Source of the DNA: Branchiostoma floridae
Taxonomy: Eukaryota; Chordata; Leptocardii; Amphioxiformes; Branchiostomatidae
DNA: 64,000 bases
Assembly: GCF_000003815.2 (NCBI RefSeq)
Contig: NC_049988.1
Coordinates: 1,395,703-1,459,702, forward strand
Direction of reading: 5' to 3'
Position numbers and translations under genes: made by a program. Below are positions 1 to 64,000 of the stretch, in pieces. The notes below the pieces were generated by a model. The model did no database searches and had not been told where the DNA came from. It saw nothing but the letters and a program-made list of their open reading frames with translations. Each line of letters opens with the position of its first letter. The stretch's first letter is position 1.

Positions 1-769
1 CAAGGTTTTTTTTTTATTTTCTTCAAAGGGCTCATTGGATGGTTATTTATAATTTTCATCATCCTGTTCAGCAACCAAAAAAATCACCAACCAATGAATG
101 CTGGTGAATACATAACCTCCATGTCCAAGGCTGAGGTAATAAATCTCCATGCTAAGATGCCTTGGCAGAGGCAATAATCCTCTTATCCCACAGCTTGGCA
201 GCAGAACTACCCGAAGTAGAAAGACCACAGCCATGTACAAACCATGACAGATGTACAGCCAAGCTTGATTGCCTTTCTCAAACCATTAAATTTTGATAAG
301 GGCAGTTACCGTTAATCGTACGGCTTCAACTGGGAATTCACATCTATTTGACTGTAGGCATGATGTATGGTGCCTGCTGTTCTGTATTGCTTCAATCTGT
401 ATCTACCCCATTATTTGGTACATTAATGTAAACACAGCAATGGAGCCATCCTCTGTGAAGCAAGAACCATAGAAATATTACCTCAACTATACTGCCTACT
501 TCAATCATTGCTTCATGGTAACATGTTGACATAGATTATTGGCTGTGAAGTGCCATTTGGAAAGGCAACATGACAGAGATAAGACTGCCTGATGGCCATT
601 AGACACGCATGGCTCCAAACCTTCACAGAAAGCTCCAACTCAGCATCCAGCATCAGCAGGCAATGACTGTATCAGACAAGGTAGATTGGACAATACACCA
701 CCATTTGCCTACATAAATCTGAGACAGTCAGAACACAATTCAGCCAATTTTCAGGCATCCACAGATAGA
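1..769. other. no gene recognised
   Basis: AT-rich sequence without a convincing exon. The left terminal inverted repeat of the transposon should lie here or in the gap, but I found no match to the sequence right of 5862. Confidence 0.5.
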
Positions 770-869
770 NNNNNNNNNNNNNNNNNNNNNNNNNNNNNNN
801 NNNNNNNNNNNNNNNNNNNNNNNNNNNNNNNNNNNNNNNNNNNNNNNNNNNNNNNNNNNNNNNNNNNNN
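770..869. other. assembly gap (100 N)
   Basis: Run of undetermined bases just upstream of the first visible transposase exon. It may hide the zinc-binding part of the THAP domain and/or the left end of the element. Confidence 1.
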
Positions 870-1070
870 ATGGACGTATACATATATAGTATACCAGAAG
901 TATAACGTACATCACTTAACTGATTGACGAAGACATCTACAAATGTTTTAAAATGTCTTTAAACTCATCTACATCTACATGGGAATACCCCCAGATGGCC
1001 CCTACTGGAGCATATTGTGAATTAAATCATGTTTATAATACTGACAAGTTCTTTGCTTCTTGCATTGCAG

Positions 1071-2519
1071 GGAACCCTTCTAAAGACCCTGCAGATCCAG
1101 ATTACGTCCCAAGCTTGTTTAACCTCCCAACCTCAGCAAGTTGCAATCGTTCAAGAAACCCAGTTGCCAAGAAAGATCGGTAGGTAACATTGGGGTTTTC
1201 AATGTTTCTTTATTGAAATTTGATTTACTGCTCATACTGTTCATGCAGGCAGGCTGTTCATGCCTGTGTGAAACATTGCTATACTCTACCTCCTTGCCTG
1301 AGAAGATGACCATGAAAGTTTTACCAAGGATTCAGTTAAATCTCACAAAGATCCTGTAAGTTACTCATGTTAGAGTTTACACCTAGTCAAATGTTTTATA
1401 TTTCATAACATTCACAGCAGTAATCACTAAATGCTATGCTAACAGAATGTATGTAGGAAACAAAGCATGCAACTTTGATTTACAACTTACAACATGCTTC
1501 ATTGTTTGCAGGTATATGCGTGCAGCAAAAAGGCTGCGGGTGTCATCAGAGAATGAAGCCCCACCTACATCACTAAATGGTAAGGGCATTACAGAGGGAA
1601 TAAGAAAAGTGTCTAATGGATACAATCAGTAATCCTAAACATATAAATTCTTGATCAACAGTTTAATCTTTCATTCTTGCTCAACAAGTAAATCTATCAC
1701 TTGTCACTTATTCAACATGAATCACATACCATACACACAAGACTACTTGCTACAAAGTTTATCCGCTTGGTTTTCGGAGTGGGGATATAGATGTGAATCA
1801 AGTAGAGAAGCATGCAACCTGCATGAGTAAAATATTGAAACAACAATACATACATATGAATCAGAGTTTAGAACATTCAGTTCAGTTCAGATATATGACA
1901 CTCATAATCACATAGCACTTTCATTGAACTTCGGATTTGCTTTATTTCAGATGAAGAAATGATCGCTGACCCTCCTCCTGAAAGTGTAGAGACTCTGAGA
2001 GACCCCCTTCCTGAAAGTGTAGAGACTCTGAGAGAACAGCTCACAAAAGTACAAGAGGAGAAATGTAAGTTGGAACAGTTTTGCGAGTCCCTTCAAAGTG
2101 AAGCTGACAACCTTAGGGAAGAACGTGATCACCTTCAAGAACAAATCAAGAAATCATCAACATCAGCCTCCAATCTCACAGATGCAAAATGCAAGCTCTT
2201 CACTGGAATACCTACTGTTGCACTGTTTATGTTTGTGTTTAGACTTGTTAGTGATTTCATTGCTCCTCTAAAGTCCATGTGTCAGCAGGATCAAATACTC
2301 ATGACTCTCATGAAGTTGAGACTAGGCCTCAAAAATGCTGATCTAGCTTTGAGATTTAGTGTTTCTGCCTCTACAGTTTCAAAAGTCATAAACCGTTGTA
2401 TTCCAATCTTAGCTGTCCGACTAAAGTTCCTGATTCATTGGCCGTCCAAGGAAACCGTAAAGCGCAATCTTCCCAAAAAATTTGCCTGCATTAGTCCACA
2501 CTACAAAATCACATGTTGA
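1071..2519 (+). pseudogene. THAP-domain transposase of a DNA transposon (5' part only)
   Basis: Three spliced exons are visible: 1071-1179, 1512-1579 and 1951-2519, each flanked by AG/GT sites that keep one frame (joins read KDR-YMRAAKR and LN-DEEM). Exon 1 encodes GNPSKDPADPDYVPSLF, the conserved C-terminal end of a THAP zinc finger. The Cys/His-bearing N-terminal part is not found and may lie in the N gap at 770-869. Exon 3 encodes a duplicated peptide (PESVETLR twice), a coiled coil, and then FTGIPTVALFMFVFRLVSD through DLALRFSVSASTVSKVINRC, which matches the helix-turn-helix found ahead of DDE_Tnp_4-type transposase catalytic domains. The DDE catalytic domain itself is missing: the frame stops at 2519, shortly after LPKKF. 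The sequence from about 2475 belongs to the opposite-strand nuclease gene, so the transposase is truncated there. By domain content it resembles ISL2EU/PIF-Harbinger-related elements; that family name is from memory. Confidence 0.75.
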
Positions 2520-5500
2520 GACACCGGTAACCAGCATATGTGTCTGGACTTGGGTGTAATATCTGTGCCCTGTCTTTAGCTTACAATCCTTATCTAAACA
2601 GTAGTTGGCATCTGATAGACACAGATCTGCAGCAGGATAGATGTCCCTGTACTTGTATGGGCACTTGATCTCAATCACAGTTCTTCCATGGCATGAACAC
2701 TGTCTCATCCCATCAGGAGATGCACCTATATATACAACAGTAATGTTCAAATTAGTGGCAAAGTTTCTGATATTTCAAACATGAACATAATGTACTTACT
2801 TTTGATACTTGCCAAATGCTGCAAATGGCACATATTCACTTGGTACGAATACAGTGCAATTGTTAAAACAAGTACATGTATTTCATTGTTACATCAACAA
2901 AATCATAAGTCAATTAGACATTGTGTAGTTGGTACTCAATTACATGTACTATACTTCATAAGTTTGAAGTAAGAGCCAAAATTAGCTATACCTATGAAGG
3001 GAAAATCCTTGTAGAGAATGAGCCCCACTTCCTCCAATTTCACATCCTTGCAGATGCACAAGGTAGCTTCCAGGTACTGTTGCCTTGCCTTCTCCTCCTG
3101 TTTCATCCCCCATTGTATAGCTGGAACCTGAAAGTGAAATTCCCTATTTAGAATTTCTGACATAGAAAGCACAAATGAATTACATCTCTAATATGACACT
3201 ATCTCGCATTGACTGAACATTTAGACTGTCACACTTTGCAGAAATATTTAGACTCCTGGTATTGTTTAAATCCAAATAAAGATCAGAGCTACACTTGCTC
3301 TGGGATTATTATGGTACATGTTCCAATATACAGGGTAATGTTGTCTCTTTGTGTGCCTTAATTACCTACGAAAAATGGCTTCCTGCAAGTGTACACTGTA
3401 CTAGTTTTCAGATAACTCACTTGGCTCAAATCCTTGCAGTCATATTGCATGACCTTCCGTACTGCAGTGGTGGGGTTTGATGCATGAAGGACATCATGCA
3501 TGGATGTAGAAGTCACACGACCCTTGCGTTGCTGACGCCATAAAGCAGACTTGGACTGCCCCACTGTAGCTTTGTTGAGGTTTGTGATTTGCTCGGGGTT
3601 GCACCGAACATCCTCAAGGATGCTGTCTACACTAACACTAGTAACAGGGACTTTGGCTGGATGACAAGACCTGTATACCACAGGGGGAAGCGTCTCTGTG
3701 TTGACATCTGACTCATCTTCTGATGCTGTGTCTGTGTCCTCCTCCTCTTTAATGACAGCACTGGCAGTGGGACACAGCTTCCTCAGTTGTGAGAAAGCAG
3801 AAGCGGCCTCTTCTTCACTGAGTGGTGGCACATCACACTGCGGCTTCCGGCGCGCCTTCTTGATCTGGACTCCATGTTTAGGGTGCGAAAAGTCCATGTC
3901 CTCAGCCCTTTGTGGATCAACCTGAAAGAAATAATCCACAAAATGAATTATCAATAATATATGTGAGAAAAAGCATTATACAGTGGCCATGTCAGATATT
4001 ACACTTTACAAAGAGGAACATCTTAGCCTGCAGTCCAACCTTGTTGTGCTTTAGTTCGCTCCCAAAGGTCGCTACCCCATGGCATTGACGGGGTAGCCAC
4101 CGTTGGGAGTGGACTAAAGCACAACAAGGCTGGACTCCAGGCTAGGAACATCTACTATATTGCTGTAAATCTATAGTGTAGTGCTATATATTGTGAATTG
4201 GATACATGTAAATGCCACATGATTTTGTAGAAGCAAAGAAATCCATTCATTAATGTAAGTTATAACAGTCTACTTAGGCAAAAAAATTGTAGACATTGAA
4301 AAAAATTCTACTCAATTATAATGCCCAAATATGAACAGACCTTATCTTTGTAATATTTGTTCCACACGGCCTTTCTGCTGGTGCATGACGTCCGTTTTTC
4401 CTGAAGAGACCTGGAGGCCTCCACTGCGAACAGCAGTGCAGCCACATGGCTGCAGACCTCTCCCAATCTACATTGAAATATAACAAAAAATGAGTATACA
4501 TTATAGGTACTATAGTCGGGAGCAATTTTAGAGTTAATGGTAAAAGGAACGGATAAGTTGGCCAGCTTCACAGTACAATGAAAGATTTGCCTTATCTTCT
4601 CATTATGGAAGTCTCTGTGATATTTGAATATTTCTACTATATACACATTTCTTTTAGCATTATCTACATCTACATGATGATATGTGTTAGTATACTCACT
4701 CTCAGGAACTGTTGATAACTCCAAATTACCTAGAAAACGAAACACATCAACAAGTAAAACCTGCAACAAGAACATCAACAAGAAGAAATGCATTTGCAAC
4801 AGGTACAAATACAACTGGAAACCATCAAGCACAAGAACATGAACCAAGGAAAAAAATTAAGACAGTTATCTTGCCACATACAAACTGCATGGTCGCTCCT
4901 CCCTGGAAATATACGGAGGAACATTTACAGGTGAGTACTAGTTTGACTTTCAATATTTCTAAAACTGTTTCTTGCCATGGACCTCATCTGACGAGAACAC
5001 TGTTAGATAAAAATGTGACTTTTTGGATATGATGGTCAATGCAGTTATATTACCTACCCTGCCATACAAGTGCAGTGAGCTGCCATGACATAACCCTCTT
5101 TTTTGGTCAAACACACCCATGGGTTGTGAGGAGTCTCTGTTACTCTCTGTCCTGAAACACAAATGTAACAGAAAAAAAAGATAATACAGTAAATATAAAA
5201 ACGTATCTGACAGTTAAATACTAATCACGCATCTCATTCTTCATCTTCAAGAGTTCTCACTACAGGTACATGTAAGTAGAAATATTGTTCCAATGCACTC
5301 CAACACCCACCTGGCACAACCTTGGCCTTAAGGAAGCAGACCTTCACATTTTTTCCAATAGGGTGGTACCTGCACTCCCTCACATGGCCACTTATAAAGA
5401 GATTGTACGCCTCCAGGGATTTATAGGCTTTCATGGCTTCTCCGTTAAACGGACCTGGAGCCTCGATTAGGTAGGTGTAGATGCACCCATAGTCCGTATC

Positions 5501-5862
5501 TGGCCAGAGGCTCAAATCATCCTTCCAACCTGTATAACATACAAATGATAATAAACATAACGTTACGTAGCCAGAATTTCTAGAGATTAGCAACAAACAC
5601 ATTTACACGTACTCATGTTTTTGTAACCTTTATCTGACACAAAAATCTACCTTATCAAAATCTAGAAACACATGTACACATGATCCTCACCTGTCAGACT
5701 GTATGGGTCAGGTAGGCGTACACCGTCACCAGTCACCGCCGAACCAGTCACTTCCGGGTTTGAACTATCGCCGGCGTCTTCGACACTTACCATTAATTTC
5801 TCAAAATACCTGGTTCGGTCATTAGGCTCCAAAGAGCTAATGTAGCTGTTTGAAGAACTCAT
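2421..5862 (-). pseudogene. SWIM zinc finger + YqaJ-type exonuclease gene of a DNA transposon
   Basis: Seven exons join in frame on the minus strand: 5862-5691, 5529-5311, 5151-5058, 4467-4341, 3921-3421, 3127-2992 and 2725-2421. Exon 2 encodes ESMKAYKS-like AMKAYKSLEAYNLFISGHV. Exons 3-4 build a SWIM finger, AAHCTCMAG joined to LGEVCSHVAALLF (C-x-C ... C-x-H). Exon 5 ends with a region carrying LWRQQRKGRVTSTSM, the usual lead-in to the nuclease. Exons 6-7 give VPAIQWG, then IGASPDGM, then TVIEIKCPYKYRD (the D...ExK catalytic signature of the lambda-exonuclease/YqaJ fold), and YYTQVQTHMLVTG. After CDFVVWTNAGKF the family similarity ends and the frame runs into sequence complementary to the transposase gene, so the C-terminus is lost. 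Its job in the element is not known; a role in processing transposon DNA is inferred. Confidence in the family is high; whether any protein is made is unknown. Confidence 0.8.
4023..4144. mobile_element. hAT-like foldback MITE with 8-bp target duplication
   Basis: An imperfect palindrome of about 120 bp begins TTAGCCTGCAGTCCAACCTT and ends with its near reverse complement finishing CAGGCTA. It is flanked by direct repeats of GGAACATC at 4015-4022 and 4145-4152. An 8-bp duplication is typical of hAT-superfamily insertions. It lies in the intron of the nuclease gene between exons 4467-4341 and 3921-3421, so it is a nested insertion younger than its host transposon. Confidence 0.75.
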
Positions 5863-6470
5863 ATTGATTAAACGTATTAATTAAACCACATTAGGAACAG
5901 AAATATAACAGCCCGGAACGGATGACAGAAAGCCCGTACGGCGGGAAAATCAAAACAACCGGAAACACATGACGGAAGTCAAGAGGGCAAGGGTCATTTT
6001 CTCCCAAAATATTACACAAGAAAAAAAAAAAAAAGACTAAGAAGTAGTGAAAAAAATACAAAACCTGAAAAAATCCCATGGATGCGATAAAAACGTGGCT
6101 GAAAATGCGCAAATTCGCGTAAACAGTACGATCTGCTTCCGCGCCGGTATGCTAATTAGTAATCTGATCTCCTAACGCTTTTTGCCTACCAGTCAGCGCT
6201 CGTGCGTCGAATACCCCGGATGTAAACAATAACAGCGATTGCTCGTATTCCGGTAGAGGGAGGTGTTCCTTCTGTGACAAGCAGCATAGTGAGTGCAAGC
6301 AGTAAATGCAGCTGATATAATAGAAATCGAGGGAACGTTTAATATCGTCTTTATAAAATGTTGAGCACAATAATCTGTCAGAAATGATGAAAACTTTCAA
6401 ACTCTACTGTAGATGAATGTCCTTCCTGACGAAGAGGCCCATGGGAAGGATGCGTGGGTTTTGTGCGCAG
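5863..6470. other. intergenic region upstream of FAU
   Basis: Contains the presumed right end of the transposon and the proximal promoter region of FAU. No coding exon or clear terminal inverted repeat was recognised. Confidence 0.5.
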
Positions 6471-6472
6471 TC

Positions 6473-6513
6473 GTCCTCTTTTTCGGTCAGCCATTTTGGT
6501 TGCACAACGAGAC
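6473..6513 (+). promoter_or_regulatory. FAU: FAU transcription start with 5'TOP-like tract and non-coding exon 1
   Basis: A pyrimidine run CCTCTTTTTC (about 6475-6484) is followed by GGTCAGCCATTTTGG and a strong donor, GAC|GTAAGTT, at 6513. A cytosine-initiated pyrimidine tract followed by a short non-coding first exon is the usual 5' end of ribosomal protein genes (TOP mRNA, growth-dependent translation control). The exact start base is inferred. Confidence 0.55.
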
Positions 6514-7036
6514 GTAAGTTTACTCGTATAAAATCCCAAAATTTGACTTAGTTACGCAATCCACAAAATTTGTGATCATTGTAACGTGATAGTAAAAACG
6601 CTGTGGATCTCCGTAGGTGATAAAGTGGCGTCTATCGTTGTCTCTGCTTTGTGTAGCGACGTTTTTTTTAGGCTATATTTTCCACATGCCACAAGACGTA
6701 CGCTTGTCGTGTTAGGGTTGATTATGTGCACGTGATGGTATGGGCCTCGCGGAATCTAATATTTGGCCACTGAAAGTAAAGAACACGATTTGTGACACGT
6801 AGATTGTGACACATATGCGTGACACATGTTATTGAAAGCGGACTTGTGTTCTTGTGTAGTTAAAAGCTATTAAGTGGCACAGCTTTTTATGATAACGACT
6901 CGAGTTCCACTCTCCAGGTAAGGATTCAGCAAGAACCAAGTCTTGACACCAGAATTTTGGGGTAATATCAACGAAATGATAGACTCGAACGTTAGAGAAC
7001 TGTGTTGTGACTGTTGATGTGTTCCACAGAGTAAAG

Positions 7037-8585
7037 ATGCAGCTCTTCGTCCGTGCCCAAGAACTCCACGCCCTCGAGGTGTCTGGAAATGAAACCGTAC
7101 AGGAAATCAAGGTAAGACCATATGAAAGTTTGAAACTCAATTTCGTGGTGACATACTCAGGAAACTCCAGACCAGAATGGGGAAAACATTATGTATGTCC
7201 CATAAACATTTTTAGGGTTGGACAAGTTTTCTAAAATTCACTTGTCCTATCGGGCAAGCACATAGAAAATACACTTGCTCAAACCAATTTTTCACTTGGC
7301 CAAAATTCAAATGTCACTTTTATATAAAAAGGTTTTAATGCATTTTCACTTCCAGCAATGGAATTCTCAATATTGCCTCTATCTTTTATGATGACCATTG
7401 CTTGATGTCCTGCCTGTAAAAAGTAACTGGTATATCAAAATCTCCCGCAAAAATTTTAATTGCCCGATTGGGCAAGTGGGGTTGGTCATGCACTTGCCCG
7501 ATCACCACTTTCACTTGCCCGGGACAATAGGGCTAGTGGACTTGTTCAACCCTGATTTTTATCTTCACGCATGTTAGATATGTACATCATATGAATGTTA
7601 CTTTTCATGTGATATATCTTCAACTATATTTATGTAAATGAACTTCACCATTTCCCTGCCCAGACCAAGGTGAATGAGCTGGAGGGCCTGCCTGTGGATG
7701 ACCTGGTGCTGACCCACAGTGGAGCTCCCCTGGAGGACTCCCAGGTCCTGACCAGCTGTGGCATCAGGGACCTGTCCAGCCTGCTGCTGGAAGTACGACT
7801 TAGGGGAGGTGCTGCATCGTTTTTGTTTCATCTCTATAACTTATAAGCCTACCAGTATAACCACTCTTAAAGATGCCAGCTTACTAGGCCTGTTGAAACT
7901 GCTGGTATATCATATTGAACTTGAAGTAAAGGTCACTACAGATTTGTTTCCTAGTCCACTATAAGGAATATAGTTGTTTTTGTCAGTTGTCTTTGTCTTT
8001 TTCCTGTCTCAGACAATTATGTGTCAACCATAGCTGCTTATACCAGCTCTTCTAAAGAACCTATTTCTTCTCCCGTCCACAGGTAAGGTTCACGGCTCCC
8101 TGGCACGTGCAGGCAAGGTCAAGGGTCAGACACCTAAGGTAAAGCCTTCAGATGGAACTTTTCACTGCCTAACAGCAAATCATGGCTTTGTATATAAGAC
8201 CTGAATATAAAATGAAAAATTGCTTTTCGTTACCATTTCTTACTTTTCATAATTGACTTAAAGTTACAGCCTTAGGCCTATGTTTTGGACTGCTTAAAAA
8301 ATTGTCCAAATTAACCATGTGAATCTTATCTGCAGTCAATCCTTAATGCTATGATGTATTGATATTTGTATGAAACTATAGACTGTGATAGCAGTAAGCA
8401 GCCTTGATAAGATTTGTAGTTGCTTTTAGTGCACTTAATGGACATATTTCTTGTTACAGGTCGACAAGGCAGAAAAGAAGAAGAAGAAGACTGGTCGTGC
8501 CAAGAGGCGTATCCAGTACAACCGGCGCTTCGTCAATGTGATGCCCACATTTGGCAGGAAGAAGGGACCCAACTCCAACTCCTAA
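7037..8585 (+). CDS. FAU: FAU: ubiquitin-like FUBI fused to ribosomal protein eS30
   Basis: Coding exons are 7037-7111, 7664-7808, 8083-8138 and 8460-8585 (stop TAA), with matching phases; a non-coding first exon ends at 6513 and the exon with the ATG begins at 7030. The protein starts [17 protein letters not shown], a ubiquitin-like fold, and reaches the cleavage junction [18 protein letters not shown]. The rest is eS30, with the basic run [14 protein letters not shown] and the conserved end [22 protein letters not shown] is removed after the di-glycine and eS30 joins the 40S subunit. Total length, about 133 aa, matches the family. The junction here is LRGG as in ubiquitin, whereas human FUBI ends in LGG without the preceding Arg (from memory). 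The donor after exon 3 (GAG|GTGCTG) is weak, but the next exon fits exactly. The first coding intron carries a MITE (7214-7553). Confidence 0.95.
7214..7553 (+). mobile_element. MITE family 'GGTTGGACAAG', copy 1 (FAU intron)
   Basis: Element of about 340 bp with terminal inverted repeats: left AGGGTTGGACAAGTTTTC, right end reading CTTGTTCAACCCT. The interior carries several short motifs of the type CACTTGCCCGAT/ATCGGGCAAG. Two further copies in this window (28209-28585 and 40346-40636) share the ends and interior. No clear target duplication. Confidence 0.7.
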
Positions 8586-8724
8586 ACTTTTACTGTGTTG
8601 TAAACAACTTGTGGATCGTACATGGACAACTGTATGCCAGTTCTTTGCATTGTCACCTTTGAACATGATTTGGCAGTCAAGACTAACTGGCAGATAGCTG
8701 ACATGTATATTGTCCATATTGATA

Positions 8725-8730
8725 AATAAA
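8725..8730 (+). terminator. FAU: FAU polyadenylation signal
   Basis: AATAAA 140 bp after the FAU stop codon, giving a short 3' UTR as expected for a ribosomal protein gene. Confidence 0.75.
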
Positions 8731-8750
8731 CTACTTCCAATGTGACTTGA

Positions 8751-11202
8751 CCTGTGTTTTTATTACTGTATAGTTTTCTTTTTAAATCCTAGAACAATAG
8801 GGGTATGTTTTTAAGTTGTATGTACATTGTTCACCTACATACACCTTTCTACATATAATACTGTTTACTATGAAACATCCATTTAATATATCCAATACTT
8901 GCGATTGTAGGCTTGAAGTCTTCTTCAGGAATATCTTATGATGAAACATCACCTACCTGGCAAAGTACATGTATAATGTTATGGTTAATAAGTCTTGCTC
9001 AGGAATGTCCATAACAACTATGTTGCTGAAATTCCAGCTTTTTCATAAACATAATTTTTAAAAAACAATTTGTGGCCCTAAAATGTGGTGTTGAAGGAGC
9101 TATAGTGCTTACTTGTTTTCACTAATTCTCATATCATGAAAAAGTGGCTTTCAACATATATTGTCTGTTGGTTCATATACAAGTAGCTGTTGCTTCCACT
9201 GCAGATCAACTTGCTACTTATACAGACGTGAATACCTTAAAGTTTGTGAAGACTAGAAAACTTTATTCAAATATAGTACGTTTCTCCATTTGGTTTGCCA
9301 AAATATGGCAGCAAAAGATGCAGCATCATAATATATTTTCCCCCTACAATACCACCTAGTACCTCTATAGGAATAAATACATGACAAAATATAGTCCATC
9401 TGCCCCTACTTAAATATTTTGCATCTACATAATATATCTGTGGAAGAAATATATATTTTGAAATATTTCTGCGTATCCCTGTACAATTTATATAGGATTT
9501 AACATGCATAGATACCTGGCTGTCCTCATTTCATCTAGTCACTCTACACTAAACACAAAATGGTCCCTTTGAATTTCAAGAGCCAAATGTTGGAAGTCTT
9601 ACATGTGAGTGGACATTTGAAAAGAGGAAGTTTCACTCTATTAACAATTCTTCTGGCATAATACACATTTTCAACAATGAAAACATACCAGATGTTCTGA
9701 ATTTTGGTGGTCTTTGCAAATTTGAAGCTACCAGTGTTGCTTCAAACATTTTTACCATGTTGTTAATGAACAAAATATGCTGCTTGTGTAATGGAAAGTT
9801 TGTGTTTCTTGACAAGCAACATACAATAGCCTGGGATATTCCATTGTACCTCTCATGACGAAACCTTGGACCAATGTACCCAGAGGTGAAATAAGTTTGA
9901 GAGGCCTGATCAATACTGAATACTAGAGCATGACTAAACAAGTGAACAGTATGGATGCCACAGATCTTGTTACATGTACTGGGTTCAGCAACACAACTAT
10001 GCTAGCAGCAAATTTACTATGACGACTAGCCTTGACTAGGATTGTTACATGGAAAAATAGCTGTCTCTTTTTTCCAAGGTGGAATGGTTTTAAAAGTATT
10101 ACACAGGAACGGCACATTGGCTTAGATGCATCTTTTCCATATACATGTATATTCTTCAATAAGCCTCATTTGCTTAGCCTGGGTACCATCCGCAGATAGT
10201 AGTTCGCTCCTATGTTCGCTTCTGCTATCTGTCTGGAGACAGCACATTCAAACTCTTTGGTGGTTACGTCAATGACATCAGTTAATGAGCGAAGTAAGGA
10301 ATTGGTCCTAGAGCGCTCGTTCGATGACAACAGGCCCTCGCGCAAGCGGACGGAGGGCTTGTCCGGTGTTGGAACGTCTGTTCGAACGATCGCTTGGACA
10401 CATTGCGTAATTCTCTCATGTGTAGGGACCAATCAGCGCCTGCGTCCAACATTTGGACGATTCCAGACGTTAAGATGGCCCGCGTTCCCAGACGAAAACA
10501 CAGAGAAGCGACTGTATGTAGTGTACAATGTATGTCAGAGCTAGAAGCGACTGTATATAATGAACGTCAGAGCGAACTACTTTCCGGATGGTACCCAGGC
10601 TACCATTTGCTGGGATATGGAAGAAAATATCTAACATTGTATCTGTACAAGGATGTGGCTTTACACATACATGTAGGGCACTGCTAGCTTGTTGGAAGAC
10701 CATGTGCCCCCTTTACGTCTATCTGCTAGACAAGCTGCAACAACATATATTGAAAAGGAAAGCTAAGTGGAATCACAACAACATGTAATCTCCAAAAGCA
10801 GAACAAAATTTGCAACTGTCCCAAATAAATATCCCCTACCAGATAGATCACATCCAGTTTCAGTATGTACAAAGTTGCTTTAGAGCTTTGTTCACTCTGA
10901 TATGAAATGACAGCTGGGGTACCTAACAATAACGTTGTTACAAGGTAATTTGGATGCTGTCCAGTATATTGACAAAGCATGTTGTGCACAAATAGTGGTT
11001 GCCACAAAGAAATGTTTAAAAAAAAAACACTTATGCTTGATATCAATAGCTCAGCTCTGACAGCCCTACATTTGGGGCTTTTCCAAAGCAATTTTAAGAT
11101 TCCAGCACAAATAATAGGTGCTTTATGTGTTGTGGAATGATGATGGTATGAAAATGTCTGCATGGCATTTTGTTTGACCACAACCTCTGCCTGTAGTGTA
11201 CG
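8751..11202. other. intergenic region, FAU to Rab15-like gene
   Basis: Tail-to-tail spacer of about 2.4 kb. Apart from the MITE at 10175-10603 I see no exon, RNA gene or strong regulatory motif. Confidence 0.6.
10175..10603. mobile_element. hAT-like MITE with 8-bp target duplication
   Basis: About 430 bp. Left end TAGCCTGGGTACCATCCG, right end CGGATGGTACCCAGGCTAC, i.e. inverted repeats that extend into GTTCGCTC / GAGCGAAC. CATTTGCT occurs on both sides (10167-10174 and 10604-10611), an 8-bp duplication as for hAT elements. Near the right end a motif of the type GAAGCGACTGTAT recurs twice. No coding capacity. Confidence 0.75.
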
Positions 11203-14200
11203 TTACACCACTGAACATGCAGAGCAGGCTCCAGTCTTGGTCTCCTCCGTGTCTGTTAGTGGGGTGACGTCACCTGCTGTCAGGTCCATGTCCAGGTCGT
11301 GGATACACTTGCCATCCTTGACACAGCTGTTGTCTGGTGCTGGAATGATACCCTGTCTCCGGATAATGTTGTTGGTAAGAGCCAGGAAGGCCTAGAACAA
11401 TGACAAAGACAAATAAACAACATGATTTGCATCTCTGTCCTCCACTTGTTGGTTATGGGACTCATGTAATGTAACATAATTCCTATGGATAAAGTTTGGT
11501 GCTTGGAAAATTCTGAACCATAAAGTAGAAGTAAAAGGAATTACCTCCTTTATGTTGACATTCCTGTAGGCACTGGTTTCAAAGAATGACATTCGATACA
11601 GGTCAGCAAGCTGCAGGGATAAGAATAAAATCTTTGAAGCCTGCGTCACAATTCAAGCGAACACCCATCGGCTAGAGCTTGCCGAATTTCACCAGAGTGT
11701 CAACCATTTTTTTCCGCTGAAAAGTTGCGCTGTCACAAATTGGACTGGGCTCGGTGTATCATATGGAAAGTTACTGTCTTTTTGGTGCACAACTGACATC
11801 ACACGGAGGTTTAAATCCCAACAGACGAGCTGCTAAAAAGTGCCCAAAGCCCCAGTAATCGACAGGATGTTGGCCGTACTTTGGCCCAAAATGCACATTT
11901 AGATTTGTGACGGGGGCTTAAGAGACCACATCGAGCATTGATGTGTTGGATTTTATTTACTTATGTTGCTTTTAATGCAAGTAAGGTTTTCCCCGATAGA
12001 ATAGGTCTATTAATAAGAATTGATTGGCTTGGCATGGCCTCTGGCTTAAAGCACAGTACCCACCTTCTGTCCCTGTTGTTTGGAGATGACTCTCCAGTCC
12101 CGATCATCACTCTTGTTTGCTATTAACATTCTCTCCACATCCTCTGGTGCATACTGGGAAATGGCACAACAGGGGTTGGGTACAAGTTGTTGGTTTTACG
12201 TTTGAATTTTTTACTTAAGAGTACTAGCAAGTGCATAAAGTTGACCTGTTCTTTGTGGAAGTTACATTTTTCACCTCTTTCTGTGTTTCCATTGAGGAAC
12301 TGTTGTCATCATGGTTTAGCAACATTTGAGAAATAACAAGCTAACGTTAAAATTTCCAAAATAGCAACAATGTCTAAAACTGCAAGTGTTACAGAAAATA
12401 AAAAAGTGCAGGTGGTTCCTCTGACGTGTGGACAAAGCTTGATATTCTCACCTCATCAACATCGTTGGCCCACTTGGAGATGTTGGTGAAAGATTTTTCA
12501 CTGGTCACATCATAAACCAGCAAAACTCCCTGCAACACACAGGAAAGAAGTTGAAGCTTTACCTTCTGTCATGTTGTGATGACAATAATCATCTGATAAA
12601 TGTGAGAAATATTTCCTTTTCCAGTTAGCTACAATTCTTGTGAATTACCTGTGCTCTCCTGTAATATTGCTTGGTGATAGTTTCATATCTTTCTTGTCCA
12701 GCAGTGTCCCTGTGTTCAGGAAAAGATGGATTAATTTATCTAGTGTGTATAAATGGCAATAAAAGAAAAACAGTCAAAGATAACTACAAACCTGACAACC
12801 ATCTGAATATAAGAAATCAAAGTACAAATGGTTTATTCCTATGGCACAGTTTGCACTCCTATTTCATAATTTTTACACAATTCTGTGAGTTTGCCAGGGT
12901 AACATAAGAGTATTTATTGCTGTTGAAGGAGACATGAAGCAGGCCAGGTGTGTTGGTTTGATTGTTTGCTCACTACGTCATAAGTGTGAGCCGATGATTT
13001 CCTTACCATATCTGTACTCTGATTCTCTTGCCATTTACTTCCACTGTCTTCAGCTTGAAGTCGATTCCTGTGGAGAGAAGGACACCCAACAGTTACAAAT
13101 TAACCAGTAGAAAAATTATCAATACATGTAGAACTATGTAATAGGTCTGAAGACACTTGCTAAAACATAAACCATGTCAAAGAAAAGCTGTTTAAGAAAT
13201 TTTAAAGTTCTACTGATACATGTAATGTATTTCGTATTTTTTATTTATCTGTACAGTAGCATCTTTCTAATATTTGGAACATTATGACTTCATACTGGGG
13301 TTCAGTGATTTAGGTTCAAGGGCAAAGTTCGTGTTGTGTTTTGCATACCTGACCCATGTGTCATCCTAACACTCCTACATTCCTTAGCTGGCATGTACCC
13401 AATGGCAAGGTTCCTCGTGGTAGACAAAAAATACTTCAAATAAAAATATGTATCTACCTGCTGACACAGTGTGACCACAAGTGACCATGTATTGATAAGT
13501 TACAACATGCTAGTTACCATGCAAATATGTTACTGACTACTGATGCTAGTTACCATGCATTGTTACTGACTACTGATTAAAACTTCAGTAATCCTTTATG
13601 TGGGCAGTGCCTCACCCCTGCTTGCTATTTATCCTAGTCTTACAGACAAAGTGAAACCAGTTTGCAGGTACAATATAGTGGATATGTGTGAGCTTTATCA
13701 TGCTTTTGAAACTTTTCCCTGCTACGTAATCCTGTAACCTACAAAGATATACTGTGGCCAAAAAGCTATACCAGCAGGGAAGTTAAAACTAATTCTTAAG
13801 TATGAAAACAACCTGTGATTATTTTTCCTGTCTACTTATCAATGAAGCAAAGGCTAACGACTCAAATACATGTATTGCCATCATTATCAATCACTCTAAT
13901 CTGGCCGAATAAACATAATATTGACTTTGTGAAGTATGAGTGGATTTTGACAGTGGGAAAACAAACTACTAGTACCACAGCAACAGTAGCATTACCTGTA
14001 AGAAATAGGATCCTGTATCTGGTGTGCCATATGGAAACACCTGCTGACCTGAATATCACCCAGGTGTATCCACTGCACAGGTGTATCATTTACTAGGACA
14101 CTAATGGCTACCTACAGCCTGGCTCTTTTTGCTTAACAAGCCTTTAATAAGTCAGCCTGTTTCAGGTCAATAGGTTCTCTTAAAAATCACTTTGAAATCA

Positions 14201-14740
14201 TAATGTCTTAAGACATATGACAGGGACTGAACCATTAAACGATACAGAACAGTCAAATACAGTGGTCAAATATGTCTATGATAACAAAGTGTGTTAAACT
14301 GAAATAAACATAGTAGAATATGGAGAAAGTATGCTCTTTTGGAGAACAACTTCCCGTATACTACGGCATAATATCAGTTTAAGCAAGGATATTACATAAT
14401 GTTATTGGTTTATAGTACATGCCCCTCAACATGGTGGCCTTTCCAAATTAAGTTATTCTGCTACCTGTATATTAAACTGGCCTTCAACTATGACACTGTC
14501 GCTGGTAATTTTGCCAATGCCGAACAGGCTGCCAAAGGGAGATCCTTCGTATAAATAAATCTCCTTGTGCATACCTATCGTTGAGATGTGTGACATGGTG
14601 AAGTCGTCCTCCACGAAGCGGTAGAGGATACATGTCTTCCCGACGCCGGAGTCTCCGATCAGCAGGACCCGGAGTAACATGTCGTACTGCTTCGCCTCCG
14701 AGGACCTCCGCCTCCCCACCATCCTGTGGTTGGAATTCAT
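11203..14740 (-). CDS. RAB15: Rab15-like small GTPase
   Basis: Seven coding exons in consistent phase: 14740-14575, 13067-13007, 12709-12649, 12529-12452, 12153-12064, 11610-11545 and 11391-11203 (TAA). Nucleotide-binding motifs are all intact: P-loop GDSGVGKT, switch [32 protein letters not shown] and ETSA. Features shared with Rab15 rather than Rab8/10/13 are KQYD at the start, [12 protein letters not shown] and DVDEYAPE. Rab15 works in endosomal recycling and vesicle traffic in vertebrates. The N-terminus has a 15-residue extension ([15 protein letters not shown]) and the C-terminus is ACSACSVV, a CaaX-type box instead of the CxC ending of vertebrate Rab15 (from memory). Both need transcript support. 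An orphan Rab close to Rab8/10/15 is the alternative. Confidence 0.88.
13506..13575. repeat. two-copy tandem duplication in Rab15-like intron 1
   Basis: A unit of about 35 bp (ATGCTAGTTACCATGCA followed by TGTTACTGACTACTG) occurs twice in a row with a small indel. Confidence 0.7.
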
Positions 14741-15643
14741 GGCTCCCGGATATTGTTATGTCTGTCTGTTCTTTTATGGCAGAGATGAATATACACGGGA
14801 AACCTGTTGGCAGAGTTGGTTACCCGATTTGTTACACTTACAGATGGCCGGTGTGGTCTTCTTCACAAATGAATTAACGAGTCTCTCAACATTCAACAAG
14901 TACTTCACCCTGACTCAGACCCATGGAAGCTTCGTCAGTTTCACAGACCAACTAGCAAAACTGTAAAGGTTCAGGCTGTCCGACTTGTAATGGTTCTTAG
15001 ACTGTGCCACTGTGATCAAGGGCAGCACCTGTCTAAATGTTAACGTTACAGATGTCTACAAAACTTCTCTGACCAGACTAGGTAGGAAGCCACGTTGCAC
15101 CAGTTCGCCACTTGACCTTCACAAAATGGCCCAGTTCCTTCGGGTCACATGTTCCAAGCTTCTTGGAAGTAGGCGGAAGTCGTGACGTTGCTAGTCCAGA
15201 CAAGCATCAGAGAGTGAAGTGTTTTTCTTCCTGTAACCAGAGGTATGACAGCAGCTCCACTTTCCTCAGACAACGTCCAGAAGTTTTCAAACAATGACGT
15301 AAGGCGGAATGGCATCCAAACGATGCTTTCAATGTAACATAAATCAAGGAGTTTAAAAGTTACTTGGCTAAAATGCATATCATTGGTTGCTATTGGAGGG
15401 GTAAAAATAAACCCTATAAGCAATATGATGGCAGCAAGATCTTATGAAAGATAAAAATCTTAGTTGCAAGAATACATCCAAATACATTTTGCTGCTTTCA
15501 AGTAGAAACACCACCCGTTCAAATTACTTCCGGTTCACAGGCCAGGCGGACTAGATCGAGAAGTTTCACTGTCCATTTTGTGTATACAAAGTACTCTTTA
15601 TCTAATCACTGGTCAGGTTTAAGTTGTACACGCCGTCTTCAAC
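14741..15643. promoter_or_regulatory. head-to-head promoter region of Rab15-like and UBXN1 genes
   Basis: The two ATGs are 900 bp apart on opposite strands, so both promoters must lie here unless distal 5' exons exist. No TATA box or other motif stands out. Confidence 0.45.
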
Positions 15644-18600
15644 ATGTCGTCTTCATTGGGGACGCTGCTGGAAATGGGATTCCCACAGAACAGAGCGTGA
15701 GTGATCATGGTTTCGTTAGCTGAGAATCATGGTGTGGGAGGGGGGCAGCATGGAATATTCTCGTTGATGTGCTGAGATGGATTTACGTATGCCGGTTTTA
15801 AGATGGTTTTGGAAGTTACCGTTCAAAGACCTTGATCAGATGACAGATCTAATGGATTCATTGGCATTTGTGAAACGTGTACGTATATTAAGAAGGTGTA
15901 AATGAAAGCCTGTCTGCATAATTTTTTCCTGAGCCTGATGATCACCTCAGATTGTGCAAGTCATATGTTGGGCTTGCACAGATGGGCAGTGTGTGTTTAG
16001 CAAGAAGAATCAAAGCGCAAAGTGTTTTCCATGTGTACATGGATAATGCCATTCCCAGGAGGCTATGTATAATGCTTCCTGTATACATCACAAGCTGACC
16101 CATTTAACCACTGATATGTCCATCCATAGATGCAGAACACAGTGACTGATGATGTCCATCTTTAAATCAAATGATAGTCTGACTCTGAATAAAAGTACTT
16201 TCTTCCATTTCAGAGAGAAGGCCATCGCTATAACCAATGACCAAGGGCCAGAGGCAGCTATGGAATGGTAAGCAGAGTTTTCTTTACACAAAAAAAGGAC
16301 TGCACTGATGCAGATAGACAGGGTAGCTAGGAGGGCACACCAGAGGATAGGATCCATATGCACAGTGTTAAACAAGGCCTGCTTTAGACTGGGGACACTT
16401 TGGCACTGGTGACGGTTTTCTTTAGACACACAGGCGGAAGTGCAGCATGCCACTTGTGATGCAGGAGTCTAGTATTGAGTGAAATCAAAAGTTTGTCTAT
16501 GTTTACTACCTGCGCTGTCCTTCATATGAGACGATACGTACCAACAAAGAAGATGCATGAACAGGGACGGGCAATACCCTAAGGCTTGAACCCTGGTTTT
16601 GTCCTTGCAGTGCAGGTCGTAGCGTAAGCTGGGCATGTTGATCGGGAGAACACCAAAGAAGCAGCCACTGGTGTACATACAACTGGTGGCAGGCTGCTGC
16701 ACTTCATACATTCAAGGACTTTTAATTTTACAAATATTTCAGAATGAGGATAAACATGCTACAGGCTTATAAGCATATCTTCAGCATATAACCCATAACC
16801 CTGTATTTCCGTCACCATTGATGGTTTGTCTTAATACACAAGAGGAACTGTAACGGGCCACTCACTGAAGTGACCAGGGTGGAGATGGGTGAATGCTGGT
16901 CTGTTGAAATACGGTCATAGTGCGACTCATACAGCCTTTTTTCCTCATATGACGGTTAACATAACACAACTGTTTAACTGTCACCAGTCTAAAGCAGGCC
17001 TTGGGCACTATGATGTGGGATTTATACTGCCAATCTGTGCAGAAACTTATCCTAAGAAAATGGTCAGAATGGAGACTTGCAGCAGAATACAGAAAACTTG
17101 TGTGTAGCAAAACTCAGCAAAAGTGATCACTGCTATAGATGGGTCACAGTGGTCATTATGGAGAGGAAGCTAGGACCTTCTAACCCCCAATCTAAGGGAC
17201 CAAATAAAAGTGGTAAGAAAGGCCAGGTGGTCCTTATGCAAAGGTTCTCACCAGTGGTACAGGTTTTGGATGGCTCACTGATTTTGATTGATAGGGTTGT
17301 ATTACTATTGTTTTCAGGCTCCTTGCCCACATGGATGATCCTGACATTGATGAGCCGTACCAGCCACCTCAGGGACATGTGCTTGGGAAGGTGGAGGAGT
17401 CAGCAGCAGGTCTCGACTTGTCTCTCTCTTTTTCACTTTTACTTGACATCAAAGATCCACTTACCCCCTGGAGCATTGTGAAGAACAGTCAATGAACAAT
17501 GTGAAGCTTGTAAGAAATAAAGTAAAAAGTTGTTAGGCCATACTAAGGGGGTTGTATAACAACTTTTGGCCATACAAACCTACAGGTGTGATTGGATGGT
17601 GTCTTTAACTGTAATAGGACTTATAGGATGGAAATATCAATCAACCTCTCCAACATCGTAGTAACTTATGTAATTACTGGGACACCCCCATGAAATTCCT
17701 TTTCCCCCGTGCCTGGTAATTTCTGCCATACCCGTTAAAGAATCTTGCAATACCTGGCAATTTCCTCTGTACATGTTTATGTGTGTACGCCATGTGGCTG
17801 AGTGATGACAGCCATCAGTACGGCAGCAAAGGACAGTGTATGGCAGATATTACCAGGTACGGCGAGATTCTTTAATGCGTATGGCGGAAATTGTTAGATA
17901 TACATTTTGTATTAGAAAAGAACTTTTGTGGGGGTGCAGGGTGTATGTACATATATATGGCTGCCCATTGCCTCTATTTGCTGAAAGTTTTTGGAACCAA
18001 GTAAAAACAAACAATGTACATGTACATGTGTATATGAATAGCTGTAAGAGTGTTGCATTTGATCTTTGGAATGTTCTGATTTCACCTAGCTCCCACAGAC
18101 CAGGAGACTGGTGCAGAAACACCTATGGAGACAGGGGACGCTGCTGAGACAGCTACAGTGGAAAGTGAGGCTGCTGCAGAGGGGGAAGGAGATGGGGCAG
18201 TGGAGCAGCAGGAGGCCAAGTGTCTGGTCTGCGATGAGTGAGTGACATGTGTTGTCTGGTTATGTAGTTAACTCTATGGTTAGCTCTACAAATGTGAACT
18301 ACCAATCTATAGTATGCTGTATTCAGTTGATGAAATAGAAATTCTGTGTTTTGGTGATTGTTAGAAATCTTCAAGCTCTTAGAAGAAATATTTCTAGTCA
18401 TTTTTTTATATCTTTTGCTGGAGATATGACAATATAGAAGTTACATGTGAAGCCTAACTATACATCTCAAAAGTGTTGAAAGAAACATTTTATTCACATC
18501 ACAAAAAGGTGTATATTTTTTCATTCCCTGGCCATGGGATTCTTGCTGCACTCTGCTATATCTTCAATTTTTATCCTGTCATGCTTTATGGCACATAACA

Positions 18601-21176
18601 CTAGCAAGTGTTCTTACTGTTACTGGCAATATTGTTGGACTAGATTAACAAGTTTTTATCCTTGCTTTCCATCATCCAGGTGTGGGAAGAAACTCAGGAC
18701 TGAAAATGATGTACAAGTGAGTACATGTCATAAAGCTTGTTTTACATCGTGTAGTGTAGATGTGTTAAAAGAGGGGTTAAGGTATTGAGGAAAAAGTGAG
18801 AGACAAGTTCAGGAAAGTTGAAAATCAAAGGTTGATGTGTCATGATATGTCTTAGCATACTAATTCATTTGTTTGTTTATCTATTAATAAACAAGATGCA
18901 CGCTGTACGAAGTGGTCATCAGAGTTTCTCGGAGTCCACTGAAGAAATAAAACCCCTGACAGAGGAGGAGAAACAAGAACAACTTCGCAAGTTGGTGTCT
19001 TCATTTTTTCAGCACATTACAGCTAAGTGTATTTAGAGTGATTAGTAAATTTTGCTGTGATGACTCCTAATTTCCCACTAGACAAGATGAGAAAGCCTTC
19101 AAGAATAATGTGCTTAAGATAAGAATCTTTAAAATCAATAGCTATGGTTCACAGTACACGAAAAAAATGTACTTATTGAATCATGATGCATGTCTTGAGA
19201 AGTTTGAAGAACGTCGATGACTACTTGACGTGTCCCTCTCAGGGTCCAGGAGCGTCTGAAGCAGCGGCGGCAGGAGAAGGCAGAAGAAGAGAAGAAGGAG
19301 GCCATAGAGAAGGAGAAGATGAGGAGGAAGCAGGGCAAGGAGCTGGTCAGCATGAAGACTCAGTACGTTTGATTATTTGCATATGTTTATAGCATGAATG
19401 GAATGTCGGAGTAGGTGTACATGTCTTTACAAGTTGACATTTCGGACAAGAAGATGAAAAAAAATTGCAACTGCCCTACAATTTCACAGCTTACAATTGT
19501 AGAACAATATACATTGTTAAAATGGCAGTTGCACAAATGAATTATTACATGTCTGGTCAATATCAAGTCACAAAAAAAGTACTGTAACAGCACATCAGGT
19601 TATTGTCAAGCCTTTTAAAGATTTAAAACATCAATGAAGTGTCTTAAAAGAAATGTCAATTTTCAGAATGTCTCTGTCAAGTCTTGATTCTTAACGTAAC
19701 CTGTCAATACCATTGCCCCTTCAGACACGACTATGAAAAGTCCAAGAAGCTGGTTGCTGAGAGGAAAAGAGAAAAGATGGAGGAACGAATGGCCAAGTAG
19801 GTCTTTCATAGGGCAGCAAGTTTCTTTGTTTCTGTAGCATGGTATATTTTTACAGGGACATGTAGGTGTTACTTTATTAAGAAACAGTTCAGTATTACAT
19901 GTTGAGTGTTATTTATATAGATGTATGAATGAACTATATGTGTATGAATGAACTTTTTTACCTATTCTTTCAGACAAAGAGTTAAGGATCAGATAGAGAG
20001 AGATAGACTGGAGAGGGCTGCCAAGGTAAACACTCTCTACTGTCCTTCTTGACTAGTTCTGCATCAGGGTCACTTTTTATTTTTTTGCTCATGCATCCAC
20101 TTTGCTGAGTATGAAATCTGGCTTGTGTCTGCTTCAACAGTTGTTTTCCACATTGTACCTGGGTCTCAAGCTACAAGCAAAAGGAAATACTTAAAACCCA
20201 TAGTAAACAACATAATCACCATGCCTTGATGCTGTGCCCCCTTCCCCAGTTTGGCAAGGCAGGCACACCTGTTGCCCCCCTGCCAGGTGGACCCCAGGCT
20301 GCCCCAGCCCAGCCCAAGGTTGAGACTGCAGTTGAGCCCAAGAAGGACTATGAACAAACACGCATTCAGGTTTGAGCCACATGCATGCATCATCAATCAG
20401 GTTTTATTCATTTTTACAGTGTTTGAAAACATATGACATGCTGGAGCAAGTGGTCAGCATGCAGTAAGCCAGCCTCTTAACTTGCTGTTGGTTTGGGAAT
20501 TGTTCCAACCGGTTGGTAAAGTACTGGATAACAAAGTGCAACACCAGAAAGTTGATACCTAGCTGACATGTTGATGACTGTCTGTCCTTATGAAGGTATT
20601 AGCTGTTTGGTTGTATGCAAAGAACTTTGGTTTGTTTTCACAGGTACGGCTGTTTAATGGCACTGCGCTGACGCAGAGTTTCAAGGTTCAGGAGGAGCTG
20701 GCCGCAGTGCGACTCTTTGTAGAGCTGAACAGAACAGATGGAGAACAACCATTCCAGCTCATGACTACCTTCCCCAGAAAAGTCTTCACTGAGGAGGACA
20801 TGCATAAACCTCTGAAAACCCTAGGTATGACTGTCATTGTCTGGACTGTAACAGTCTGTGCCAGAATCTGACCAGACCAGGGATTGATGTTGAAAAAATG
20901 AGTGACCCCAGAAACCATTGAAATTCTTGGTCTCAGTCTGAAATGAATGTGGGTGACTGTATCTGTAGGAACATAGCACTGATTGTCTTTTTTGTGATGT
21001 TTATGTTTGAGTCACACAATTAGCATTGCCTGTGGAATGCCATAACATAGATTGCTCCAAGATGCTACTTGTTTTATATTCATCCATTTTGTAATGTCTG
21101 TTGATAATTCATGAATCATTACCTCCCTCCAGGACTAGTACCATCTGCAGTTCTAGTGCTGACCAAGCTGCAGTGA
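15644..21176 (+). CDS. UBXN1: UBXN1/SAKS1: UBA-UBX adaptor of p97 with an added zinc finger
   Basis: Twelve coding exons in phase: 15644-15696, 16214-16267, 17318-17409, 18099-18237, 18680-18716, 18896-18990, 19243-19362, 19725-19796, 19974-20025, 20250-20369, 20644-20824 and 21133-21176 (TGA). The N-terminal UBA domain reads LGTLLEMGFPQNRAEKAIA to AAMEWLLAHMDDPDIDEP. An acidic linker is followed by a C2H2 finger, CDECGKKL...MHAVRSGH, then FSESTEEIKPLTEEEK. A long charged coiled coil and a Pro/Ala linker follow. The UBX domain runs from RIQVRLFNGTALTQSF to LVPSAVLVL, with the p97-binding FPRK loop. The family binds ubiquitin chains and p97/VCP and acts in protein degradation. The finger is, to my knowledge, present in invertebrate homologues and absent from mammalian UBXN1. 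One exon is only 37 bp and carries part of the finger. Confidence 0.94.
17713..17897. repeat. imperfect inverted repeat (probable MITE relic) in a UBXN1 intron
   Basis: Left arm GGTAATTTCTGCCATACCCG with TTAAAGAATC, right arm GATTCTTTAATGCG with TATGGCGGAAATTGTTA; the arms pair over about 45 bp around a loop of roughly 95 bp. Confidence 0.55.
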
Positions 21177-24006
21177 TGTGATGTCTGAGGAAAATGACCA
21201 GTCTGCCTACCGCATCAAGAAACACTAATACAAGTCTCACCTACAGCTGCTAAGTAACTAAGGAAGTCAACTGCATGGACTTAACACTACATCATCTGCA
21301 TTAATTGGGAAACAGCCACGGAGAAATGGAATGTTTCTAAATGTTGGATGTGTTCTTCACTGTAAACAATGCTGTAGCAAGTTATCATCTAACAGCTGGC
21401 AATATTTCTGTTCTTAAATTTTACTGAAGGTTGAAAGTTGTATTTGCCCAGGTTTAATTGTCTTTTAAAAACAGGCTGTTCAAATGTTGCAATGTTGCCA
21501 TCATCTTATCAACCCAAAAGTGTTAATGAATAACATTCAACCACAGAAACAAGTGCAAGTACAGATAAAAGTTATCTGGCAATGTACTGGTTTAACTGAT
21601 TAATTTTATTACAGTTACTGCTGACATTTGAGTACAAAAAAATCAGAAACATTAGCACTAGAGTTGTTAAGACAAATGGAACCTTTTTCTGTTGATTTGG
21701 GCCAATGATCATCAGTCCAGGGAATCTCATACTGACGAAAAAGCTGTAACATTTCCATTAAGTAAAATAAATCTCCTGGAAACTTTGGTCAGTTTCTTTG
21801 AGGACCTGTCTAAATCCTTTGTAGCCAAATGAACTGGAAAGTCCATTTGTGGAGCAAAATTTGACTTAAATTTTGAATTTTAGTTTCAATGATAATAATC
21901 TAAAGAGATACATGGAATCTTTACATGATAAGCAAGAGTGCTCCACTATTAACATTCAGTTGTACATTACAAGTGATATGATGTATTTCTGTAAAAGCTA
22001 AGAGATTGTTTCAGTTTGGAGTAGAAAATGTTTCATCTGAAATGACATTAAAAGCACAGTGAAAAGGGCTTGGTTTTCAATTGTCTTGCTTTCACCAATC
22101 ATTTTCAAAGTCACATATAAATTCATTCTTAAGATATTTTGCATTGATTAGGTAATGGATTTGTACTGGTCCATATACTTCTGATATACTTAAGTACCAA
22201 CAGCATTAGAACATGAGTTTGAAAATGAACAGGTCATTAATGTTTAGTCATGGAGACTGAGATCAGTCCCCTTGGCAATAGCCTGTGGCCAGTCCATGTT
22301 TTAATATTAAGGTGAGGATTCTCCAAAACTTGTCAAACATCTTCACACGTCTGTTTCCTCTGGTCTACCACAATGAATGATGCTACCTGACATGTTTACA
22401 GATGCATTTAGGATTTGGAATGAACTCCATTGACTCCTCTGTCAATAGTTTCATCAGGTTGGTTACTAGTTGTTTAAACATTGTTTTATGCACACAACCT
22501 TATGTTTCTCTGCTGTCTACATGCCAACAGTGCAAAGGTAACTTCTCATATTTGTGCAAAGTAAACTTTACCTAGGGTGAAATAAACGTTCCCAAATGTG
22601 AATATAACTACCACCACTCCTTGATGCCCCATCTGCTTTGTTATGAAACAGCAAGGTTGTGGTCCCAAAGGTGACTGAGTCTATAACTTGTGATCCAATG
22701 TTGCCATGAGATGAAAGTGATGGGACTAAACAGAAATTGTTTTCAGCATTTTTTTAATTTTGTCACTTGTATATTTGTACAAAATAACTTTGATATGAAA
22801 ATAGTGCTCATAGTTAAGGGAGAAAATGTTTGACTATGCCCAAACTCTAAAACATTCTGGAAAATCATAAATTAGTTTAGTTTAGAACACCATGTTTGTA
22901 TACATACAAAAACATGACATTAAAATTAGAACATCTGCATGATGTCTGACTCTTATACAGTATACATATCATAGACATAGTTTGCACCATGAAGTTCAGG
23001 GAGATGTTGGTATTGCTTTCTTTCCTTAAAGGGCCTTATTTTCATATGTAAATAAAACTTTTGTATCAAAGCCAACACACATGACGAACCAACAACAGTT
23101 GGCAATACCAGTTTGCAAATAATTCAGGTGTGAGTTGTTGATCAAATAGAAGCAAGGCTTCTGGTACTACATTTGTACACACAAAATGTCACACAATATT
23201 GCTTGTTCCCAGTTACACTTACGAACTATGAAAGAGTGCAGGATTGCACACAAAGCAAGTGATGAACACCAACTAAACATGGAACTAAACTGAAGTGGCC
23301 TAACTGTGTTCTGAGACGTTGGTTAAACTAACCACTACTGCAGGCAAGAGGTACAAAATTGCACATTCACGGTTGTTTTTCTGTACAGAAATATGTTCCA
23401 GAGAATATAAATCTACAGAGCAAATCTTTCAGGTGGCTGTAGCGGGGCTGGGTGGAAGGAATGACAAGATACTATTTTGATCCAGTATTGCTGAAAAGCA
23501 GTACTTATACAAGCAAAAGAATGCTACTACATGTAATAATATTAAAACTACTTGCTATGGGACAGAAATAATAGATACAATGTAGGCACTTTCTTCATGA
23601 AAGAAATGTCAAAGTCTCAAACAGCTATGAAGTACTATTCTTAATACATGGGATTGACTACATACAAGTACATGTATCAGCATTTGGTGGCAGGGAGTTG
23701 CTTTTTTATGACAGCTGCCACTTAAGACAAAGTTTTCTCTCTAATGAAGATATGTGCCCTGCAATAGTTAAGATTATTGTCATGGAATGTCCTGAGGTAA
23801 CTGTCTGGCAATGACAATGCTACTAGCCCTATTCTATTTTTAAAAGAGGGATCAGGCTCCAAGCTTACCCCTTTTCTGGTTACCATCCATCTTTTGAATA
23901 AAAAACAATTTATAACCCCCTCTCTTTTATCGTCTGACAGCTGCCCAATACCTTTACATAATATACAAAATAGCCCTGACTACAGGACCTCTACTTTTAT
24001 TGCTAT
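21177..24006. other. tail-to-tail 3' region of UBXN1 and the RhoGEF gene
   Basis: Presumed long UBXN1 3' UTR, with AATAAA at 21766-21771 and another AATAAA near 23051. AT-rich, no exon seen on either strand. Confidence 0.5.
23996..24001 (-). terminator. RhoGEF polyadenylation signal
   Basis: AATAAA on the minus strand a few bases after the TGA of the last exon; supports 24172-24007 as the terminal exon, although a longer 3' UTR is possible. Confidence 0.55.
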
Positions 24007-27000
24007 TCACACTGCACTGCACGGGTCTCCGTTTTCATCATGGAATGTCATCCCTGGTGTAACACTGGGCGGCGTCCGGGACTGCCGGGTGGTGACGATG
24101 TCATCGCTGAAGGATGTCAGCTGGGTTGCCACGTTGTCATCATGGCCGTCCAGTTCCTGGACTTTCTGGCCCCTGAAGGGTGAAAAAAGGGTGGCACATG
24201 TCAATACTTGCGATAAAATTAGTATAGTTTAAGTATTACATGTAGCTAGTACAGTGTAAGATTGTACGTGAAATGACAAAGGTTAACAGCAGACTGCAGC
24301 ATTGCTGTATATGTGGTGCACTTCTTATTTGTAATATTCATGTCAAAGAAAGACATGAGGTCTTTCATAACAATGCAAACATGCAAGGTTTCCTGAAGTA
24401 GATTCAACTTTTGACACAAGTGCAAGTTATGATCAGAGTGATAGTAACAGTCCAGATCATAACATAGCTACCTAGTACCTGTACCTTTTTTCTATAATAA
24501 ATGACACTCTGCAGCATTGAACAAAAACAATTATGCTGTTAGTACAGTATTTGGCAGAAGTTGCAACAAAACAAAACAGATAATAAAATCACTGGGACTG
24601 AAATTGTTCCTACAAGAAAGGGAAATGATAGTGTTAAGATAAGTTAGTGATGTTGAAACAAACAACACAAAACTATCAATTCAAAACTATCTGTTGCATG
24701 TACAACAAAGATACAAGTTGCCTAATCTGTTGAACCACCAGAAGAAATCTCCATGATTCATGTACTTACTTGATACTGTGAGTAGAGAGGAATGAAGAGT
24801 CAATACACCACACATGCAAAAGAAAATAGTAGTCACCAATTAGCAAATCAACTCAAAGGTTAGTAAAAGCCATTGTAAACAAAGCTACACCAATGAAAAC
24901 TTAAATCATTTCAATGATAAGTAATACCAAAAATGTTAGATAGAGTTAGGAATTAGCAAGGAAAATTAGGATTATTTCAAGTAATGTTGTTAATACAAAA
25001 ATATTGTGGTAGTGGCAAGATTAACATAATTATTACAATCAATCTTTGATGTCATTGAGTTATTTGAAAGTATGACATTCAAAGAAACCTACTTTTTCTT
25101 GAAGAAAATGTTTTTAAGGGACTTCTTTAGACCCTTCTTCTTCGGAGATACAGAAGAAGGAGCAGCTTCCTCTGGAGGAGTGGGTTTCCTCTTCTTCTCC
25201 TTTCTCTCTTTGGGGATGGGAATCTTTTCTACTGTGGGCTGTTCCTCACTCCAAACACCTGCAGGTTCATACAAGGTAAGTAATCATTCTTGACAGTAAT
25301 GACAGTGACCGGGCACCATGACAATATTGTCTTAACAGCATCAAACCCCAGTTGTTTTCTTATCTGGCACATGTTGGTTTCCAATCTAACGGCTGAGGAC
25401 ACAAAAATCCTGAGACCACTGAAGTATCACTCACCTGTGAGTTTCTGAGGTACTGGTTCCTCTGGTGTGCGTTTCTTCCCTGATGAAAACCTTACAGACA
25501 CGTCTCCATTAGGAGTGGATCGTTTTGTTCCACCAGAGGAGGGAGGAGTCTGTCTGTGTCTCTGTCTAGGCTGGACAGGCTGCACGTTTTCTTGTGTCAA
25601 GCTCTTGGCAAGAGCCATTGCTAGCTGCTGTTTAGAAGGTGAGGGCTCAGAGACTCCATCTGGAGCGTTTCTTATCACTGTCCTTCCATCGCGAACATCG
25701 AAGGCACTGACGGCATGTCTGGTCTGGTTTGAGTGGGGACGGGTAACGGAGACCATGTTGGCAGGCATTGTATTGTTCAACTCTGCCTTGGAGGACTTTT
25801 TGGTTCTGGACGGTGCATGAGTGAGAAGAGAAGGCTGGTACTGAGGAGGGTCCAAGGGAGGCTCATCGATGTCATCCCTGTCCCGTATCAACCATGGCAT
25901 GCTGCGATGGTGAGTGGGGATGTAGTCCTGACTGCTGCCCTCGGAGGGTGCATAATAGTTGTTATACTGGTCCCTGTAGGACTCGTCACTATCATACCTG
26001 GGGACACCTGGGTCCAGCATGTGTTCGTACTGACGGCGATGTCTGGGTTTCGGTCTGGGCGGAAGGTTCCTGACAGTCCTAGGTGGAGGGATGGGAGAGC
26101 TGGATCTGTAGTTGTGAAACTGTTCGTCTCTACTGTATCTCCTCTGGCCGTACTCATCGTCATACTCATCATAAGGCGCCCGTTTGTGCTGTCTCCTGTC
26201 CTCCTCAGGAAACCTGGGTCTGTGCTCATCCTCCCTGTCCTTGCCTGCACGTCTTCTCTGCCGAGCAGCTGCTTTGGCAAACCTGGCAACAAATAGCAGA
26301 ACCATAAGTTGTGTTGTAGGCTGGAAAATGTCTTTTTTAAGGTCAAAATCAAAGGGAAATCAGGTGTTGTGACAGTCCTGGGGAAGCTTAGCTGCTAGAA
26401 ATAACCATTTTGTCTTTTGCACATTAAAATTCTGATGGAGTACTTCAATGAGACCTACTTTCTGGAAAATGAATTGAAATCTATACTCTCTTATAAGAGC
26501 TGTCGATTCTAGCAAATTCATATTTTCATGTCAATTCAAACCAGATTTCTATAAAGGAATGGTTGTATCAACTTGTATGATAAGTTACCTTCGAGTGGTC
26601 GAGGGAGAAGGTACTCTTGGCCCCTTGTCCTCAGAGTGCACCCCACTGTCCCTTGTTGTAGTGCTGCCACTGTTGAAAGTGACATCATAGCTGCTACCAC
26701 TGTTGACATAGATAACATTTAACATCAATGAATGCCTTGTACATCTTACATACACATCAATATTTGTTAGTGCTGTTTTTTTTAACTAGTGGCTTTTTAA
26801 ACTAGTGCTGGTGACCAATGAAAAGACGTATTCTACCATTACAAAGCCCTTAACTCCTTTGAGTCTCAGATCCAAGCTCCAACTTGGTCCTCCAGTGCTA
26901 TCACTATTCAGTGCTACCACAAAGCAGACCCTGAGTGAAGCGAGACTTTCAGACTCCTAACTACTGTATGTTACACAGCTCAGACCTCCTGCTGGGGGAC

Positions 27001-30000
27001 GGCTCCTCCCCTGCTGCCACCCGTGCTGCCGTCTCCATGGAGCTGTTGTACTGGTCCAGGAACCTCTGCAGCTTCTCCAGGGAGCTCTGCAGGTAGTAGT
27101 GGTCAGGGTGGTCACTTCTGGTGTGCTTCAGCAGTTTCTAAAGGGAAAACAGGGCAATCATGAACATTCATGCCTGAATTACTGCTATATATACATATTC
27201 TGTGAAAAGTTTCATTAGGTTTGCATGTCACTGAATAAAGAGACTCTTCTTACACAACCACTGCTTTACTTCCACAGATGTTCCACTGACATTTCGGTGA
27301 CCGCCTATCACCTTCCTCAGGTCAATTCTGACTGGTTGACATTGTACCGCAGCAATACTTGTCACTGCTTCGCCTATTGGGTCAGTTAGTCCTCACTCAT
27401 AGTGAGCAATTGGGGTGGTCTCAATCATGATGTTTCTGACCTAGGGCGAAGAGTTGCTGTTACAGTTCCAATCATGTAACCCGTAACCTTGAGTGGCCTT
27501 CAGGCCTTGTTACGTGGTGACCATTGAGTAAAAAAAAAAAAAAAAGAAAGATGCGGTATGCATGCATATTACTGGCACCAGACAGTAGTGGTGCTGAACA
27601 GGATAGAAAAGAGTCAGTAGATTAGCACCCACCTGGAAGAAGATGACATATTGTGGTATCCTCTGTACAGGAGCCAGGAGGATGGAGGCCACATCACCAG
27701 CTCCTTTGTCCATCCTCGACATGCAGTTCTGAGGGGGATAAATTGTATTTTATTATCAATATCATCATTTACTGCTGCACAGTTTTCATAACTTCTTTTA
27801 CATTATACAGTCATTATCTCTATCTTTTCATCTATTGTTTTCTACCCTTTTACTAAACAACCTTGCAAAACCGACATCTGTAGCCATACCTTAATGAACT
27901 TTCGAAATCTGCCAGAGTGTCTCCTGTTGTGATTCAGTGTTGTCATGGCATCTGGGAAGTCTTTCACATACTCCACATACAGGTCCAGGAAGTTTTTCTG
28001 GAAAAAAACAACAACATGATAAGAACTCCTCAAAGTAGCAAATTCATCACAAGTTTAGGATAGATCTACTTTCAAATCGAGACAACAGCGATTTAACTTT
28101 TCTTAAAATCATAAGAGCTTGTTGATATATTTCCTGCAATCAGTTTGGTACTAGTCTATGTTTTATGATTGAAAATATCATCTGTTCCATTGATATACAT
28201 CTCTCTCCAGGGATAAACAAGTCCATTAGCCCGATTGTTCCGGGAAAGTACAAGTGCTGTTCGGGCAAGTAGAAGTGCTTCCCCACTTGCCCACGGGCAA
28301 GTAAGAATTTCCAGATGTGACCCGCACAAATTACCACTGAGTGTGACAGCACATGGGGCTGAATGCCTGCCTATATTGACCATGTCATTTTTAAGCCAGT
28401 AGAAACATCGATTTTGGATGATAGGGCCACATCAAACCTCAAACTGAAAAAAACAAACTGAAAGTGAAAATACATAGAAAAATGTAATTTAAATTTCTGG
28501 CAAGTGAAAATTTGGTTCGGGCAAGTAAATTTATTATGTACTTGCCCGATAGGACAAGTGAATTTTTGAAATCTTGTCTAACCCTACTCTCTCTCTCTCT
28601 CTGACCGGTTTAGCGTCTGTTCTTCCCTGTAGCAGGGGTTGGACGTGTCGCCAAGACGTTATATACATATCAACAAGATCATCATAGGTGCAAAACAACA
28701 ACAACTGTTTTTTAACACTGGTGCTGACAGCCATACAGCCATACTTTTATCACAGTTTGAAAATCCAATCCAACACAAATATACATGTAACCATGACTGC
28801 TGAATCCTAGAGCCTGAGTGTGTGAGTTTTACCTGATCTGTTAGCTGCCCACAGATGTCCCCTATCACCCCCTGCCACGCCCTGTTGTCCTTCCTCCCCT
28901 GCATCTTCCTCAGCAGACTGCTGTGGTTCATGTGCAGTCTCTGGAGTACAGCTGGGAACATTGCACTGCACAGACACAACACACACATTAACTACATTGC
29001 TAATGTACCAAAGGAAGAACTCTTACACCATCAGAAACACTTTGGTTGTGCTCAATAATTTTTGTCTAAATTAACAGACTCTTGTCCCTAACCGTTCCTT
29101 AATCCACTGACAATGTAAGTAGCAACCCACTATTTACAGCAGACACCTTCCTCTACATATGATTGTAGCACTCCAAGCAAAAACACAGGATTGACACCTA
29201 ACATACATCTACTACTCCCCAAACTGCTCCTATTTTCCCACCTGATTTCTCTGCTGGACACCAGGTCAGCCTGGCGCAGTGGTTCCACCACCTTCTCCTG
29301 CAGGGCTGCCAGGTACGACACATACTGACTCTCACTCTCCACAAAGTCTTGGGTTATGCTGCCTCGCAAGCCTGGGTTAGATATGGAGAAAAAAAGGAAT
29401 AGTAAGATGTCAATCTCCTATTTTGTAAAGAAAAAGTGCACCATTCAATTGTACTACATGTATGATTAGCAGACGTGTCCCCAGCACTTCAACTTAACAT
29501 AAATGGCAGTCTTTTTGTCTACCAGTCAGTATGCTACAGGTTACAATGGCATTGGCAACAGGTCTGAGGCAAGAGAAACACAGGCAGACTACAGTAATCT
29601 TACAGGAACTGCAAGTACTGGTTGACGGCACATTTGTTTTGTAACGGAAATCATGATCTTCTGACCTTCTGCACTGTTGTTGTTCCTGTGGTTTTTCTTG
29701 GGTGGCGTTCGTAGGGACTTACTCACCTGGAACACACAAGACAAACAATACTTCAGGAGGTGGTGGTGCATGCTGTTAATGCCTAGAAATACAGGTCAAG
29801 TGGACCTGTTCAGGCACTAAGTACAAGTACGTGCATGGAATAAAGAGAAGCACAGTACGTTGTCACGTATCACATGTAATACACATATAAGACACAACCA
29901 AGGAGTTGATAAAATCTTCTTTTACGACAACCGACCATACAGATTTTGGCTACAAGCCGAAGCATATGCTGAAGCATACTGGACAAACTACCAACTTTCG

Positions 30001-33000
30001 AGAAAACAATGAGTGTGAAGGAAATTACTGTAATTCCTGATTTTTTCAATGTACTGTTATGTTCACGGTTTTCACTGTGATGACTGTAACGTGAATTTAT
30101 CATTACTGATAACAAATAAATCACAATCTTTTTTACATGGACCTGCCGATACCGTGAACATTTAGTTCCGAGAACAAGTTAAATTTTCTCAGAACGTGAA
30201 AGTTTGGTACTGAGAAGACAAAGTGAATTACAGTATAAGAGTAATAGCTCAGTGGGGCTGACTTGCTAAATACAATCTTTCTGAATTGTCATTTCAGCAT
30301 TTACATACAATATTTTCATTTTATCAAAAACTGACTTGAACCACCTGGATCTACAAGTAGGAATATCATGATCAAACATATCAACAACCCTGCCATCTGA
30401 CACCTGTACACAACAGTAGGATGAACCCAGATAAACACCTGTGACAAAACAAACAGGGTAACCTAACCCTGTACAGGTGACCAACATGTCACACTCCAGT
30501 GGAGCTACTGAACATCCATGCTAATGTGGACATACAAAGTGTCCTTTTTCACAATCACTGAGGCTTCCTCAGTTAAACATGGGGGTGTACAGGGGGGCTT
30601 TGGTAACCAAGACAACCTTTGATTCCATCAGTAGGGAAGCCAAGCAACACCCAGAACAACTCTTGAAGAGTTATTTACTTTTCATTAACCTAAGGGTTAA
30701 ACATTGAGGGGGGAACTCATCTTTCCATTGTCAGGACAATTTCAGATGCAAGGGGTAGCACCAATAAATCAAAACAAACTGCAAGTCATAGCAGGACTAA
30801 GCCTCTCTTTTAGAGAGTATACTACTGTGTAGTTTGCCAATTTATATCTGAAAGTCAAACAACAAAGAAAGTATTTCACCTTTTCCTAGATTAAAACCAT
30901 ATAGGCCAAGAGCACCTAAGTCCAGTGAGTCTCATGGTTGTATTATGTAAACTCAAATATTTTATCTGCAGGTACACTTCCTTCAAACACAATTGTATGT
31001 TTTTAGTTAAAGCTTTTCTTACTTCACATTTTTAATTGGGGAAACCCAATCTTGCCCCAAGCTAAAGTCTCCCCAACATAAGGGTCTTGTTGTCTTCACT
31101 CGTCCACTTTCAACTTATTTGCAGCCAATGGCTTCAAACAAACAAAAAACTTAATTAACCACCAAATTGCAACTTTAAAAGAAACAGATCATTAATTCTT
31201 TGCACAGATTAAGGTAGGATGACCATTTTCCAAAGTCTTGACCCTAAGCTGGAGTCTAGAGAAGAAGAGTCTACTGGAATGTTTTACTTTAGGTAAGAAT
31301 ATGCCAGTTTTGCCCAGGGCATATCTGGTTGCTACCTGTTTGCACACAGCTAATTGTACAGAGGGCCCATCAGTGGTCCCTGATGGGATTGGGAAAATTG
31401 GATATCATGTGGCTGCCTGGGGCAACCCCACTGTTGGTGGTGGTGTCCACTGTCTGATGAGCACCAAATTGCATTTGTTTTAGGGGAAATAGCTTCTTAT
31501 TGGAACAAATAACAACTTAAGCAACATTTTTTAGAATTTTTATAGTATCTAATATATTCTGAGGGATCTGAATGGATCTTGGTAGCATCATGTTCTGAAT
31601 CTGAGCTCAGGAGTTTTCTGCTTGAGTGGAATGCCATGTTGTAGGAGGATGTAGGAGGAGGAAGCTTGTACAGCAGGTGTGTGGCAAATCAATTAACAAC
31701 ACCTGTTTAATAAAAACTCACAGTTCAATACGTTAATAGTTTGATATATTTTGATGCATGTCCACAATTTCACACCTTTTTGCTCATGACCATAATACAT
31801 CCTGCTTAGGAATGGCACACTGAAGAATGTCAGATGCACAAGCTGGCATGCTACACAGATATCTGTCTTGCTGTATGAAAAGGAAACAGGTTCAACATGA
31901 ATACCTCCATCCGTTTAGTTGATGTGATGAAAAATGATTCCTCGTCCTCCTCGCTGGACGCCCCACTGCCGGCCTCCAGACACTGTTGCCGTAGCGACAG
32001 GCTGAGGCGGAGACTACGCTGGGCGGCACGTGTCAGGGAATCGTCCGAGTCCACCCCATTGTCCAGATCATCTGCAGATAGATAGGTGACAGATTGGCAA
32101 TTAGTAGTGTTGGATCTTGTACACCAGACAATCTGTCCTGATATCACAACTTTTCTAAAGAAGATATGAAAACATTAACCATCAGCACAAACAATCTTGT
32201 TTGAAGATGGATGTTAAGCCAAATGTCTTGGTCAGTGGACACACAAAGACTAGTCAGTGGTAGACAGCAATTCCATCATCACATTCTGTCTGGGATTTCA
32301 AACCTGCCATGTCGAAGTAAACATACACAAAATTACTGACGTAACAAGATCTGGATTGCTTCACCTGACAACCTGACATTACTTTGTTCCATTGTATATA
32401 TTGTCTTAATACAGGTCACATGTCAATTTTACATGCTGTTATATGAGATAAAATATTTCACTTACACTTAGGCCACACCAATTTAATTGGTTGGTTCCTG
32501 GATTTTTACAGTGAAAATATAGCAAACGGACATCATAAAAGCAATAGGCAGGGAGGAAAACTCGACTGTTTTTATTTTTCTAAAATCCGATGACCAACAA
32601 ATTGATGTGGCCTTGAGGTAATAAAAAATCTTAAGTACGAGTAAACAAATAACACTTTTGACAGACTTTCTACATTGATAAAGGAATACCAGGTATCAAA
32701 TTGAATGCAAGCCCCATATGACGCTTAATCTTATGGCAGTCATCCAATTTCTTTCATAATTTTGCAGTGAATAAATACTTTTCCGTTCTATTTGTCTTCT
32801 CGTCTTCAGGGACTGACATCAATAACAACCTTCCTTGCTGAGCAAGCATAAGTGGTCTGTAGACATTTGAGCATGCTTGTGAAACTCTATAAAGATGATA
32901 AATTTCAAAACCAAAATGTCCAATTTCCTAATGAAGTCCTTAAAAATATTCCATGGTTATGAATTTTTAAAGATTTAAATTTTGACCCAAATACTGGTAC

Positions 33001-36000
33001 TAACAAACATTAATATGCATGTTTGACCCCACCTTTACCCACGGCCACAAAGCTAAGAAATAAATCTCTATCATAGTCTATGACAGTTTAGGGTTAATTG
33101 ACCTGTTCTTCTACTCTCATACCACAAAACTGTCAATACCTGGTGCTGCCAGACTGGCCAGGTAAGGATGCAGCAGGGGGGAGACAGGGTGGGTGTCATC
33201 GTGCTCATCCTCTGCTCCACTGTCAGGGTCACTGGGCTGGTTACTATGACGATGAGAATGCTCCGAAGACTTGGACGGAGTAAGGTGCTCCTTTTTCCTG
33301 AAGCACATCCATGTGAAAACATATTATTTGTTTAGTAAGTATCTCTAGCAACCAAGATATGCTCAAATTTTCAATTAAGAACACCCTATATTTCATAGTG
33401 TTGATTTAGGCGGAAAGCGTAAATGAAATAATTTACTGCGCATGAGCCATGACCTATGCCCTCGGGCTCACGTGATTCATCCTGTCTCCCATGTAAAGCA
33501 GTCCGAGAGGACGTAGATCGCAGAGTTAACTTTTATGCAACTTTTTGTGCAAGTTTACGCGATTCGACATGCCAAAACGGGCCAAAAAATGTCCCGGGTG
33601 CGGGCAAGACAACTCCCTTCACCCCAACGGCAGAGGTAACAAGCAGTGTAAGGGGATCAGCCAGCCTGTCCACTCTGACACGGAGTCTGTAGAGACCACG
33701 CCGCCGGCGGGCGGCAAGGTCAAAGCCACCGCAGATCTGGAGAGGCGAAAAGCCGAGTTACAAGAGCAGCTTACGCAAGCCCGTTTGGAGAAGGAAGTCG
33801 CCGAGTTGGAGGAAGAGCTCCAGAAGGCACGCTGCAGCACAGAACCCGCCAAAGAGACCGATCCTACTCTTCCAAAGCCGACGGAGCTGCACAAGACAGA
33901 CCCCGCGCACACGAGTTTGTTGGGCCCCGGCGATATCACGTTACAGCAGTTACGTGACAACAGTCCTCTGCAGGCGCAGGTGACCGCAAAGTATCCAGAT
34001 CTTATCGGCTCTCGGAAGAAGACAGAAGGCAAGACCCTCTCCCCTGAGGCTTTCGTGTACAGTTTCGAGTCAGCAGAACCGAAAAAGTATGACGAGCTCA
34101 CGATGGAGGAGTTTTTAGTTGGAAGCATGGGCTTGTTACAAACAGCCGTCGCCTCCATGCCACAGTGGGAATTGGCGGGAAGGCTGTCTATCCTCCAATG
34201 CGCCTGTACGAAGTTGGCTAGATACAAGTGGCAAGTCGTGAGGAGCTTTCACGCAGCAGCGTTGCGGGAGGCGTTACGAAAACCGGGCTCCTGGTCGGCG
34301 GACTGGACCGACTTAAAAGAGATGTACTTTGATGCGGACCCAACACGTCTCAAGCCTTCTAGTGAAGCGACCAGTCAGGCACCCGCCGAAAAACCAAAGG
34401 CGCCTAAGTTTTGCTGGGCCTTCAACGAGAATGACTGCAGCGTCTCGTCCTGCGGGTTTGAGCATGCCTGTTCCTTCTGCTGGAAAAGACTGAACAGAAA
34501 ATACAAGCATTCTGAGACCGATTGTGAAAGGAAGAAGACAGATGCAAAGCGGTCTACCGGCGCCCAAGCCGCCGGGAGCACGGCCTGACAAACTCCCGGA
34601 CAAGCAAGCGCGGGAATCGGTAGCGTCACCGATTCAGTAGACGCGCAACACACTGTGAGTAGTGTCTTTGTTGGTGCCGATATCTTTGCCTCCCGAGAGG
34701 TTTCTGTTCCTGTTAGTTTTCGGGTTTCGCATAAAACCCGCAGTATTCATGTTGACGACCTTCCTCCGACGGAAGGCAGTGCAATGTTGCACATTCAGGA
34801 TGGTACGAGTTCATGTGACTTTGCTTCTCGTGACGATGACAGGGGTGAGGAGATGGACTCAACTGCTGCGACAAAAGCAGGTGCTGTTTTGCACAATAGG
34901 GACAGTATGTCTGAACTTGGTATCGATGGTAGTTTGCCGGCTTCGCAGAAAAACCGGAGTGATTATGTAGACTTATTTGCTTCAATAGAAGACGGTGCAG
35001 CCTTCCACCTTCCGGAAGGTACAAGTACATGTGCCTTCAACTCTCGTGATGATAATTATGGGGGAGGCTTCAGTGAAGTTTACTTTGACCTGCCCACTTC
35101 TACTGGCAGCACTCAGGCGCCGCACTTTCCGGACAGTGGTTCATGGCCTTCGACATTCGGCGATCGTGGGTCGTATATCTCGGAGATCGGGTTACAAGAT
35201 TTCCACAGAAGCAGCAATGTCAGCAGTTTCAAGACTGACATCGTAGTAATGTGTGACAATGAAGCCGCTGTAACGGTGTTGAACTCCGGTCTACAGTCGC
35301 CCTTGCAGCTGCTGGACTCCGAGGTTGACCAGGCCAAGAAGTCAGCCTTCGCAGCAGGCACCTACAGCGATTTCCGAACCCAGTGGAGAGCGTTCCTGTT
35401 ATTCTGCGAGTTTTTCGGACTTCCTGCAATTCCTACAGACTCTAAGACACTCACCAGGTTCGCGCAGTTCCTATCCCGCTCGCTGAAGAGCCCGAACAGT
35501 GTCCAGCTTTATGTTCATGGAGCGCGAACGCTGCAGCGCTTCCACGGCTTTGAGCCCCCACCAGCAGGCGGCTTCGAGCTAAAACTAGTCATTAATTCCA
35601 TCCGCAGGTCCTCCTCTCATGTGCCGCAACAAAAGCTCCCAATCACTCCAGCCATCTTGCTACGCATCCGGGAAGAGTTGGACTTGACGAGACCTCTGCA
35701 CGCGACGCTGTGGGCCGCCTTCTGTGTAGCGTTTTTCTCCTTACTCCGTAAGTCCAATCTGGTTCCAAAATCGCAGTCCTCCTTCGACCCAGCCAAACGT
35801 CTGACACGCCGGGCCATCCAAGTCTCCGGGGACTGTGTAGTGCTTCGTGTCACGTGGTCTAAGACCATACAATTCCGGCAAAAGGTGCTGCTACTTCCTC
35901 TACCAGAGCTGACGGGACATCCTCTGTGCCCGAAACACGCGTACCTTCACATGTGTAACATGATCCGGGCCCCCCTCGATGCACCTGCCTTTCTTGTACC

Positions 36001-39000
36001 CAGCACCGGCGGACACATGACACCCTAGTCAAACATCTGAAGACGCTCCTCTACGCGGTAGGCTTACCTCCAAGCAGCTATTCCGGCCACAGCTTTCGGC
36101 GTGGGCGGTGCGACCTACGCCTGGCATTGCGGGGCGGACCCGCAAGTGCTGAAGCTGCTGGGTGACTGGTCTTCGGACGCTTTCCAGGCTTACCTCGACT
36201 GCACCTTCGACCAGAGATATGAGTTCGCGCAGCTGCTCGCCGGCAAAATAAAGAGTGGTATCCTAGCTATATAGACACTTAGTTCTCTACACACTCCACT
36301 CTACCGCAGACTCTCGATAGCTCTACTCACAGAATTAGTCTGTGCGGTACCATTGTATAGTCATGTTCAGCCCAGCACGGCTCATGTACCTTATTGTGAG
36401 TGAGAGTATCCACAATTGTACGCAAGCCTAGGCAGCCGTTGTGCCATTATATGGACGTTACTGGTTAAAGTATAGGTTTAGGCGATTCTAGTTCACCCTT
36501 TCAGCCCGCAGCAGCATTGTGTTTTGTTCAGCTGCAGTCGAACCTCAGTGCACATGCCACGTCTTGCCTATGTAGCTACAGTTGGGCACGTCAACTTGTT
36601 AATGATATACGTAGATTACGTCCCAGTTAGGGTCATATCGGCTTCCCAATGTCAGGTTCAGCCTGAGTTATAATTGTTCATGTTCGGCCTGAATTGCTTA
36701 CACGATGTCAAGCCTAGCCGGGTTATTAATGTTCAGTTTAGAAAGAATCGTTTACATGCATTAGAAGCGCTGTAGACAGTGCTACGATCTTGGTTAGTGT
36801 GCGTGGCCAGTGGTTTTGTATCACGTCACTGCATTGTTCCTTAGCTACTCAGTTCTGCACCCACTCAGCACGTTCACTGCACTCTCCCCTCCCCGGCAAT
36901 TCCCTGCGGGCTTGGTCCTGGTGGTTGGTCATTCTCCTGAACATTAAAAGTTACATTGATTCCAAGCCCACACAGGTGTTATTGCCTTCCTGAGCGAGAG
37001 TGCAGTTAATTGTGTTGATTTAGGCGGAAAGCGTAAATGAAATAATTTACTGCGCATGAGCCATGACCTATGCCCTTGGGCTCACGTGATTCATCCTGTC
37101 TCCCATGTAAAGCAGTCCGAGAGGACGTAGATCGCAGAGTTAACTTTTATGCACCCCCCCACCCACCTCGTGGTTGGTCATTCTCCTGAACATTAAAAGT
37201 TACATTGATTCCAAGCCCACACAGGTGTTATTGCCTTCCTGAGCGAGAGTGCAGTTAATTCTGTAACAACATTCCTCTTTGCTACACCTAATACAAATGT
37301 ATCAAAATCAGGTTTCAACATTGTTGAGACTGTAAAATCAGCATAGATATGTTAAGTTGAAGCACAGCAAAACTATTGAGAGTAAGTCTGTTTGCTACTG
37401 TGTTGCACCCTGAATATTAATGTTATTTGAGTTGCCCTTTTAGTTTGTTCTATGCCAAACAACTTCTCCAATACATCAAATGGAATGTAACACTTCTAGC
37501 AACACTCTGCTTAAAATGCATTTCTAACAGACTCTATCAAAAATGGTATCCTACTTGAGGTTATTGGAGGACTCCTTGAGCTTGACAATCTCATCCCTGA
37601 TGCTGTCCCTGTCTGTCAGCAGACTGTCCACCTTCTGCTGCAGGGCCTGCTGGCTATCATTGGTCTGCTGGAGCTGGGCTCGGATGAAGTCAAAATCACC
37701 CTGGATACACACAAGGAAATCAACGTCAATATAATCAAGTTTCAATGGATGGATGTTTTCTATTATCAAAATAGGGTTAGTTATATAGTGTGTTAGTTAG
37801 GCCCGATCTAGACACATTTTTTCCCGATATAGCCGCATCTGCCGATATCGGCGGGGCCGATATCGGGGCGCATCTAAACACATTTTGCAAATGGCAGCGC
37901 GGGATATCCGCTCGTAGCGCGGAACACCCGCGGCGCGGAACATTCGTGACCCCTTTTGACCTCTGGTGACACATCCCGCGGATTTCAAAATGGCAGGAAT
38001 GCCGGTAGCTTTTCCACTCGTTATCAATCAGGTAATGTTCTTTCTGTAAGGATGGGCCATGCAAGGGTAGGGCGCAGGAGGCGATTGAGATACAGGGAGA
38101 GACGACAGCGGCCGGCTAGAGTGAACGCAGCGTTCTTTCTCGCTGCCCTGATTGTGGCGGAGGGTGGAAAGCCTGTACACCGGGGTGTACCAAGGAATCC
38201 CGCGTCCTTTTGGGATCTCCTCCTCCGACCATACACGCGGTTTCTGCATGGCTCCATGTGCAACGGAAGCGCCCAGCTTTTCCCTCCGCCATCTTGCTCT
38301 CCCGCGCTAATACCAGTATGCCGCTGTTCCCGCGTTATATGCTAATGAGCCCGCGTTAACTGTAGTTATATGCTAATGAGCTTCGCGAATTCGCAGAGCA
38401 TCTACACGCGCGCGAAACATGTCGGGGACCCCTGCTAAGGTATCGGTAAGGTATCGTTAGATGGCTTACGAATGGTCCGATTGTGGAGAAATTTTCCCGA
38501 TATAGTAATGGCGATATAGTAGTTGCATCTAGACACTGAAAAAAAGCTGTCGGCGAGAGGTAGTAGGCTCGCCGATATCGGGAAAAACTGTGTGTAGATC
38601 GCGCCTTAGCAGCCATGTGTTCTTCCTGTAACAAAGGAACTACTCTACGTCGGTATTCATGTCATTTCAGAAGGCTAAGCGACAATCACAAATCTTACTT
38701 GAAAATATTTTCAATGAAAAATTAATGCCTTTCCTTAAAAATCAAATGTATTCTTCACAACTCATTCTCTTTTCAATCATCCCTCCTTTTTAATCTAGGG
38801 GGACAGTTTTTCCTTCCTACTTAATGAACACTTGGAGAAGTTCCAAGGATAAGCTGGTGACCCTGACCTTGAGTGAGTGGAACATCTCGCTGAGCTCCAG
38901 CACCTGCTGCCTGAACTCACTCTTGCTGTTATCCAGCCGCTCCTCGATCTGTTTGTCATCTATCTGGATACGGCCCAGCTCCTGCATGGCCCCTTCAAAC

Positions 39001-42000
39001 CCACACTTCATGTCTGACACCAAGGACTGCAGCTGGAATACACAAAAAAGGAAAATCACATCAATATGTCACTTTAAAACATTTAGCCGAGAAACAAATG
39101 GTTTACAACAATGCTGAAATAAGATCACAAACACCTCAGAATCTTTTGTATGATAATGGCTACAAACTGAAACACCGGCAAAACCAGGGCACCTTTTGTC
39201 TGAAATCTTGTGGCAAAGATGTATATGAAGGAACCACAAAAATGATCTAATCTTGATAGAACCTATGTAAAAATCAAATTGTGCAGCAACAATCTAGACA
39301 AGCAAGTCAAACTAGTTATCACAACTCCCAATGCAAGAGCCACAGCAACCTGTATCTCAGGTGTGATCTAGTGTTAGACTGGGTCTTTGGGTTAATGCAA
39401 AGCACTCTAAAACCTTGGCAATGCCATAAAACACTCAAGAGGTGCCTCATTTTGTCCCTGGAGGAAGATGTCCGTTATATTGCAAGGTGTTAGATACTTT
39501 CTATTTTGCATTATTGATGAGTTTTGGGGAGACATGTAAAAGCACTTTCCACTGTGGAAGAACCTGCCAGATACAACAGCTCCTATAGACTCTCATCATT
39601 TATCATGAGATATCCTGGGGTCCAACTACTGATCATGCTATACATAATATATAATGCAGAAAGCCATAAATCTAAGGCTGGTAAGGTCTCCTCAATAGCC
39701 AGACAATTCATCATAGATAAAAATAATTTTCTTCTCTTGGTTGCATGATAAGAAATATTGGTTTACTTTGTTTGATTGACCAGTTCATTATTTGTTTAAC
39801 TACTTCATAATTTTCAAGGATAGACTCATAGAGCAAAGAACTCAATTGAAAGTGGTTGAATAAGATTGGGTGCAAAACATCATAAACCAGTACCTGCCAC
39901 ACTTGCAATACAGCTACTATTACTATTAGGAAAATACTTTAATATGCTTTGGAATTTATATAGTCTCTTGTATTATCTTGGTACAATAGAAGTCAAACGA
40001 AGAGCATCATTATGGAAACTACATGGGAATTCCTCTGCCAGTATGCGATACACCTGATCAAGACACCCAAGACCATCTTCAACAAAAGCACTGGAGCATA
40101 TGAAATGGAGAATACATGTATATCTTTCCAACAGTGAAAATGATACCACTGGGCACAGACACAGACAGTATAATGGAAGATGGCTCCTGATATCAGGTTT
40201 CTGGTCTTATCTGTCCTATTGTGTACCATCGCTGGTAAACAAGCTGTCCACCCTTTGTATGACTATGCTTGCTTGACAACATTATAGAAAGTACATGTGC
40301 ATTACTGACAGTTACAAGTGCTGGACACCCATGTAAAAAAAAACTTGAGTTGGACAACTTTTTAAAAATTCACTTGGTTGAACCAACTTTTCACTGGCCC
40401 AAAATTTAAATCACATGAAACATTTCTGTGCAATTTGACTTGCAGCAAGGAAATCTTATTTTTCAGTAAAAAAAAAAGGCACTTAAAAGTTCAAAGCATT
40501 TAACTCAACCATTGCCTATCCACAGCTACCCATGGAAAAACACATTGAACCAATTGGGAAAGTAAAAGCCGGACATACACTTGCAACCGCACTTTCACCT
40601 GCTCCAGACAATTGGGCCAAAGGACTTGTCCAACCATGCAACTGCATCCATTGGTCGACAAACACTTATTTCCTTTAGGAGGCAGAAATTCAAATTGGAA
40701 ACAGAAATGTTATTTCTGTCCCCCTGAGTACTTAACACAGTAGATATGGCCTAAGAACCAAAAAAGGGAATGTCAAGAAGAAGCACTCACTATCAAGCTT
40801 AAAGCTAAGTCAACATATTTTCACATTCAACAATTCAAGGAAAACTACCTNNNNNNNNNNNNNNNNNNNNNNNNNNNNNNNNNNNNNNNNNNNNNNNNNN
40901 NNNNNNNNNNNNNNNNNNNNNNNNNNNNNNNNNNNNNNNNNNNNNNNNNNNNNNNNNNAATAAAACTCCTCTCTCGTCTAAACTCCTTCCCCAGCTTATG
41001 TTACTGTCTTAAACTACCGCAAGATCTGCTTGGAGATTAGGAAGTCCTGTACTCCACTTGAACCAGACTTGAGAATCAACAACAAACCACTTGTTCCTAC
41101 TTTCAATGTTGTGACTCCCAGTAGCAGGCAGTCTGTGTCTCCTTCCTTCCTGAAGGACTTGTTTCTTCCCGTCCACACTGGCAGGTTATGTCTACATTTG
41201 TACCATTGTCTCCTCGTATCATGCTGTCATCCTGTTTGTAGCTGGATATGATTTATTCATGGCAGCTTGACTTCACCATTTGTCAGTCTCATCACAGACT
41301 AGTACTGAATGAAATCCAACTTTGGCAGGAAGTATGTAGAGAAGTTTCTTTTATGGTGATAGTTATGATTCTCGTAATGAAATCAATGGTACAAATAGAT
41401 ATTTTTTCTACCAAAGATTTTATAATAGTCAGCATTACCTTCGTTTGGGGACATTGTTGCTCATGCATATGGGAATAAGGCACGATCTAGACACGTTTTT
41501 TCCCGATATCGGCGAGCGAACAACCTCTCGCCAACAGCTTTTTTTCGCCACAAAGATATCGGGAAAATTTCTCCCGAAAGGTCCGGACCATTCGTACGAT
41601 AGCTTAGCAGGGGTCCCCGATAGCTTCCGCGTGTGTGTAGATGTGTCCCGACTTCGGGAGGGCTCATAAGCATACAAAGCGGGCTCATTAGGCTATATAG
41701 CTGTTTATGACTACAACTTACAGCGCCACGGGTGTCCCGCGGCCAACGTTCCAGATCCCTCCCGACACATCCACAGATATCGGTAAAAACTGTGTATAGA
41801 TTGGGCCTAAATCCGTTTCCTGTAAACCCCTTTTGCACCCTCTTTTAATCCCAGCTCCTTGGGTCTGACCTGAAGTTTGAACAACCCTGGGGTGATCCCC
41901 GGTGATAGCTTTTCCTTGTAAGGATTAGTTTGATTTATTATCAACTCTGACTTAATGCTGTCACTTGTGCAAGGCTGGTCTAATTAATTACTTGTTTGGA

Positions 42001-43005
42001 ATTGGAGGCTCTTCCTTCAGAAGTTTCCAATTGCTCAATAATTTCAATAGTATCAGTCGTACTCAAAAAATCATAAATCATAAAGTAGGCCTATCTAAAA
42101 TATCTCTGAATCAAAAGTCAGATTATGCCAAACTGTCCATATCTTGACAACTGCAACTGATTATCCATTAGCAAGATTGGATGGGGTAAGATTTAGGTTA
42201 CATCTTTGTTTTGCGTTCTTCATTTATGAGGTAGTCAGCTTAGATTGATTGTTACAACAAAACAAGTAGTGAGGACATGGATACTTACATTATTACAAAA
42301 GCTTGATGAACTTGCATCTTTTGTACTACTAATCCTGGGTAGGGATGTCTTGGTTCGGCCTGCACCCTTCTTTTGGAAGGGACATAAAATCTGGGTCCCG
42401 TGTTCAAGAAGGTGCCTTGAGGGGAAGGGCTAGCAATAACTACCTGTAAAAATATACCACGCTGCGGAAACAGCAAGGAAACGTGCCCAACTCTGTGCCA
42501 CTAGGGTGGACAACAACAGTGCTCTTATGACTTTTATGAAGTATCTAATAAGGTAGCCTGAGTACATGTATCAGCCTTGTTACTGTTAGTTAACTGAGGC
42601 TCCCATATTCACCCCTCATGTGCAGTATACATGTAGGAGCCCCAGTAAACTAACAAGGCTGATACTCAGGCTGCATCTTAAGTACCTGTTGGAAATCTTG
42701 TGTGACTGGAGAGTGCTAACNNNNNNNNNNNNNNNNNNNNNNNNNNNNNNNNNNNNNNNNNNNNNNNNNNNNNNNNNNNNNNNNNNNNNNNNNNNNNNNN
42801 NNNNNNNNNNNNNNNNNNNNNNNNNNNNNNNNNNNNNNNNNNNNNNNNNNNNNNNNGGAGGAGCCGAAGGGTTGTCAAGACTAGGAGAAGCTGAAGAGTT
42901 GTCAGGACTAGGAGAAGCTGAAGAGTTGTCAGGACTAGGTGGAGCCGAAACTGCCAGCTGGGCTGAAGGGGGGTTGTCCTCAATCCTCTTGTTCTCAGTC
43001 ACCAT
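24007..43005 (-). CDS. ARHGEF33: ARHGEF33-like RhoGEF: coiled coil + DH domain, no PH domain
   Basis: Exons on the minus strand: 43005 to about 42857 (runs into a gap), 42715-42686, 42443-42312, 39032-38868, 37700-37555, 33297-33140, 32071-31905, 29726-29666, 29371-29242, 28965-28833, 27997-27890, 27728-27633, 27137-26986, 26699-26589, 26282-25435, 25258-25093 and 24172-24007 (TGA). Phases match from 42715 onward (about 920 aa). Order: Ser/Pro repeats; coiled coil with LQSLVSDMKCGFEGAMQELG, matching my recollection of human ARHGEF33; acidic linker; DH domain (ITQDFVESESQYVSYL, AMFPAVLQRLH, NFLDLYVEYVKDFP, LLAPVQRIPQYVIFFQ); DSGVHSED; a long Arg/Pro/Tyr-rich tail in one 848-bp exon; and a basic end. 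DH domains exchange nucleotide on Rho GTPases; no PH domain follows, as in ARHGEF33. AATAAA lies at 24001-23996, just past the stop. The start at 43005 is inferred: ATGGTG follows an acceptor directly. Confidence 0.82.
28209..28585 (-). mobile_element. MITE family 'GGTTGGACAAG', copy 2 (RhoGEF intron)
   Basis: Begins AGGGATAAACAAGTCCATTA and ends CTTGTCTAACCCT. The interior repeats GGGCAAGTA/TACTTGCCC motifs as in copy 1, in reverse orientation. Flanked on the right by a CT microsatellite. About 377 bp. Confidence 0.7.
32469..32614. mobile_element. short MITE, family 'ACCAATTTAATT', copy 1
   Basis: Left end AGGCCACACCAATTTAATTG continuing to GGTTGGTTCCTGGATTTTTA; right end reads TCCGATGACCAACAAATTGATGTGGCCTT, its diverged reverse complement. 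About 146 bp, in a RhoGEF intron. Ends match the larger element at 57781-59023. Confidence 0.65.
33398..33539 (+). repeat. A1 split direct repeat of the YR retroelement
   Basis: Starts GTGTTGATTTAGGCGGAAAG and ends TTTTATGCA; repeated almost exactly at 37012-37153. Confidence 0.9.
33569..34588 (+). CDS. gag-like ORF1 of the YR retroelement
   Basis: Intact frame of 339 aa from MPKRAKKCPGCGQDN. An N-terminal CxxC...C pattern is followed by a charged coiled coil (ADLERRKAELQEQL, EKEVAELEEELQ), a central globular region (LTMEEFLVGSMGLLQTAVAS) and a C-terminal Cys/His cluster, FCWAFNENDCSVSSCGFEH with CSFCWKR, close to a CCCH/CCHC nucleic-acid-binding finger. This layout fits the structural ORF of Ngaro-type elements. 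The frame carries no stops, so it could still be expressed. The start was taken as the first ATG giving the conserved-looking zinc cluster. Confidence 0.7.
   Translation: MPKRAKKCPGCGQDNSLHPNGRGNKQCKGISQPVHSDTESVETTPPAGGKVKATADLERRKAELQEQLTQARLEKEVAELEEELQKARCSTEPAKETDPTLPKPTELHKTDPAHTSLLGPGDITLQQLRDNSPLQAQVTAKYPDLIGSRKKTEGKTLSPEAFVYSFESAEPKKYDELTMEEFLVGSMGLLQTAVASMPQWELAGRLSILQCACTKLARYKWQVVRSFHAAALREALRKPGSWSADWTDLKEMYFDADPTRLKPSSEATSQAPAEKPKAPKFCWAFNENDCSVSSCGFEHACSFCWKRLNRKYKHSETDCERKKTDAKRSTGAQAAGSTA
34655..36274 (+). pseudogene. ORF2 of the YR retroelement: RNase H-like remnant + tyrosine recombinase, two frame breaks
   Basis: The open frame 34655-36028 has no convincing ATG. Its first part (about 34690-35060) is a low-complexity duplicated segment. 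IVVMCDNEAAVTVLNSG near 35240-35290 resembles the CDN...VLNSG stretch of DIRS/Ngaro RNase H. The recombinase follows: AGTYSDFRTQWRAFLLFC, then FSLLRKSNLV with the first catalytic Arg at 35747-35749. The frame then slips at about 36010-36024 and back at about 36103. In the shifted segment SYSGHSFRRG supplies the HxxR motif (36088-36099), and back in the first frame GATYAW, LLGDWSSDAFQAYLD gives the Tyr nucleophile at 36191-36193; TAG at 36272-36274. The two slips cancel. Between ORF1 and the RNase H remnant there is no room for a reverse transcriptase. Confidence 0.8.
36921..37011 (+). repeat. B1 split direct repeat
   Basis: Starts GTGGTTGGTCATTCTCCTGA and ends GAGTGCAGTTAATT, directly abutting A2; identical to 37170-37260. 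Confidence 0.9.
37012..37153 (+). repeat. A2 split direct repeat
   Basis: Internal copy of A1, joined to B1 without spacer. A poly-C stretch (CACCCCCCC) separates it from B2. Confidence 0.9.
37170..37260 (+). repeat. B2 split direct repeat (right end)
   Basis: Terminal copy of B1; the element ends at AATT before CTGTAACAACATT. Confidence 0.9.
37800..38605. mobile_element. PIF/Harbinger-type MITE, copy 1 (TTA target duplication)
   Basis: About 806 bp between two TTA triplets (37797-37799 and 38606-38608). Left end GGCCCGATCTAGACACATTT then TTTCCCGATA; right end TATCGGGAAAAACTG then TGTGTAGATCGCGCC. A 3-bp TWA duplication with GC-starting inverted repeats is typical of PIF/Harbinger. The interior is GC-rich with no recognisable gene. 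Lies in a RhoGEF intron between exons 39032-38868 and 37700-37555. Confidence 0.75.
40346..40636 (+). mobile_element. MITE family 'GGTTGGACAAG', copy 3 (degraded)
   Basis: Left end TTGAGTTGGACAACTTTTT, right end GGACTTGTCCAACC; interior resembles copy 1 (CACTTGGTTGAACCAACTTT, CACTGGCCCAAAATT). About 290 bp, more diverged than the other two copies. Confidence 0.6.
40851..40958. other. assembly gap (108 N)
   Basis: Undetermined bases inside a RhoGEF intron. Confidence 1.
41479..41807. mobile_element. PIF/Harbinger-type MITE, copy 2 (TAA target duplication)
   Basis: 329 bp between TAA (41476-41478) and TAA (41808-41810). Left end GGCACGATCTAGACACGTTT, right end AAAACTGTGTATAGATTGGGCC. Shares ends with the copies at 37800 and 43088, and shares its interior (AGCTTAGCAGGGGTCCCCGA, ACGGGTGTCCCGCGG) with copy 3. 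Confidence 0.8.
42554..42672. mobile_element. palindromic foldback element in a RhoGEF intron
   Basis: Left arm TAGCCTGAGTACATGTATCA then GCCTTGTTA...GTTA; right arm TAACAAGGCTGATACTCAGGCT. About 119 bp. The ends start TAGCCTG like the hAT-type elements at 4023 and 10175, but I see no clear target duplication. The right end is only a few bases from the splice donor at 42685. Confidence 0.6.
42721..42856. other. assembly gap (136 N) inside the RhoGEF 5' coding region
   Basis: Separates the repeat-encoding first exon from the 30-bp exon at 42715-42686, so the N-terminal sequence and one splice junction are not visible. Confidence 1.
42857..42950 (-). repeat. 27-bp coding minisatellite bordering an assembly gap
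   Basis: Unit of 27 bp, seen on + as GAAGAGTTGTCAGGACTAGG plus AGAAGCT, repeated about three times with variation before running into the N gap. In the RhoGEF frame each unit encodes nine residues of the type SPDNSSASP. The gap (42721-42856) is probably more of the same array that did not assemble. Confidence 0.75.
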
Positions 43006-43087
43006 CTGTATTATGTAACAACAGAGTCATCAACATTTAGTCTTAGAATAATTATTATAATCGATACATCAAAAGAGTTTTAACTAA

Positions 43088-43290
43088 GGCCCAATCTAAA
43101 CACAGTTTTTACCGATATCGGTGGATGTGTCGGGAGGGATCTGGAACGCTGGCCGCGGGACACCCGTGGCGCTTGCAGTCATAAACAGCTATATAGCCTA
43201 ATGAGCCCGCGTTGTATGCTAATGAGCCTTCCCGAAGTCGGGACACATTTACACGCGCGCGGAAGCTGTCGGGGACCCCTGCTAAGCTAT
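43088..43290. mobile_element. PIF/Harbinger-type MITE, copy 3 (truncated)
   Basis: Starts directly after TAA (43085-43087) with GGCCCAATCTAAACACAGTT and follows the reverse complement of copy 2 through GACACCCGTGGCGCT and GGAAGCTGTCGGGGACCCCT until about 43290. The second inverted repeat is missing and the sequence continues into the ORF at 43287-43748. Confidence 0.7.
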
Positions 43291-43748
43291 CGGGGACCCC
43301 TGCCTCGGAGAGCGACGCTAAAGAATCGACGGTGGGCAGCAACACAGGTGAACTGGATGACGATGATGCTGATTAAAGGGTCATCCTCGACAAGACCGAC
43401 GGCGGCCTGAGCGGCGTCCCTGCTGGCCTTGTCCTGCTTGATGGGTTGGGCCGCCGTGATGTTATTGGCGGCCAGGATGGCACAGTGTGCCAGCTTCCTC
43501 ATGGAGGCCTCGGGCTTTGGGTCCATGCCGGCCATCTCCATCAGATCCTCCGGGGCCTCCCCAGGCAGTGCCCCAATCCGTTCCGAAATCTCCTCAGCAT
43601 TGTATGCCGAGAGAGGTGTCTCGGCCTCAAACCGTGCTAGTTGGTCCTCCTCAGGTGGACCGTCGGGCTTTCGCAACTCCCGCAAAATTGGGAGGATGCT
43701 ACGGTTCACCAGGGTGGCGTCCGCGCGCTGAACCGGAGGGGAAGACAT
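43287..43748 (-). CDS. hypothetical ORF, 153 aa, function unknown
   Basis: Intact ATG-initiated frame, rich in Glu, Ala and Pro (MSSPPVQRADATLVN, LSAYNAEEISERIGALPGE, ASMRKLAHCAILAANNI). Composition and absence of stops look coding, but I do not recognise the family. The last residues, after DDPLI, fall in or next to the truncated MITE, so the native 3' end may be lost or spliced. It lies just upstream of the RhoGEF first exon on the same strand, and could be a transposon ORF or an unrelated gene. Confidence 0.35.
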   Translation of the reverse strand: MSSPPVQRADATLVNRSILPILRELRKPDGPPEEDQLARFEAETPLSAYNAEEISERIGALPGEAPEDLMEMAGMDPKPEASMRKLAHCAILAANNITAAQPIKQDKASRDAAQAAVGLVEDDPLISIIVIQFTCVAAHRRFFSVALRGRGPR

Positions 43749-43865
43749 CACTCCGTTCTGGTCGGGCGTCGAAACCCGAGTGAGGACACATGGTGTGTTC
43801 TATACCTAGACAATTCCTCCTGCAAAGCATCTCGGGATAATCTATGATGGTGAAGAGGATGACTA

Positions 43866-43884
43866 ATGATGATGATGATGATGA
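43866..43884. repeat. GAT microsatellite
   Basis: About six consecutive GAT units (gatgatgatgat...). Confidence 0.8.
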
Positions 43885-45054
43885 ATTACATCATGCCGTC
43901 CGCGGCATCCCAGTGCGACCTCATCCTTGTAAAGGAGAAGTTCATCTCCGATTTGCCGACAAAGTAGTAAAGCTTCGTGGTGCAGCTGTCTGGTCGCTGT
44001 GACCCAGAGCTGTCCTCCCAGTTATCAGGAGGTAGTCCTGTACAGTGGCGACCTCCCTGTGACTAAGGGAGGTTGATCCTAATTAACTTGCGAAGTTGTG
44101 TTTTTACGTCCTCACTACCTTTGCAGTTTTCCAAAACAACTCGCTCATCGCCTCTTCATCATATAAAATGTTACATACATGATGCAAGCGTACGGGTCTG
44201 TTATGTAATGGAGGTCGAAGTTGGCTTGTCAGGTTTGCAGGATATGTTTGTTGTAGCTGTTTGTCACTTGGCACATCGGATCACGTTTGAGAATGATAGA
44301 CTCGTGCGAGCTTTTCCCGCTTTAACTTAATATGTGTGGGATCTATTGCTTAAGTTAAAATGGAATAGCTTGTCTGGAGAACTAGGTACCTGAACAAGTC
44401 TGACTGTTCCACAGGTGGCAAATCTTGCGAGTAAACTTGGGATTGCGGCAAGGAATATCTATCACATATATTTTCTCCATACACCGCAGCTTAACATGGC
44501 TTTCCAAAGACTGAGCATACTTGGACAGCACTGGTACATTATTGGCACGGAGGAGGGCGACATTTTGATAGCTGGGACGTACTCAGCTCCTTTTCACATG
44601 GATATAGGAAGTTTCATTAGAATGACATAGGCTAAACATCACTTTACTATAACTCGTTAACTATGTTACAGCTATGTGAGTACAAAGCAATCCATGGTCC
44701 ATTGTTGAGTCTAATCTTCACATTTTAATGAACCAAATAAGCATTATTATCATTACTAATTGTTTGTCTGTACCACATTTCACTTTGAGATGTTTTCTGA
44801 GAGCAAAGTCACACTTGTCTCCTTCATGTGATAAACAATGTGTCTTGTATGGCATATAAAAGCCATACAACTGTAAGATATCCTGTTTGCTTGTCTGTGG
44901 CACACTTCATTTTGAGACGTGTGTTTAATTCATAACTTAAGAAGACAGCCACAAAATAATGGAACATTTCAACTACTTGACAATTCTAGTACTGTCAATT
45001 CAGACATAACAACATGACGTGGATAATATTTCGGCTGACTAAATCCACATAACT

Positions 45055-45297
45055 ATGATGCGGGATAGTGTATCTGAAAAAGAAATGATAACAGTGATAA
45101 AACATAAAGTGGGTGTCGACTTCACTTCATGGAAAGACATGATGCCATGCCCCCACAACCATCTCCAGTGCAAGTTCTGCACATTTGTTTGCAGGACAAA
45201 ACCCCACATGACAAGACACATGAAGGTACACAAAGTGACAACAGAACCACTAAGAGAAAATCATCATGTCAAAAAATCCGGTGACGTGGAGAAGTAA
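45055..45297 (+). CDS. short ORF with one C2H2 zinc finger
   Basis: 80-residue frame whose middle part reads CKFCTFVCRTKPHMTRHMKVH, an exact C-x2-C-x12-H-x3-H finger. No second finger, no clear splice sites and no recognised partner domain. Probably a fragment of a larger zinc-finger gene or transposon; expression is uncertain. Confidence 0.4.
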   Translation: MMRDSVSEKEMITVIKHKVGVDFTSWKDMMPCPHNHLQCKFCTFVCRTKPHMTRHMKVHKVTTEPLRENHHVKKSGDVEK

Positions 45298-45745
45298 TCT
45301 TTTAATGCTTATGACTTCGACGATTACTGCAACAAAAAGATGTTCAGCATCAATATCCTGATGAAAAGTTCAATTTAACACTACCAGTTATAAAAAGTAC
45401 AGATAAAGTCCCGGTTGTGGATTGAGTTTCTCTGAATTGCTGGATGGATGTGCAAATCTTCGTGATCGGATTAAAAGAGATCCCCCCGCCGGCACTGCCC
45501 ATTAAAGGCCGGGCTGGTTGATCTCAAGCAGTACAAAGTATAGATTTGTTGACATTGCTGATTTCTGGAATGAACTGTGTACTGTAATTTATGTTCATAG
45601 TCGTTCATTATCACGTAGCGTCTCCAAGCAGATGTAGAGTACACACGTGGCATAGGATTTTAGCACCGAGTAATTTACTCTTTGTCAATGACATTCATAA
45701 GTTTTCAAACGATATAGAAGACTTGCCATACCATATACAAGAATA

Positions 45746-46259
45746 ATAGGCTTACCTTGAAAAACCCAACTTCTGAGTACAACTCCTTCCACTTTGATGT
45801 CTCCTGGATGTCTCGCACAATCAGGGGCACCTCGTTAGCCAGCGTGATTTCTTTGCAAATTGCGATGTCAGGAACTCCGTACAGCGTTTCAACAGCTTCA
45901 AGTAGTGATATTCTTTTTTAGACTTCCCTCTACTGTCCCTTCGTTCTTCATCGCAGATGGGACAGCTGCCTGCATTCTGGTGTTCACAGTAGAAAGCAAC
46001 ACAGTCGTTTGGACAGGCGTCGAACCTTTCACATTTCGGAAGCAGATCGTTGGCTTTAGACATTGTATGAACGGGGTACGGCAATGCCATTGTCGTCCAA
46101 AAGAACCTTTATAGGGGCGAGAATGTCCGAAACACATTTTTCAACAAAGCTTGCTTACGTTAACGTAGTTCTCCGCGTTTTTGTACACGACTGTCTGGTG
46201 GAGAAAGTCCATCAGCGTCTTGTTTGCCTTGGGGTCTTCGATAAGGTCCTTTGATGGCA
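45746..46259 (-). pseudogene. tnp2/CACTA-like transposase fragment (N-terminal part)
   Basis: One frame (46090 to about 45860) reads SKANDLLPKCERFDACPNDC then VAFYCEH and CPICDEERRD. DxCPNDCxxF followed by CPxC is the signature of tnp2-type (EnSpm/CACTA-like) transposases. Downstream a different frame carries ANEVPLIVRDIQETSKWKEL up to a donor, FFK|GTAAGCC, at about 45756, in the position of the next family motif, so a frame break lies between them. Upstream, MPSKDLIEDPKANKTLMDFL (46259 to about 46150) may be another piece. A decayed copy. Confidence 0.55.
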
Positions 46260-47043
46260 TGTAGGCAGTCGGTGTCATGGTGACTCTCAATGTTCAAGGT
46301 AGCTGACCTCTCGATGACTGCATGCATCTTCGTGTGTTGTTAGCATGTTCTTACCATGTCTTTAGCACAACCGTTCCAGCGGCAGTACACCTGTTATAGA
46401 ATGTAACACTGATGGATGTGACATGAATGAAATGTAGCACAATGATGCATTTCGTCACGCCACACAAGGTGATTTTTAGTGAAAATTGTATCGTTTGTGC
46501 TGCATTTGTTACACTGGTCAGATTCTGCCAGATATGCTTTTCTTAGCCAGCTGTTTGTAGCCAGGTAGATATGAATGATCTTGTATTTAAAGTACTGTAA
46601 CTTTGTTATAAAATGTTATGCTACAAAGAAAATTAATATAACATTTACGTGAAAATGATACATAAAGAAACACCAATTCAACATCTTGGAAATCGTGTGG
46701 ATGACATGTGGATACCTGCAATTTCCAAATTTTGAATCGAACTCCCTTGGCTTTTATGTATGGTCATTGAAAATCCTAACTGCACTGGGTACTGCTGCCT
46801 AGCAGCAGTCAACTGATCATTGTCATATAGAAGCCAAACATGAGGGGTTCTATTGTGTGAGTTTCTCCTGTGTCAAATTTTACCACAGTATGACCATTGG
46901 AAAACCCACTTACTGTTCCTCCTAGGCCATTGACGTGTCTTGGTGATATGTTAAACAAATTCTGAAGAAGTACAACTGGGGCACCAGGCTTGATCCCTCG
47001 AATGAATACACTCCTGTTGTTTCTGCGTCTTCAAGTTGACCAA

Positions 47044-47966
47044 CTATTCCTGGATTTGCCTTTTTCTTCCTATTCTTTCTATTAGGTACAAAATTGCATC
47101 CTTTTGACGATGAAGATCAGCAGCCTCTTCCTGCAGGGCTTGCTTCTGCGCCTCTGCATTTGATGCAGTGCTGCATGCATCTACAAGATCTGTTGCTTTT
47201 CTAAAAATGAAAACAAATATTGACATATCAAACAAGAAATGTGAATTTTCAGAAGTTCGACAAAGGAATTCAAACTATCCCTGCCTAATGCACCTACCAG
47301 AATACCATTGTCCATACGAGTAATGGATCTGGCCTCCCGGTAGAACCTTGGGCCGAGAGTTGCCATGGTGATGTAAGTGGCAATGGTGCCGGAGATGTTA
47401 CGTAGCTTAAAAATGATAAAGGGAAATGTTTATCAGACTAAGAAATTTGTGGCGCCAGTGTAGTGTCTGCAGCATAGCTTCACGTTTTTCACATCGTCAA
47501 CAGCAAAAGGAAGATCACAAGTTGTAGCTCGTGATACTCCCTTGTCTGCAGATTCAGCTTTTCTTTGATGAAATAGTATTTGGTATTCTTCTCTACCTCT
47601 GATCTTCTCAGCTGTAAAACAGTTATAGTTATCGGTATACAATAATGTATATTATTCTCAATAGTTTATTTTCAGGCACCCAGGACCATAACATAAGGGC
47701 AAACAATTACATGTAGACGATACATTTAAAAGAACAAGTATTCAGTACATAAAATCAAAAGGCAATTTACACTGTAACTCTTGCACGTGGTCTGTGTACT
47801 TGACGGTAGATCTTCCAGAACGAACTTGTTGTAATAACATCGGAATCAGGACTCTGATAATGTCGTTCTCAGACGCCAGGAGCCGAGTCGCAAATGAGTG
47901 AGTTAGCTTTCGCCTCCTGGCGTCGAAGGTGTCCACGTGCATCAGAGCAAAGAGCCAGCTGTTCCT
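47044..47966 (-). CDS. putative multi-exon gene fragment, unknown function
   Basis: Several exon-like stretches follow each other on the minus strand. About 47966-47770 encodes MHVDTFDARRRKLTHSFATR and SENDIIRVLIPMLLQQVRSG. About 47611-47440 follows a good acceptor. 47392-47293 encodes RNISGTIATYITMATLGPRF then YREARSITRMDNGIL before a GTAGGT donor. 47206-47044 encodes KATDLVDACSTASNAEAQKQ and a charged helical end, closing in TAG. The last two look most like real exons. I do not recognise the family and could not fix all splice phases, so the exon chain is tentative. Confidence 0.35.
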
Positions 47967-48137
47967 GCTGAATCTAGTCTGTGACGTAATGATTTTAAGT
48001 GTTAGTGGCCCGGATAGGGGTGGGATCCCCCATCTCTCCGTAGCTGTTGCATTTTACCCTTCTCAAGTACATTTTGAAGCCTTCTCCTGCAACTTGAGCT
48101 GAAAATCTGACAAACTTAAGACACAAAAAATCAAGCC

Positions 48138-48212
48138 AAATGAAGTACAAAAGGGGGATTTCATAACTATATTTAAATATAGTTATGAAATCCCCCTTTT
48201 TGTACTTCATTT
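48138..48212. repeat. near-perfect 75-bp palindrome
   Basis: Left arm AAATGAAGTACAAAAGGGGG then ATTTCATAACTATATTT (48138-48174) is followed without spacer by its reverse complement (48175-48212), differing only by one extra T. The centre is AAATATTTAAATATAG-like. DNA or RNA from here would fold into a long hairpin. No target duplication was identified. Confidence 0.9.
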
Positions 48213-50786
48213 TTTTAAAAATATTTACAACAAATTTTTACAGATCAATATCACTGACTCTGTAATGATTGTCAACAGAACAATTTATACAGTTTAGAAC
48301 AGCTCAAAAACATGTCAAACTACAGCAGCCAATATCCAACTTGTATTTACAGTATTTACATATCAATGTCATGTTGACATTTACAGAAAACTATGTGTAT
48401 ATCTACAGATTAATCGAATGTCATGCTGTCAATTGAATGTCATGTGTATGAAAATTGGATTTATATTTTAAGAATCCTAATAGTAAAGATTCTATGGCAG
48501 AATTTAAATGGTGAAACTGTAACAACTTAAGAGTCATCTAGGTGTCCTCTCAATTCATCAAGTATAAATATTTTACCAAGACGGAAATCTTTGACGGCCT
48601 GATTTAAATAAGGTTAAATAACAGAATGCCTACAAAATTACAGAAAACTACATTTACAGAAGTAACAGAACTGAAGTTTTCATCAAAAGACTATAAAACT
48701 ACACAGTAAGCCTGTGGTTCCGCATCCACCTCACCCCCCCCCCCCCCCGAAGATCGTTTAAGGTTCCGAAAACTACACCGTATACACGCGCGTAAGTGTT
48801 CGTTAGCGGTTAGTTCGGTGACATTTCCAACATAGGGACATTTCCAACCATACCAAGTTGAACGCACCAAACGTTAGGGAGGCTACTTTGCGCCACGTGT
48901 TAAAGTTTCAACTTAATATTTATGGTCGACAATTTTTAAGCTACTGTAAATGATTTTAATTTGCTGTAGAAGGGGAAGTTTTTTATGGACAGTCACAGTT
49001 GAACACGCTGTGTTATGATTAGGTTGTCAGAGGCAACCGTGAAAGTAACGAAACAAAACCAGTTTGCATTTTCTGCATTAACCAAAACCACTGCGGTTTG
49101 ACAAACCCTACGTGAGCCTCCCAACCCCTAGACACCGAATACCCTCCTCAGACAGGATGTACACAAGTGCCGCCAGAAAATAGTTCATAACCTGAAGGGA
49201 ACATCCATCGAATCAGAGCTCGATTTTAGATCACTGGCATTATTTCCTGCTTTGGTATAATATTTTCCCAAGAATTATTAAAAAAAAATGTTCACCATGA
49301 ATTATTAGCTGCGATACAGCTGGCCAGTTTGACGGCGGATGGATATGTACAGTATGTCCCGTCGCACAGTCACGCAGCTTCAGTTGGAGAAGAAGGGCGG
49401 TGGCGAGAGGTAGGTTCCCCGTTAGAGGTATTTTTTCCTTCCAAATTGACTTGGTATTTTTGTGTAAAAAGAATATTTTTAAAGATTGTGGTTGCCCGTG
49501 TGTCTATGTTTTAGAAATCCTGGTTTAGGACCATCGATTGATTCTGCCGTATTCTTTATCCACGCCATTTTGTGTATGGCAGCGTTTGGAATGTGTCTCT
49601 CAACCAACACGTCAGTTTGTCCATACCCTCAGGTTTTGTCCCTAACTTGTAGTTTTTGATGCTATCCAGGGTCAAGTACTATGTCGACGATATTAATGTT
49701 TTTCGACCGCAATTCGTGACAAAGTATCTCAAGACTTGAAAGTGTGAGGCCGACCGCGGCTGACATCTGTGATGGATGATCCTGTTTACGTGTTGGCGGT
49801 CCGGATCGGTCTACTTTGCAATAATCTCAAACTCGTTGAAGATATCATACATCTTATTTGTGTTTTTTCATTGTCTCAATGTGTTTCCAAACCATGAAGA
49901 CGTGTTTGTTTTTGAAGTGTTTATCGACCATGTGTATCTACTGTCTCCACTTCTCTGTTGGCTAAAAATACCAGCTATTGCCAGACACTTGAAAACATAT
50001 CTATCGCGCCAGCTGGCAAAAGAAAAAATGTTACACAACTAATCTTGGTTCCTTATCTTTTATATCCTGTACAGAAGCTCCTGAGATGAGGCAACCATCT
50101 ATCAACGCAATATACTGGTGCAGACCATATCAACAGAAGGACATCTCCGATAGAGAAGTGTCAAACTCTGGTCGACAAAGTCAATATCTTTCTGAAATGA
50201 AGTCAGCACAGCTTGCAACATCTGATTATTAAAGGAGGTTCCCAAAACAATATTTGACTACAAAGGTTACCATTGGTAGCAGATCAAGTTGTGGCAGAAC
50301 ATCCAGCTTACTCAGGGTTTGTTAGTCAGGTCTATTGTTACAGCTGTCCAGCCTCTTGGAAACCCAGACTTCGGGGACTGTGCCTCTGGCTCAGTGGGGG
50401 CTGGTTCAGCTTAGTTAGATGGGTGTGTTGGATGTTCAAGTTACAATTTTTTGGGAAGTAAACCCCTTCAATCAGTTGTCAGCAGCTGACGTAAAGAAAG
50501 GCACAAGACGAAAGGTCCCTCAACATATTTTGGTTTGATGTGACATTTTAGAATGACTAATTCAACATTGGCATGTGAGGTAACGATTATGCTGGCGGTT
50601 GTTGGAATTGGTTTTTCTGTTTTTGCGCGATAGTGGAAACGTTCACCCCTCCCGGGTGGGTACCAGAGCACGACGTGGTCCAGGTGTCCTCACTCGTAGG
50701 TAATAGAGATTGTGGCAGCAGGAGTGTAGTCTAGTAACGCACCGTAACATTTCCATCAATAGTTGGCTCTGCACTCTGTGTGCTTC
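48213..50786. other. no gene recognised
   Basis: AT-rich stretch with a 14-C homopolymer near 48735-48749. Short frames only; none has recognisable motifs or convincing splice sites. Confidence 0.45.
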
Positions 50787-51056
50787 TCATCGGAACTGTT
50801 TCAGTGCAGCTTTTCTGTATCTTCTCTGTTCAAGAGCTCGCACAAAGGGTGGGTCGGGCTGTTCAACCTCAGTTTTCTGAAATTCATTCTGGAGAGCTGT
50901 GTTGCACATCGCGTGCAGCTGGCTTATTGCGGCACCCTGTTTGTCAACCATCCTTCTTATGTCACAGGTTTCCGCCCGGATGCCTCGTACCCACAAGGTG
51001 TCGGTAAAGACAGCTGCTCTGTCGGATGAGCCTTGGGCCTGCGGCCAGGCCCACAT
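50787..51056 (-). CDS. hypothetical exon-like ORF
   Basis: Frame with coding-like composition: CDIRRMVDKQGAAISQLHAM, then ALQNEFQKTEVEQPDPPFVR and a basic end, ALEQRRYRKAALKQFR, before a stop. No family recognised. May be a transposon ORF remnant. Confidence 0.3.
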   Translation of the reverse strand: MWAWPQAQGSSDRAAVFTDTLWVRGIRAETCDIRRMVDKQGAAISQLHAMCNTALQNEFQKTEVEQPDPPFVRALEQRRYRKAALKQFR

Positions 51057-51563
51057 GCAGGATGGTCGCCATCCGCTACCTGGTTCCTAGCGGCCGCTGC
51101 AATGTTCTTTTCAGGGCGTCTTTTTGTATCTGTATTTAGGTCGTTCTTGATAGGTTTAGAGGCGACGATTCGGTATTCAGTAGAGCGACTGCCTCCGCAG
51201 CTTTGGCTCGGGTAGCTCCCCATACTTTGGTGTCCGTCTCCACCCAAATTTGGTCCGAGGCGTTATAAAATTCCTACCCCTGCAGCCTCCATATTACATG
51301 TGACAGGCTCCCGTAACCTACATGACATGTTTCCTTGACTTACGACCTTCTCGGTTAGCTACCTCTACCCCTGGGTACAGTAGTGCCGGTGGGTTCAAAC
51401 TCAAAGGCTGCTGCACTGGTGGCATGCTTCACGGCTACTTATAGTAGGAAAATAACAATATTGGAACCCTAAGTTTAAACGCATCTTAGAGCGTTTAAGG
51501 CATAAAGGTCATTTATTGATTGGTTGGTTGATCGATTAAAACTTGTCTTTGATCCTGACCCAC

Positions 51564-51753
51564 CTCTGTACAAGCCTGGTTTCTTCAGGGCTTGGGTCCG
51601 TTCTTTTTCAACGGCCAGGTGGCCAGGTTGGGTACTTTCCTCTAGTACATCCTCAGCTTGGTTGACTCCTTCTTGGTTCTCAGATCCTCTGTCTGACTCC
51701 TCTGTCCAGTTGACACAGTGGAGCTTCTCTTGCCCCTCCAGTGTTAGCTCCAT
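51564..51753 (-). CDS. hypothetical acidic exon
   Basis: Bounded by an acceptor (CAACACAG) directly before ATGGAGCTAACA and a donor, AGAG|GTGGGT, at 51563-51558. Encodes MELTLEGQEKLHCVNW followed by a Glu-rich stretch to KKPGLYR. No recognised domain. A single exon with no confirmed partner. Confidence 0.3.
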
Positions 51754-52807
51754 CTGTGTTGCAAAGGAATGAACAAGTTGAAAAATGCCTTAATGATATC
51801 AATATATTTATTAAAACAACAGGAAATGTCGCTAATATCGCTACATTTTAGTATCAAGTTGAATAGTTGTACCACTCTAGTAACTTGCCTGAAGCTTATT
51901 GAATAGTACAGGACGTTTTAGTCCTTTTAACATAAGCTAAGTATTCAAGCAAAGAAGACACAAAAAGCCCGGGTGACAGTTTGGTTTGTGGCTAATGTGG
52001 TCGGCTGCTGCCTCATGTCCTCCCGTAGATTCCGAATGAGCTTCGTTGTTTCAGTGTGTTCTCTTCCATGGACCTCTGCATCCTCTCAACTTCCTTCCCA
52101 AGGGAGCTCATACCCCTATAGATTTGAAAGGCAGAGATGGTGTGGAAAGGCATAGAAGTATGTGACGTTACATGCGTTTCTTACAGCTCTGCAAGGCAAA
52201 AAAATAATATCAATCATAATACATTAACATTCTTGCTTATAATCATTATAGTAAATGCTTGAATCTTCAAGTGTTGATAATACCGGCATCTCAGTTGGGT
52301 TGTGGATTATACCAAACCGAGCAGTACCCTACTGTACCATACCATGTGTTACAAATCATTTATCATATCTATATTGGATATATAATAATGGATATTTTTA
52401 TAATGGATCCTTTGTTAGCTTTGGTTCTATTACCTTTAAACTACTGCCACTATACAAGTCTGTTTTCCTGACGGGTATGTCCAATCTGATGGTTTGCCGA
52501 CATGAGGTTAAAGGCGCTTGTTTGTCAAGTTTGTTGACACTGGTGCATCTCTATCAAAAGCGTTTCATTTCTGCCATGGTGTTGCACTTTTCCACCCCCT
52601 CTTAATTTTTACACTACATACATGAAGAGGCTATAATCACAATCAGCCAGAACGAGCTTGAAACATTGCAACGGATGATATTTTATCACTTACTTATTCA
52701 CAGTTGTCAATGACTGAAATCATAGCGTCCACCTAATATGGCTGTTGCGCTATCAGTATGACACAACAGGGCAAATGTTGATAAAGAGTTCCATATTTGC
52801 CCTCTTT

Positions 52808-53134
52808 TCAAGCAAATTGAAAACGTGCCTTCTTAGCTGGAGGCTCGGAGTCCATGTCGCTATCCGAATCCCATTCGTCTTCTAAGGAACGCTGGCGCTT
52901 CAACTTGTTGTCGGCCACAACAGACAGGGCATCTGCGCTGTCATCCCTGGTTTCCTCCTCCCTCCCCGAGGGCACATCCTCCATCTGCTCACCCACCTCG
53001 ACGTGCTCAGCTTCAGACCTCAACAACGCCTCCACCGACTCTTCCACTTCCATATCGGTGGCGATGAGCTCCAGCACCGCAGCCAGGGGGAGAGGGATGT
53101 CAATCTCGATGAGACTGTCCCCTATCTCGGCCAT
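52808..53134 (-). CDS. hypothetical acidic protein with nuclear localisation-like end
   Basis: Intact 108-residue frame with ATG and stop. The N-terminal half is hydrophobic/acidic (IDIPLPLAAVLELIATDMEV), the middle is very acidic and Ser-rich, and the end is DSEPPAKKARFQFA, containing a basic PAKKAR motif like a monopartite nuclear localisation signal. No family recognised. Could be a small nuclear protein or one ORF of a mobile element. Confidence 0.35.
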   Translation of the reverse strand: MAEIGDSLIEIDIPLPLAAVLELIATDMEVEESVEALLRSEAEHVEVGEQMEDVPSGREEETRDDSADALSVVADNKLKRQRSLEDEWDSDSDMDSEPPAKKARFQFA

Positions 53135-54833
53135 TTCCCTTGGAACGTCACCTATGAAATTGAGCTAGGCCGTGATCGCTTTACCCTATTTCAAAAGACA
53201 TAAAGCGCAGAGGGGCAGGAAAAGGGCTGTGTGAAATTGTTCTTACATCCAATACCAAATTTCCAATACAAATACCCCCAGAAAGACGTTAAATCTTTTG
53301 GCGAGAGTAATCCGCCCTGTACAAATAGATTATCGTTGAACCGCTCCATGTTTCGTGATCACTCCCAGTAATGTAAGTCCTTCACTGTAAGGGAAACCCG
53401 GAGGTTCAAACACTCTCCTAATCGACAGATCAGCCATCATTACTTTCGCATTAGTGATGTCTTGGATTTCCTCGGCCGTTTTAACGATTCTGTAAGCTAC
53501 TACTTCAGGGCTGTGTGTGAGATTACATAGATCCTTCCATCATAGCTCAAGGTATACAATATCGGCGAAAGGTAGATTCCTCCAAATCGTCTGCAGAAAT
53601 AGACATACAATTTTACAGTTCAGTTGATGAGAACACCATTCCTTAACAAATTATTTTGAAGGAAACAAAGCGGTACTGTATCCATCGTAAATGCATCACG
53701 TTCAGTAGGATTGGATAATGTCAGTTTGGACAGTATGCAGAGCCGCAAGTCGACTTGGGAGAACATGCTGCAAATATCCAGATTCAGTTATTCCATACAT
53801 CAACATCATGCTCTTTGTAAATTTGAATACAATTTTCAGCAGTAGCCTTATTCGCCTTCCTTTTTATGAAGGTCTTCATTATGACCTCAATTGAAGACAG
53901 CCTGTTGTTCACTTCTGCCACGTGTTTCCGGCTTAAGTTTTATCTTCAGCCTGACCATGGTATTTATCTGGACAGATGTCATACATGTCTTTCATTTTAT
54001 CTACAATTTAATTTAGACTTAGTATGGGCCAGAGGTCTGGACCATTGGGCAAGACTCCCTGCCATAGTGGGCAAATGGATTTTCAATCCATCATGTCTAG
54101 AGTTATGAATATCACCCACAACCAATTTTCACATAAGTATTTGAGAGTGAGAGCTTTCAATTGATACCTAGCTGAAGGATTTACAATTTGCATTAAGGAA
54201 TTTTCCAAATTGCTGCTGACTTAACAAAAATAAAGTGTCTTCTGTTTATTGCACAGCACTCTTGTTGCAGCTACAAAGCATTTCCATATATTATAATGTG
54301 AATCTTCTAGGACCTCCTTTCAAAGCAAACAGAGCATGTACAAACCCACAATTTCCACTGCGAAGCTGTTAACCCTTCAAATGATCCCTCAATCTTACCA
54401 GGAAGGCCGGAATCAATATCAGAAGGGACTTACATGTTGTTTACTCTGGATTGAATTACTTGAGGAGGGAGACGCTCTCCTTTTGCACTTAAAGAATTTT
54501 CTTCCATCCAAGCACAGCTTCAGTCTTGAAAGCGCCGAACCTCCCTTTGCAAGCTCATATTATTGGACATGCATACTTGATGCTTGTTGAATCCAGAAAA
54601 CCCCAGTGGAAAAGTAAGATGCTGTTTCGAGATTGAATTGTATACTGATGCTGCATTGTTTCGCAATGAGGCAGGTGTTACTGGTCTCGGTCTCTACACA
54701 TGCACCATGGAGACATGTGTTAAACCACAGTGCCCTTGCCTCCAGTTCCCCACAGAAGTCACCCATCTTGAACTTTTGAAGGTCTTCATGCTTTGGTTTG
54801 CCAAGGATGGAGTCGGCTGCCTTTGTGTTGCAC
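53135..54833. other. no gene recognised
   Basis: Short frames on both strands without motifs or supporting splice sites. Confidence 0.4.
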
Positions 54834-55229
54834 TCACGTTTGATATTCTCTGAAACTTTCAGCTGTAAGGCTGCAGTCCTGTATTTGTGCAGAAGTTGGC
54901 TGCAGCAGCAGTACGCCCCTTTCTGCTAATTGCTGCACTGTTTTGTCCACATCCAGCCTCTTGACCCTTGGATACCTGTCTGATGGGAATTGTACTTGCA
55001 CCCGTACAAGAGATATATTCATCCAAGCTCCTGTAAATTCTGTATGTAGGTGCCTGCAGATGGCTGGTCTGTCATCTGCCAAGTTTGGCAGGTAAACTCT
55101 CCTCATATACTCATTCCAGACCTTCTTCCGGAAAATGTACTTCTTCTCTACCAGCTGCTTCTTTGGCTCCTGCCGTCGTGGAGCAGCGGCGTCTTCACAC
55201 CTCCACTCTGAGGTGTTGGCACGGTCCAC
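54834..55229 (-). CDS. hypothetical ORF, 131 aa
   Basis: Intact frame rich in Arg, Lys and Val: KKQLVEKKYIFRKKVWNEYM, RRVYLPNLADDRPAICRHLH, KRLDVDKTVQQLAERG. Looks coding by composition. Lies just downstream of the HECT fragment on the same strand, but I cannot connect the two by splicing and do not recognise the family. Confidence 0.3.
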   Translation of the reverse strand: MDRANTSEWRCEDAAAPRRQEPKKQLVEKKYIFRKKVWNEYMRRVYLPNLADDRPAICRHLHTEFTGAWMNISLVRVQVQFPSDRYPRVKRLDVDKTVQQLAERGVLLLQPTSAQIQDCSLTAESFREYQT

Positions 55230-55447
55230 GTTCTCGTTCTATGGTATGTCAAGTAAGAAGACGATGTCATTACATGCACTGAAATGTGAAGTTCGCATAT
55301 GGCTGCCTAGTTTAATGGCGTTTGTACTTTTAGATAGCCACACATTGGTACTGACAATGTTGGTCCTCAAAATTGCATCGATGTAGAAATGAACTTAATT
55401 TTTGACATATAAAACTATGATAGTTATGAAAAAAGTAACACAAGTAC

Positions 55448-55839
55448 CTTATTAGCAATTGACACTGCAATTGCCTGGCTAAGTATCTTCAACAGTGGCC
55501 CCCTCACTGCATTGCCGGTAGCTGCTGGCAACAAGACACTGGGATTCCCTCTCGGGGTCTCAAACAGTCTCTTCTCTGGCGAGATAAAGTTTTGGAAGAA
55601 TAAAGTGAAAAACTCCTTTGTAAGCCCCCTGCATCTACCCCATCTTGAGGGACCTCATCTGTCGAGAACTCTACCCGCGTACGATGCAGTGGCTGGAAGT
55701 TAGACCCTTTGAACAGCTGTACTCTATCTTGGAAGATGGTGTCGTGGCTGGTATAAATTCTTGCAGGTGGGTTACCCTGTTCCTTCAGTCTTGAAGCTAC
55801 ATCTGAAGGTGCAAAAGTATTAGACATAAGGAAATGCAA
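55448..55839 (-). pseudogene. HECT-type ubiquitin ligase fragment with a frame break
   Basis: The first frame gives FKGSNFQPLHRTRVEFSTDE then GVDAGG, the usual beginning of a HECT domain. At a run of five G (about 55629) the frame slips by one base. In the new frame LTKEFFTLFFQNFISPEKRL, FETPRGNPSVLLPAATGN and LLKILSQAIAVSIANK continue the domain to a donor at 55448|55447. One base is missing relative to the family's GG codons. The C-terminal lobe with the catalytic Cys is not found nearby. HECT modules of this type occur in host E3 ligases and in mobile elements; which this is cannot be told. Confidence 0.6.
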
Positions 55840-56139
55840 TGAATAATGTGTCTATAACAACTGGTTCTTTATTTACAACAATCTGATTTACAACAATCTG
55901 ATTTACTAAATGTTGACTGTAACAGGTTCTTGAAGTTGGACAGTGGACAGATTAGCTGACCATCTGTCCACCTTCATTCAGTTTAGTTTTATTTGAGTCC
56001 AACTTGCACGTGCACTGTACAGCCAGGCTCATGAAATCTGTTGGCCCACAAGGGCGCTGCATAATACACAGGTAGGATTAAAACCACATAAAATACAATT
56101 TTCAATAAAATTAAGATAGCACATACATTATAAAATCTG

Positions 56140-56658
56140 CTATACTGTACAGCTCTTTGTGTAGAGTTTCAATGCACGGGGCATGAAAGACTGGGCGTGT
56201 CTATTCGTCCTACTGAAAGAGGTGGTGGGTTGTTTAGAACGTTGCAGGCTGTAGTTGCTCTGTGTGGTAGATATTAACTCATGTAGAGGACTGCCATCAT
56301 CTTTCAGTATGTTTTGAATGGTTCTTAATGTTGTCTGGTCTCGCCTCATGGACAGGGAAGGCAAGGACTCTACATGTATTCCAATGATCTTACAACAACG
56401 CTTTTGTATGCCCTCAAGCGAATGGGAAAGGTGATTAGGCAGCCCTCCCCACACTGGACTGGCATACTCTAACAAGGGACGAATAAATACCAAGTAAATG
56501 CGTGTAAGCACATCAGTTGACAGTCCAGCCTTCTTAGCTACAGTTAAGTAGTACATTCTTTTCATTGTCATCATTGCCCTGGTTACAATACACTGAAAGC
56601 TCTCTTTAATAACATAGGCCCGGTTCACACGAGGAAAATTCTCTGTAAACCGATACAA
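56140..56658 (-). pseudogene. non-LTR retrotransposon, 3' end of the reverse transcriptase ORF
   Basis: 173-codon frame with the post-catalytic (thumb/C-terminal) region of CR1/L2/jockey-type reverse transcriptases: MKRMYYLTVAKKAGL, LTRIYLVFIRPLLEYASPVW, EGIQKRCCKIIGI. The catalytic YxDD part is absent, as in the usual 5'-truncated copy. The downstream sequence on the same strand includes a 15-bp unit (TTGTTGTAAATCAGA) repeated at 55866-55905, possibly the element's 3' tail. Confidence 0.75.
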
Positions 56659-56920
56659 TGAGGTTTACCTACCCCTTATGTGTGAAGAGCAACTCCAGTG
56701 CCGCGATGGCATTCTCGAGGTCGGCCAGGTCCAATATAGATATGGAAAAAGACTGATGCTTCTCCGTGCGCTACGAGGACCGGAGAAAGATTACAAGAGG
56801 TAGATTTTCTGTAGCGTGAGTTATATGATTCTGAAAGGTTCATATTTGGGACATTCACTTCGGGTCGAAATGCTTTAAATACATGAAATCGTCGTTCATG
56901 ACACCATAGCAACCATAGCT

Positions 56921-57377
56921 TCAAAATTGCAGCTCGTTTTTGTCTTCTATCGATAAAATTTTGCAGCCTATGATAGACTTCAAAATATTCTTCAGGTGAA
57001 TTGATTGTTCTTCTTTCTTACAACCCAGACGTCTGGCATGAAGATACAGACTGCAAGTAATGAAATGTGCAGGACACTCTATTACCCGCGGTACCAAAAA
57101 CGTTTTCAAGAGCAACCCAATTGGCACCTCCTTCATTACACACAAATCCTTTAGGGTTAAAAATATAGGATTTGTTTTGGGTAATAGATTGTAGTGCCTC
57201 ATTGAACAGTGTCCAGAGGAGAACTATAGTCTCTGTATCTTCCTGTCCTTGTATCTCAGATGTTCTCAGTGAGTTAAGACACCTAATTAACTGATCCACC
57301 AACTTTGATGTGCTGTAGAAAGTTACTTGACTGGTATTTTTCAGAATTTTCAACAGGAAGTGGAGCCACAAACCCAT
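56921..57377 (-). pseudogene. transposase-like fragment, frameshifted, family uncertain
   Basis: One frame (57377-57018) contains VLLWTLFNEALQSITQNKSY then IFNPKGFVCNEGGANWVAL and SCTFHYLQSVSS. The N-P-x-G-F-x-C-(D/N)-E-x-G-x-N pattern followed by a C-x-H-F motif resembles the core of MULE-like or related transposases. Continuing similarity appears to switch frame near 57020. The aspartate expected at the second position is Asn here. Family assignment is from memory and weak. Confidence 0.35.
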
Positions 57378-57780
57378 AGCATATTTTCAGACTATATGGA
57401 TTTCATAAAAGACTCACTGATATTAAAATATGGATATCATAAGCACAGCTAGATTTTATACCTTATAGGCCCCCGGCGCAACACCCCAGAACATATTTTT
57501 GACACAAATGTGGTATGTATGTTTTCAGCAAAGAGCACTCTATAATGTTTAGGTGGTCCCAGCCCCACTGGTATGATTATAATACAGATATTCTTTAATA
57601 TGTTCAAAATATTTTAAAAAATGGCATATGTGAAATATTCATGGCAGTCTGACAGGGAGGTGGAAATATGCACATTCACGGGACCACCTGAAGATTAAAG
57701 TACAACTTGTCTACTTACCCGGCATGTCTTTTGTGACAAATAAGAACATTGCATATGGTTGCGCCTTTAAGAAAAAGATA

Positions 57781-59023
57781 AGGCGTACCAATTTAATTAG
57801 TTGGTTCTCGGAATCGCCGCTTCAAATTTTCCCAATTTAAAAAAAAAAAAATTCCGTTCAGTAAAAAAATCGTGCTGCAAAACTTTGGTTCCGTTAGAAA
57901 AACGGAACGTCTGGAAAGTACCAGTGCATTTACTTTTTCTCACCCCCAACTCCTTTGTTACAAATTGATTCATATCTTTTTTGTTGCAAAGTATATTTAG
58001 GAACAAATAAATCATCGTAAAATGAGATACACATGGGCATAACGTAACAGAACCAGAAGTTCGGCTGAGCATGTGCTCTCTCTCACACACACTTTCACAT
58101 GCAAATTTTCAATTGAAACACAGAAATCGGCACCCAAACAAACAACTCAATAAATCACCAATACTTTTTCACTCATGTACCTCCATAGCCAACATGTTTT
58201 GATATGCCTGAAATGCCCAAAGCCTTCCAAATGGAGATGAAAATGAAGTCGGACATTTTCCCGGGCGGCCATCTTTCTTCTTCAGCTTTGTTTTGACCCT
58301 GCAAGTCAAAAGAGCGCCCCCACGCTGTTTCTAGTGGAACTGCAGATTTGGCTAGATACATGTAGTACCATTTCAGTGCTGATTTCAGTGATTGCATGTA
58401 ACATTAGGTTTTTCTAAGGCAGTTTAATCAAACTGCATCTTAATTATTTGACAACAAATAATTGTACATGTAACAAAAAGAGAGAATAAACCTATGGTTT
58501 TATGCAACATGTAGTTCAGTACTTTGGCTTGTTCATGTATTTTGGGGGAGTGGAAGTATTTGTAATTTTGTTTCCAATTTGCACCAGTTGACCATGAAAT
58601 GTATTTAGAGCCTTGGATAGACAGATTCTTATCAACTCAGAGAGCAAATAAGTCTTCCAGCAATGGTATTTTATTTCTAGAGGCAAACTTAAATAATGTT
58701 TGTTGTTGTCATTGCATCTTTGTAAAAATACTATATTGGTCTATTTGAGAATGTTTTGTGAACATTTCTGTTTACTGTAGCAACTGTACATAATTTAATG
58801 TATATTGTACAAATTTATGCCAACATGCAATTTTGCATGTAATTTTAATTGATTATTAATAATAACTATTTCTAGCACACGTATACCATGGGTTCAGGTC
58901 TGGACTAACCAGCCTGGACCTGAACCCAGACTTGTTGCAAGTTTTTTTTTTTTTTTTTCGCCCTGTCGCTTCAATTTTTTTAGGAAAAAATCCGAGAACC
59001 AACTAATTAAATTGGTATGGCCT
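57781..59023. mobile_element. MITE-like element, family 'ACCAATTTAATT', copy 2 (about 1.24 kb)
   Basis: Left end AGGCGTACCAATTTAATTAG continuing TTGGTTCTCGGA; right end TCCGAGAACCAACTAATTAA continuing ATTGGTATGGCCT. The inverted repeats pair over about 35 bp and continue into A/T runs. AAGAT occurs on both sides (57775-57779 and 59024-59028), a possible 5-bp duplication. No coding region inside. Confidence 0.7.
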
Positions 59024-60341
59024 AAGATGACAAAATTGCAACTTTTGGCCATTCCAAGCATGAAACGTGATCTCTTTGTTTGGACAGAGGAACAATATGG
59101 CCAAGTTATTTGTTGACTTAGTCCCTGACAGCAGGGTACTAGTCTACCTGAGGAGAACAATGGGTGAGCTCACAGCTTTCACACCTTTACCTGCCAAGCC
59201 AGACAGCCAGCTTGGGTTCTGTTGATCAATGATAAACAAACTTTCAAGCATAAAAGTATTACACACATAATTACTAGTATATAGCAGGATTCCAAGCAAA
59301 TTGGATTAAAACAATTTCAGATGTCTATCCAATTAACAGTCAATGCACTTGGCTGAGAAGAAACTGACCCTAGGGATAGCCCACATTTGGTCTAAATCAA
59401 AATCTGTCTGATTTAGTGGCAAAAATAATGACTGTGACTGTCTAGCATTTATTCCTTACTCCTTACAAATGTTTTGTATGTATTTAATATCATAGTTGTC
59501 CATGATTTCTCATCTTGTACAGGACAATTGAAATTACATATATATAAGAATGTGGGAGAAGGGGACAGTATGAAATAGGGAACAAATTTGAGTAACGTAG
59601 ATTTGTAAATACAGATTTTATTCAAAAGCAAAATTGAAATAGATTACTGGTGCTGCAGTGGTGCATATTCTACCATCTATTTGTCTGATTTGTTAATCAT
59701 TCAACTACATAGCTTCAGATTACAGTAATACTGAATGTCCTTCTCATTTCAGCAATGTACAATTGCTAACCTAACAACAATTCTTGAGCATACTGGCCTG
59801 GCTATACTAGACATAATGATACATTATGATATTTCCTGTAACATTACTCGCTTAAAAGCAAAAAAACAAAACGTCTTGACTAAATCACTCGAACAACACA
59901 GATAGTGAAACCTACCCAAGCTTTGCCTGCTCTGTTCTCCTCAGAGACAACATCAGCCACCGAATACAGTTTGGAATGCTTTTTCCGGTGTTTCCTCAAA
60001 ATATTACCTAGATCCTTGTCTCATCTGCACCTTCTTCACCCCCGTCTCCGAGATACTTGTCCATTTCACTGGAGTCTGACTTCTTTGGACGCGGTAGGAC
60101 AGGTTTTCTGACGTACCTGATGATGTCTTTCTTGTTTTGGAGTATGTTGGCCTCCCTGTCTCTGTCGTCGAGAAACGGTAGTCTCATCTATATCTATAGC
60201 TCTGACGTATGAAGTCAGTCTTACACGTGCTTTCTTGACGCCCCCTTGTTCCACGGATGATTCCCTGGCTGAAATTCGCCATCATGCCTAAGTTTTCTCT
60301 TCCCCATGATGTCTTCTGATAATTGTCCTGTGCCTGAAGTG
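59024..60341. other. transposon-derived region without an intact gene
   Basis: On the minus strand near 60300-60020 short frames such as RHDGEFQPGNHPWNKG and VRKPVLPRPKKSDS look like decayed coding sequence, but they are in different frames and I cannot assign them. Confidence 0.35.
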
Positions 60342-60640
60342 TCAAGAAAGCTTGGCTTGCAATCTACGAAGCTTGGGCTTCTTCCCTAGGGTAGGAGTAA
60401 CCCCAACTAACAGGACATTTTCCAGTTTTAACCTCTCTGACCGTGGCAGATTCATTATGGCGACATATATAACATACAGAATAGTCATTTCTACGCGTAA
60501 ATGGCTGAAACCAGTCGACATTCATGAGTCGATAGTTGCGTGGAACAGATTGGACATCCGGCGCAAACTCCAAAATAAAATGTACCAGCATAACCCCGCC
60601 GTGTGTAAACATGTGCAAATATGTCCTTGGAATTAGCACC
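60342..60640 (-). pseudogene. tnp2/CACTA-like transposase fragment (C-terminal part), frameshifted
   Basis: One frame gives RLMNVDWFQPFTRRNDYSV. One base further, a second frame gives YVIYVAIMNLPRSERLKLEN, then VLLVGVTPTLGKKPKL, to a TGA at 60342-60344. NVDWFQP...YSVG(V/A)IY...NLPRSxRxKxEN(I/V)xLVG is the highly conserved stretch of tnp2-type transposases in animals and plants. The break between DYSV and YVIY is a one-frame slip. This is the C-terminal side of the protein, while 45746-46259 carries the N-terminal side, and their order shows they are separate copies. Confidence 0.65.
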
Positions 60641-61184
60641 TGGCTAGTTGGGGAACCCTGGCTGTTTGTTCTAAAATAAAATAAAATGTTAGTAATAAAA
60701 TAAAATTTACCAGTTGAGGTAGGCAAGACTACTCAAGGCTTGTCCTCGAACAGGTCAGCCACGCCACCTCCACATTGGGCCGGTTGTTGAGGTTGTTCAA
60801 CCCCCAGTCCTCATCATCGCCAGACGGGTAGGCATATATCCCTGATGATGGCCCGCAGCTGCTCGCTGTAGATCAGGTATGATCCAGGTACTGCTCGCCG
60901 AAGGTCCTGTAAATGACAGATACGTGTGTATATGAGTATCATTTTCGTAACCTGTGGCCAAACAGCACTGAAGCTTAGTGTTTTATCCGCTCTTTCATGT
61001 GGTGTCATTTTTGCATTCTCAATTGCGATATCGTATTAAAAGTTAATACAGTATCCCTTTTCACAAGTGAAGTAAGTTGCGTTTAGGTGGTGTACCGTCT
61101 AACTTAGATCGTGCTTCAAAACAATAAAACCGTGAGGTCTGAGGACCACCCCACTCATGAGGAAAACAAAACGATAGCCTAGGC

Positions 61185-61586
61185 TTAAAGCCATTGGAGA
61201 AGAGTATCAGACTCAACCTCCAGGTCATCGTCGTCCGAGTCTGACTCCGAGCTGCTGGCCGGATCCCTCCTCGACTGCTTCCCCTGTCGTCCAGGGGCGG
61301 CTTTAGGCGGGGCTGGCGCCGACCTCTTCCCGTCCCCCGCAACTCGGTACATACGGTACATATCATTGACATCTTCGGCAATAGAAGCTGCGGATGTTGC
61401 TTGTGGTCCGTGTGGGCCAGACATCTTTTCCAGAGTGTCTATGGCAGCACGTATGATCGTAGCCTTCCACATTCTCCCCCGACTTGTGGGATACAGCAAG
61501 TGGTTTAATCTGTCAAAGTCCTCACTCAATCTTTTGACCCGATTGCGTTCCCTCACATTCGCGGTGGCTCGTGACAAGGGCTTCAT
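61185..61586 (-). CDS. single-exon bHLH transcription factor-like protein
   Basis: Intact 133-aa frame, ATG to TAA. Residues 5-55 form a bHLH: basic region ATANVRERNRVKRLSED, helix 1 FDRLNHLLYP, a short loop, and helix 2 WKATIIRAAIDTLEKM. The Glu and Arg of the ERxR motif that contact the E-box are present. The basic region NxRERNRVK is close to achaete-scute/Fer-type group A factors, but helix 1 (SEDFDRLNHLL) is unusual. The tail contains a Lys/Pro/Ala stretch and an acidic Ser/Asp run. It could be a lineage-specific bHLH gene or a retrocopy. It lies in a transposon-rich region with no intron. I could not assign a named family. Confidence 0.7.
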   Translation of the reverse strand: MKPLSRATANVRERNRVKRLSEDFDRLNHLLYPTSRGRMWKATIIRAAIDTLEKMSGPHGPQATSAASIAEDVNDMYRMYRVAGDGKRSAPAPPKAAPGRQGKQSRRDPASSSESDSDDDDLEVESDTLLQWL

Positions 61587-64000
61587 CTTGTCTGAGTTAT
61601 TTTATAACGCTCCTTTTCATATCTTGTCAAATTTGCATAATGACCAAGCTCCTCAGAGAGGAAAATTATCCAAAATGTGATGGGGGTGAATAATTTTGCA
61701 TGCAGCTGTAGGAAGTTGCCTATGTATAGTTATGTCGTCCATTGAAACAGCAATTCTGCCCAGTGTGTCTGAATCACAAAAGTTATTGAATTTGAAATTA
61801 TCACAATATCGGCAGCAGACCTCGCAACATCTTACTGACAGATGATAAAATGTTAGTAAATAAACCTAGCTAGATAGATAACATCGCTGTAATATTAGTT
61901 ACTGCTGGTGACACTTTTGTCTGTCCTATGCTGTCAAACTAAAACACAACAACACAGATGGCAAGCTAGAAAGTATGATCTAGTTGAAAAAAATACCCAC
62001 ATTCTTGGTCTTTGCCTTTGTACCAAACTCAACTATGTCTATGGATCCACTTCTCAAGCCTTGCAGCAGGCTGCCAAATGCACATTTCCCTGTCAAGCAA
62101 TTCAATGGCTTGAAGATGGTCTTTTGACCTGCCCAAAGCACTGACCTGACGACCACTTGGACATAATGACGAGGGCCTCCAGGTAGCACCTTGGGCTCAA
62201 GGTTGCTACAGTGACGTATGTTTTAACACAATCCCCACATTCATTGGATTGTGAACTTACCCCTTCTTCTGATCAAGATGACAGGTTATCTCTACAACAA
62301 ACCCTGCATGGTTTGGGGTGGGTAGAAAAGACTTAATTACCTGTCTTAGATTACACACAAAAGACGAGTGAAAATAGGATGGCTGGCTGCTTATCCGTAC
62401 CTTGTTGGGAAGTTTCTGAACTGTCGCTGACTCAAACCATCTATCAGTTCCTAAGTACAAATGATAACACGTAAAATGAGACAATTGATAAGTTGAAAGA
62501 TCCTGTAGTCAGATGTAGACAGAAGTATAGTAAACTGATGTTCCATGTTAGATCTTGTTCAGATCAGATGTTTTGTCTGGTTTACCTGTAACTTCTTGGC
62601 CATACCTGCTCCGAGTAGGTAGGCTCTGTCGGTACGCTTCCCAATGTCGGAGGATGGATGGAAACCGGAACTTCGACTGGTGGTAGAAAATATGGACATT
62701 CCTATATGCTTGAACAGGGGAAAAGTTCTTGAGATTCTGACTTCAGAGATGAGGTTTGCAAAACTGACAAGATTGTTCCCAGCTGGGTACGTCCCAAAAA
62801 TTAGCTCACTGGAGAGAAAGGGGCTTGAACTTTTTGCATCTTTTGTCAATCTCCCTTTTGTCTTTAACTTTCCACTTGCCCTTACTCACTTCTTCTACAT
62901 CCAAGTTGTTTGCAAAGACAAACAGCAGCAGGACATACTTATGGTCCTCTTTTTTTAGGGGTTATAAACTGGCAGGCTGCCATGGTTGAGGGGGCAGGGT
63001 GGATAAAGTCCACCCTCAATTTCCGAGACAGCACCTTGATCACTCGGCCTGGATACCACTCCCCGGGAGCAGTGGGCCCATTACCTTCATACCAAACAGC
63101 CACATCTTGCTAACATAAAAAAATGTTAGCAAGATCACCACGGCCACGTTGGCATTAATGTATGTAAGGAGAATAGAGGGTTGGATATAGATACGAAAGC
63201 CTGATTGTTGGGTTTGTTTGCATTACCCTTTGAAATATTTAGTTGAATTCTTGTCGGCGCAGATGCGTCCTAACTGATGTGGGAAGGTATAGAGTAGGGT
63301 GGATAGTTGGCGAGGGGCAGATGTCGTGTGCAATGTTCAAAGCAGTTAATATCCATGTGTTGTAGTTTGCTTTTAAGTAGCATGTTGACGTCGCGCCAAG
63401 GTCAGGTGTCGGCCGATGCAGTTGGCGCATGTATCTTGCTATTGAAGTAGGTTTTCGAGGCGGCGACGGAACGGTGGGGTCGTAACGTTTTGCAGAACTT
63501 TTTCGGCAAAGAATGGTTGGAAAACTAATGTATGAAAAGAGGCACATTAGACGTGTTGTAGTGTGTTAAGAGGATGATTGGGCCGACGCAACACGTGATG
63601 TAGGAAAATAAGGACTGGTTTATCCGTGAGGTGATGGGTGGGGGTGACAGAACAGTTGCGATGGGGAGCGTTTTCAGGACACCGTTTTGGAGTTTGTAGT
63701 CAGTTGTGGGTTGCGACATTGCGCCGGGGTCATTAATGTCAGTCTTATTCGCATCATGTCGCCAAACACAACGGTAATATCTCAACAGCATTGTCTGGTA
63801 TTACATTTTACTGTTAGGTTCGTGCAGTCATGGTACAGGTGACTATTGAATAATCTGTTTGTATACATTTTGTAGCGAGAGTTAATTCAATCATGGTTTT
63901 CATATGTGTTCGTATATATTATTGTTAACTTTGATATCATTTTCCTGAGTTGTCGGGTTTTGTTGAAAACCTATTACTATAGCGAAAAGAAATGCTAGGT
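61587..64000. other. no gene recognised; unusual GT-biased end
   Basis: A peptide fragment TYVTVATLSPRCYLEA on the minus strand (about 62214-62167) resembles the exon at 47392-47293. From about 63240 to 63800 the plus strand is visibly G/T-rich, and two long minus-strand frames overlap (63239-63547, 63525-63791) without recognisable domains. Confidence 0.4.

Follow-up and report, generated by a model that had tools for sequence, protein, structure and literature searches.

Non-autonomous LTR elements such as TR-GAG keep gag and borrow pol, and retroviruses express their genes through both splicing and read-through. To our knowledge, non-autonomous partners of tyrosine recombinase (YR) retrotransposons have been little described. 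In the accessible part of its description, an amphioxus Ngaro-like retrotransposon near the VCBP2/5 cluster has three ORFs and relics elsewhere in the genome are mentioned; that part mentions neither a sibling family lacking reverse transcriptase (RT) nor a spliced YR (PMC2632668). The excerpted account of Cafeteria burkhardae Ngaro type 2b reports deletion variants that have lost the gag-like ORF1 (PMC8547959), and that of SIRE a truncated non-autonomous VIPER in which only the ends and a short region of its own are kept (PMC6681497).

Here, we analysed an element within 64,000 nt of Branchiostoma floridae DNA (the window). Comparison with its genomic relatives makes it very probable that this is a non-autonomous, gag-retaining, trans-mobilised deletion derivative of a Ngaro-like split-direct-repeat retrotransposon family.

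RESULTS

Anatomy of the window element

The features of the element are as follows:

33398..33539, + strand, A1 repeat, 142 bp
33569..34585, + strand, ORF1, gag-like, intact, 339 aa from the first ATG
34586..34588, + strand, single TGA at the gag/ORF2 boundary, both sides in one frame
34589..35239, + strand, ORF2 N-terminal region, lying upstream of RT in full-length relatives and not an RT remnant
35239..35240, + strand, junction of a 1,410-bp deletion, in-frame, removing RT; 2-bp microhomology (AT)
35240..35288, + strand, RNase H remnant, MCDNEAAVTVLNSG
35288..35289, + strand, junction of a 251-bp deletion
35289..36271, + strand, YR, broken by a common 16-bp deletion at 36011/36012 and a private 1-bp insertion near 36103
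36371..36389, + strand, 19-bp segment of the 3' untranslated part, in short copies and missing from comparable full-length copies
36921..37011, + strand, B1 repeat, 91 bp
37012..37153, + strand, A2 repeat, 142 bp, one mismatch with A1
37170..37260, + strand, B2 repeat and element end, 91 bp, identical to B1

The first-pass annotation had read the order as A1-ORFs-B1-A2-B2, with a single mismatch between the A copies and identical B copies, and this holds; the window copy thus has the split direct repeats of Ngaro-like retrotransposons. The A1/A2 mismatch, at 37077, is private to it, and a genome search with A1 gave 27 matches in the host. ORF1 had also been called intact, correctly, and by eye it has zinc-finger-like Cys/His clusters close to both termini. 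L043 and the full-length relatives have the same in-frame gag-TGA-ORF2 arrangement.

An absence of RT between ORF1 and the RNase H remnant was confirmed: 34589-36025 gave no Pfam match at E<=10 and no match in a PDB search. The remnant itself had been placed at 34589-35235, which is incorrect. Protein comparison shows that this segment is neither a shrunken RT nor an RNase H remnant but the ORF2 N-terminal region; 34589-35239 aligns only to residues 1-218 of the relatives' 782-residue ORF2, upstream of the portion conserved across other families. Where one deletion had been supposed there are two, of 1,410 and 251 bp, the latter having removed sequence between RNase H and YR. The 1,410-bp deletion is not an intron, with GT..AG in none of its three placements. 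The RT/RNase H ORF of Ngaro-like retrotransposons is thus missing from the window copy; since four relatives have it, we class this copy as a derivative of the family rather than a complete member.

The DNA of all four short copies encodes the YR motifs R1 (LLRKSNL), HSFRRG and LGDW..AYLD, split over frames. The annotated catalytic motifs therefore stand as DNA, but none of the four copies has them in a single open frame; similarly, of the integration parts said to be kept, the repeats are and the YR is not. A full-length YR with R..HxxR..Y is open in two of the four RT-bearing relatives (F_C14 and F_C13), where Pfam reports Phage_integrase only at E 0.15; a PDB search with YR returned nothing significant.

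Short copies and full-length relatives

The first-pass annotation had suggested searching for copies of the same structure and for RT-bearing relatives, and both exist. Genome-wide, there are exactly four instances of the RT-deletion junction (0 matches with a reversed control). Three of these short copies are complete from A1 to B2, all starting GTGTTG and finishing TTAATT, and their 1.5-kb flanks are mutually unrelated. The fourth, on C16, is end-truncated at another site; because it lacks both ends and is flanked by 55-bp direct duplicates, it was probably placed by break repair and not by YR. Pairwise identity among the four is 99.49-99.87%, and five indels relative to full-length copies are common to all: gaps of 9, 1,410, 251 and 16 bp and the 19-bp insertion (the 16- and 19-bp comparisons take in three full-length copies, as the full-length copy on C8 is unrelated in sequence at those places). 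Only 5 sites distinguish the complete siblings on C14 and C8, and there may therefore have been few mobilisation events.

The gag protein is 100% identical in 4/4 short copies. Among those compared, gag has 2 synonymous and 0 nonsynonymous changes, too few to prove selection on gag; the numbers are also small for YR (0 and 4, respectively) and for the ORF2 N-terminal region (0 and 2). Site 34138 is polymorphic among short and full-length copies alike, and A2 of the C16 short copy has a 1-bp gap in common with full-length copies. Only these two observations speak for a possible exchange of RNA between short and full-length elements.

Four relatives (F_C14, F_C13, F_C3 and F_C8) carry a 783-aa RT/RNase H ORF2. 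Three are ~97% identical to the short copies over alignable columns, and the fourth (C8) is so only in its 5' half. Domain matches are below Pfam's own cut-offs, both in this family (RVT_1, E 7.8e-4; RT_RNaseH, E 0.042) and in the next (RVT_1, E 1.8e-5), and the best PDB match to ORF2 is an RT/RNase H at a non-significant E of 0.23. No methyltransferase domain was matched by Pfam at E<=10 in the gag, ORF2 or YR of L014; this is weak evidence, and agrees with the absence of this domain that separates Ngaro-like elements from DIRS/PAT. F_C14 has an identical private 1-bp gap in both A1 and A2, and F_C3 has another in its A1 and A2, also seen in A1 of F_C13. Joint regeneration of the repeats would be expected to give such paired gaps.

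Probable trans-mobilisation of the short lineage

The first-pass annotation had offered a deletion derivative that could be mobilised in trans or, alternatively, a distinct short lineage. The shared lesions of the four copies, the unrelated flanks of three and the RT-bearing relatives give good support to the former, and suggest that the lineage was still moving after RT and YR were lost. Neither of the refuting outcomes named in that annotation arose, as the segment yielded no RT and the copy has siblings. The copies are dispersed and have inactivating lesions in common, with intact ends in the complete ones, and potential helpers are present. One ancestor would already have carried the 1,410- and 251-bp deletions and the YR frameshift. 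Its RNA would be packaged in Gag particles, made from Gag of its own, of a relative or of both, and reverse-transcribed by RT/RNase H supplied by full-length relatives; the circular cDNA would then be inserted by the relatives' YR, which would recognise the same A/B ends. Thus the missing RT and YR activities are probably borrowed from complete relatives still in the genome. If the YR frameshift spread later by gene conversion, part of the moves could have come before it.

Multiplication by DNA duplication or gene conversion would account for the C16 copy, lacking both ends, between its 55-bp duplicates and for the shared polymorphism at 34138. It does not readily explain three copies with complete, identical ends in unrelated flanks, and we think it improbable as an account of the lineage. 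That RT was never present, the element being either a gag-bearing, Crypton-like DNA transposon or a short lineage that is primitive, can be set aside with near certainty: only the present anatomy favours it, whilst the element retains the ORF2 N-terminal region and an RNase H remnant, the breakpoints are sharp and the remainder is ~97% identical to three full-length copies, an identity (over alignable columns) that also leaves the distinct old lineage unsupported. Cryptons have a YR without RT and no split direct repeats; here split repeats and an RNase H remnant are present, and the full-length relatives rule out such an origin.

Candidate splice signals in gag and ahead of YR

Two sites bear on how YR might be expressed:

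34026..34034, + strand, gag 5' splice-site motif site, AAG/GCAAGA in 4/4 short copies including the window copy
35288..35289, + strand, the 251-bp junction, GT..AG in one of 7 equivalent placements, whose right edge then falls on the YR 3' splice-site motif

The gag donor reads AAG/GTAAGA in 4/4 full-length-type copies, GC replacing GT in all four short ones. A strong phase-1 donor is present in 6/6 gag copies outside the short lineage (five families), at the same position in five and ~18 residues upstream in L065. The scan covered the whole stretch in F_C14 and L043 and, not blind, 121-161 nt near the expected place in the other four. In F_C14 the gag donor is at element nt 639 and the YR acceptor at nt 3561, and a further strong donor, at nt 1935, scores 6.8. 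All scores are home-made log-odds based on consensus values, and not from a published program.

A phase-matched acceptor lies ahead of YR in 14/16 sequence clusters (the misses being L054 and L063), with phase constant in the 14 despite differing residues; because of their common ancestry the clusters cannot be treated as independent trials, and we give no p-value. Scoring used 23 sequences, leaving out F_C3 and F_C8; the L050 site lies outside that search range and was assigned with its family from separate scoring. In L061, another site scores highest (6.6; phase-2 site, 6.3). The best 3' score fell below 0.05 against same-base shuffles in only 4/14 sequences (range 0.004 to 0.516), and the acceptor argument rests on position, phase and upstream control windows.

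The phase-1 donor and the phase-matched acceptor together predict a spliced Gag-YR fusion. We tentatively propose, at slightly less than an even chance, that these Ngaro-like elements produce YR fused by splicing to Gag(1-156), and RT by Gag-TGA-Pol read-through, and that the short lineage is parasitic, its donor having drifted to GC, and was founded on cDNA of a mis-spliced RNA. The L065 donor position and F_C3, whose acceptor AG was lost with its 78-bp deletion, weaken this proposal. Founding on mis-spliced RNA would mean that splicing itself yields RT-poor, gag-keeping derivatives. An RT-less family that is older and independent, L041/L042, is broken close to the same acceptor and may represent another such case; we do not count L041 as a spliced copy, because a pyrimidine-rich stretch remains beside its junction.

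The 251-bp gap may instead be ordinary, a microhomology or template-jump deletion rather than an intron copied back into DNA, and we take this to be a serious possibility, if somewhat short of even. The junction has 6 bp of imperfect microhomology (TCnGGT) that makes its seven placements equivalent, and the donor score is weak (2.4). Moreover, the tract may be a deletion hot spot, as the unrelated F_C3 deletion begins there and L041 breaks within ~10 nt of it. Against this, the exact GT..AG placement ends on a 3' splice site that was inferred independently; it is phase 1, like that site, and leaves ORF2 and YR in a single frame. Alternatively, YR could be made by -1 frameshifting or re-initiation, the splice-like signals being a by-product of codon use. 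The 43-nt ORF2/YR overlap in F_C14 favours this, as does a Met before the anchor in the YR frame of 5/14 copies (one of which, L051, is mis-anchored). That Met is absent from 9/14, F_C14 among them, and the constancy of acceptor phase over varying residues and a strong donor of matching phase far away in gag also speak against it; we consider this explanation unlikely.

DISCUSSION

How the third ORF of YR retrotransposons is expressed is a practical question. The complete/parasite pair is young and low in copy number, which allows each lesion to be followed individually. Should the splice signals be functional, the recombinase of Ngaro elements would be joined to part of Gag; this would directly explain any influence of gag on the choice of integration site, and errors of splicing would offer a way for parasites of the element to arise.

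Like SIRE, as far as the excerpted account goes, the window element is a non-autonomous derivative of a YR retroelement, but with an intact gag. The same limit applies to Ngaro type 2b, likewise a recurrent deletion variant of a Ngaro family; there ORF1 is lost, whereas the window lineage keeps gag and loses RT and YR. Keeping gag with pol borrowed, as we propose, resembles TR-GAG, which differs in having LTR ends and a DDE integrase in place of split repeats and YR. The predicted stop-codon read-through for Pol and splicing for a downstream ORF recall retroviruses, except that the spliced product here would combine part of Gag with the recombinase. Ngaro-like retrotransposons (DIRS order), including the amphioxus one near the VCBP2/5 cluster, share the A1-ORFs-B1-A2-B2 order with the element and, through its full-length relatives, the gag, RT/RNase H and YR ORFs; unlike them, the window copy has no RT and a broken YR.

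Structure of the element and its short siblings

The element occupies 33398-37260 of the window, and its repeats show exactly the A1-ORFs-B1-A2-B2 arrangement reported in the first-pass annotation. ORF1 (gag) is open, as claimed, and the reported lack of an RT motif in 34589-35235 was borne out by a Pfam profile search of 34589-36025, which gave zero matches at E<=10. The tyrosine recombinase (YR), described there as having all four catalytic motifs, carries them in different frames in all four short copies listed below. Frame 0 of the window copy holds the R motif and, beyond a stop, LGDW..AYLD, and HSFRRG falls in frame 2; each of the other three copies has HSFRRG and LGDW..AYLD together in one frame and the R motif in another. 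The earlier finding is real and, the recombinase excepted, was mostly read rightly.

We also noted three minus-strand stretches in the window:
37554-37706 (-), open stretch on one side of the element
33117-33299 (-), open stretch on the other side
56140-56664 (-), ORF similar, by eye, to the C-terminal portion of an RT from non-LTR retrotransposons
One of the two flanking stretches is coiled-coil-like with weak Pfam matches only and the other is without any Pfam match; the element may lie antisense within a host-gene intron.

Genome-wide searches covered the 513-Mb assembly (431 contigs) and gave 27 matches to the A repeat and 58 to the gag protein. Inspection of 20 stretches fetched around A-repeat matches supplied the sibling count that the annotation had called for: there are four copies of the short structure, and the window copy is not unique.

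Short copies
Window copy
C14:7866-7870 kb
C8:18181-18185 kb
C16:1142-1146 kb

The RT-deletion junction (30 bases, <=3 mismatches) occurs exactly four times in the genome, always at these copies, and a reversed-junction control in the same search gave 0 matches. All six pairs are 99.49-99.87% identical. The 1.5-kb flanks of the three complete copies are unrelated, and those of the C14 and C16 copies share a weak match (105 nt at 70%). The C16 copy is missing 78 bp at its start and ~72 bp at its end, and 55-bp direct duplicates flank it; a copy without ends in such a setting resembles the outcome of break repair. Two more fragments (L017, L018), both rearranged, have a short-type start, as judged from the 9-bp gag gap. 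Nine other loci (L022-L030) carry an A unit at 78-85% identity to that of the window, with a recognisable B within ~300 bp after it in seven; 17 of the 36 pairs are 90-97% identical. They may be relics in the form of solo repeats or members of a very small non-autonomous family.

Full-length relatives

RT-carrying relatives, likewise proposed as a check, exist as four copies with a 783-aa ORF2.

Full-length-type copies (gag and 783-aa ORF2)
C14:7162801
C3:19738848
C8:13676864
C13:17817550

Their gag measures 355 aa, stop to stop. Two of them, C14 and C13, have an open YR of 351 aa; in C3 it is 26 residues short. In C8 YR breaks off, and the 3' part of that copy consists of other sequence followed by N; the 3' end of C13 runs into N and B2 of C14 is truncated. 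The C3 copy sits in a tandem repeat array, and its flanks match each other many times. Identity to the short copies is 96.9-97.4% for C14, C3 and C13 (alignable columns) and 96.7% for C8 (first 1.85 kb).

ORF2 resembles RVT_1 at residues 387-472 (E 7.8e-4) and RT_RNaseH at 664-705 (E 0.042), and L043, from a related family, resembles RVT_1 at E 1.8e-5, all below the Pfam curated cut-offs; a YLDD box is present by eye. The RVT_1-matching part lies entirely inside the block missing from the short copies. A search with the ORF2 protein gave at least 60 matches, and 58 of 247 first candidates were scored. Among the matches listed, other families begin at residue 224 or later, while the short copies match residues 1-218 only (1-128 for C16). 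Judged by these alignments, ORF2 before residue ~220 is specific to this element's family, and 34589-35235 is that part.

Another, older RT-less family (L041, C245:37000-41000; L042, C1:19870500-19874500) is ~71% identical to the full-length element. Its order is gag end, ORF2 N-terminal region and YR start, with most of YR lost too, and its two loci are 95% identical over 2.95 kb. Matches at C8:1838-1839 kb and elsewhere on C245, read in part, have similar spacing.

Lesions, constraint and probable mobilisation

Five lesions are common to all four short copies: gag has a 9-bp gap, RT is removed by an in-frame deletion of 1,410 bp, 251 bp are deleted between RNase H and YR, YR has lost 16 bp, and 19 bp are inserted near 36371. 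All five are absent from the comparable full-length copies (four for the 9-bp, 1,410-bp and 251-bp lesions; three for the 16-bp and 19-bp lesions). A 1-bp insertion near 36103 is private to the window copy.

Between short and full-length copies, dN/dS was 0.05-0.14 in three of four comparisons for YR up to the 16-bp deletion (0.39 against C3), 0.39-0.59 for gag and 0.83-0.93 for the ORF2 N-terminal region. From the low YR values we infer that the recombinase was probably constrained during most of the period after the two lineages split and broke late. Synonymous/nonsynonymous differences between compared pairs within the short lineage (gag 2/0, YR 0/4, ORF2 N-terminal region 0/2) are suggestive only.

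Short copies that have complete ends but neither a working RT nor a working YR are present at unrelated sites. Full-length copies would supply RT/RNase H and YR, moving the short copies via the shared ends, and the short Gag might also be used. AT at bases -3,-2 upstream in six of seven copies is in line with a putative short recombination core.

Candidate splice and read-through signals

In 9 of 14 copies, including full-length C14, the YR frame contains no Met upstream of the anchor. For 23 sequences from this genome we scored the region ahead of YR for its best match to a 3' splice site. A pyrimidine-tract-AG stands at distance 2 modulo 3 to the YR codons in 14 of 16 clusters (L050 placed with its family; misses, L054 and L063), and residues at the site differ between clusters despite the common phase. 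The median score of 14 sequences was 8.4 (lowest 2.3, L054); in 69 upstream control windows it was 5.5, with 7 reaching 8.4 and phases spread 18, 26 and 25. Against shuffled sequence, individual acceptor scores were mostly not significant.

In gag, AAG/GTAAGA (slash, splice point) is the best-scoring donor of both full-length C14 and L043, in phase 1.

Gag donors of other loci, all phase 1
L066, CAG/GTAAGA
L067, AAG/GTAAGC
L068, AAG/GTAAGA
L065, GAG/GTAAGC

All six gag copies examined have a donor (five families, L043 and L068 being one), five in the same place, 8 to 12 residues upstream of a conserved block (LSPE.FV). In L065, whose gag identity is just 27%, it lies 26 residues upstream of the matching FVF. 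Computed removal of the donor-acceptor stretch (2,921 nt in full-length C14 and C13; 3,245 nt in L043) joins gag to YR in frame with 332, 332 and 331 further open codons, respectively; the joined frame closes after 65 codons in full-length C8, and full-length C3 has lost the acceptor AG. Phase-1 donor and acceptor motifs recur in Ngaro-like elements here (L014, L043, L045-L068), and the recurring pair predicts a spliced Gag-YR fusion. This family's donor site occurs eight times in the genome, with GT in the four full-length-type copies and GC in the four short ones. Since GC donors can function, the short lineage may have kept splicing in a weaker form.

A single TGA separates gag from ORF2 in a common frame in 8/8 family copies and also in L043, which has TGA CTA at this point, a leaky stop context. 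With one frame and one TGA in L043 and the full-length copies, read-through is likely.

The 251-bp gap has seven equivalent placements. One is an exact GT..AG that ends at the YR acceptor in identical phase, and we lean towards an origin by reverse transcription of a spliced RNA, which accounts for all three properties. A microhomology deletion can also explain the gap: its donor scores just 2.4, and two other deletions, in full-length C3 and L041, break near the same tract.

Comparison with known elements

Among the matches listed in the part of the literature covered, we found no report of Ngaro YR splicing or of an RT-less, gag-keeping Ngaro lineage, and neither appears in the passages seen of PMC2632668, PMC4157794, PMC9210276, PMC8547959, PMC6681497, PMC3266345 and PMC12477816. 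The conserved candidate splice pair is more surprising than the RT-less element itself, which belongs to a known, Ngaro-like kind as a non-autonomous variant; an amphioxus Ngaro-like element is already published, according to passages of PMC2632668.
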